A stretch of DNA of 42,607 nt from Pseudobdellovibrionaceae bacterium (lineage in GTDB: Bacteria; Bdellovibrionota; Bdellovibrionia; Bdellovibrionales; Bdellovibrionaceae), in contig JACMMZ010000067.1 in assembly GCA_014378775.1 (NCBI GenBank), positions 1-42,607 on the forward strand, written 5' to 3'. Position 1 is the stretch's first letter, and each line of letters opens with the position of its first letter. A model generated the notes under the pieces. It worked only from the letters and a program-made list of their open reading frames with translations, searched no databases and was not told the DNA's origin. Shown one piece after another: positions 1 to 42,607 of this stretch. Both the position numbers and the translations under genes were made by a program.

Positions 1-2
1 AA

Positions 3-884
3 GTTGATGAAAATCGCATCAAACAAATTCTCCTTAATCTGATTGGAAATGCGATCAAATTTACAGAAAAAGGCTCTGTTCTGCTCAAAATCGAATACGA
101 TAGATTTTCTTCACCCCAGCCTTCAATGCTATTCAACGTGATCGACAGCGGTATAGGAATTTCGATGCAGTCACAATTAGATCTATTTCAAACATTTTCA
201 CAAATTGATGCTTCGTCAACTCGTCGGTACGGCGGGCTTGGTTTAGGACTGGCCCTGTCTTCTCGACTGGCTCAGCAGTTTGGCGGTGAAGTCAAACTCA
301 TTCAAAGTCAGGTGAATCATGGCTCTGATTTTCAACTCAGAATTCCCTGCGGGAATTTAAATACTTCGCACTGGTTGGGATTTATCTTTGAAGATCTCGG
401 TGCCGAAGGAGAATTGTTTCATGATTCAGCTCAGCTTGATCTCAATTCGCAAGTTCATTTGATCTCGCATACTCAGCCGATTGACATGACCCGGCACTTA
501 TCACTTGAAAATAAAAAAATTCTGGTTGTGGAAGATTCTCAAGACAATCAAGAAATTTTTAAATTTTTCTTATCTGCGGCCGGAGCCTTTCCCGAAATAA
601 GCAGCGACGGTGAAGATGCCGTGAAGAAAGTACTCAGCGATGATTACGATCTTATTCTTATGGATATTCAACTCCCCAAGATGGATGGATTAGAAGCGAC
701 TCGCCGCATACGAAATTCAGGTTACCATAAACCTATTATTGCACTCACCGCTCACTCTTCGGTGGAAGAAAAAAGTAATTGCTTCAAGGCCGGTTGCGTT
801 GGATTAATTACAAAACCTGTCACCCAAATGGCATTGATCAATAAAATAAAAAATATTCAAGAGGAATTTTATGTGGGTCGATGA
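3..884 (+). CDS. Hybrid sensor histidine kinase, C-terminal part (HATPase_c + REC), 5' truncated by window edge
   Basis: Frame open from nt 3 (VDENRIKQILLNLIGNAIKFTEKGS... N-box; DSGIGI G1 box; GGLGLGLALS G2 box) followed by a REC domain (ILVVEDSQDNQEI...LILMDIQLPKMDG...KPV). Confidence 0.93.
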   Translation, partial: VDENRIKQILLNLIGNAIKFTEKGSVLLKIEYDRFSSPQPSMLFNVIDSGIGISMQSQLDLFQTFSQIDASSTRRYGGLGLGLALSSRLAQQFGGEVKLIQSQVNHGSDFQLRIPCGNLNTSHWLGFIFEDLGAEGELFHDSAQLDLNSQVHLISHTQPIDMTRHLSLENKKILVVEDSQDNQEIFKFFLSAAGAFPEISSDGEDAVKKVLSDDYDLILMDIQLPKMDGLEATRRIRNSGYHKPIIALTAHSSVEEKSNCFKAGCVGLITKPVTQMALINKIKNIQEEFYVGR

Positions 885-969
885 TTGTGAAATTTTAGGA
901 CTTCAGTGGCGCCTATTTTCAATTGGTATGGACTGCGAGCCTTACACCCGTTTACAGCTCAAAATGTCT

Positions 970-984
970 TGGCATTGATGTTGC
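970..984 (+). promoter_or_regulatory. Candidate sigma-54 promoter P1 (TGGC-ATTGATG-TTGC)
   Basis: Exact -24 GG / -12 GC spacing (TGGC-N7-TTGC), 52 nt upstream of ATG 1037. Confidence 0.75.
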
Positions 985-1036
985 TAAATATAGTATGTAA
1001 CATGCATTTTGTCACAATGACATAAAAGGGGAAAGT

Positions 1037-1561
1037 ATGAATTCAATACCAATGAACAATATGGTTTTACCATTCAATCAGTTCAATAACTTGCTGCAAG
1101 CTTCAACTCGCACATTCAAAAGTTTTAAAAAAACTAAAAGGATTTTAATGATCGAAGACGATTCGGATATGTCTGATGTCCTATCTTATTCGCTCAAAAT
1201 AAAATTTAATTGTCATATTGATGTCGCCCAGGATCCGTTTGAAGCGATGAATATGATGGCAGATAAATTTTACGATATGATTATTCTCGACTGGCAGCTT
1301 CCGGGTTTAAACGGAACAGAAACACTGGCTCAAGCTGAAACCTTATTGCGCCTCGAACCCGGTCTACCTATTCAGTGGGACCGTGCTAAAGTCCCCGTAG
1401 TTATTTTATCCTCAGCAAAAAAAAATGAATGCCTCCCGCGCCGCACGAAACATTTTAATTACGTAGGTTTTATCACTAAAGCTCAACCTTTAGAAATGAT
1501 CGTAGATGCCCTAGGTGAACTAATTGAGCACGGAAAATCTTACCAGTATCAAACAGCTTAG
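1037..1561 (+). CDS. Stand-alone response regulator receiver (REC) protein
   Basis: ILMIEDDSDM...MIILDWQLPGLNG...VVILSS...FITKAQP REC signature; RBS aaaggggaaagtATG. Confidence 0.9.
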   Translation: MNSIPMNNMVLPFNQFNNLLQASTRTFKSFKKTKRILMIEDDSDMSDVLSYSLKIKFNCHIDVAQDPFEAMNMMADKFYDMIILDWQLPGLNGTETLAQAETLLRLEPGLPIQWDRAKVPVVILSSAKKNECLPRRTKHFNYVGFITKAQPLEMIVDALGELIEHGKSYQYQTA

Positions 1562-1584
1562 TCCGAATCAATTTCTATCTTTCA

Positions 1585-1622
1585 AAGCCGTTATCTAAGT
1601 GGTCATAAGACCACGACGGCTC
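1585..1622 (+). other. Interrupted hairpin downstream of the REC gene (agccgt...gtggtc-ataa-gaccac...acggct)
   Basis: Two nested inverted repeats; no T-tract follows. Confidence 0.4.
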
Positions 1623-1843
1623 ATTCAATATGACTTAATCACACTTTCACATCAAAAAATAAATTCTGCAGATTTTTAAAAGCTAAATCATTACCGATGA
1701 TGCCTGTAACAGGTTTTATCGGGAATTCTTCGTGTCGCATTTTGCCTCGCGACTGGTGTACCATTTTTCTCACGTTTTCAATGCGGTTTGAATCAGTTCT
1801 TCGTGAGAATATTTAGTGGTTTATTAAAGCATGAACCAATTCA

Positions 1844-1858
1844 TGGCCTTCCAATTGC
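1844..1858 (+). promoter_or_regulatory. Candidate sigma-54 promoter P2 (TGGC-CTTCCAA-TTGC)
   Basis: Exact TGGC-N7-TTGC, 58 nt upstream of ATG 1917. Confidence 0.75.
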
Positions 1859-1916
1859 TTTCTTTATGTTTATCGAGACAAGAGTTTCAATAACAATGAC
1901 AAAAGGAGAAAACCAA

Positions 1917-2054
1917 ATGAAAAATAAAAAGATGAGTGCCGCTACCAACAAACCGCAACAAACACCGCCTGTAAGTAAAAACTTAGGAACAAAGCAAACT
2001 CAACCGCCGACGACTTCAGCTGAAACAGCGGTTAAACCAAAAAACACAAAATAA
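1917..2054 (+). CDS. Small Pro/Thr/Lys-rich, probably disordered protein (45 aa)
   Basis: Start placed at ATG 1917 after aaaggagaaaacca; the upstream part of the listed ORF overlaps promoter P2. Confidence 0.65.
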   Translation: MKNKKMSAATNKPQQTPPVSKNLGTKQTQPPTTSAETAVKPKNTK

Positions 2055-2079
2055 ATATCTATTTATACAAAGGAACATT

Positions 2080-2373
2080 ATGGAAAATTCAGGAACGTAC
2101 ACTGGCAAGTCACCAAAAGATTCTTATAACAACGCAGCTTCAAAAGTTGACGGATATTCCAACTCGGTAGCTACCGGCGCTGAACGCGTATGGGAGAAGG
2201 CTAAAGATGTGGAAAAAACATTAGCGACGCGGTATCAATCGGTTAAAGAGATGGCTCTGGACGGGTACGATACAACGACAGAGGTTGTAAGAAAGTACCC
2301 TATGTCAACCCTAGTTGCCGCAACGGCGACAGGGTTATTTGCGGGGCTTTTGTTAGCGCGCCGAAAAAAGTAA
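2080..2373 (+). CDS. DUF883 / ElaB-YqjD-like membrane-anchored protein
   Basis: Helical N-terminal region, then C-terminal TM with small residues (STLVAATATGLFAGLLLARRKK); RBS aaaggaacattATG. Confidence 0.75.
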   Translation: MENSGTYTGKSPKDSYNNAASKVDGYSNSVATGAERVWEKAKDVEKTLATRYQSVKEMALDGYDTTTEVVRKYPMSTLVAATATGLFAGLLLARRKK

Positions 2374-2395
2374 AATTTTTGAGGTCTGCTCGGTT

Positions 2396-2431
2396 AAAAG
2401 GCTGTGAAATTTATTTCACAGCCTTTTTTTT
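2396..2431 (+). terminator. Intrinsic terminator
   Basis: ggctgtgaaat-tt-atttcacagcc stem followed by T8. Confidence 0.9.
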
Positions 2432-2528
2432 AGTGATAAATATTGGGGAAATTTTCACCCGAGTAAAATTTATTGTCCTATTCTGACCCGTAACCAAGTC
2501 TGAAAGCTTATTTGTCCGAGTACAAGCA

Positions 2529-2543
2529 TGGCCCTGGGATTGC
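2529..2543 (+). promoter_or_regulatory. Candidate sigma-54 promoter P3 (TGGC-CCTGGGA-TTGC)
   Basis: Exact TGGC-N7-TTGC, 55 nt upstream of ATG 2599. Confidence 0.78.
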
Positions 2544-2598
2544 AAAACTTTGACTTATTAAGAGATTCACAAACCCATCACATCAAGGAGATCTATTT

Positions 2599-2781
2599 AT
2601 GGTACGCGCAGCTATTTCGTTTTTTATCATCGCTCTGGTCGCCTATTTTCTAGGAGCGAACAGTATCGCCGGAGTTTCCATTGAAGTCGGTAAAATACTT
2701 TTGATTGTCTTCTTAGTACTATCGGTTATTTCATTTCTGGTCGCCGCAGTTACGGGAAAAAATCCACGTCAATTACCTTAA
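2599..2781 (+). CDS. DUF1328 (YtjA-like) small membrane protein
   Basis: 60 aa, two TM, MVRAAISFFIIALVAYFLGANSIAGVSIEVGKILLIVFLVLSVISFL; RBS aaggagatctatttATG. Confidence 0.85.
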   Translation: MVRAAISFFIIALVAYFLGANSIAGVSIEVGKILLIVFLVLSVISFLVAAVTGKNPRQLP

Positions 2782-2815
2782 TTACTAAAAATTTTATTTA
2801 ACAAAGGAGAACACT

Positions 2816-3073
2816 ATGAATTCATCAAACGAAAATATGATCAAAGGAAAATGGTTAGAAATCAAAGGCGATGTCCAAAAAGCCTGGGGAAAGCTAACTG
2901 ACGACGAACTCGAGAAAACTAAAGGTGATATGAAGTCCATCGGAGGCTTGATCCAGCAAAAATACGGACAAGAACAAGGTGCGTACGGTCAAAAACTTGA
3001 AGAAATCTTTAAGCGTTTTAAATCTGACAAAGAAAATACCGTTGACTCTATTAAAACTTCGCTCAAAAAATAA
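2816..3073 (+). CDS. CsbD-like stress protein
   Basis: MIKGKWLEIKGDVQKAWGKLTDDELEKTKGD CsbD pattern; RBS aaaggagaacact. Confidence 0.9.
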   Translation: MNSSNENMIKGKWLEIKGDVQKAWGKLTDDELEKTKGDMKSIGGLIQQKYGQEQGAYGQKLEEIFKRFKSDKENTVDSIKTSLKK

Positions 3074-3083
3074 GGAATAAATT

Positions 3084-3368
3084 ATGAATAACCTAACAAC
3101 TGATAAAATGAACAAAGTTAACAATGTCGCGAACAGCTTACTTAACAAAATTCCCGCATCACCGGATCAAATCGAAAACATGGTTCACCGTGTTGGCGAA
3201 AAAGCTGGTGAATTAACATCAAGTTTCACGCAAAAGGCCACTGACACGTTAGATAATAGTCGTGAATACGTGAAGGCTAACCCGGTTAAAGGCGTCGCTA
3301 TTGCTGCTGTCGCCGGCATTGCTGTTGGAAGTTTGTTAACTTTGATGTTCAGCCGCAAGGAACATTAA
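3084..3368 (+). CDS. DUF883 / YqjD-like membrane-anchored protein (second copy)
   Basis: Amphipathic helix plus glycine-rich C-terminal TM (NPVKGVAIAAVAGIAVGSLLTLMFSRKEH). Confidence 0.75.
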   Translation: MNNLTTDKMNKVNNVANSLLNKIPASPDQIENMVHRVGEKAGELTSSFTQKATDTLDNSREYVKANPVKGVAIAAVAGIAVGSLLTLMFSRKEH

Positions 3369-3385
3369 TCGTCTGTATGAGATGC

Positions 3386-3428
3386 AAAAAAAGGTAGGAT
3401 TTCTTAAATGGAGTCCTACCTTTTTTTT
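3386..3428 (+). terminator. Intrinsic terminator
   Basis: aaaaaaggtagga...tcctacctttttttt. Confidence 0.88.
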
Positions 3429-3440
3429 ATGGAAGGTCCT

Positions 3441-3800
3441 ATGAGTATCAAAAATTTTGCTTCGGCTCTTATTGTCAAAGTTATTGTCGGTCTCGTATTA
3501 GTCGCAACAACAGTGATTTCCATCGTTCACTTTTTACAGCTTTATCACGAATACCTCACGCAATTCTCCAACGGGGCTCTGATTGAAACTTCAACCTATT
3601 CCGTGATCCTCATCGGTTCTGTCGTCGGTCTTTATTTTCTGCTCATTGATAAAAACGAAAAAAAATCAGAAAAATCTATTTCATCTTTGGTGGCCGCAAT
3701 TCCATTAAGCATGAATGTTGAATCTCTGGGCTTGCAATTTTTAGACGGATTTATGAATGGTCTGACCAAGAAGAAAACAAACAATCCTACTACATTCTGA
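3441..3800 (+). CDS. Hypothetical small integral membrane protein
   Basis: Two TM segments; start moved to ATG 3441 (MSIKNF) because the upstream part of the listed ORF lies in the terminator. Confidence 0.65.
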   Translation: MSIKNFASALIVKVIVGLVLVATTVISIVHFLQLYHEYLTQFSNGALIETSTYSVILIGSVVGLYFLLIDKNEKKSEKSISSLVAAIPLSMNVESLGLQFLDGFMNGLTKKKTNNPTTF

Positions 3801-5124
3801 TATTTTTAATGAACAGAATTTGTCTGTAAATCAGGAAAAAACTGATGATGAAAAATGGAGTTCCGGGCATTATCGGTAAAATTGCACCGATCACTCCTAA
3901 TAAGAAAAAAACCGCTGCCCCGCACAACCTGATCAGACTATAGAATTTATTTTTATTGTTATCTTCTTGGTAGGTTAAGGTCACAGACATGTTAGCCACA
4001 ATGGATAAAAGAATATAAAACATAAATCGTAAGCATTTAATTCGGAAAGTCGAATTTTTTGAAAAGTTGTCCCAATTTATTTTTTCACAACCGGTCTCAA
4101 TAAGATTATTCAAAACACGATCCCACTCTGCCGTGACCGGAGTGGATAATACATCAATATTCATTTCAAGATTTTGCTGATAACTTGTATAATTCAAATT
4201 AAATGATCCGACGGTCGCAAAATGGCCATCGACCGTTGCCATTTTTCCATGAAGAACGGAATTCTTCCATTGATAAATTTCGACATTGCGTTTTAGAAAG
4301 TAAGCATACAAATATTCTGAGGCTAAAATATAACTAGGCCAGTCCGAAATCCGCGGAAGAATTAAGCGAACTTTGACGCCCCTTTTTGCTGCCGCCACCA
4401 GTTGTTTTTTAAATTTAGCACGTGGAAAAAAGTAGGCATTCACAATCGTGATTTCACTTTGAGCCTGATTAATGAGTTTGGAATAGGTCTGAGCTATTTG
4501 CCACCGGCGATAAACCCAATCATTTATTGATATTCTTAATACGACATCACTTAATCGGGTCTGAGCGACAACTTGCGGGATTTTCGCCAGCTGCAATTTT
4601 TTTCCAAAAGATTTTTTGAACAGGGATTGGCCGTAACGAGTTAATTCGATGACCACGGGTCCCTGCAAATCAACGGCGAAATCAAGCTGGTGAGGCGACT
4701 GCGGAACATGTTTATAATTGGAATTAGTGACGTTAATTCCTCCGACCAGACCGTGCTGGGCATCAACTAAAAGAAGCTTATGGTGAAGCCGCCGTCCAAC
4801 TCTCAATAATCCCTTGTAAGTAAAAACATTGAACCTTTGAAACATGACCGAATTTTGACGAAGTGATTCTTCATCCAGCGCACTGAAATTTCTAGATCCG
4901 ATGTTATCTATCAAAACGCAAACTTGAACGCCTCGTTGAGCCGCCCGAATCAGGGCCGCATGTACGTGCGATCCAAATTCATCCATTTCAAAAATATAGG
5001 TTTGAAGATGAATCGATGTTTGAGCTCCATCAATCAACTGGATGTAGTAATTGAAATAATCAGGACCTTCAATCAAAAGATTGACTGCTGTACCTCGGGT
5101 GGATTGAGGCAAATTATGTTGCAT
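3790..5124 (-). CDS. Cardiolipin synthase / phospholipase D family protein with C-terminal DUF454-like membrane tail
   Basis: Two PLD HKD motifs (HHKLLLVDAQHGLVGGINVT; LHGKMATVDGHFATVGSFNLN); C-term FFLLGVIGAILPIMPGTPFFIISFFLIYRQ. Start MQHNLPQ chosen to reduce overlap with the upstream gene. Confidence 0.9.
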   Translation of the reverse strand: MQHNLPQSTRGTAVNLLIEGPDYFNYYIQLIDGAQTSIHLQTYIFEMDEFGSHVHAALIRAAQRGVQVCVLIDNIGSRNFSALDEESLRQNSVMFQRFNVFTYKGLLRVGRRLHHKLLLVDAQHGLVGGINVTNSNYKHVPQSPHQLDFAVDLQGPVVIELTRYGQSLFKKSFGKKLQLAKIPQVVAQTRLSDVVLRISINDWVYRRWQIAQTYSKLINQAQSEITIVNAYFFPRAKFKKQLVAAAKRGVKVRLILPRISDWPSYILASEYLYAYFLKRNVEIYQWKNSVLHGKMATVDGHFATVGSFNLNYTSYQQNLEMNIDVLSTPVTAEWDRVLNNLIETGCEKINWDNFSKNSTFRIKCLRFMFYILLSIVANMSVTLTYQEDNNKNKFYSLIRLCGAAVFFLLGVIGAILPIMPGTPFFIISFFLIYRQILFIKNIRM

Positions 5125-5872
5125 GGGTTTTAACTTCGCAGAAAAGAGGTAGATGATCGGAAAAATGATTTCCTTCAACTTGTGGCAGCGTGTAGGAATG
5201 GACGATTTTTAGATTTTTGACATAAATACGGTCCAGACTGAGCATCGGTAATCCTGCCGGAAAAGTCTTAGCGTACATACCGTGTTGACCTTTATAAACT
5301 TCGGTCATGTTCATTTCTTTTTCCATAACCATTGAAGCTTGCTTGTTCCAGTCATTAAAATCACCCGCCAGGATCAAGGGGGCATCGTCGGGAATTTTTA
5401 AATTTTCAATATATTTTTTAATCATTTGGTACTGCTTTTTGCGACCACTATGAAGTAAATCAAGATGAACACAAATCACGTAAACGCTTTGACTTTTATC
5501 CTTGAGCTGAATCTGGCAACACAATAACCCTCGTTGCTCCATAAAATTTGTAGAAATATTTTTTTGCTCCCAACTGAGAATGGGATAATGGCTTAGAATA
5601 AGATTGCCATGATGACCATAATCAAAAACAGCATTTTTGGCGTAAGAATAATGTGGCCAAACAGAATCAGCGATGTATTCAAATTGTTCATCGATGAGGC
5701 CTTTTTTTTTATATTTATTGCTTTGACCGACGACTTCCTGCAAAAGCACAATATCGGCATGAGACATTTGAATTAAATTTTTGATGTCTTTAAGGAAATA
5801 ATTTTTTTTATTCCAATCAAAGCCTTTGTGTATATTGTATGTTAATACTTTAAGTTGCATATCTTCATACAA
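5114..5872 (-). CDS. Endonuclease/exonuclease/phosphatase family protein (YbhP-like)
   Basis: LTYNIHKGFDWNKK...ADIVLLQEV...LILAGDFNDWN...HFSDHLPLFCEV EEP motifs; upstream of and overlapping the cls-type gene as in E. coli ybhP-clsB. Confidence 0.9.
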   Translation of the reverse strand: MYEDMQLKVLTYNIHKGFDWNKKNYFLKDIKNLIQMSHADIVLLQEVVGQSNKYKKKGLIDEQFEYIADSVWPHYSYAKNAVFDYGHHGNLILSHYPILSWEQKNISTNFMEQRGLLCCQIQLKDKSQSVYVICVHLDLLHSGRKKQYQMIKKYIENLKIPDDAPLILAGDFNDWNKQASMVMEKEMNMTEVYKGQHGMYAKTFPAGLPMLSLDRIYVKNLKIVHSYTLPQVEGNHFSDHLPLFCEVKTHAT

Positions 5873-5874
5873 TC

Positions 5875-6408
5875 CTACTTTTTCATAAAGATCATGACAA
5901 TACTTTTGGAAGCTTGGGCTTCGTTATCAAATAATCCCGTCTGATCAGCCGTCGGGGCTGCCCCGGCCATTTCGGTCGTTTTCTTTACTTTTTCAGTCTG
6001 GGTATGGAATAATTTTTGTAAGGCGTTCGGTCTTTCAGTCATGTTGTAAGTCGCGACATCGGAGACTCTCAGGCCTTTTAAAAAAGATTTTACGTCAGAT
6101 AATCTTTTTTTGGCAAGCTTAACATCTTCGCGGCTTTGTTTACCGGATGTAGACGGATATTCTTTATCCGACCAAGCCAAAATTTTAACTTCGGCTATTT
6201 GTCCGGCCCGCTGGGCCTCTTGGACAGCCGATCTTAATTCGTCTTTATATGTTTGAGTTAAAGCCGAGCTGGTTTTTTCGAAAGTTATTTCTTTGATCTG
6301 AGAAGCTCCCAGCAAAAGACCCGCGTCCTGACTGTTGGTCCAAGCCGATGCTTGCAAAGCTCCCAAAAAAGTTAAAGCAAATACAATTCGTAAAAAATAA
6401 TTTTCCAT
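5875..6408 (-). CDS. Secreted OmpA-like (peptidoglycan-associated fold) protein
   Basis: Signal peptide (MENYFLRIVFALTFLGALQASA) and OmpA_C-like region (ITFEKTSSALTQTYKDELRSAVQEAQRAGQIAEVKILAWSDKEYPS...AKKRLSDVKSFL). Confidence 0.6.
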   Translation of the reverse strand: MENYFLRIVFALTFLGALQASAWTNSQDAGLLLGASQIKEITFEKTSSALTQTYKDELRSAVQEAQRAGQIAEVKILAWSDKEYPSTSGKQSREDVKLAKKRLSDVKSFLKGLRVSDVATYNMTERPNALQKLFHTQTEKVKKTTEMAGAAPTADQTGLFDNEAQASKSIVMIFMKK

Positions 6409-6448
6409 AATTTTCTCCTTTGCCTTTACAAGACATATTCCAATTGGT

Positions 6449-6463
6449 GCAAGCCTGAAGCCA
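6449..6463 (-). promoter_or_regulatory. Candidate sigma-54 promoter P5 (minus strand TGGC-TTCAGGC-TTGC)
   Basis: Plus strand gcaa-gcctgaa-gcca; exact spacing, 40 nt upstream of ATG at 6408. Confidence 0.75.
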
Positions 6464-6483
6464 AAGTAAAAGATAGAATCAAA

Positions 6484-7899
6484 CTACATCATCATCGATG
6501 TATCTGGATGTGCGTTATTATCAATTTCTCGCAACCGACGATACAATGTTTTACGATCTATTTTTAAATCTTTAGCAGTTTTCTCTTTGACCCCATGATT
6601 CAGCTTAAGGATATGCTGAACATACTTATTAACCAATTCATCTACGGTCAAAATTTTTGATTCACCAACAGTCGGGAACTGAAACTGTGCCTTATCCGTT
6701 TCAACTTCGGTGGTTTGAGCCAAAGTCACCACATCATCATATTGAATCACATTTTGATTCGAAAGCACCACGGCACGCTCAATCGTGTTCTCGAGTTCGC
6801 GCACATTTCCCGGCCATTTATTATTCATCAAATACTCTAAAGCTTCCTTACTCAGCTGCTTTATAGCTGTTCCGTTCGTCACAGAAAATTTTCGGATGAA
6901 AAATTCAGACAACGGAAGAATATCTTCTTTTCTCTCGCGAAGTGGTGGAATTCCTATCGGGATTACATTTAAACGGAAGAATAAATCTTCGCGAAAGTTT
7001 TTATTTAGGATCTCTTGCTTTAAATTTTTATGAGTCGCGGATAAAATGCGAACATCAATCGGCTTATACTGATTTTCACCCACCCGCTTGATTTTTTTCT
7101 CTTGAAGGACGCGCAAAAGCTTGGCTTGCAAAGGTAAGGACATATCGCCGATTTCGTCTAAAAACAAAGTGCCGCCCTCGGCTTCTTCAAACAATCCACG
7201 GCGCTTTTCTGCGGCTCCAGTAAAGGATCCCTTAGCATGACCAAATAATTCAGATTCGAGTAAATTTTCTGGAATAGCCGAACAATTTATAGCGATAAAA
7301 GGTTCTTTTTTACGAGGACCCATGGCGTGAATGGCTTTGGCGATGACTTCTTTACCCGTTCCACTTTCACCGGTAATTAAAATATTAGCAGTTGATTTAG
7401 CAACCCTCCGAGCTAAATCGAGAGCGTTTCTTAAGCCTTGGCTTTTACCAACGACACCTTCAATACTGGTTTGCCCCGCTTGCAATTGAACCACGCTTTT
7501 GAGCGTGGTGTTTTCTTCTTTTATTTTATTTAAGAAAAGTGCGCGCTCTACTGAAACTAAAAGCTGCGGAAAATGCAAAGGTTTAACCACAAAGTCGTAG
7601 GCTCCAGCTGCAATAGCTTCAACCGCAATTTCTACTTTTTTATTTGCCGTGATTAATATGATCGGCAACGAGTTTCCGGCCATTTTCATACGCTGGGTGA
7701 ATTCAATTCCTGAAAGTCCTGGCATCATCAGATCGGTAATGATCACATCGGGATCCACTTTGTTTTGATTAATATCATCTAGTGCTTTTGCGGCGTCACC
7801 GTAAACTAAAAGTTCGTAGTCACGCACGCGGAAGAAGCTTGAAATAAGATCTTGGGTATCTAAGTCGTCGTCGATAATAAGAATTTTTGCTTTTTTCAT
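6484..7899 (-). CDS. NtrC-family sigma-54-dependent response regulator (REC-AAA+-Fis HTH)
   Basis: REC ([11 protein letters not shown]...[11 protein letters not shown]), Walker [15 protein letters not shown] loop, [10 protein letters not shown]-terminal HTH ([22 protein letters not shown]). Confidence 0.97.
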
Positions 7900-8253
7900 T
7901 TGTTTATCCTTTTGAGGAAGCTCTTACGAGCGTATTGTGTGTATTTTTGCCCCGTTAACACTGTAGCCAATTTTCAGCTTTTTTCAAATATTTTTTGATT
8001 TTTGATTATAAACGGGGTGAAAACGGTACACTTAGTCTGTTATTTAAGCATAATTAAACTTATTAACGCTTTAAAAAGAATCAAGTGATTTTAACAATAT
8101 TTTTATTAAATTCGCAGGCGAGACTTTCATTTCAATAAATGACAACCAGATGATGTCGGCAAAAGGTGAGATATATTTCCCGTGCTTTGGATTTCCTCCA
8201 CACTAAAATGCCCCCCCAAACCTGCTCCACCCCATCAGGCTAATCAACAGGGG

Positions 8254-8268
8254 TGGCACTTCGATTGC
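8254..8268 (+). promoter_or_regulatory. Candidate sigma-54 promoter P4 (TGGCAC-TTCGA-TTGC)
   Basis: Near-consensus TGGCAC-N5-TTGC, 52 nt upstream of ATG 8321. Confidence 0.82.
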
Positions 8269-8320
8269 TTTATCTAGCATGTTATCATATCGACAAATAG
8301 TAATTAACAAGGAGTTCACT

Positions 8321-8542
8321 ATGGATAATTCCCCTCGCAAAAATACCCCTTCTGATAGTGCACCGAATCCAGACTCACATGTGAAACCAAGCGATACAGA
8401 CAAGGTTAAGCCGACCCCTGAAGTACCTGAAAGAGTCGCGAGCCAGCCCGAAGTTGACCAGGACCCGGCGCACCACCCTGAGCCGGAGCTTCCAAATGAG
8501 CTTTACAACGAAACTTTACCACCAGATACTCGTGTAATATAA
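8321..8542 (+). CDS. Small Pro/Glu/Asp-rich disordered protein (73 aa)
   Basis: Start placed at ATG 8321 after acaaggagttcact; composition P, E, D, S. Confidence 0.65.
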   Translation: MDNSPRKNTPSDSAPNPDSHVKPSDTDKVKPTPEVPERVASQPEVDQDPAHHPEPELPNELYNETLPPDTRVI

Positions 8543-8553
8543 AGTGAGGCTAC

Positions 8554-8832
8554 ATGTCAGGGATTGATATTCCAGAAGAAATGAAAGCTAAATATATCGA
8601 GCGAAGAAAACAAGACTACGACGATTGTATAGCCGCGTTCGACAAAAGTGATTACGAAGTTTTTCTTCGTATCGGTCACCAACTCAAGGGTAACGCCTCA
8701 AGTTTTGGATTTGATGATTTGGGAATGATCGCGTCTGAAATAGAACATGGGGCTCAACTCAAAGATTTACCTGCACTCAAAATTTCGTTGAAAAAATTTG
8801 ATGCTTTTTTGCAAAGAAAAACTAACAAATAA
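8554..8832 (+). CDS. Stand-alone histidine phosphotransfer (Hpt) protein
   Basis: HQLKGNASSFGFDDLGMIASEIEHGAQ Hpt motif (HxLKGxxxxxG). Confidence 0.85.
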   Translation: MSGIDIPEEMKAKYIERRKQDYDDCIAAFDKSDYEVFLRIGHQLKGNASSFGFDDLGMIASEIEHGAQLKDLPALKISLKKFDAFLQRKTNK

Positions 8833-8844
8833 TTTTTAGCGAAT

Positions 8845-10308
8845 TTACTTGATGAGCTTTTGCTCTAGCTTCCGAGATAAAATCACCAGCGGCATTCCGA
8901 TTAATAAATAAAGTGTTGCGGTGAGAATCGCAAAACCAAAATATTCATAGTACGTTGACGACAACAACGAATATGTCTTGGTTAATTCAACTAATGTGAT
9001 CACAGAAACCAAAGACGAATCCTTAATTAACGCAATAAAATCTGTGGTCATAGGCCCCAAACATAATTTTATGGCTTGCGGAAGTTGAATGGACCAAAAA
9101 GTTTGCCACTTGGTTAGCCCTAGCATGTAAGCTGCTTCTATTTGATTTTTGTGAATATTGGTCAAACCAGATCGGTAAATTTCAGATTCTTGAACGGAAT
9201 AATTAATTCCTAAAGTCATAATCGCAGCCCAGAGCGCAGGAATTTCAATTCCGATACCAGGTAAAGCGTAAAATATGAAAAATAATTGCAACAAAAGCGG
9301 CGTCCCACGAATCAGCTCGACAAAACCCGTGGTTAAATATTGAAGCGGTCGCGGCCCGTATAATCTTAAACCCACAATCAGTAAACCTAAAACCACCGCA
9401 ACGATCATGGCTAAGAAACTGATCTTGATCGTTTGCCAGGCGGCCTTTAAAAATAGTGGCCCGACCTTTTGATAAATTTCAAATTTATCTTTCCAACTGC
9501 GATCGTTATTGAGGTGTGATTTATACTTATCAAATGAGGTGGGTTTTAAACGGTTTAAAGTTGTATCCCCGAAAAGCGATGCGGTAGCCGCATTCCACAA
9601 ACCCCATTTCTCATAAATAGTTTTTAATTCTCCAGAATTGATTAAGTCTGATAAGGCCCTGTTCACACTTTTTAAAAGTTCCGGATTTTTCTTAGAAATT
9701 GCGATTCCATAAGTCATGGCTCCAATTTCGGTCGGAACAATCTGAAATCTTTTATCAACTTCACTGTAATACTTGGCAATGGGAGCATCTAAAAAAATCG
9801 CATCTGTGCGCCCTAATAATAAATCTTGATGAGCCAAGGCTTCCGATTCGTAAGTAACAATTTTCACGCCCTCTTCGGATCGCAAAATTCTTTCAGATAA
9901 AGCCCCACCTAATGTACCAATTTTAAAGCTCGGTAAATCGGATAACTTTTTAAACCGTGTATCGCCTTGCTTTGTAATAATTTTGACATGAGTTGCGTAA
10001 TAAGGCTCAGAAAAGTAAACCGATTTTTTACGATCCTCGGTAATTTCAATTCCGTTGATCGCCACATCATAAAGATTATTGTTCAGACCTAAAATTAATC
10101 CATCCCAGGCGTTTTGGACAAAGCGGGGTTCACGATTCATTTTTTGCGAAAGAGCTTGGACCAAATCAAATTCAAATCCCGTCATCACTAAACTTTCGGC
10201 ATCATAAAAAACGTAAGGAGCACCGCTTTCCGTGTCGGCCGCCCAGCGCAAAGATTCCGCCGAAGCGAACCCGGAGAATAAAAACAAAATCATGAAAAAT
10301 TTAAACAT
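8845..10308 (-). CDS. Amino-acid ABC transporter, fused periplasmic SBP and HisM-type permease
   Basis: Signal peptide and SBP_bac_3 (GFEFDLVQALSQKMN...ISEDRKKSVYFSEPY) followed by permease (ELIRGTPLLLQLFFIFYALP...EIYRSGLTNIHKNQIEAAYMLGLTKWQTFWSIQLPQA). Confidence 0.95.
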   Translation of the reverse strand: MFKFFMILFLFSGFASAESLRWAADTESGAPYVFYDAESLVMTGFEFDLVQALSQKMNREPRFVQNAWDGLILGLNNNLYDVAINGIEITEDRKKSVYFSEPYYATHVKIITKQGDTRFKKLSDLPSFKIGTLGGALSERILRSEEGVKIVTYESEALAHQDLLLGRTDAIFLDAPIAKYYSEVDKRFQIVPTEIGAMTYGIAISKKNPELLKSVNRALSDLINSGELKTIYEKWGLWNAATASLFGDTTLNRLKPTSFDKYKSHLNNDRSWKDKFEIYQKVGPLFLKAAWQTIKISFLAMIVAVVLGLLIVGLRLYGPRPLQYLTTGFVELIRGTPLLLQLFFIFYALPGIGIEIPALWAAIMTLGINYSVQESEIYRSGLTNIHKNQIEAAYMLGLTKWQTFWSIQLPQAIKLCLGPMTTDFIALIKDSSLVSVITLVELTKTYSLLSSTYYEYFGFAILTATLYLLIGMPLVILSRKLEQKLIK

Positions 10309-10981
10309 AGAGTTCCAAATATTTTCGCTGATCTAGGCTTAATTGCTGAAGCAGTGGTTCCATTTGTTGAAAAGCGCACAGCATTTGCAATCGACCTTGA
10401 TCGATAAAGCCCACCTGATCGGAAATTCGTCCTAAAGCGCGGCGATCATGAGTCACAACAATCTGGATAATATTTGTTTTTTTTAATTCCAACATGATAT
10501 CATAAACCTCATCGACTAATTCCGGATCGAGAGCCGAAGTCGGCTCGTCATATAAAATAACATCGGGCTTTAAAGACAATGCCCGAGCGATGGCTCCGCG
10601 CTGTTGTTCTCCACCGGACATATTTTGTGGGAAATGATGCCGACAATGTTGCAAGCGCACTTTAGTTAAGACTTCGTCGACGATGACTCGAGCTTCGTCG
10701 TCGGATTTTTTCTGTACTTTTTTCAAAGCAAGCCCAATATTTTGTTCTAAATTAAGATGCGGGAATAAGTTAGAAGACTGAAAAACAAAACCCAGTTTGG
10801 TCGATTTGGTTTCCTGAAAAACGCTGTAGGGCTCAAGCCCAGCTAAACAGCGCAGCAAAGTGCTTTTTCCCGATCCGGAACGACCAACAAAAGACAGAAT
10901 TTCACCCGGCTGAGCCTCAAAGCTAATATCAGACAGCGCAAAGTTCTGACCCAGAAAACAATTTAATTTTTGTATTTTCAT
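10301..10981 (-). CDS. Amino-acid ABC transporter ATP-binding protein
   Basis: GRSGSGKSTLL, MSGGEQQRGAIARAL, VILYDEPTSALDP; overlaps the fused permease gene by 8 nt. Confidence 0.96.
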   Translation of the reverse strand: MKIQKLNCFLGQNFALSDISFEAQPGEILSFVGRSGSGKSTLLRCLAGLEPYSVFQETKSTKLGFVFQSSNLFPHLNLEQNIGLALKKVQKKSDDEARVIVDEVLTKVRLQHCRHHFPQNMSGGEQQRGAIARALSLKPDVILYDEPTSALDPELVDEVYDIMLELKKTNIIQIVVTHDRRALGRISDQVGFIDQGRLQMLCAFQQMEPLLQQLSLDQRKYLELYV

Positions 10982-11154
10982 ATTATCTTTTTGTCACTCA
11001 AAATGGAGTGCTAACAACAAGCAAATAAGCGAGCATGAACTTAAAGTCAACATTTGAGAAAGAATGCCAGATCTGAAATAGCCACTAATTTGTGACTTAA
11101 TAAATTTTAAAATTTTTCTGGACAGTTTGTGGAAAAAAAAAGATAAAAGTAGAT

Positions 11155-11550
11155 ATGAAATTACTTTTAGCTCATTTGGCTACGACTCTTCTTAAGTTTC
11201 ACCGGGAACTGTTGCAATATCAGGCTCAGTTGGCATCAAAAGAAGATCATCGGGAATACACATCCTACGACTTACTTAAGCTATCGATCAGCGATCCCCG
11301 TTTTGATTGGCTTCGTAAATACTCGGATCTAATTATCCAAATTGATATCATCACCGATGATAAAAAAAATACACCCTTTGATGCTGCCGCGATCGCCGTC
11401 GCGGTAAAAAAAGCGATCGCCATTGATCAAGATCAGTCGCCCGAATTTCTTCGCGCACTCAAAACAGAATCATCTTTTATGGTCAACCTGGGACTCGTTC
11501 GAAAAGCCTTAATCGACGTTGAAAAAGCGCTCCTAGCCGACGAGAATTAA
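11155..11550 (+). CDS. Hypothetical protein
   Basis: Continuous 131-aa ORF; no family recognised. Confidence 0.55.
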   Translation: MKLLLAHLATTLLKFHRELLQYQAQLASKEDHREYTSYDLLKLSISDPRFDWLRKYSDLIIQIDIITDDKKNTPFDAAAIAVAVKKAIAIDQDQSPEFLRALKTESSFMVNLGLVRKALIDVEKALLADEN

Positions 11551-11634
11551 TAAAAACTTGAATCCAGCGATAAACTTCTTGATAAGCTCGTTAGAGTTAG
11601 ATACCTAACTGAGATCTTACACTTAAGGAGAATT

Positions 11635-13170
11635 ATGGCGACGCAAGCGACTGCTGACTCACACGGCACAATCTTAGGACACCCCAAAGGCCTCTTCATA
11701 TTATTTTTCGCAGAGATGTGGGAGCGTATGTCGTTCTACGGAATGCGCGCGCTTTTAGTCATGTACATGATGAAGCACTTACTAGCTGACCCGGTTAAGA
11801 TGGCCGACGTCATGGGTATGAACACTTTGAAACAAATTCTGGAAGTAGGATTTGGTCCGCTCGATATTCAACCGTTTGCTTCGCAAATTTATGGCCTTTA
11901 CATTGGCTTAGTTTATTTGTCTCCGTTCTTTGGTGGTATATTAGCGGATAAAGTATGGGGAAAAAGAAAATCCGTTTATATCGGCGGTATCTTGATGATC
12001 ATCGGACATCTGATGATGGGGATGGAGAATTTATTTTTACCAGCTTTATTTTTCCTGATCATGGGTAATGGAGCTTTTAAGCCGAATATTTCAACTCAGG
12101 TGGGAAGCCTTTATGCTGAAGGCGACAAACGCCGTGACGGTGCGTTTACCCTGTTTTACATGGGTATTAATTTAGGTGCGTTCATATCGCCGTTTTTATG
12201 TGATAATTTTGCTCATTATGTAAATAATTTACGCGGCATCACTGATGAAGCAGCCACATCGCACCTCGGTTTTACCTTTGCCGGCATAGGAATGATGATT
12301 GGTTTATTTGTGTACCATTGGGGACAAAAATATCTTCACACCAACGACTCTGAAACCATCATTCAAGATCAAAAAGAAAGAACGGCTTTCAGTTTCAAAA
12401 CCATCGGAAGTTTTTTCTTAACCGTGGCAGCGTTCATTGGTTTTCTGATGTTACCAGCTGCATTGAAGTTCATTGCGATTGCGGCTATTGTGGCCGGTGC
12501 GGTTTATCTTATTTATAGAATCAAAGATCAAATCGATCGCACAAAAGTTGCGGCCTTAGTCTTTATTTGTATGGCGACGATTGCATTCTGGGCTATCTTC
12601 GAACAGCAGGGAAATACTTTACAAATCTGGGCCGATGAAAAAGCTGACTTTGCTCGCTTAGGCTTAAAGGCTTCGAATTATCAGTCTTTCAATCCACTCT
12701 TCATTTTGATGTTTGCTCCGTTGATGAATATCTTCTGGGCCTTTCGTGCTCGAAAAGGAAAATCATCAAGTTCCGTTCGCAAAATGGCAGTGGGTTCTTT
12801 CTTAGCCGGAGTCGCATTTTTAGTGATGGCTGTAGCTTCGAATTACATCACCGTTGAAAAATCACTGATGAATATGTTCTGGTTAGGCCTGACGACGTGG
12901 ATCTTTACATTGGGTGAGCTTTATTTATCTCCAATTGGCTTATCTTTGGTTACTAAAGTTGCGCCGAAGCACATGGTTTCGATGATGATGGGATTATGGT
13001 TTGTCTCATCGTTTATCGGAGGCTACTTGGCCGGATACTTGGGATCAGATTATAGCACCGCAGTGCCGTTTAATTTCTTTATGAAGTTCGCCATCATGGG
13101 AGCCGGTGTCGGTATTTTATTTTTACTGGCGGAAAAGAAAATGGAAAAAGCTATCGGTTCAGATATTTAA
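11635..13170 (+). CDS. POT-family proton-dependent oligopeptide transporter
   Basis: FAEMWERMSFYGMRALLVMYM, GGILADKVWGKRKSVYIGG, NLGAFISPF, FWAIFEQQG PTR2 signatures. Confidence 0.95.
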   Translation: MATQATADSHGTILGHPKGLFILFFAEMWERMSFYGMRALLVMYMMKHLLADPVKMADVMGMNTLKQILEVGFGPLDIQPFASQIYGLYIGLVYLSPFFGGILADKVWGKRKSVYIGGILMIIGHLMMGMENLFLPALFFLIMGNGAFKPNISTQVGSLYAEGDKRRDGAFTLFYMGINLGAFISPFLCDNFAHYVNNLRGITDEAATSHLGFTFAGIGMMIGLFVYHWGQKYLHTNDSETIIQDQKERTAFSFKTIGSFFLTVAAFIGFLMLPAALKFIAIAAIVAGAVYLIYRIKDQIDRTKVAALVFICMATIAFWAIFEQQGNTLQIWADEKADFARLGLKASNYQSFNPLFILMFAPLMNIFWAFRARKGKSSSSVRKMAVGSFLAGVAFLVMAVASNYITVEKSLMNMFWLGLTTWIFTLGELYLSPIGLSLVTKVAPKHMVSMMMGLWFVSSFIGGYLAGYLGSDYSTAVPFNFFMKFAIMGAGVGILFLLAEKKMEKAIGSDI

Positions 13171-14022
13171 TTATTTGCAAAAACTCAACGATTTCGTTTG
13201 TTCGGCAATCCATGAAATTTTTGAGTTTTTATTACCACGACGGGGATCATCCAACTTATATTTTGGATTAAAGGTGGGTCTTAATACTGACCAATAAGTA
13301 TTTGGTGTACTGATCTCATGGTTCATTCTCACTTTTTTATCTAAAATAAGAATGCCGCATCTTAAATTTCTAAACGGAGCTAGAATGGATTTATGAGGGT
13401 CATTAGGTGCTAGATCTTTATCTTTTTTCCATTCAAAACCACAATCAAGATCACGATAACTGGATACGTCTTGATAAGACAACTGCATGAGACCTTCACT
13501 GCGTACAAACTTTTTGGTAACGGCATCTATTTTATGATCCGGTTCAAGATAAGTCATTGTCGGTTTCCATCCGCTCTCGCGGAAAGTTAATGCGGCCACT
13601 AATTGACCCCAAAAAGTCATGCGTTGAGTTTCATTTAAACTTTTATACTTCGGACAAAAATAATTCATATCAGTTGGTATCGGAGTCTTCATCTGAGCTA
13701 AAGTCGTTTCATCCCGAATAATTTCAAAAACTTTAGCCGACCACAATTTCATACGGGGTAAACGTTTTTTATACGCGTCTTCACGTTCGGAAATCTTTCC
13801 TGACTTCTCGGAAATCACCACGGTCATCACCTTACCCGTTTTTTGATTTTTATATTTGAAAGTTCCAGTCCCAATCGTCTCTTTCATAGGTAACTCCCAC
13901 ATCAGCGGATCGTTGGTGACCTTGATGGGGGCTGACACAGGTTTTTGAGCTTGCGCCACCCAACCTAGTAAAATACTCGAGATTAAGGATATCGTTGTAA
14001 ATAAAGCTTTATTTTTTTTCAT
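13171..14022 (-). CDS. Secreted SLT/lysozyme-fold (putative lytic transglycosylase-like) protein
   Basis: Signal peptide; FRESGWKP...EGLMQLSYQD resembles the SLT ES and GLMQ motifs. Confidence 0.6.
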   Translation of the reverse strand: MKKNKALFTTISLISSILLGWVAQAQKPVSAPIKVTNDPLMWELPMKETIGTGTFKYKNQKTGKVMTVVISEKSGKISEREDAYKKRLPRMKLWSAKVFEIIRDETTLAQMKTPIPTDMNYFCPKYKSLNETQRMTFWGQLVAALTFRESGWKPTMTYLEPDHKIDAVTKKFVRSEGLMQLSYQDVSSYRDLDCGFEWKKDKDLAPNDPHKSILAPFRNLRCGILILDKKVRMNHEISTPNTYWSVLRPTFNPKYKLDDPRRGNKNSKISWIAEQTKSLSFCK

Positions 14023-14209
14023 TTCAAATTCCTCAGATAAGTGAGGTTGCGATAACCAGACCAGGTTTAAACCATTTTAAGGCAACTTAGACCCCTCGCC
14101 TACAAGCCTTGGGCTCCAAAAAACGTCACCGTGAAAAGGAGTTCCTCAGTCTTGATGGCTTCAAATACAAACCAGTTCTATCCCAGAGTTTTACCTAAAG
14201 GATTCTATA

Positions 14210-14698
14210 TTGCATTTAAGAACACTCATGCAGTCCCTGAAAGTGATCAAAAACATTTATTTCAAAGTCTTGATAGCAGCCATCAGCCTGATGATTTTTG
14301 GTTTTGTGGTCTATTCCTTAGATTCGGTTCAATCAAAATCGCAGCGAATTTCTTTCCCCGGAATAACCCACATCAGCTTGAATCGTTCGGCTAAGGATTT
14401 AAGACTTTCAAAAGTGCACACAACTCCTGACGCACGATTAATTGAAAATTTAGTTGCACGTCAAATTAAGCTTAATAGTGCTTTATTTTTGGACCCGCAA
14501 ATTAAACTTATGGTGGCGATCGGTGAAAATTTAAGTGATCAACAGTTGGTATTTGTTGTGATTAAGAACAATCAAGTGACTCAAATCCAAAAGATAAATG
14601 AAATTACAAATAAATATATTTCTCTTCAGTACGGAAAAATCAGCATCGATAATCCCACGGCGACGGCCTCTAGCACGGCTGCTTTTGAAACTTTATAA
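14210..14698 (+). CDS. Hypothetical membrane-anchored protein
   Basis: Single N-terminal TM and soluble domain; start may be M at 14228. Confidence 0.5.
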   Translation: MHLRTLMQSLKVIKNIYFKVLIAAISLMIFGFVVYSLDSVQSKSQRISFPGITHISLNRSAKDLRLSKVHTTPDARLIENLVARQIKLNSALFLDPQIKLMVAIGENLSDQQLVFVVIKNNQVTQIQKINEITNKYISLQYGKISIDNPTATASSTAAFETL

Positions 14699-14703
14699 AT
14701 TTA

Positions 14704-15147
14704 TTATTTAGGTTGTGTTCGAAGCATTTTATTTACTTCGGATACGTGAATCTCTTCTTCAGAAATCATATCTCGTGCGTACTCTTCTAAGAAAATTGAT
14801 TTGCCTTCAGTCAGTTTAAGCAAATTGTAAAGATTTTGAATCTGACTTTGTTCGTGATGAAGGCTTTCTTTTAAAATATCATTTAAAGAGTGTTTGTGAG
14901 TTTCGATGAGTGAGCCAATTTTCAAACTCGGATGTCCGCCTAAGGTCGTAATGTGTTCCCCTGCAATATGAGCATGCTGTAAAGATTCTGAAGCCTGGTC
15001 ACGTAGCCATTTAACGATTGGAATTCGATTATGTCCAAAAACCATCAGGGCGTAATGCGTGTAGCGCACTACTCCGGCAAGTTCGCATTCTAAAATAGTG
15101 TTTAACACTTCGATTATTTTTTTTTGGTCTTTGGCTGCAAGATTCAT
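14704..15147 (-). CDS. Bacterioferritin / ferritin-like diiron protein
   Basis: LNTILECELAGVVRYTHYALM...ESLQHAHIAGEHITTLGG...ISEEEIHVSEV: Glu and ExxH ligands. Confidence 0.8.
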   Translation of the reverse strand: MNLAAKDQKKIIEVLNTILECELAGVVRYTHYALMVFGHNRIPIVKWLRDQASESLQHAHIAGEHITTLGGHPSLKIGSLIETHKHSLNDILKESLHHEQSQIQNLYNLLKLTEGKSIFLEEYARDMISEEEIHVSEVNKMLRTQPK

Positions 15148-15298
15148 AGATTCTCCTCGATCAGATTTATGATATAAAATCTCTTTTATTTAACTCTTAA
15201 TTAACAAAAAAATCATGCTTTTTCCACCTGCGCTTCCAAGGCGCATCTCTTGGTCTAGGTATTCTTGAATAACCCGCTTAAGATGATACGGTTATCAA

Positions 15299-15685
15299 AT
15301 GAATATTCTTTTCTTCGATGGGGTTTGTCATCTTTGTAACGGCTACATTAATTTCTTAATCCGGATGGATACTCAAAAAGTTATTTATTATTCTGCCCTA
15401 CAAGGCCAAAAAGCCATCGACCTTTTATCCCCAGCCCAGCGAACCGATTTGAAATCGATTTTGTATTATAAACATGAAAAAGTTTTAGAAAAAAGTACCG
15501 CAGTGATCGAGTCCTTAGCCGATGTGAGTTCGTGGTTTTTCTGGATAAGGATTTTCTACGTGATTCCGGCTTTTATCAGAAATTTAATCTATGATATAGT
15601 GGCGCAAAACCGCTATCATCTATTCGGAAAAAGTGAACTGTGTCGTATTCCTACGCCTGAGGAAAGAAAATATTTACTAGATTAA
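15299..15685 (+). CDS. DUF393 (DCC family thiol-disulfide oxidoreductase-like) protein
   Basis: ILFFDGVCHLCNGYINFLIRMD DCC motif. Confidence 0.9.
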   Translation: MNILFFDGVCHLCNGYINFLIRMDTQKVIYYSALQGQKAIDLLSPAQRTDLKSILYYKHEKVLEKSTAVIESLADVSSWFFWIRIFYVIPAFIRNLIYDIVAQNRYHLFGKSELCRIPTPEERKYLLD

Positions 15686-15689
15686 TCTG

Positions 15690-16172
15690 TTAATTTTTTT
15701 CGAATTCGGCTTGAATGGCTTGAATGGTATTTTCCGCTTGATCTTTTGCTGAAGGAATCACAAAAATTGTGTCGTCTCCGGCAATAGTTCCTAATATTCC
15801 GTTCGGCTGAACATCATCAATGTGCTTGGCAATCAAACTGGCCGAACCCGGGGTGGTATGAATCACGATAATATAACCGTTATGTTTGATATCTTTTATG
15901 AGGCCGAGTAATCCGCTTGATACAGAATCAGTCACGCTGACTGATTTTGATGGATTGAGCTGATTCGGAAGCTTGTATATTGTTTCACCGCTCGGGTTCA
16001 CTAATCGAGCGGCTCCAAGGCGTCGCAAATCCCGGGATACAGTGCTTTGCGTAATATCAAAATTCATTTTATGTAATTCATCACAAATTTCTTCTTGGGT
16101 GGTGGCTAAGCCCGCTTCCAGTAATTTTTTAAGGGCGGCTATGCGACTTTTAGCAGATGTGTTGGTTGTCAT
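15690..16172 (-). CDS. argR: Arginine repressor
   Basis: SRIAALKKLLEAGLATTQEEICDEL...TQSTVSRDLRRLGAARL...HTTPGSASLIAKHID...GTIAGDDTIFVI. Confidence 0.95.
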   Translation of the reverse strand: MTTNTSAKSRIAALKKLLEAGLATTQEEICDELHKMNFDITQSTVSRDLRRLGAARLVNPSGETIYKLPNQLNPSKSVSVTDSVSSGLLGLIKDIKHNGYIIVIHTTPGSASLIAKHIDDVQPNGILGTIAGDDTIFVIPSAKDQAENTIQAIQAEFEKN

Positions 16173-17101
16173 AAATTTCTTTCGTTGAACAAACCCATCA
16201 TCAGGGCTTTCTGCGCATGCAGTCGGTTTTCGCTTTGTGCAAAAAGCACAGCTTGCGGGTGATCAATCATGGCCTTCGAAATTTCCTGATCGATATTAAT
16301 TGGCATACAGTGCATGATGATCGCGTCTTTGTGTGCGTGAGAAAAGAGTTCAGCATTTATTTGAAAACCCTCAAAGTTTTTTAAATGAACTGCTTCTTCA
16401 TCTTTGGTTTTTTCAAAGCCCATACTGGCCCAGACATCGGTATAAACGGCGTGAACATCTTTTACGGCCTTTGCGGGTTTTTGAAATTCAATAATTTTTG
16501 CTCCCGCTGGAGTGGCTCGAGATTTTGCTCGATGAATAATTTCTGAATCAGGTTGAAATTTTTCTGGACAAGCATAATGCACATCAATACCTAAAGGCGG
16601 AAGTAAAAGAAGTAACGAGTGCAGCATATTATTACCGTCACCAATGTAGGCTAATTTTAATCCTTGAAGCTTTCCGTATTTTTCTTTAAGCGTCATCAAG
16701 TCAGCCAGAACCTGGCAAGGATGATGAAGATCAGATAAACCGTTGATAATGGGTATTTGCGAAAATTGAACCATTTCCTCTAGAATTTCATGTTCAAACG
16801 TGCGCACCATCAATCCATCGAGGTAGCCTTGTAAAACTTTTATCGTGTGTTCTGGTTTTTCTTTTTTTCGTAAAACGCTATTAATTTCGATGACGTTTCC
16901 AGACATCTCTAGAACACCCGCAGTGAAACTCACGCGTGTTCTTAAAGACGGCTTTTCAAACAAAAGTCCGATGGTCTTATTGGCCAAAGCCTGTCCGCGA
17001 CGATCTTTTTTTAAGGTGATGGCCAGATCCAACAAATCACCCAGCTCGACGACTGAGAGTTCTTCACCGGTCAAAAAATGCTTCGTCTTCAATTTAAACA
17101 T
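16169..17101 (-). CDS. argF: Ornithine carbamoyltransferase family
   Basis: FEKPSLRTRVSFTAG (SxRT), DLHHPCQVLADLMT (HPCQ), HCMPI. Confidence 0.93.
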   Translation of the reverse strand: MFKLKTKHFLTGEELSVVELGDLLDLAITLKKDRRGQALANKTIGLLFEKPSLRTRVSFTAGVLEMSGNVIEINSVLRKKEKPEHTIKVLQGYLDGLMVRTFEHEILEEMVQFSQIPIINGLSDLHHPCQVLADLMTLKEKYGKLQGLKLAYIGDGNNMLHSLLLLLPPLGIDVHYACPEKFQPDSEIIHRAKSRATPAGAKIIEFQKPAKAVKDVHAVYTDVWASMGFEKTKDEEAVHLKNFEGFQINAELFSHAHKDAIIMHCMPINIDQEISKAMIDHPQAVLFAQSENRLHAQKALMMGLFNERNL

Positions 17102-17876
17102 GCGTCATGGTACCAATAAAATCACTCCATAAACCATCAACGGAACTTTTTCCATTAAGTACGCGCACCTGAGGAACTCCATGAGATAAGGCCTCTTGAA
17201 TGGTTAACACTTTGGTATACATTCCACCGGTCACGGTTTTTGTCTCAATCAGATCATTTAAAAAATCGAGGCTCGCATCTTCAATCAATTCGCCGGACTG
17301 ATCAAGAATTCCGGTTTGATCGGTTAAGAAAATTAATTTTTTAGCTTTTAAGGCCACCGCTATTTTTGCCGCTGCCCAGTCGGCATTAATATTATATTTT
17401 TCACCGTCTATTCCCACCCCGATCGGAGCGATCACCGGAATCGTCTTATCACTTTGATTTAAAATATTCTCTAAGGCCAAGGTGCCCACGCGATTAATTT
17501 CACCAACGAACTGAAGCTCATCGGAAAGTTTTTGACAAAATAACATTTCATTTTGACTCCCCGAAACACCAACCGCGTTGATGTGCGCGCGGTTCAAACT
17601 TGTGACTAGATCTTTATTAACTTTGTTTACGAGCACATCTTCGATCACGGTGATCATATCCAAGGTGGTTTGTCTTTGGCCGTTGATAAATTTCCAAGAT
17701 ATACCTTGTTTGGTTAATTCTTGATTGATCGCAGGACCGCCTCCGTGAACTATAATTACTTGATATTCATACCGTAAATATCCACGAATCGATTCAATCA
17801 CTTCTTTCAAAGCGCTCGGATCTTGTAAGGACGATCCACCTAACTTGAGAACAACGCGGTCTAAATTTTTCATCAT
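17094..17876 (-). CDS. argB: Acetylglutamate kinase
   Basis: VVLKLGGSSLQ, IIVHGGGPAIN, NINADWAAAKIAVALKAKKLIFLTDQTGIL, GGMYTKV. Confidence 0.94.
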   Translation of the reverse strand: MMKNLDRVVLKLGGSSLQDPSALKEVIESIRGYLRYEYQVIIVHGGGPAINQELTKQGISWKFINGQRQTTLDMITVIEDVLVNKVNKDLVTSLNRAHINAVGVSGSQNEMLFCQKLSDELQFVGEINRVGTLALENILNQSDKTIPVIAPIGVGIDGEKYNINADWAAAKIAVALKAKKLIFLTDQTGILDQSGELIEDASLDFLNDLIETKTVTGGMYTKVLTIQEALSHGVPQVRVLNGKSSVDGLWSDFIGTMTHV

Positions 17877-19072
17877 GAGTACTCCGTATTTATTTCCACA
17901 TATTTTTTAGATAAATCACAACCCCAAGCCGTTTGACGAACGTCTCCAGATTTTAAGTCTATTTTGATAAAAATATTTGACTGTTTCAGTAATGCTTTCA
18001 CTTCGTCTCTGACGAAGGCTAACGGTTGACCATTTTCAAATATTTTTACCCCTTGTAAACTTAAACTCATTTTAGCCAGCTGATCGGCCGGAACTTGTTC
18101 TGCACCAAGCCGCGCTAAAATTCGCCCCCAGTTTGGATCTTCGCCGTGAAGAGCGGTTTTAATTAACGGAGATAGCGTCACACCACGAGCCGCTCGTTTT
18201 GCGATTTCTTTATCATCTGACCCGATGATTTCGACTTCGACCAACTTCGAAGCCCCTTCGCCGTCGGCCGCAATGGATTTAGCTAAAAAAATTGAAAGCT
18301 CATTCACCGCCGTTTGAAATTTAAGAATATCTTCTTCCGTTTTGAGTTCAACCCCACTGGCACCGTTGGCCATCAAAAAACAACAATCGTTCGTTGATGA
18401 ATCTCCGTCCACGCTAATCATATTAAAGCTCATATCCACTGCGGTTTTTAAACAAATGTGCGCAAAATCTTTCGAAATTTTGACATCAGAAATAATATAC
18501 CCAAGCATCGTTGCCATATTCGGGTGAATCATACCTGATCCTTTAGATATTCCGGTGATCCGCACTGATCCCGATGACAACTGCAATTCATTAGTGGCCG
18601 TTTTTGGAACGAGATCTGTGGTCATGATCGCACTGGCAAAAGCTTCAGCCGTTTCATGAGCACGTTCGATTAATTCTGGAATAGCCGGTAATATTTTATC
18701 GGTATCCAGCTGATGTCCGATCACGCCGGTACTGGCTACTAAGACTTGATCAATTGAACATCCCAATGATTTCGCAGCCGCTGAGACCATCATCAAATTC
18801 CTTTCAAACCCGGTATCACCAGTAGCCGCATTGGCTTGACCTGAATTGGTGATAATGGCGCGAATGTTGTCTGACGGAACACGAGCCTGACTAAAAATAA
18901 CCGGAGCCGCTTTGCACTGATTCAACGTAAAAACCCCTGCCGCAACCGAAGGAACATCGGAAATAATAATACCTAAATCAGGGCGATAACGTCGAACGCC
19001 ACTGTTGATGGCTCCCGCGGAAAATCCCTTTGGTAACAAAGTTCTATTTAATCCTGGTCCAGGTGTCATCAT
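17873..19072 (-). CDS. argJ: Bifunctional glutamate N-acetyltransferase/amino-acid acetyltransferase
   Basis: GVFTLNQCKAAPVIFSQ, NSGQANAATG, GSGMIHPNMATML autocleavage-type motif, HGEDPNWGRILARLG. Confidence 0.96.
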   Translation of the reverse strand: MMTPGPGLNRTLLPKGFSAGAINSGVRRYRPDLGIIISDVPSVAAGVFTLNQCKAAPVIFSQARVPSDNIRAIITNSGQANAATGDTGFERNLMMVSAAAKSLGCSIDQVLVASTGVIGHQLDTDKILPAIPELIERAHETAEAFASAIMTTDLVPKTATNELQLSSGSVRITGISKGSGMIHPNMATMLGYIISDVKISKDFAHICLKTAVDMSFNMISVDGDSSTNDCCFLMANGASGVELKTEEDILKFQTAVNELSIFLAKSIAADGEGASKLVEVEIIGSDDKEIAKRAARGVTLSPLIKTALHGEDPNWGRILARLGAEQVPADQLAKMSLSLQGVKIFENGQPLAFVRDEVKALLKQSNIFIKIDLKSGDVRQTAWGCDLSKKYVEINTEYS

Positions 19073-20136
19073 TGTAGTGCCTCCAATTGTGAAAGACCCA
19101 TATCGACAGGGTAGTCGAATTTTTTGTTCATATTTTCAATGGCCTGTCCGGCAGCGCCTTTGACTAAATTATCAATTACCGAAAACACATATAATTTCTG
19201 GTCATCGACCAAATAGGAAATATGCGTGTTATTCGTTCCCACCACTTTTTTGAGCGATGCGAATTGAGGATTATTTTTAAAATTTCCAAATCGTATCATC
19301 GGTTGTAAATCATAATGAGCCGCGTAGGCTCTCTCGATGTCAGCTTCCGTTACTGCATCTTTTAATCTGGCAAAAATGCTCGAGATAATTCCACGACGAG
19401 CTGATAATAACGAAGTTGAAAAATGAAAATCAATTTTTTGACCGGAAAATTTTTCTAAGTACTCTTGAATTTCGGGGTAATGCTGATGCTGACCAATTTT
19501 ATAAGGTAAACACTCCCCGACGACCTCACTGTACAAAAGTTTCTCGCTTGGTTTTTTTCCGCCGCCGGTGGTACCTGATTTTGCGTCCACTACGATCGAA
19601 TCTTTTTCGATTAAATCCGATTTTAATAATGGGAGTAAACCCATTAATACGGCGGTGGCGTAACAACCTGGATTAGCTATTAAACGAGATTCATTTTTAA
19701 TCGGCGCTTCCCAAGGGTTTAATCCGTAAATAGCTTTTGATAATAAGCCTTGTTGATCATGATCAAATCCGTACCATTTTGAATAGGAATTTTTTTTCAA
19801 ACGAAATGCTCCGCTCACATCTATAATAAGACAATTACTTTTTTCAAGTAACTGCGGTGCTAATTTTAAAGACACTTCTGCCGGAGTTGCTAAGAAAACG
19901 ATATCTGTTTTATAATTTAAAATTTCCGAATGAGAATAACATTCCACTTTTTCGATTTGCGGATTTGAAAAATAATTTTTTAAAGAAAAAGATTCTGTTG
20001 CGAAACAATACTTAAGATCAACTCCGGGATGATTCAGCAAGATTCGAACTAATTCTAAGCCTGAATAACCACGGGCCCCCACCACCGAAACAGTGGGCTT
20101 TGAAATCAAATTTGCTGCGACATATTTATGCATCAT
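19069..20136 (-). CDS. argC: N-acetyl-gamma-glutamyl-phosphate reductase
   Basis: VVGARGYSGLELVRILLNHP; NPGCYATAVLMGLLPLL; GTTGGGKKPSE. Confidence 0.96.
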   Translation of the reverse strand: MMHKYVAANLISKPTVSVVGARGYSGLELVRILLNHPGVDLKYCFATESFSLKNYFSNPQIEKVECYSHSEILNYKTDIVFLATPAEVSLKLAPQLLEKSNCLIIDVSGAFRLKKNSYSKWYGFDHDQQGLLSKAIYGLNPWEAPIKNESRLIANPGCYATAVLMGLLPLLKSDLIEKDSIVVDAKSGTTGGGKKPSEKLLYSEVVGECLPYKIGQHQHYPEIQEYLEKFSGQKIDFHFSTSLLSARRGIISSIFARLKDAVTEADIERAYAAHYDLQPMIRFGNFKNNPQFASLKKVVGTNNTHISYLVDDQKLYVFSVIDNLVKGAAGQAIENMNKKFDYPVDMGLSQLEALQ

Positions 20137-20163
20137 GTATGCATATTTGTGGTTATTTATGCG
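20136..20163 (-). promoter_or_regulatory. Candidate tandem ARG boxes overlapping the argC start
   Basis: 20150-20163 (minus: CGCATAAATAACCA) resembles the box upstream of argG; adjacent weaker TGTATGCATATTTG at 20136-20149. Confidence 0.45.
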
Positions 20164-20199
20164 TGTGTCAAGTTTTTAAATCAATTAAAATCATTTGAC

Positions 20200-20213
20200 T
20201 GCATAAATATACA
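20200..20213 (+). promoter_or_regulatory. Candidate ARG box upstream of argG
   Basis: TGCATAAATATACA matches TGAATWWWWATTCA at 12/14 positions. Confidence 0.6.
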
Positions 20214-20230
20214 ATTGTACCTTTTTTTAA

Positions 20231-21457
20231 ATGGAGGTGAAAATGTCTTCTCAAAATTCAAAAGTTTTACTGGTTTACTCGGGCGGATTAGATACATCCA
20301 TTTGCATTCCTCTCATGCGCCAAGAGTACGGCTACAAAGATGTCGTTACGGTGACTGTTGATGTGGGTCAGCCTCAGTCTGATATCGAACAAGCGGCAGA
20401 GAAAGCCAAACTATTAGGAACCGAACACTACACGGTGGATGCCAAAGAAGAATTTGCCAAAGATTTCTGTTTCGCATCTTTGCAAGCCAATGGTGATTAC
20501 CAAGGCTACCCAATGTCGACGTCGATTGCTCGACCTTTGATTGCCGCGAAAGCGGTTGAAATGGCTCAGAGATTAGGAATCACATCCTTTGCTCACGGCT
20601 GCACCGGAAAAGGAAATGATCAATACCGCATCGAATTTGGAATTCGCAGTCTGATGTCTCATGCCACCATCCACGCTCCGGTGCGAGAACGTAATATGAC
20701 CAGGTCTTGGGAAATTGAATATGCTCAAAAAAATAATGTTCCGATACAGCAGTCTTTAGAAAAAATTTGGAGCATTGATGAGAATTTATGGGGTCGATCG
20801 ATCGAAGGCGGACGCTTAGAAGAACCGGATTTTGCACCGCCGGAAGAAATATTTCAATGGACCCAATCCGTCGAGAAAGCTCCAAATGCCGCAACAGAAA
20901 TGTCGATCCAGTTTAAAAAAGGTATTCCCGTATCATTGAATGGTGAAACTTTATCGGCCGCAGCCCTGGTTATAAAATTGAATAAAATAGCCGGTGATCA
21001 CGGAATCGGACGTATTGATATAATGGAAGATCGCATGATGGGGCTTAAAGTTCGTGAAAATTATGAATGCCCGGGATCAGTTGTTTTATTAAAAGCTCAC
21101 CAAGCTTTAGAAAACTTAGTGCTCACGCGTGATGAAATTCGTTTCAAAAAAACGGTTGATCTTGAATGGAGTAAATTAGCTTACGAAGGTCTTTGGTGGG
21201 ATCCGTTCAAAACCGATTTAGAATGTTTTATCCAAAAAACTCAAGAACGCGTCACGGGACACGTGAAATTAAAACTTTTCAAAGGCCAGACGACAGTTTT
21301 AGGGCGCAGCTCTGACTGGGCTTTGTATTCTGAAGATTTAGCCAGTTTTGACTCTACCACCTTCGATCAACGGGAAAGTACCGGTTCAGTCAAAAATTTT
21401 GGAATGCAACCGCGCATGTTTCAGCACTTGGCTGAAAAATTTAAAACCCAAATGTAA
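20231..21457 (+). CDS. argG: Argininosuccinate synthase
   Basis: VLLVYSGGLDTSICIPLM; AHGCTGKGNDQYRIE; TGSVKNFGMQPRMFQ. ATG 20243 (MSSQNSKV) is an alternative start. Confidence 0.96.
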   Translation: MEVKMSSQNSKVLLVYSGGLDTSICIPLMRQEYGYKDVVTVTVDVGQPQSDIEQAAEKAKLLGTEHYTVDAKEEFAKDFCFASLQANGDYQGYPMSTSIARPLIAAKAVEMAQRLGITSFAHGCTGKGNDQYRIEFGIRSLMSHATIHAPVRERNMTRSWEIEYAQKNNVPIQQSLEKIWSIDENLWGRSIEGGRLEEPDFAPPEEIFQWTQSVEKAPNAATEMSIQFKKGIPVSLNGETLSAAALVIKLNKIAGDHGIGRIDIMEDRMMGLKVRENYECPGSVVLLKAHQALENLVLTRDEIRFKKTVDLEWSKLAYEGLWWDPFKTDLECFIQKTQERVTGHVKLKLFKGQTTVLGRSSDWALYSEDLASFDSTTFDQRESTGSVKNFGMQPRMFQHLAEKFKTQM

Positions 21458-21466
21458 GGATCGCAG

Positions 21467-22837
21467 ATGAAATTATGGGGCGGAGCTTTTGAAGAGGACA
21501 CCAATAAAGAGGTCGAAAAATTTTCGGCCTCAATGAAGAGCGACATTCGCTTATGGGACGTTGACATTAAAGGCTCTATCGCGCACGCCCGTATGCTGGG
21601 TGAAGTCGGAGTCATAACCAAAGATGAAGCGGTCATTATCGTTACGGGATTAAATGCGGTTTACGAAGATATTAAAACCGGCCGCACCTTACTCAATCTT
21701 GAGGCTGAAGATATTCATTCCGAAATTGAAACTAATCTGACCCAAAAGATTGGCGACGTGGCGGGAAAATTACACACGGCTCGGAGTCGAAATGATCAGG
21801 TCGCCACCGACACCCGCCTTTATTTACGTGATCAAGTCACGCAACTTTCCGAAGAACTCAAAGCTTTGCAAAAATATTTTTTAACTACGGCAGAGAAAAA
21901 TTTAGAAACTATTCTTCCAGGCTTTACTCATATGCAACATGCCCAACCTGTTTCACTGGCTCACCATTTGATGGCTTACTACTGGATGTTTCAGCGTGAT
22001 CATGAGCGCCTCACGCAAAGTTATCAGCGGATCAATACCTTACCGTTGGGTTCCGCAGCCTTAGCCGGAACCGGGTTTCCGATTGATCGACAAATGGTAG
22101 CCAAAGCATTGAATTTTGAAAAAGTGACAGAAAATTCTTTAGATGCAGTTTCGGATCGTGATTTCGTCATTGAATTTTTGACCAATGGGTCTTTGATCAT
22201 GATGCATTTATCACGGCTATGTGAAGAACTCATTATATGGAGTACTCCGGAATTTGGTTTTGTGCAGATGGGTGATTCCGTCACGACCGGAAGCTCGATC
22301 ATGCCGCAGAAAAAAAATCCTGACGTGGCTGAATTGATTCGCGCAAAAGTGGGTCGCTTGTACGGATCGCTGATGGGGGCACTGACGTTACTTAAAGCGC
22401 TTCCGCTTTCATACAACCGGGATCTACAAGAAGATAAACATTATTTGTTCGAGGGACTCGATACGGTCCGCGCATCAACTCGTTTAGCATTGATTATGTT
22501 AGAGAACACCCATTGGAAAATCGAGAACATGAAAAAATCGCTTCGCGGTGATTTATCAAACGCCACTGATCTGGCCGATGATCTGGTCAAAAAAGGCTTG
22601 CCGTTTCGTCAGGCCCACGAAATAACGGGAAAAATTGTGAATCACTGTCTGAAAAATAAAGTGATCTTAGAGGAAATGACTTTAAATGATCTTAAAGTAT
22701 TTAGTCCGTTGTTTGATGAACAAAGTCTTAAGGTTTTACCCCATCTCAGCGTGATGAAGGCACGTGCTTGTGAAGGCGGAACTGCGCCCGATGCCGTTAA
22801 AGTTCAAATTAAAAAAGCTATCGACGGCTCATTTTGA
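21467..22837 (+). CDS. argH: Argininosuccinate lyase
   Basis: KLWGGAFEEDTN; LHTARSRNDQVATDTRL; GSSIMPQKKNPDVAELIR. Confidence 0.97.
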   Translation: MKLWGGAFEEDTNKEVEKFSASMKSDIRLWDVDIKGSIAHARMLGEVGVITKDEAVIIVTGLNAVYEDIKTGRTLLNLEAEDIHSEIETNLTQKIGDVAGKLHTARSRNDQVATDTRLYLRDQVTQLSEELKALQKYFLTTAEKNLETILPGFTHMQHAQPVSLAHHLMAYYWMFQRDHERLTQSYQRINTLPLGSAALAGTGFPIDRQMVAKALNFEKVTENSLDAVSDRDFVIEFLTNGSLIMMHLSRLCEELIIWSTPEFGFVQMGDSVTTGSSIMPQKKNPDVAELIRAKVGRLYGSLMGALTLLKALPLSYNRDLQEDKHYLFEGLDTVRASTRLALIMLENTHWKIENMKKSLRGDLSNATDLADDLVKKGLPFRQAHEITGKIVNHCLKNKVILEEMTLNDLKVFSPLFDEQSLKVLPHLSVMKARACEGGTAPDAVKVQIKKAIDGSF

Positions 22838-22961
22838 ACCATTCAGTTCAACTAGATTAAAGTCCAGCATATAATTCAGGTATTAAGTTTAGCTTTGCTT
22901 AAAAAAGCTCAAGTCTTTTACAGTTGTCGCCGATATAGATGTTAGTCTAGGGGAGGCTTGT

Positions 22962-24809
22962 ATGAAACTATCTATGAATAAAACGAATAAACGTGTATTA
23001 GCTGCGGTCGGAATTATCGCATCCGGAGCCGTGTTGAATTTATCTTTTCAAAACTGCGCACCGGCTATTACCAAATTCACTCAATCTTCAGAAAGTGTTC
23101 TTCAGAAAGCCGATATCTTAACCGTGTCAGGCACAGAAGAAATGCAAAATATGTGTCGCGATGCTATTCGCGTCAACGAACTAACAGATTGCGGATTAGA
23201 AGTTACTCTACCTGGTGGAGCAAAACAATCGCGCGAAAAATTCGAACTGGCAAAAGTTCAAGCGGCCGCTGCGGCTGATCCAACTTTACAACCAATAAAA
23301 CTGAGTTATTCATTTGGTAATTTTACCGATGAAGTGGCCCAAGTGGCCAATCAACGGGCCGGCTTAAGCAAGTCACGTCCATTTTTTGTTAATTCTTCGG
23401 GTTTCGAATACATGCCGATTCCTACATCAAATAATCAATATTACCAAGTCGATTTCAATTCGGCTAAATCACGTTTTGCTTCGGGACAATCTTGTTTTTA
23501 CGACACGGTGAAATTACCGGCCAATATTTCGGGTAATGGTGGGTACTATGACTGGGCCTTAGCGTTACCAAACGCAAATAAAGCCATGCCATTAGCTGGC
23601 GGGGCTGCACTTTACCACGTCGCACATTACATGGTTTACGATTACTTTTCAGGTTCTAACGGTTCACTCAGTCGCTACGGAGCCGCCGCCGCTGGAACTG
23701 GAAATACCTACATTCCTGGTCGCATTTTATCGAATGCAGCTCCGATCCGTTTACCCGTTTTTGAAAATGGAGTCGCAACCGGACAATCAGAAGTTCAAAT
23801 CGTAAACGTTTACTTCGCTGATTTTCGCGGACCTCAAATTGGTTTAGATACACCAACAAATAAAATTGTTCGAATCGGTGAAAACTATGTGCGCGGAGAA
23901 ACCAGCGAGCATAACGTCACAGATATTATTGACCTTAAAACAATTTTAGCTAATTTTAATATGGCGTCTTCAAGACTGTCAGCTGATTTTATTGCTCCGG
24001 ATTCAGGTCTTAAATTTTCCGGTATCAATTCAACCAAACAATTGATCGTGAATCTTTGCAGTCAATCACAGGTCAAGGGAACTTCGTTTTCAGTTCAGTA
24101 CACTCCGATTGTGTTAGACCTTGGACTACGAACGCCGCAACATCCGGAACAGAAAATTATCACAACCAGTGTTGCTGAAGGTGTGAAATTTGATATGAAA
24201 GGCGACGGAGTAGCTCGCCAAACAGCGTGGATTGGTGGCCGCATTAAAACGGAAGATACCGTTTCAACTGCTGGTGTTGCCATGAAAAAAATAGTTTCTG
24301 AATTAGCTGAAGATGGCTTCTTAGTCATTCCTGATGCCAATGGAAAAGTTACTAGCAGTAAACAATTATTCGGATCGCAAATCGAAATTAACGGCCATAA
24401 ATATACCAACGGATTTGAAGCTTTAGCGGCTTTATCTTCTAAAGATTGTCGTTCTCAAGATATTAAAAAGCAATACTTTGGTCCTTGGGACGGTGAAAAG
24501 TATGAATCTTTAGTTAAAGTATGGATTGATAAAAACAGAAATGGTGTTTCTGATGACGGAGAAATTATCAGCTTACGTGAAGCAGGTGTTCCGGCCATTA
24601 ACACATGTTACACCACGAAGTACGGCATGACCGATACATCGGGTAATGAAACGGCCATTCGCGCAATAATGCTTTACCAAAGTCCAATGACCGCTTCTGA
24701 ATCTGAGATCTTATCTGCATTATCTGATCAAGATGTTAAAGCGTTGTCGGCTAGTGATATCGAGAAAAGAATCGCCATCGATATTATCTTTAAAGGTGCG
24801 CAGGAATAA
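22962..24809 (+). CDS. Secreted protein with haemolysin/RTX-type Ca-binding-like C-terminal module
   Basis: N-terminal signal; C-term EGVKFDMKGDGVARQTAWIGG...DGFLVIPDANGKVTSSKQLFG...NGFEALAALSSKD...VWIDKNRNGVSDDGEIISLREAGVPAI resembles the FDxDGDG / GFEAL / WxDxNxxGxSxxxEL module of RTX-like proteins. Confidence 0.65.
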   Translation: MKLSMNKTNKRVLAAVGIIASGAVLNLSFQNCAPAITKFTQSSESVLQKADILTVSGTEEMQNMCRDAIRVNELTDCGLEVTLPGGAKQSREKFELAKVQAAAAADPTLQPIKLSYSFGNFTDEVAQVANQRAGLSKSRPFFVNSSGFEYMPIPTSNNQYYQVDFNSAKSRFASGQSCFYDTVKLPANISGNGGYYDWALALPNANKAMPLAGGAALYHVAHYMVYDYFSGSNGSLSRYGAAAAGTGNTYIPGRILSNAAPIRLPVFENGVATGQSEVQIVNVYFADFRGPQIGLDTPTNKIVRIGENYVRGETSEHNVTDIIDLKTILANFNMASSRLSADFIAPDSGLKFSGINSTKQLIVNLCSQSQVKGTSFSVQYTPIVLDLGLRTPQHPEQKIITTSVAEGVKFDMKGDGVARQTAWIGGRIKTEDTVSTAGVAMKKIVSELAEDGFLVIPDANGKVTSSKQLFGSQIEINGHKYTNGFEALAALSSKDCRSQDIKKQYFGPWDGEKYESLVKVWIDKNRNGVSDDGEIISLREAGVPAINTCYTTKYGMTDTSGNETAIRAIMLYQSPMTASESEILSALSDQDVKALSASDIEKRIAIDIIFKGAQE

Positions 24810-24830
24810 TTTTTCAACTAGAATGAAAGT

Positions 24831-25784
24831 ATGCGAGCAAGTTTGAAATATTCATATACGGTAAGCAATCTAAAAACACTGGCTTTGATCGCCAGTGTTT
24901 TTTTTATTTCAAGCTGTAGTAAGTATGAAAAAATAAATGTAGCCAACACTTATTCCCGAATGGATGTGGCCGCCACCGAAGCCACATTCTCCGCTTTGAA
25001 TTCAAGTTTGATGGAAACCGAAGGCTCTTTTCTGAACGCGACGTGCAACACTTCTGTCACCTTTAGAACTTGCGCTTATTATACCGGTACTGATTACCGT
25101 GCCACTTACAATTGGGACACGTGTGGTTTTGATAATTCAAAAATTTCGGTTTCCGGTGTTTGGAGAAGCTATTATTACAATGATTCATCAATGGTTTGCG
25201 CCCAGCCTATCCCTACCGGAAAGGAAACCAGTCGACTCACAAGAGATAACGATATAGTGACTTACCGCATGAGCAACGGCGATACGTTAGAAATTTCGAC
25301 TCGAGTCAACACGGGATTCCCCGGTCAAGCTCTTAACGGCTACGGCATTAAAACTCTTCAAGTGAACCCCACCTCTCGAGCCCTGCGAATTGATAATATG
25401 CAAGTCACCCGAAAAAATAGCGGTGTTATCCTTTACGACACGTACCTTTTTTCAAGTGATGTCGTTGGAACCACTCAATTAACCGTCACCGGAAAATTAA
25501 ACACGTCTAATCGAGTCCTTAACGGTTTCACCTACGCTTTTTTTAAAGAACAAGCCCGAGTCAAAGCCACGTTTAGCGCCGTCACCTGGAGCGACGCCAC
25601 CTGCTGTTTTCCAAAAAGTGGATCGATTAATTTAGCCTTTGATAGCTTTAATCCTAATGCACCTGCAAGCTGGCCAACGACCGGAAAAACTTCTAGCGTG
25701 GCTTTCACCAGTACTTGCGGCGAAGCCTTGATCACCGGTCAAGATGGATTGACAAGCCAGTATACATTTTCAGAATGCTTTTAA
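24831..25784 (+). CDS. Hypothetical lipoprotein
   Basis: Signal peptide with lipobox FISSC|S; 317 aa; no family recognised. Confidence 0.7.
   Translation: MRASLKYSYTVSNLKTLALIASVFFISSCSKYEKINVANTYSRMDVAATEATFSALNSSLMETEGSFLNATCNTSVTFRTCAYYTGTDYRATYNWDTCGFDNSKISVSGVWRSYYYNDSSMVCAQPIPTGKETSRLTRDNDIVTYRMSNGDTLEISTRVNTGFPGQALNGYGIKTLQVNPTSRALRIDNMQVTRKNSGVILYDTYLFSSDVVGTTQLTVTGKLNTSNRVLNGFTYAFFKEQARVKATFSAVTWSDATCCFPKSGSINLAFDSFNPNAPASWPTTGKTSSVAFTSTCGEALITGQDGLTSQYTFSECF
24872..24905 (+). terminator. Intrinsic-terminator-like hairpin inside the lipoprotein signal-peptide codons
   Basis: aaaaacactggc-tttgatc-gccagtgttttt, with a T8 tract. Confidence 0.75.
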
Positions 25785-25789
25785 TTTTT

Positions 25790-27295
25790 TTAAGATGAAC
25801 ACGATAATATTGAGCAACCTGGTTTATCATCAGCCCACGCCGGTCGCTTCTGCGCCATCGGGTCGTGATTTAAATCGCGATCTTTAAAAGGCTCTTTCAA
25901 TTCTTCCAGATATTTTTCAATCAATGAATAATCATCTTTTTCGGCAGCATCAATAGCTTGTTGCGCCAGATAATTTCTAAAAATAATACTCGGGTTACTT
26001 GATTTCATTGTCTGCAAATAATCAGGTCGAGCTTGTAACTTAATCCGGGCACCGTATTCTTCAATCCAGTCGTACCACCCCGATTGTTCAGTCGATTCGA
26101 AATCTTTTTTGTAAGATATATTTTTTATTTCTTCAAAAAAATGACCATCAATTCGATCTTGAGACAAATGTCTGAAAAACAAATTGTAATCAACTTGAGT
26201 CGCGTGAAGCAGATCAAACAAGCGAGTCAAAAACTGAGAATCCTGTTCGGTTCGCTCCAGCTGAATTCCGAGCTTTTTTGATAATAAATCGGAGTACACA
26301 GATTCATATCTTTTTTGATAGTGATTTAAAGCCTCCACTACTAAATCTTTATCTTCAATCAGTGGGAAAAGAGCGTTAGCCAAACAATTTAAATTCCACA
26401 AAGCGATTTGTGGCTGCGCTGAATAACGATACCGGCGTTGATGAAAGTCCGTGGTGTTCGGCGTAAAATCAGAGTCAAATTCTTCCACCCATCCGTACGG
26501 TCCGTAATCGATGGTCAGACCTAAAATAGACATATTATCCGTATTCATTACGCCGTGAACAAATCCCACACTCATCCAACCCGTTATCATCTGAGCCGTA
26601 CGAACAGCGACTTGTTTTAAGAATTCGGCATATTTTTGTTTTTCATTTAGATTTAAAACTAGAATTTCGGGATAGAAATTTTCAATCACATAATCGGTAA
26701 GTTTTTTGAGTTCATCAAACTGTTGATTGGTGGATAAAATTTCAAAGTGGCCAAAGCGTATAAAACTGGGACTCACCCGAGTCACGATGGCTCCGCGTTC
26801 GGGAGCGGGATTTCCGTTGTATAAAATATCACGAATGATCTGGTCCCCAGTCAGCGCTAAACTTAAAGCCCGCGTGGTGGGAATGCCTAAACCGTGCATG
26901 GCTTCGCTACAAATAAATTCACGTAAGCTTGAACGAAGTACCGCGCGTCCGTCCCCTTGACGGGAATAGGGCGTTAAACCGGCCCCTTTCAACTGGACTT
27001 CAAGATGATTTATTTCTCCTAAAGTGATGGCACGTCCGTCCCCTAACTGACCGGCCCAGTGGCCAAATTGATGCCCGCCGTAGCGAGCTGAATAGGGTTT
27101 CATTTCGGAAGAGACATAATTTCCCGACAGAATTTCCGTGAGCTTTTCATCCGTGCGTAAAATTCCCAAGTCCCGGGCCACAGACTCAGACCATCCAATA
27201 ATTTTGGGCCGGCTGACCGCTGTCGGGTTCACTCGGGTCAGAAAATTTTTTTTAGTATCTTCAAATGTTTGAAAAAATTGATTTTCGAATTTCAT
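25790..27295 (-). CDS. selO: SelO/YdiU protein adenylyltransferase (Cys form)
   Basis: YSARYGGHQFGHWAGQLGDGRAITLGE; VQLKGAGLTPYSRQGDGRAVLRSSLREF; GVMNTDNMSILGLTIDYGPYGW; C-terminal SCSS. Confidence 0.96.
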   Translation of the reverse strand: MKFENQFFQTFEDTKKNFLTRVNPTAVSRPKIIGWSESVARDLGILRTDEKLTEILSGNYVSSEMKPYSARYGGHQFGHWAGQLGDGRAITLGEINHLEVQLKGAGLTPYSRQGDGRAVLRSSLREFICSEAMHGLGIPTTRALSLALTGDQIIRDILYNGNPAPERGAIVTRVSPSFIRFGHFEILSTNQQFDELKKLTDYVIENFYPEILVLNLNEKQKYAEFLKQVAVRTAQMITGWMSVGFVHGVMNTDNMSILGLTIDYGPYGWVEEFDSDFTPNTTDFHQRRYRYSAQPQIALWNLNCLANALFPLIEDKDLVVEALNHYQKRYESVYSDLLSKKLGIQLERTEQDSQFLTRLFDLLHATQVDYNLFFRHLSQDRIDGHFFEEIKNISYKKDFESTEQSGWYDWIEEYGARIKLQARPDYLQTMKSSNPSIIFRNYLAQQAIDAAEKDDYSLIEKYLEELKEPFKDRDLNHDPMAQKRPAWADDKPGCSILSCSS

Positions 27296-27297
27296 CT

Positions 27298-27453
27298 TTA
27301 ACGAACTTCCAACACAACGCCGGCGTCGACCGTTGCCGCGAATCGATATTCGCCCGTGGCGACTTGATAGGGTCCGTCAGTCTGAAGTTGGGCCTGAGAC
27401 TGCGGGAGAATAAAAAACAAAATTATCCAGATAAAGAAAGGGTGGCTTTTCAT
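27298..27453 (-). CDS. Short secreted peptide (51 aa), absent from the supplied ORF track
   Basis: MKSHPFFIWIILFFILPQSQA|QLQTDGPYQVATGEYRFAATVDAGVVLEVR*: signal peptide with an A-x-A-like site; stop 2 nt before the selO ATG. Confidence 0.5.
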   Translation of the reverse strand: MKSHPFFIWIILFFILPQSQAQLQTDGPYQVATGEYRFAATVDAGVVLEVR

Positions 27454-27656
27454 GAAGTTCATCGTATTGATATTAGAAAAAGTGTCAATTTAATTACGCT
27501 TGTTTGCACTCTATTTTAAAGGAAAATGACTAAATGATTTCCACTTTTTTTCACAATCTTAAATCGATCGTATTATCTTGAAACTTCTTATTTTTTTAAA
27601 GGTGATTTCTAAAATCTCTTCTATTCTGAATTACGAAATATAAAGGAGTTATTCAC

Positions 27657-29909
27657 ATGACGATATTTTCTAAACTGAACGTTTTTTGTCTTATCTTGGT
27701 AGCCTCGAGTTATTCTTTCGGGGCCACTGTAGTTTCTATCCCGACCCCCGTCACGTGTACCTTCAACGGTCAAGTCATGGTCAATGACACTCGTGTGGTG
27801 GCCTACCAAAACTCAACTGTACCAGCAGGTCAGACCTGTGTGTCTGAACTTCGCCAATGCGTGGATGGAGTTCTCTACGGAAGTTACGCTTACGCCTCAT
27901 GTAGCGTTAGTGTGGTGCCTAATGCCAGCTGTTTATTCAACGGCCAAACAGTTCCCGACGGTGGATCTGTATCAGCTTTTACCGCCTCTTCAGTCGCTTT
28001 CGGACAATCCTGCACCTCGGTCGCCGAAATCAGAACATGTAACAACGGCGTTCTTTCCGGAAGCGGTGCTTACTCAAGCTGTGATCCCAATGCACCTCGG
28101 GCTTGTTTGTTTAACGCTGTAACAGTGGCTCACGGAGCTTCCGTCAATGCCTTTCAAGCTTCGACGTCGCAGTTCGGAGGGTCGTGTGTGTCTGAAACAA
28201 GAAACTGTTACGATGGGACATTATCCGGATCTTTCGCCTACAATGTTTGTAATATCGACGCTCCCGCAGGTTGTTTATTTGATGGTCGCCAGATGGCTGA
28301 CGGAGAAAATGTTGCGGCGTTTCCAGTATCATCGGTCAGCTACGGTCAGTCTTGTGTTTCTGAAACACGTTCGTGCTCCAACGGTGTACTTTCAGGATCA
28401 AATAATTTTTCATCTTGCACGGTGGGACAACCTGCAAGTTGTGCTTTTGACAACCGAACCATGATAAGTGGTGAATCCGTAACGGCCTATTCTTCGACTT
28501 CGGTTCCTTTCGGACAAATTTGTTCGAGCGAATCCCGTTCGTGTCTTAACGGTCAACTTTCTGGATCTTTCGCCAGCTCTTCATGTCAGGTTGACGCTCC
28601 TTCAAGTTGTTTGTTCAACGGACAAACGGTGGCAAATAGCGGATCCGTTCTAGCTTATTCATCAGCTTCTGTTCCGTTCGGTGGAATTTGCGCCAGTGAA
28701 ATCCGCGCGTGCTCTAACGGACAACTTTCAGGATCGTTTAACAGCGCCGCATGTTCTGTAACGTTACCTGCAGATTGTTCGGTGAATGGCATAGCCGTGA
28801 TACACGGAGCTACAACAACTTTGTTTGTGACCTCAAGTGTTCCATTCGGACAAACGTGTCAATCACAACAACGTACTTGTTATAATGGACAATTATCCGG
28901 TACCGCTACCAATGCCTCATGTGTAGTTGAAAATGCTCCACCAGCTGCAAGTTGTACTTTGAACGGAAAAACAATCGCCAGCGGGTCGGTGGTCACAATT
29001 TACCAGTCCTCATCAGTCGCTTTTGGTAACACCTGCGTAAGCCAAGCACGAAGTTGTTTGAACGGAGTTTTATCGGGATCTTACTTGAGTGAATCATGTT
29101 CCGTCCAACCGGCGGCGAACTGTAGCTTCAACGGTCAAGCGGTCGTGAGCGGGACTTCAGTCATCGCTTACAGCGCAGCCGTAGGATCCCCAACATGCTT
29201 ATCCCAACAACGAACTTGTAGTAACGGTCAGTTATCGGGATCATACACGAATCTAACATGTATGGATTCATTACCTCAGAGCTGTACCCTCAACGGTAAA
29301 ACAATTGCGAGCGGATCTTCGGTGACCGTGTTTGCTCAATCAAGTGTTCCGTACGGGCAAAGTTGTTTATCTGAACAACGACTGTGTACGAACGGTTTAC
29401 TTTCTGGATCAGCCATTAATGAATCGTGTATCATTCAACCGAAACCTCCAGTGGGTCAATGTGAGTCGGCCAAGATCATTTGGGAATTTGCTGTCGATAC
29501 ATCACACAAAATGAGTGGTCGCATGATTTTTGGATCACTAGAATCTCGTTTAAGTCGCGATGGTGGTAAGACATGGATTTACTTAGATCACAGAAATTTA
29601 CCGCAGGATTTGAAAGAAATTTTTAAATACATCACCAAACAACAAAAACTGGAAGGAACAAGCCGCCCAAGAAATTTATTAGTCGATTCAAAACACAAAG
29701 GATACCTTGTGATACGAGCCGAATTCTTACCGGGCTGCGGAGTTTGCAGCTTCAAAGAAAAGAAAAAAGACAAAGAAGACGAAGACAGAGATGATGATTC
29801 AAAAAAACAAAAAAGCTCTGACAAAAAATCGTGTGAAAAACGTCCGGCAAAAAAAGAAATTAAATTTATTTGTGAAGACGTCGTGATCTCAGTTTTATCG
29901 CGAAAATAA
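27657..29909 (+). CDS. Secreted Cys-rich ten-repeat protein with charged C-terminal region
   Basis: Signal peptide; about 55-aa repeats C-x-FNG-x5-G-x2-V-x-A(Y/F)-x2-SSVPFGQxCxSExRxCxNGxLSGSxxxxSC. Confidence 0.9.
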   Translation: MTIFSKLNVFCLILVASSYSFGATVVSIPTPVTCTFNGQVMVNDTRVVAYQNSTVPAGQTCVSELRQCVDGVLYGSYAYASCSVSVVPNASCLFNGQTVPDGGSVSAFTASSVAFGQSCTSVAEIRTCNNGVLSGSGAYSSCDPNAPRACLFNAVTVAHGASVNAFQASTSQFGGSCVSETRNCYDGTLSGSFAYNVCNIDAPAGCLFDGRQMADGENVAAFPVSSVSYGQSCVSETRSCSNGVLSGSNNFSSCTVGQPASCAFDNRTMISGESVTAYSSTSVPFGQICSSESRSCLNGQLSGSFASSSCQVDAPSSCLFNGQTVANSGSVLAYSSASVPFGGICASEIRACSNGQLSGSFNSAACSVTLPADCSVNGIAVIHGATTTLFVTSSVPFGQTCQSQQRTCYNGQLSGTATNASCVVENAPPAASCTLNGKTIASGSVVTIYQSSSVAFGNTCVSQARSCLNGVLSGSYLSESCSVQPAANCSFNGQAVVSGTSVIAYSAAVGSPTCLSQQRTCSNGQLSGSYTNLTCMDSLPQSCTLNGKTIASGSSVTVFAQSSVPYGQSCLSEQRLCTNGLLSGSAINESCIIQPKPPVGQCESAKIIWEFAVDTSHKMSGRMIFGSLESRLSRDGGKTWIYLDHRNLPQDLKEIFKYITKQQKLEGTSRPRNLLVDSKHKGYLVIRAEFLPGCGVCSFKEKKKDKEDEDRDDDSKKQKSSDKKSCEKRPAKKEIKFICEDVVISVLSRK
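27756..29429 (+). repeat. Ten tandem protein-coding repeats (about 165 bp period, diverged at DNA level)
   Basis: Aligned by eye: CTFNGQ, CLFNGQ, CLFNAV, CLFDGR, CAFDNR, CLFNGQ, CSVNGI, CTLNGK, CSFNGQ, CTLNGK units, each with four Cys. Confidence 0.9.
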
Positions 29910-29931
29910 ATTTGATCTGTTTGTGAAAATT

Positions 29932-29961
29932 AAAAAGGGAGTTTAAAAACTCCCTTTTTTT
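29932..29961. terminator. Bidirectional intrinsic terminator between convergent genes
   Basis: aaaaagggagttt-aa-aaactcccttttttt. Confidence 0.9.
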
Positions 29962-30766
29962 ATTTGCAAAGCTTCAATAAAAAGACTTGAAGCTTAATCA
30001 AATTAAAATCAAACGGAAGACTCCATTTAAAATCGGAACACTGGATAAATTTGGGAAAGGCCTGAGAATTTTGAGACGGCTTTTGACCCGTGTCGATTTC
30101 TGACGCAATCTGCGGATAAATGAGTTTAAGAAAATTTTCGTAATGAGCTTTATCCATCAACTGATCTTTATTTAATTTTTTGGCAATTTCGATCGAAGTT
30201 ATATAAGAAAAATACTGCACTGGATCCACCATGACTTTATCTTGGTACAGACGATGAATAAAAGTAAAAAACTGCATTCCTTGTGGCTTATATTCGTTGG
30301 CGATATCAAAATACACCTGCGCGTCCCGATTGGAATTATCCCCTAAAAAAATAACATGAGTCGGTGTTTTGTCTGATAAAAGTTTTCGGATGGATACGTA
30401 CTTATGATTTTCATCATTAAGACTTGGACTATAAAAAACCAGTCCATCCATAAAACGATTCTGAGCTAAAAATTTTTTTCTGGAAGACTCGATGTAATAA
30501 GGCGAATTGGTCACGTAAGAAAATTGGATCTGCGATCCCCAGTTTTTATCTAATTCCGAAAATAATTCGGCCATGCCGGTAAATTGAACCGTCGTATTCA
30601 TTAAGACCAGAAATTCGATTTTATTTCGCGCACTGGCTACTTTGAGAGTGTCATCAATATCGGAAATAACTAAAATTTTTGATGTCCTATCAATGGAAGT
30701 TTGGGCCCAGTTTAAAACCGGAAATAATAAAATGGTGAGTAAAAATAATGCTGTGATTTTTTTCAT
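29960..30766 (-). CDS. App1/DUF2183-like (HAD) phosphatidate phosphatase-like secreted protein
   Basis: Signal peptide; VISDIDDTLK, SYVTNSPYYIESSRKKFL, HVIFLGDNSNRDAQVYFDIA. Confidence 0.75.
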   Translation of the reverse strand: MKKITALFLLTILLFPVLNWAQTSIDRTSKILVISDIDDTLKVASARNKIEFLVLMNTTVQFTGMAELFSELDKNWGSQIQFSYVTNSPYYIESSRKKFLAQNRFMDGLVFYSPSLNDENHKYVSIRKLLSDKTPTHVIFLGDNSNRDAQVYFDIANEYKPQGMQFFTFIHRLYQDKVMVDPVQYFSYITSIEIAKKLNKDQLMDKAHYENFLKLIYPQIASEIDTGQKPSQNSQAFPKFIQCSDFKWSLPFDFNLIKLQVFLLKLCK

Positions 30767-30813
30767 GTCGCAAAACTATCACTCGACGCTATTTTGTCAA
30801 TGAAAGTCCGCAG

Positions 30814-31578
30814 CTAATACTTCACCAGCTTCATCCAAGATAAGGTTTTAAGCACATAATAGGTGATGTCAAACTCCCACCATTTTAACCCGTTTCGAAC
30901 GGACTTCGGATAGCGGTGATGATTATTATGCCACCCCTCCCCGAGCGTTATCAGGGCTAAAAAGGCATTATTTCGGCTATCATCGTTGGTTTGATAGGGA
31001 CGCGTTCCCCACACATGAGATAAAGAATTAATGGTAAAAGTTCCGTGCCATAAAAAAACCGTGCTAACGCAAAATCCCCAGATAAATCCGGTGAAACCAA
31101 AAAAATAAAAAATCGCACTTCCGTAAATAAAAACCGGAACTAACCAATATCGATCCAGCCAAACCAGTTCGGGAAATTTTAAAAAATCTTTGACCCGGTT
31201 AGAATTTGTTTGGCTGTGTTCATCACTTAAGATCCAGCCGATATGCGACCACCAAAAGCCTTTTTGTGGAGTATGAATATCTTCCTCTTGATCAGAGTAA
31301 CGATGATGATCTCGATGATGAGCGGCCCACCAGAGAACTCCTTTTTGGGATGAAGTCATCGCCATAAAAGCTAGAATAAACTGACAGAACCGGTTGGTGG
31401 AAAAGGTGCGATGGGAAAAATAACGGTGATAACCGGCCGTTACAAAAAACATGCGAACTGCATAAAGCCCTACGGCTAAAAAGATGTACCGGATTTGAAA
31501 CGGCAGCATAAAAACCGACAAACAAGTTAGATGCATGACCCAAAAGGGGATTGTATTCGCTTTAAGATAATTTTTCAT
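30814..31578 (-). CDS. Acyl-CoA / fatty-acid desaturase (delta-9 type)
   Basis: Histidine boxes HRYFSHR, HHRDHH, HNNHH; multiple TM. Confidence 0.95.
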   Translation of the reverse strand: MKNYLKANTIPFWVMHLTCLSVFMLPFQIRYIFLAVGLYAVRMFFVTAGYHRYFSHRTFSTNRFCQFILAFMAMTSSQKGVLWWAAHHRDHHRYSDQEEDIHTPQKGFWWSHIGWILSDEHSQTNSNRVKDFLKFPELVWLDRYWLVPVFIYGSAIFYFFGFTGFIWGFCVSTVFLWHGTFTINSLSHVWGTRPYQTNDDSRNNAFLALITLGEGWHNNHHRYPKSVRNGLKWWEFDITYYVLKTLSWMKLVKY

Positions 31579-31605
31579 GGTATTATGCCATCCCGCGGTT
31601 CACAA

Positions 31606-31631
31606 TACGTAATATAACCATTATTAGTTAC
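31606..31631 (-). promoter_or_regulatory. Candidate ECF-sigma promoter driving the desaturase (minus: GTAACT-N16-CGTA)
   Basis: Rc of tacg-N16-agttac; same spacer as the plus-strand copy 61 nt away; 27 nt from ATG 31578. Confidence 0.6.
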
Positions 31632-31666
31632 AAAAGCATGACAAAATCACTGTTTTCGTGAAATCT

Positions 31667-31692
31667 GTAACCTTATGTACAATCGGAGCGTA
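31667..31692 (+). promoter_or_regulatory. Candidate autoregulatory ECF-sigma promoter (GTAACC-N16-CGTA)
   Basis: GTAACC 31667-31672, 16-nt spacer, CGTA 31689-31692. Confidence 0.7.
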
Positions 31693-31699
31693 TACACAA

Positions 31700-32233
31700 G
31701 TGAATGAACGGGAAGATCAACTTAAAAACTTGTTTCTTTTAGCTAAAGATAATGATGAGCAGGCCTACAAAGCTTTACTCGTCGAGATCTCGGGGCTTCT
31801 GCGTGCTTACCTGCTGAAGCTGATGAGTCCTCGTATCAGATCAATAGAACGCGCCGAAGATTTGGTCCAGGAAATCTTGATCACGATTCATCGCAAGCGT
31901 GATCTTTATTCGGTCGACCGCCCGTTTCTTCCTTGGATCTACGCCATCGCGAAGTACCGCTTTATCGATTCTTTGCGGGCGGAATCAAGAAATCCAGAAT
32001 TTGAAGAATGGACAGCACAACAGGATTCCCGCATGTTTTTACCGACCGCCCAAAAGGCTGATGAAGAAAACACTGATGAGATTTTACAAGGACTGACCGC
32101 TCAGCAAAAAGCCATCCTCACGATGGCTAAAGTGGAAGAAGTTCCCCTGAAGGAAATCGCAGAGCATTTTAAAATGTCTGTTTCCGCGGTTAAAGTAACG
32201 ATACACCGAGTTTTAAAAAACTTAAGAATGTAG
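31700..32233 (+). CDS. ECF RNA polymerase sigma factor
   Basis: Region 2 (AEDLVQEILITIHRKRDLYSVDRPFLPWIYAIAKYRFIDSLR) and region 4 (EVPLKEIAEHFKMSVSAVKVTIHRVLKNL). GTG 31700 preferred over the track's GTG 31658 because the candidate promoter lies between them. Confidence 0.9.
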   Translation: MNEREDQLKNLFLLAKDNDEQAYKALLVEISGLLRAYLLKLMSPRIRSIERAEDLVQEILITIHRKRDLYSVDRPFLPWIYAIAKYRFIDSLRAESRNPEFEEWTAQQDSRMFLPTAQKADEENTDEILQGLTAQQKAILTMAKVEEVPLKEIAEHFKMSVSAVKVTIHRVLKNLRM

Positions 32234-32238
32234 AAAAT

Positions 32239-32898
32239 ATGTTAAAGACAGAAAATTTAATTTCAAGACTTTGCGGAGATTTAAAAAATCCCAGTGCATC
32301 AAAAAATTGGTTTGCACAGTACTGGTCTATTTGGACTTTGTTCGCACTTATTTTAACAGCGTTAACCTACGGTATTTCTGTTTTAGCTCCTGAAGAAGCG
32401 CACCTTCCAGAAAATTTAGGAACTTCGGTTTTTAAAATAGAAGTGCTCATGTGGTTCGGTGTCGCGATCCTCTCGTCGATCATTGCTTACCTCAGTTCTG
32501 TTCCTCAAAAATCAAAAGGCTTTCTCATTCCCATCGCTTTTACGGCTTTGACGGTCCTTGTAGCTTCGTTGTTCTTCCGTTTTAATTATGCGCACACGGT
32601 TCAAGATTTTGCGATTGAATTGAATCTGCACCGAGCCGGGTGCGGGATGTTTATTGCCGCTTCTGCAGCTATTTCGACTTGGACTTTATTTTATGTCATG
32701 AGACGAGCCGCTGCTCCGCTTCACGTGCAAACAACAGCAACCTGGGCTGCGCTCAGCTTAGGAGCTTTTTCTGCGATGCTTATGCACTCTGTGTGCGTTC
32801 ATGTATCTGCAGCTCATATTATTTTATGGCATGCTTTACCCATGATCTTGACCGTTGTATTGGCTCGTTTTACTTCAAAAACTTTACTTCGCTGGTAA
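32239..32898 (+). CDS. NrsF / DUF1109 membrane anti-sigma factor
   Basis: Six TM; LHRAGCGMF...RRAAAP...SLGAFSAMLMHSVCVHVSAAHIILWHALPM with two conserved-type Cys; adjacent to the sigma gene. Confidence 0.85.
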   Translation: MLKTENLISRLCGDLKNPSASKNWFAQYWSIWTLFALILTALTYGISVLAPEEAHLPENLGTSVFKIEVLMWFGVAILSSIIAYLSSVPQKSKGFLIPIAFTALTVLVASLFFRFNYAHTVQDFAIELNLHRAGCGMFIAASAAISTWTLFYVMRRAAAPLHVQTTATWAALSLGAFSAMLMHSVCVHVSAAHIILWHALPMILTVVLARFTSKTLLRW

Positions 32899-32901
32899 TG
32901 T

Positions 32902-34155
32902 ATGAAGATTGCAATTATCGGCTCCGGCATTTCCGGATTGACCTCGGCCTATCTGCTTTCAAAAAAACATGACGTTACCGTCTTTGAAGCGAACGATTAT
33001 ATCGGCGGTCACACCGCCACGGTTGACGTTGAAGTTCCGTCAGGAAAATACGCTATAGACACTGGATTTATTGTTTTCAATAATTGGACTTATCCCAACT
33101 TCATCAAATTGATGACCAATTTACAAGTGGCTTGGAAAAATTCCTCGATGAGCTTTAGCGTCAAGTCCCAAAGAAGCGGGCTTGAATACAACGGCACCAC
33201 CCTCAATTCTTTATTTTCTCAAAGATCTAATTTTTTTCGGCCGAGTTTTTACCGCATGGTTTTTGATATCATGCGGTTTAACAAAGAATCCATCGAAGTT
33301 CTCGAATCTCCGCATGACGAAGTTTTAGGAGAATATCTTAAAAAAAGAAATTACTCTGACGAATTTAAAATGAATTACATCATTCCCATGGGAGCCGCCA
33401 TTTGGTCGGCGTCGGCGGAACAAATGGATCTTTTTCCAATTGAATATTTTGTTCGTTTTTTTAACAATCACGGGATGCTTTCGGTCAGTAATCGTCCCGT
33501 TTGGAAAGTGATTGAAAAAGGATCAAGGTCTTACATCGGTCCCTTGATTCAGAATTTTAAAAATAATATTTTTTTAAAAACCAAGGTCCTACAAGTTCAG
33601 CGCGAAAATGACCAGGTTCGGCTGATCACTGAAACCGATGGCCAAACATCACAGCATAACTTCGATCAAATTATTTTTGCTAGCCATTCAGATCAAACAA
33701 TGCAAATGCTGACTGACATGACTCCGCTTGAAAAAGCCATACTTGGGGGATTTTCTTATCAACCCAATTCGGTGGTCTTACACACTGACCTTAGTGTTTT
33801 ACCAAAGCGCCGGTTGGCCTGGGCGGCATGGAATTATTTTATTCCTCAAGCTGATTCAGGTCGAGTGTCCGTGACCTACAATATGAACATCCTACAAGGC
33901 CTAAGCGCACCTGAAACTTTTTGCGTGTCGTTGAATATGGATGCTCAAATTAATCCGAGAAATATTTTACGATCGTTTACTTATGATCACCCTGTCTTTA
34001 CCCGTGAAGCCTTTAATTCTCAGAAACGCTGGAATGAAATCAGCGGAAAAAATAGAACACATTTTTGTGGAGCTTATTGGGGTTACGGATTTCATGAAGA
34101 CGGCGTCAAAAGTGCTCTGCAGGTTTGCGGATCTTTCGGAGAGCATCTGACATGA
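32902..34155 (+). CDS. FAD-dependent amine oxidase / flavin oxidoreductase of the CFA-cluster type
   Basis: IAIIGSGISGLTSAYLLSKKHDVTVFEANDYIGGHTATV dinucleotide-binding motif; downstream DUF1365 and CFA genes. Confidence 0.92.
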   Translation: MKIAIIGSGISGLTSAYLLSKKHDVTVFEANDYIGGHTATVDVEVPSGKYAIDTGFIVFNNWTYPNFIKLMTNLQVAWKNSSMSFSVKSQRSGLEYNGTTLNSLFSQRSNFFRPSFYRMVFDIMRFNKESIEVLESPHDEVLGEYLKKRNYSDEFKMNYIIPMGAAIWSASAEQMDLFPIEYFVRFFNNHGMLSVSNRPVWKVIEKGSRSYIGPLIQNFKNNIFLKTKVLQVQRENDQVRLITETDGQTSQHNFDQIIFASHSDQTMQMLTDMTPLEKAILGGFSYQPNSVVLHTDLSVLPKRRLAWAAWNYFIPQADSGRVSVTYNMNILQGLSAPETFCVSLNMDAQINPRNILRSFTYDHPVFTREAFNSQKRWNEISGKNRTHFCGAYWGYGFHEDGVKSALQVCGSFGEHLT

Positions 34156-34937
34156 ATTTTCAAAGCGCAGTCTACTCTGGAATACTTCACCACCGAAGAC
34201 TCGCACCAAAATATCATGACTTCAAATACCGTGTGACTTTTTATTATCTAGATCTGGCCGAAATCGATGGTATTTTTAAAGTACCGTTACTTTTTTCCAA
34301 CCGCCCGCCTTTTGTTTTTGGATTTAATCGAAAAAATTATCTGGCCGGCGCCGATTCATTAACTCAAGCGGTTCAAGATCTTATTTTAAACAAAACCGGA
34401 AAAAAGCATGAGGGATCGATTCGCATGCTGTCACAGATTACTTATTTCGGATTTTGTTTTAATCCCGTCACATTTTATTACTGCATGAACCAGATAAATA
34501 CGGACGTCGAATTTATCGTGGCGGAAATCACTAATACACCGTGGAATGAGCGAAAAGCCTACGTGTTTGAATGTGAACCGGGAAAAACTCAATTTGAATT
34601 TCAGTTCGAAAAAGATTTTCACGTTTCGCCCTTTTTTCCGATGAATCTTCACTACGTTTGGAAATTTAAAAAACCCACGCCAGCCGACGCTAAATCGACC
34701 TTAAGTGTTTTTATGGAAGACTGGAATGAAACTAAAACCGAATGTGTGTTCTTCGCGCACCTGACATTAAAACCAAAAAGTTTAACTCCATTTAACATTG
34801 GTCTAAACCTTATTTTGTTTCCCTTCATGACGGTAAAAACTGTGGCGGCTATTTACTTTCAATCTTTTTTATTGTTAATTAAACGAGTTCCCTTTTTTAC
34901 GCATCCGGCCAAAAAAGCGCCTAAGCCAGGAGTATGA
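34152..34937 (+). CDS. DUF1365 family protein
   Basis: YSGILHHRRLAPKYHDFKYRVTFYYLDLAEID...LSQITYFGFCFNPVTFYYC; ATGA overlap with the upstream gene. Confidence 0.92.
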   Translation: MNFQSAVYSGILHHRRLAPKYHDFKYRVTFYYLDLAEIDGIFKVPLLFSNRPPFVFGFNRKNYLAGADSLTQAVQDLILNKTGKKHEGSIRMLSQITYFGFCFNPVTFYYCMNQINTDVEFIVAEITNTPWNERKAYVFECEPGKTQFEFQFEKDFHVSPFFPMNLHYVWKFKKPTPADAKSTLSVFMEDWNETKTECVFFAHLTLKPKSLTPFNIGLNLILFPFMTVKTVAAIYFQSFLLLIKRVPFFTHPAKKAPKPGV

Positions 34938-34938
34938 T

Positions 34939-36198
34939 ATGAAGCTCAATAACACCAATACCCATGCCCGATCTGAACCCGCGCTGGGTTTCATAGATAA
35001 TATCATACGTTCCCTATTTTTAAAAAAACTGAGCACAATTCAGAACGGCCAATTGGAAATTATCGAATGTTTTAACGGTTTTGAAAAGCACCACATCTTT
35101 GGAACTAAAACTTTAAATCAGGATCTTCATGGCACAATTAAAGTTTTTAATCCGCAATTTTATTCGCGCATTTTATTTGGCGGCACGATCGGCGCCGGCG
35201 AAAGCTTTATGGACCACGATTGGGAATCTCCCAACTTGGCACAACTGATTCAACTTTTAGCTCGTAACCGTGAGCTGCAAACGGGACTCGACACCGGTTT
35301 GGGATGGCTGATGGCGCCCGGTCGAAAAATATATCACGCCTTTAATAGAAATTCGATGAGCGGCGCCAAGAAAAATATTCATGCTCATTATGATTTAGGA
35401 AATGATTTCTTTAAACTTTTTTTAGACCAAAATTGGATGTACAGCTCAGCTATTTTTAAGTCCGAAGAAACTTCATTAGATGAAGCCCAGTTTGAAAAGG
35501 TCGATCGCATCTGTCGAAAATTAAGATTAAAACCTACCGACCGCGTGATTGAAATTGGCACCGGTTGGGGCGGGTTTGCTCTGCACGCGGCGAAGCACTA
35601 CGGCTGTCACGTGACGACCACCACCATTTCTAAACAACAGTACGATATGGCCGTCGAGCGTATTAACCAGGCCGGATTATCTGATCGGGTGACGATTTTA
35701 TTACAAGATTACCGCTTACTTGAAGGCACTTTTGATAAATTAGTTTCGATCGAAATGATTGAAGCCGTGGGGCTTAATTTCTTAGACACTTATTTTGCCA
35801 AATGCTCAGCTTTACTTAAACCCCAGGGTGAATTTTTATTACAGGCTATCACCATTCGGGATCAGTACTATGAAGCCGCGAAACAATCGGTGGATTTTAT
35901 CCAGCGCTATATCTTTCCCGGATCAGGTATTCCATCAATTGAAAGTATTTTGATGTCCACCAGCTCGCACACGGATCTTCAATTGGCGCACTTAGAAGAT
36001 TTTGGTTTAGATTACGCCAAAACGATCCATATTTGGAACGAACGGTTAATCGCCAATCGTAATCAAATCCTTCAACAAGGTTATTCGGAATCACTTTACC
36101 GCATGTGGCAATTTTATTTTGGCTATTGTGAAGGGGGATTTTTAGAGCGAAGCATTGGCGTATCACAATTTCATTTCCTCAAAGGAGGCCGTCCATGA
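34939..36198 (+). CDS. Cyclopropane-fatty-acyl-phospholipid synthase family
   Basis: HYDLGNDFFKLFLDQNWMYSSAIF; VIEIGTGWGGFALHAAKHYGCHVTTTTIS; YIFPGSGIPS. Confidence 0.95.
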   Translation: MKLNNTNTHARSEPALGFIDNIIRSLFLKKLSTIQNGQLEIIECFNGFEKHHIFGTKTLNQDLHGTIKVFNPQFYSRILFGGTIGAGESFMDHDWESPNLAQLIQLLARNRELQTGLDTGLGWLMAPGRKIYHAFNRNSMSGAKKNIHAHYDLGNDFFKLFLDQNWMYSSAIFKSEETSLDEAQFEKVDRICRKLRLKPTDRVIEIGTGWGGFALHAAKHYGCHVTTTTISKQQYDMAVERINQAGLSDRVTILLQDYRLLEGTFDKLVSIEMIEAVGLNFLDTYFAKCSALLKPQGEFLLQAITIRDQYYEAAKQSVDFIQRYIFPGSGIPSIESILMSTSSHTDLQLAHLEDFGLDYAKTIHIWNERLIANRNQILQQGYSESLYRMWQFYFGYCEGGFLERSIGVSQFHFLKGGRP

Positions 36199-37244
36199 CA
36201 TTTATGATCGACGCCATGGAAAAGGGTTGGTTACCCGATGTGGCTATTCGCTTCGGCATCCGAAAATTATGCCGCGAACGACTTATCTCGTTAGCTCAAC
36301 CCAGTAGTGATCTCGATGAAAAAATGATGAAGCAGTACGTAGATATTCTAAAAAAATCGGCTTTAGCGGTTCACACGCAAGAAGCTAATGAACAGCATTA
36401 TGAATTACCGCCAGAATTTTTTTCGCTGGTTTTAGGAAAAAATAAAAAATACAGCTCCGCTTTCTGGTCGGAGAGCTGTCAGGATTTAAATCAAGCTGAA
36501 GACGAAGCTTTGCAAACAACCTTGGACCGGGTCGAAATTACCGACGGCATGCAAATTCTTGAATTAGGTTGTGGTTGGGGATCGTTGACATTATCCATGG
36601 CCAAGCGATATCCCCGATCAAAAATTGTGGCCTTATCTAATTCTCGCCCTCAACGGGAATGGATTGAAGCCGAAGCCCAAAAGCGTGGTTTAAGTAACGT
36701 GACGGTACTGACGCGAAATATTGCACAGGTCGAAGATCTGGCCGCGGAATTTGGTCCGTTTGACCGCGTAGTCAGCGTCGAGATGTTTGAACACCTCAGA
36801 AATTATGAACTACTTTTTCAAAAGATTTCCAGCTGGATTAAATCTGATGGAAAATTGTTTGTGCATATTTTTACCCATAAAAAATATTCTTATTTTTTTG
36901 AAACCGAAGGCGAAGATAATTGGATGGGTCGCTATTTTTTCACCGGCGGTCAAATGCCGGCTCACCGCCTTTTCTATCAATTTCAAAATCATCTTCAAAT
37001 CGAAAAAGACTGGACTTGGAATGGGTCCCATTACGGTAAAACATCAGAAGCCTGGTTGACGAATATGGATTCTCATCAAAATGAAATCATGAAAATTTTT
37101 GAACCGGTTTATGGATCCCAAGCTCAGATTTGGTTTCAACGTTGGCGCGTATTTTTTATGTCCTGTGCTGAATTGTTTAATTACGCTCAGGGGAATGAAT
37201 GGGGCGTGTCTCATTATCTTTTCACAAAAAAAGCAGGAGTTTAA
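36195..37244 (+). CDS. CFA-synthase-related SAM methyltransferase, coclaurine-N-methyltransferase-like branch
   Basis: EQHYELPPEFFSLVLG; ILELGCGWGSLTLSMAKRYP; WMGRYFFTGGQMPAHRLFYQFQ; GSHYGKTSEAWL. Confidence 0.88.
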   Translation: MTFMIDAMEKGWLPDVAIRFGIRKLCRERLISLAQPSSDLDEKMMKQYVDILKKSALAVHTQEANEQHYELPPEFFSLVLGKNKKYSSAFWSESCQDLNQAEDEALQTTLDRVEITDGMQILELGCGWGSLTLSMAKRYPRSKIVALSNSRPQREWIEAEAQKRGLSNVTVLTRNIAQVEDLAAEFGPFDRVVSVEMFEHLRNYELLFQKISSWIKSDGKLFVHIFTHKKYSYFFETEGEDNWMGRYFFTGGQMPAHRLFYQFQNHLQIEKDWTWNGSHYGKTSEAWLTNMDSHQNEIMKIFEPVYGSQAQIWFQRWRVFFMSCAELFNYAQGNEWGVSHYLFTKKAGV

Positions 37245-37245
37245 T

Positions 37246-37581
37246 ATGAAACATGGCAGTTTGGTTATTTTTTTCTCTTTGATTTTAATTTCGATTATCG
37301 CTGTGACCTCTTATGCAAGTTTAGAGCAAAACGTCATGCAAGGATTCGAATATCTTTTTGCTAGCCGCTGGGGTATCGCAACTTTATTTGACACCTACTT
37401 CGGATTTTTAACCATTTATATTTGGATTGCTTACAAAGAAGTGACTTGGAGTAAACGCCTTTTGTGGTTGGTTCTAGTGTTAACGATGGGAAGTATTGCT
37501 TTTTCTATTTATATTTTGAATCAACTCAGACTTTTAAAGGATGGACCGATTGAAAATCTTTTGGTGCGAACGCAAAAATGA
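37246..37581 (+). CDS. DUF1475-like small membrane protein
   Basis: Three TM; SLEQNVMQGFEYLFASRWGIATLFDTYFGFLTIYIWIAYKE; start at ATG 37246. Confidence 0.65.
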   Translation: MKHGSLVIFFSLILISIIAVTSYASLEQNVMQGFEYLFASRWGIATLFDTYFGFLTIYIWIAYKEVTWSKRLLWLVLVLTMGSIAFSIYILNQLRLLKDGPIENLLVRTQK

Positions 37582-38051
37582 AACAAAAAGCCCAAGAATT
37601 TTTCCAAAGAAAACTGACCGCACCGATCAAAAGGCAAATCCAGCAAGGCGCAACCCCACACGGTATGGCATTAACGGTGGCTTGCGGTATAGCGATAGCG
37701 ATTTTTCCCCTGCTTGGTAGCACCATGCTGTTGTGCTTGATCGCTGGAATCGTTTTAAAATTAAATCAACCCGTCTTGCATGCCGTAAATTATATTCTTT
37801 ATCCACTTCAACTTATTTTAATTCCAGTTTTTTTGAAATTGGGGGCCCGACTTACAGATTCAACTCCGATTACATTTGATCCGTTGTTGATCATTCATGA
37901 GTTCAGTACGGATCTCGGCTCATTTTTTACTAAATACGGAACCGCCGGACTCCACGGCGTTTTGGTGTGGCTGATTGCGGCCCCTCCGATCGTGGGGATT
38001 TCTTATCAAATTCTGATTCGCATTTTTAAGAAATGGAAAAAACCTGCATGA
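37578..38051 (+). CDS. DUF2062 membrane protein
   Basis: GATPHGMALTVACGIAIAIFPLLGSTMLLCLIAGIVLKLNQPVLHAVNYILYPLQ. Confidence 0.85.
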   Translation: MKQKAQEFFQRKLTAPIKRQIQQGATPHGMALTVACGIAIAIFPLLGSTMLLCLIAGIVLKLNQPVLHAVNYILYPLQLILIPVFLKLGARLTDSTPITFDPLLIIHEFSTDLGSFFTKYGTAGLHGVLVWLIAAPPIVGISYQILIRIFKKWKKPA

Positions 38052-38827
38052 TTAAATTGATTATTATTTCTTTTATATTGAATTGTTTAATTATGGTGGG
38101 AACCTGGGTTTTTTCTCGAAATAAAAATAACTACAGCATTGTCGATGCGGTATGGGCTTTTTCTTTTTTTGTGACCGGTGGATTTTACGCTTTTCTAGGT
38201 GATGGTTTGCTGGAACGCCGGTTGCTGATGTTGTTGTGCATCGGGATCTGGAGTCTTCGACTGGGGCTTTTTTTAGCTCGAAGAATAGCATCGCATCACC
38301 CGATCGAGGACAGCCGCTACGTGGAGCTTCGTAAAGGTTACGGAGATCATGTGGAACGCGGATTCTTCTGGTTTTTTCAGTACCAGGCCTACAGCGTAGT
38401 TTTATTATCAGCCCCTTTTTTACTGATGGCCCTGAATACCGATCCACACATTCAATTTTTAGAGTACACCGGAATAGCTTTATTTTTTCTTTGCCTATTA
38501 GGCGAATCTGTTTCAGATCACCAAGCACAAGTATTTAAAAAAAATCCGGCCAATAAATCAAAAGTTTGTAATGTGGGACTTTGGCATTATTCCCGTCACC
38601 CGAATTATTTTTTCGAAAGTGGTATTTGGTTTTCCTTTTTTATTATGGCTTACAGCTCTCCGTACGGAATCTACAGCTTGTATGCGCCGCTTTTGATCTT
38701 GTTTCTTTTGCTGAAAGTGACCGGCATTCCTATGGCAGAATCACAATCACTTAAAAATCGCGGCGAAGCTTACCGGGAATATCAAAAAACCACTTCCAGT
38801 TTTATTCCCTGGTTTCCCAAAAAATAA
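38048..38827 (+). CDS. DUF1295 (steroid 5-alpha-reductase-like) membrane protein
   Basis: SIVDAVWAFSF, RHPNYFFESGIWFSFF, NRGEAYREYQKTTSSFIPWFPKK; start at ATG 38048 by ATGA overlap. Confidence 0.9.
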   Translation: MIKLIIISFILNCLIMVGTWVFSRNKNNYSIVDAVWAFSFFVTGGFYAFLGDGLLERRLLMLLCIGIWSLRLGLFLARRIASHHPIEDSRYVELRKGYGDHVERGFFWFFQYQAYSVVLLSAPFLLMALNTDPHIQFLEYTGIALFFLCLLGESVSDHQAQVFKKNPANKSKVCNVGLWHYSRHPNYFFESGIWFSFFIMAYSSPYGIYSLYAPLLILFLLLKVTGIPMAESQSLKNRGEAYREYQKTTSSFIPWFPKK

Positions 38828-39621
38828 AATTTATTTTAAAACTTTTCCTTTTAACCTATTTGACAACGAGTTGTGCCATGTTTAACAATCAAAACTATCG
38901 GATTAAAAAAGACATTGTCTATAAACCATTTGATCAAAAGAGCCTCACGGTGGACGTTTACACTCCGACCAAAAAAGGGCTCAAGCCTGCAGTCATTGTG
39001 GTTCATGGTGGAGGCTGGAAGTCACGGTCGGGCGATATGTCAGGAATTTGTAAAGATCTAGCTAACGCTGGATTTATCGCGTTCAACATCACCTACCGGC
39101 TAGCTCCGAAAAATTTATTTCCAAAACCTTTGGATGACGTGAAAGATTTCGTGAAATGGGTTCACAATAACGCGATTAAATATCGAGTCGACACGAATCA
39201 AATCTCTGGCTGGGGTTATTCCGCAGGAGCTCATCTTATTTTGATGGCCGGTTTAAATCCCAAGACGGGATTAAAATCCATTGTGGCCGGCGGGACGCCT
39301 GCAGATTTAACGGTGTGGCCAAACTCTGATATGGTGACTGGATTACTCGGGATCACGTTTAAGGAAAATCCAGCATTTTGGAAAAAAGCATCTCCGGTCA
39401 ATCTAGTGGAAAAGAATTCTCCTCCAGTTTTTTTATATCACGGGGTTTATGATAAACTGGTTGAAATTGATCAAATGGATAAGATGGAAGCCGCTTTAAA
39501 ATCAAAGAACGTTCCGGTGGAAACTTTGCGGATTAATTTTATGGGTCATGTGGCCGTTTATTTATTTAGCCAAAAATCAGTGGATGAAGGCATTCGCTTT
39601 TTAAAACAAGAATCGTTTTGA
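38824..39621 (+). CDS. Alpha/beta hydrolase (BD-FAE/esterase-like), probable lipoprotein
   Basis: VVHGGGWKSRSGD, GWGYSAGAHLILMAG, GHVAVY. Track start is TTG 38860, but upstream in-frame codons encode IKFILKLFLLTYLTTSC, a lipoprotein signal peptide without an ATG. Confidence 0.75.
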   Translation: MKFILKLFLLTYLTTSCAMFNNQNYRIKKDIVYKPFDQKSLTVDVYTPTKKGLKPAVIVVHGGGWKSRSGDMSGICKDLANAGFIAFNITYRLAPKNLFPKPLDDVKDFVKWVHNNAIKYRVDTNQISGWGYSAGAHLILMAGLNPKTGLKSIVAGGTPADLTVWPNSDMVTGLLGITFKENPAFWKKASPVNLVEKNSPPVFLYHGVYDKLVEIDQMDKMEAALKSKNVPVETLRINFMGHVAVYLFSQKSVDEGIRFLKQESF

Positions 39622-40568
39622 TCAACTGCGAATCGAAATTTAAAATAATTATTTTGAAGTGGATCACGCAACAAATTGTGTAATGCTGGTTTTTGACCTT
39701 GCATGATGTCTTGAATGACGGAACAGACTTGCGTTTGAAATTTCATACTGGCTTTGTCAAAAATTTCGTGCACATGGGTTGCTTTGTTAACTTGATCGCC
39801 CATTTTAGTAAAATCCAGATAGGTCGCAGCCTTTGACAAAGGCGCCGTCGGATTTAAGCCTAGCGCCGAAACTTGAGTGGGTCTCTCGTCGGTTGAGCGA
39901 CTTAAAATTAAATCATCATGATTGATTGTGATAAAAACATTTTCTTTTAAAGAAATCTGCTCCATCCAAAAAAAATGATCTAAATTATCGGCATCGGGTT
40001 CGGTGAAAAGCACGTTTGCGAAAAGGGGCTGACCGGAAGTGACCCACCCATTTTGCAAAATATAATTTTGTAAAACAATCGAGCCCATGCTGTGCGCATG
40101 CAGAATTAATTTTTTGCCGGTGAGATCATAGGTCTTGATAGCGGCGATTAATCTTTTAAAGGATTCCACCGCGCTCGGAATTTTAGATAGCGGTTGAGTG
40201 CGGTCTAAAAAAACGCCTTGCGAATCCCAATTAAAAAGAAGAACGCGTACGGCGAAATCTTTTTCTAATTGAGGCACGCTAGCTCCGCCGATAAAGGGCT
40301 TACCCAAGATACTTTTAAGGGGTTCATCCCCTCGTCCATGAATGTAAATGACTACAGGTTTTTGCGATGAAAAAACCAAATCTAAAGCTTCGTGAATCTG
40401 ATCAAAGCCAAACTTCGTTCCGTCTGCCGTATACAGCGGAGCCTTCGGGTCAAATTCCAGCTTCGCCTGGGCTGAAAAGCTCAGAGTGAATGCTGTAAGA
40501 ACTAAAATATTTTTCACTGAAAACATCAAGAGCATGCTTGTTCCCTCCGCCCTCTCAGTCAACAACAT
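39558..40568 (-). CDS. Secreted alpha/beta hydrolase (lipase/DUF900-like)
   Basis: Signal peptide (MFSVKNILVLTAFTLSFSAQA); VVIYIHGRGDEP, LILHAHSMGSIVLQNYI. Real start probably one of the internal Met residues. Confidence 0.75.
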   Translation of the reverse strand: MLLTERAEGTSMLLMFSVKNILVLTAFTLSFSAQAKLEFDPKAPLYTADGTKFGFDQIHEALDLVFSSQKPVVIYIHGRGDEPLKSILGKPFIGGASVPQLEKDFAVRVLLFNWDSQGVFLDRTQPLSKIPSAVESFKRLIAAIKTYDLTGKKLILHAHSMGSIVLQNYILQNGWVTSGQPLFANVLFTEPDADNLDHFFWMEQISLKENVFITINHDDLILSRSTDERPTQVSALGLNPTAPLSKAATYLDFTKMGDQVNKATHVHEIFDKASMKFQTQVCSVIQDIMQGQKPALHNLLRDPLQNNYFKFRFAVDQNDSCFKKRMPSSTDFWLNK

Positions 40569-40722
40569 TAGCTACTGCCTAAAATAAAAGCATAAAGCTT
40601 TTGACCTCATCCCTAATGAGTCACCGTTTTTTACTTTTCTACATAATAGCATCCTTCACGAAGAATACACGCGCTTACGCTGATGGCCCCGCAATCGCTA
40701 TAGAAATAGTTTAGGGGGATTT

Positions 40723-41223
40723 ATGAAAATAATTATTTATTGTGCGATTTTTTTGTTACCGATTTTAGGTCATAGCGAAGTTCAAAAAATTTTAGACATC
40801 ACGGCGGAATCTGACGCTGATCTTTTATCTTATATATCAATCGACGTGAACGGAAACGCAGCTGTCGAAAGTTTAGTTTACCAACCGGATGCTCACGAAA
40901 AATCTTTAGAAAAATTTTCGACGCAACAGCTGATCGATGATCGCGTGACGCTGAAATCCCAAAAAGGATTCGAAGTGATCGGAATAAGCTTAAAACAAAT
41001 CAATCCTACGGCCTATGCGGTGACGCTCCATTACCTGTATAAATTTAGATTGTTTAATCGTACCTATAAAGACAAACAACTGAATGTTTCATTTTCTACA
41101 CCGGACAATCGTTATCTGGTTCAAGATGACGAGACGAAAAAAATGATTTCCAGACTTCACTTCGTGAGTAACTATAATGAAACTGGCAAAGAAGTCGGAA
41201 TCGAAAAAATAGAAACGCTGTAG
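40723..41223 (+). CDS. Hypothetical secreted protein
   Basis: Signal peptide MKIIIYCAIFLLPILGHSE; RBS agggggatttATG. Confidence 0.6.
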   Translation: MKIIIYCAIFLLPILGHSEVQKILDITAESDADLLSYISIDVNGNAAVESLVYQPDAHEKSLEKFSTQQLIDDRVTLKSQKGFEVIGISLKQINPTAYAVTLHYLYKFRLFNRTYKDKQLNVSFSTPDNRYLVQDDETKKMISRLHFVSNYNETGKEVGIEKIETL

Positions 41224-41230
41224 AAAAACC

Positions 41231-41713
41231 TTAAACAGTTTGCGCCAGCAAAAAATGAACGCCGAGCTGAGCAAAATCAATCATATCACTTAAACGTTCT
41301 AAACGATCTTTATCTATTAACGGATGCTGGTCGTTTTTAATGTTTTTTTTCAAATTCGCTACACGATGCGCCGCCGTCGTTATCAGAACTTGCTCTCGCT
41401 CAATCAAAATATTTTTAATAACACCACTGACATCCAACCGAGCTTGATAGGTCTTCGTTTTTTTATCTTTTTGATGCGAAGTGATCAAGCCCTGCTTTTC
41501 CAGCTCGATCAGCGCCGGGCTGATCAGGGCTTTTGACACCGACAGCCGCTTGGTTAAATCCGCGCCACTGAGGGATACCTTGGATAGGTACACCTGAGTC
41601 CAGATTTGTCCGTGGATGCGCCTAAAGCCCCAATAGCGTATAAAATCCCCTACGGTGTCCGCCATTAGCGCAAGCTTCTTCTCGTCTAAAGATTGTTTTT
41701 TCATATAGTTCAT
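41231..41713 (-). CDS. GbsR/MarR-family transcriptional regulator
   Basis: DFIRYWGFRRIHGQIWTQVYLSKVSLSGADLTKRLSVSKALISPALIELEKQGLI. Start set at MNYMKKQ; the upstream part of the listed ORF is antisense to the next gene. Confidence 0.82.
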   Translation of the reverse strand: MNYMKKQSLDEKKLALMADTVGDFIRYWGFRRIHGQIWTQVYLSKVSLSGADLTKRLSVSKALISPALIELEKQGLITSHQKDKKTKTYQARLDVSGVIKNILIEREQVLITTAAHRVANLKKNIKNDQHPLIDKDRLERLSDMIDFAQLGVHFLLAQTV

Positions 41714-41728
41714 GGTAGTGTGAACCAT
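41712..41728. promoter_or_regulatory. Candidate operator ATGGTA-GTGTG-AACCAT
   Basis: Inverted repeat in the divergent intergenic region, overlapping the regulator's ATG. Confidence 0.4.
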
Positions 41729-41756
41729 ATGCTTTAACAAGGAAAATGGGAAAAGT

Positions 41757-42059
41757 ATGGGTGTCTCAAAAAAGTTCAAAGAAAAACTCGAATTATTGGA
41801 GCCCGATTTTGACCGCATGGTGCGAATGGGCTGGGAAGATCGATCCACTTTCGATGATATCAAAACCCAATTTGGCCTAACCCCCAATGAATTTGTGCGC
41901 TTTATGCGGTCTCAGTTAGACCGATCGGCTTTTGAACGATGGCGACGCCGAGTGTTCGAGCAAGGTCAGCTTAAAAATGAAAAAACCCGGGGATTTAAAA
42001 CCGACCGCTTCAAATGCACCCGCCAGTCCGTAGATGGAATCACCAAAGGATGGAAATAA
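41757..42059 (+). CDS. TIGR03643-like small protein
   Basis: DRMVRMGWEDRSTFDDIKTQFGLTPNEFVRFMRSQLDRSAFERWRRRV. Confidence 0.8.
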   Translation: MGVSKKFKEKLELLEPDFDRMVRMGWEDRSTFDDIKTQFGLTPNEFVRFMRSQLDRSAFERWRRRVFEQGQLKNEKTRGFKTDRFKCTRQSVDGITKGWK

Positions 42060-42607
42060 TGAAAGAAAATAATCTTCTTAAAAACGCGGCTCTTGGCTAC
42101 TCGCTCATTCGCACGCTCAATTTTAATTTACAAAGCCGCGCTTTACCAATTATTGCGCAGATTTTTTCAGATCCTAAGAAAAATAAAAAAATTGATTTAT
42201 CCGAACACATGAAAATTGCGCAGCCCAAAATTGAAAAACTACTTCGTCAGGATGCAGAAAATATTGCTCATGGTGACTACCCGATCAGCGTGTTAAAACC
42301 AGAGAATCTGATATCTCATGCGGCACGGATTCCCTTTGTCTATGTTGATGCCGTCAGATCGGCCTTGCGCCGTAGAAAAAATGAATCTAAAAAATTTGAT
42401 AAAACACAAACTGATTTACTTAAAGAATTACCAGCGTATTACCGCCGCAATTTTCATTTCCAAACCGACGGCTATCTTGGCGAAGCTTCAGCTCAGTTGT
42501 ACGAGCACCAAGTTGAAATTTTATTTTCCGGTGCAGCTGGTGCGATGAGACGGATGATTATCCCGCAAATGAAAAAACATTTTAAGGATTCAGACGGAGA
42601 AGGTTTG
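42059..42607 (+). CDS. SAM-dependent methyltransferase-like protein, truncated by the window end
   Basis: ORF open to the window end: MKENNLLKNAALGYSLIRTLNFNLQSRALPIIAQIFSDPKK...; TAATG junction with the upstream gene. Family guess is weak. Confidence 0.5.
   Translation, partial: MKENNLLKNAALGYSLIRTLNFNLQSRALPIIAQIFSDPKKNKKIDLSEHMKIAQPKIEKLLRQDAENIAHGDYPISVLKPENLISHAARIPFVYVDAVRSALRRRKNESKKFDKTQTDLLKELPAYYRRNFHFQTDGYLGEASAQLYEHQVEILFSGAAGAMRRMIIPQMKKHFKDSDGEGL

Follow-up and report, generated by a model that had tools for sequence, protein, structure and literature searches.

Sigma-54 activators and stress regulons

The phage-shock activator PspF, which is under the control of PspA, has no receiver domain. 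Response-regulator activators of sigma-54 have been assigned to envelope stress in Desulfovibrio vulgaris, namely DVU1419 and DVU3381 (PMC4641369). Several small stress proteins belong to regulons of other kinds: EcfG controls CsbD in Sphingopyxis (PMC7083833), AlgU of Azotobacter controls CsbD together with BON and hemerythrin proteins (PMC10651043), and elaB, yqjD, yjbJ and osmY of E. coli are counted among its osmotic and stationary-phase genes (PMC2634741). The locus described here would place such widespread but poorly understood proteins (CsbD, DUF883, DUF1328, BON) under sigma-54, in bacteria related to the predatory Bdellovibrio, most of them uncultured. No description of this regulon was found in the open-access literature searched for Bdellovibrio with sigma-54, RpoN or CsbD.

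Genes of the island

The window, meaning the whole stretch of DNA that was analysed, is 42.6 kb long and represents an entire contig (C204). The genes of the island are as follows.

3–884, + strand: hybrid histidine kinase, C-terminal part (HATPase and REC; Pfam), the remainder lying beyond the contig end
1037–1561, + strand: lone receiver (REC) protein (Pfam 1.1e-13)
1917–2054, + strand: short disordered peptide with no family match
2080–2373, + strand: DUF883-like (ElaB/YqjD type) small membrane protein (PF19029 6e-4, below cut-off)
2599–2781, + strand: DUF1328 small membrane protein (PF07043 1.3e-10)
2816–3073, + strand: CsbD-like stress protein (PF05532 2.2e-12)
3084–3368, + strand: DUF883-like protein with ElaB-like C-terminus (PF19029 1e-5, narrowly below cut-off; ElaB model 7e-5)
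3790–5178, - strand: cardiolipin-synthase-like PLD protein (ClsB is the top NCBIfam model, yet below cut-off)
5114–5872, - strand: EEP-family protein (PF03372 1.7e-17)
5875–6408, - strand: OmpA-like protein, conserved next to the activator (five-homologue alignment; Pfam OmpA just 0.033)
6484–7899, - strand: NtrC-type sigma-54 activator with REC, AAA+ carrying a GSFTGA loop, and Fis-type HTH (Pfam)
8321–8542, + strand: disordered peptide with C-terminus PNELYNETLPPDTRVI, a C-terminal motif kept in four genomes
8554–8832, + strand: Hpt phosphotransfer protein (PF01627 3.6e-8)

Among the domain calls of the preliminary description, Pfam confirmed REC, DUF1328, CsbD, EEP, PLD/cardiolipin synthase, the NtrC-type activator and Hpt, while OmpA and the two DUF883 calls are plausible matches below cut-off, the latter both covering the glycine-zipper part only. 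All three activator domains (REC, the AAA+ sigma-54 interaction domain and the Fis-type HTH) exceed their Pfam cut-offs, and the HTH is conserved among orthologues. The GAFTGA-type loop that contacts sigma-54 reads GSFTGA in the activator and GAFTGA or GSFTGA in its orthologues, the GSFTGA variant being present also in DVU3220 (PMC4641369).

Clustered sigma-54 elements

Around the activator, five TGGC-N7-TTGC elements had been reported from the letters of the sequence, and all of them are exact, with positions, strands and distances to start codons that were verified and are listed here.

970–984, + strand: P1 sigma-54 -24/-12 element TGGCATTGATGTTGC, 52 nt to the downstream start codon (1037) of the lone REC gene
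1844–1858, + strand: P2 sigma-54 element TGGCCTTCCAATTGC, 58 nt to the downstream start codon (1917) of the disordered peptide gene
2529–2543, + strand: P3 sigma-54 element TGGCCCTGGGATTGC, 55 nt to the downstream start codon (2599) of the DUF1328 gene
6449–6463, - strand: P4 sigma-54 element TGGCTTCAGGCTTGC, 40 nt to the downstream start codon (6408, - strand) of the OmpA-like/EEP/ClsB-like operon
8254–8268, + strand: P5 sigma-54 element TGGCACTTCGATTGC, 52 nt to the downstream start codon (8321) of the PNxLYxExLPP peptide, which Hpt follows

The spacing of -24 GG and -12 GC expected of a sigma-54 promoter is correct at the elements, and the genome carries rpoN, on which the earlier sigma-54 reading depended. 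Dinucleotide shuffles of the window led to an expectation of 1.44 elements (sd 1.19), with five or more reached in 1 of 100 shuffles. Enrichment across the genome is absent, as the 2.34-Mb assembly holds 56 exact matches compared with 78 for the backward pattern. The anomaly is therefore one of local clustering, five in 7.3 kb, of a motif that is itself unremarkable genome-wide. At the genome density, a Poisson model gives a probability of about 1e-6 for a single 7.3-kb stretch and of the order of 1e-3 when the number of stretches is allowed for.

A conserved locus

In six congeners the orthologues of the activator share 75–89% identity with it, and elsewhere in the order, in further genera and families, they share 61–65%. 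Their neighbourhoods repeatedly hold Hpt, a hybrid kinase, a lone REC, CsbD, DUF1328, DUF883 and an OmpA-like protein, and the intact hybrid kinases adjoining them are mostly of the CHASE-HisKA-HATPase-REC type. CsbD and DUF1328 are mostly single-copy where present, and in 22 of 34 genomes at least one of them is found no more than 12 kb from an orthologue-like activator, often within 1 kb, compared with about one genome expected by chance given the copy numbers. Co-presence of the activator with CsbD/DUF1328 gave a Fisher p of about 0.001, a value that ignores kinship among the genomes.

The promoter elements recur along with the genes. Near activators of at least 60% identity in ten other genomes (within 4.5 kb), 19 elements were counted in 94 kb, compared with 4 in the 92 kb that make up the remainder of the same loci; the reversed pattern, used as a control on the same stretches, occurred 3 times near and 4 times outside. 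Activator orthologues at 50–60% identity showed little enrichment (7 vs 4). Upstream regions of 82 DUF1328/CsbD/BON matches, a set that takes in the window's own sites and has some overlap between a few of the loci, contained 14 exact elements and no reversed ones.

Enhancer palindrome and helical phasing

An EM motif search of upstream stretches of seven relatives (15 after merging), with the window excluded, yielded the palindrome NKGGGCAWATWTGCCCMN, which scored 41.5 compared with 25.3–29.2 for dinucleotide shuffles, part of the enhancer motif scores stemming from the training loci themselves. The two best matches in the whole window fall upstream of P3 and upstream of the activator gene.

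2443–2460, unstranded: candidate enhancer (UAS) TTGGGGAAATTTTCACCC, best match in the window, 69 nt upstream of P3 (86 nt start-to-start)
7937–7954, unstranded: candidate enhancer GTGTGTATTTTTGCCCCG, second-best match in the window, in front of the activator gene

Motif discovery limited to the five promoters of the window gave nothing convincing, and a guess made by eye at the enhancer, GTGTACCGTTTTCACCCCG, gave way to the motif learned from relatives. Sites with at most two mismatches to the core pattern number seven in the genome, including that of P3, which alone has a sigma-54 element downstream; the other six have none, and no new targets were gained. An enhancer site within 300 nt upstream (p≤0.05) was found for 14 of the 24 activator orthologues tested, the window's included, which suggests that the activator is autoregulated.

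Pairing of the enhancer with TGG[CT]-N7-TTGC across genomes produced 38 pairs, compared with 3 for the reversed element. The distances between the two sites cluster at about 54, 66, 76, 87 and 98 nt, and their phasing at 10.5 bp has a Rayleigh R of 0.57 (n=38), rising to 0.81 at the non-training loci with a downstream ORF (n=14, p 1e-4); with a single entry per enhancer, the non-training loci gave p 2e-4. These clusters therefore point to enhancers and promoters that lie on the same face of the helix, a spacing expected of an activator that contacts polymerase through a short loop, and one that played no part in finding the sites. Among 42 further DUF1328 loci, 27 elements were found compared with 9 in the control, along with just four pairs vs none reversed, too few for phase. 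An enhancer on contig C247 (L098) lies just 27 nt from its element, with no clear ORF, and is not claimed as a promoter pair.

Targets, promoter by promoter

For most target genes, orthologues in other genomes bear the element and enhancer as a pair. At P1, the window has no strong enhancer (best 2.6 bits), and REC orthologues carry both sites in four relatives (L063, L064, L065 and L068), which supports the feedback control of the lone REC proposed in the preliminary description. P2 has a weak candidate at 112 nt (8.4 bits), and its nearest parallel comes from L140, where a DUF883 gene carries both sites. Promoters equivalent to P3 precede DUF1328 genes with paired sites in L072, L131 and L146, and a weaker version in L143. 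No enhancer match was seen at P4 in the window (1.5 bits), and OmpA-like orthologues have element and enhancer in L062, L074 and L078. At P5, a weak in-phase candidate lies 88 nt upstream (7.0 bits), and homologous peptides ending in PNxLYxExLPP carry both sites in L063, L064 and L065. The only promoter in the window with a strong enhancer is thus P3, those of P1, P2, P4 and P5 being weak or lacking.

Further targets with paired sites encode CsbD, a hemerythrin and BON proteins. Elsewhere in the window's own genome, contig C255 carries a BON gene that has an element and a weaker enhancer and adjoins a paralogue of the hybrid kinase. The target list includes CsbD, DUF883/ElaB-like, BON/OsmY-like, hemerythrin and ClsB-like proteins.

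Proposed regulon and its function

Conservation in other genera and families, the shared enhancer palindrome and helical phasing, all legible in the DNA itself together with the elements, the gene linkage and rpoN, argue strongly for a sigma-54 regulon centred on the NtrC-type activator, as first proposed. The island is quite probably the core of a sigma-54-dependent stress regulon with an activator fed by a phosphorelay and with paired enhancer and promoter sites. The CHASE-type hybrid histidine kinase would sense an extracytoplasmic signal and, judging from gene adjacency alone, phosphate would go from the kinase to Hpt and on to the activator. The activator is predicted to bind palindromes near NKGGGCAWATWTGCCCMN, usually about 53–101 nt upstream of TGGC-N7-TTGC and on the same helix face. 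There it would set sigma-54 RNA polymerase to work on REC and Hpt, parts of its own relay, and on small protective genes encoding DUF1328, CsbD, DUF883, the OmpA-like/EEP/ClsB-like proteins and a distant BON protein.

The regulon may be real and have a role other than stress, such as a life-cycle or attack-phase switch, a prospect that seems unlikely but merits some weight. The relatives are Bdellovibrio-like, most genes of B. bacteriovorus fall into attack-phase or growth-phase classes (PMC3627812), and the CHASE sensor of the kinase points to no specific signal. What lowers this prospect is that the recurring target families (CsbD, BON/OsmY, ElaB/YqjD, YjbJ) are tied to stress elsewhere. By family resemblance, a general or envelope stress regulon appears to be the best functional reading, since the target families occur in stress sets elsewhere and, in 37 genomes from this order, no RpoS exceeded the TIGR02394 cut-off. 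The 'envelope stress' of the preliminary description was drawn from gene families in this way, and the target list fits a general, osmotic or stationary-phase stress set equally well.

It is improbable that, at genuine sigma-54 promoters, another enhancer-binding protein controls some or all of the genes, leaving the local activator only P3 and itself. At least five NtrC-like proteins are encoded in this genome (E≤1e-80), and another activator could act at the four promoters of the window where a strong enhancer of the palindrome type is missing. Orthologues of the P1, P4 and P5 genes nevertheless bear the palindrome enhancer in relatives, and the gene linkage is conserved. That an 8-base pattern has clustered here five times by chance, in front of genes with sigma-70-type promoters, is very hard to credit, for despite the genome-wide counts and the one shuffle that reached five, the elements recur independently near orthologous activators, with a paired enhancer and helical phasing.

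Comparison with known systems

The predicted regulon resembles the phage-shock system in that a sigma-54 activator acts on membrane-protective genes, and differs from it in that the activator, unlike PspF, has a REC domain; none of the genes seen in the island is a psp gene. It likewise resembles DVU1419 and DVU3381 of D. vulgaris as a sigma-54 response-regulator system with a putative role in envelope stress, and a search of that text (PMC4641369) for cardiolipin, OmpA and Hpt found none of these.

With the NtrC, ZraR, AtoC and GlrR regulons, it shares a REC-AAA+-Fis HTH activator, sigma-54 promoters, a candidate upstream palindromic enhancer and a kinase partner, whereas the hybrid kinase with putative Hpt relay, the enhancer and the targets are different here. 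The NCBIfam cut-offs for AtoC, NtrC, ZraR and GlrR lie far above the scores of the activator, which reaches 362 bits on the ZraR equivalog model, for which the cut-off is 760.

The overlap of target families (CsbD, ElaB/YqjD, OsmY/BON, hemerythrin) connects the regulon with those of RpoS, EcfG and AlgU. These are sigma-70-family factors, whereas the switch here would be sigma-54 with an ATP-driven activator. A specific activator, enhancer and target list are predicted for a predatory lineage with no RpoS detected in the searched genomes, and the predicted regulon is directly testable in cultured relatives of Bdellovibrio. As a tentative extension, somewhat short of an even prospect, the Bdellovibrionales may run their general stress response through sigma-54 and a dedicated phosphorelay-fed activator, where other bacteria employ stress factors of the sigma-70 family.

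Distribution and arrangement of candidate regulon members

Two paralogues of the NtrC-type sigma-54 activator are encoded in each of the genomes G005, G013 and G022, where the one at 64-75% identity mostly adjoins a hybrid kinase and the other, at 57-58% identity, adjoins DUF1328, an arrangement suggesting that the island was split or duplicated. In the source genome, the BON-domain gene at L099, 1501-2977 (contig C255) carries a sigma-54 element and a weaker enhancer, the predicted activator-site palindrome, and lies convergent with a hybrid-kinase paralogue. This gene is likely a distant member of the regulon. On contig C84 of the source genome, a photolyase-like gene is preceded by an enhancer-like palindrome but by no sigma-54 element (L246, 1501).

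Short disordered peptides ending C-terminally in PN-x-LY-x-E-x-LPP are encoded in the window (8321-8542; no family found in Pfam) and in relatives (L063, L064, L065), and a sigma-54 element precedes every one of their genes. Among the relatives, an enhancer paired with a sigma-54 element also precedes a 187-aa protein (L068, 4584-5235; strong enhancer, 16.5 bits), whose sole match, ActD, is sub-threshold, and an 88-aa protein without a match in Pfam (L064, 18600-18931; near-perfect enhancer).

A putative sigma-70-family factor cluster

The window contains a further multi-gene cluster, with putative assignments:

31658-38827: sigma-70-family factor gene at the head, then membrane protein, amine-oxidase-like, DUF1365-like, two cyclopropane-fatty-acid-synthase-like and DUF1295-like genes

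This putative cluster resembles ECF/ChrR-type clusters for membrane or photo-oxidative stress.
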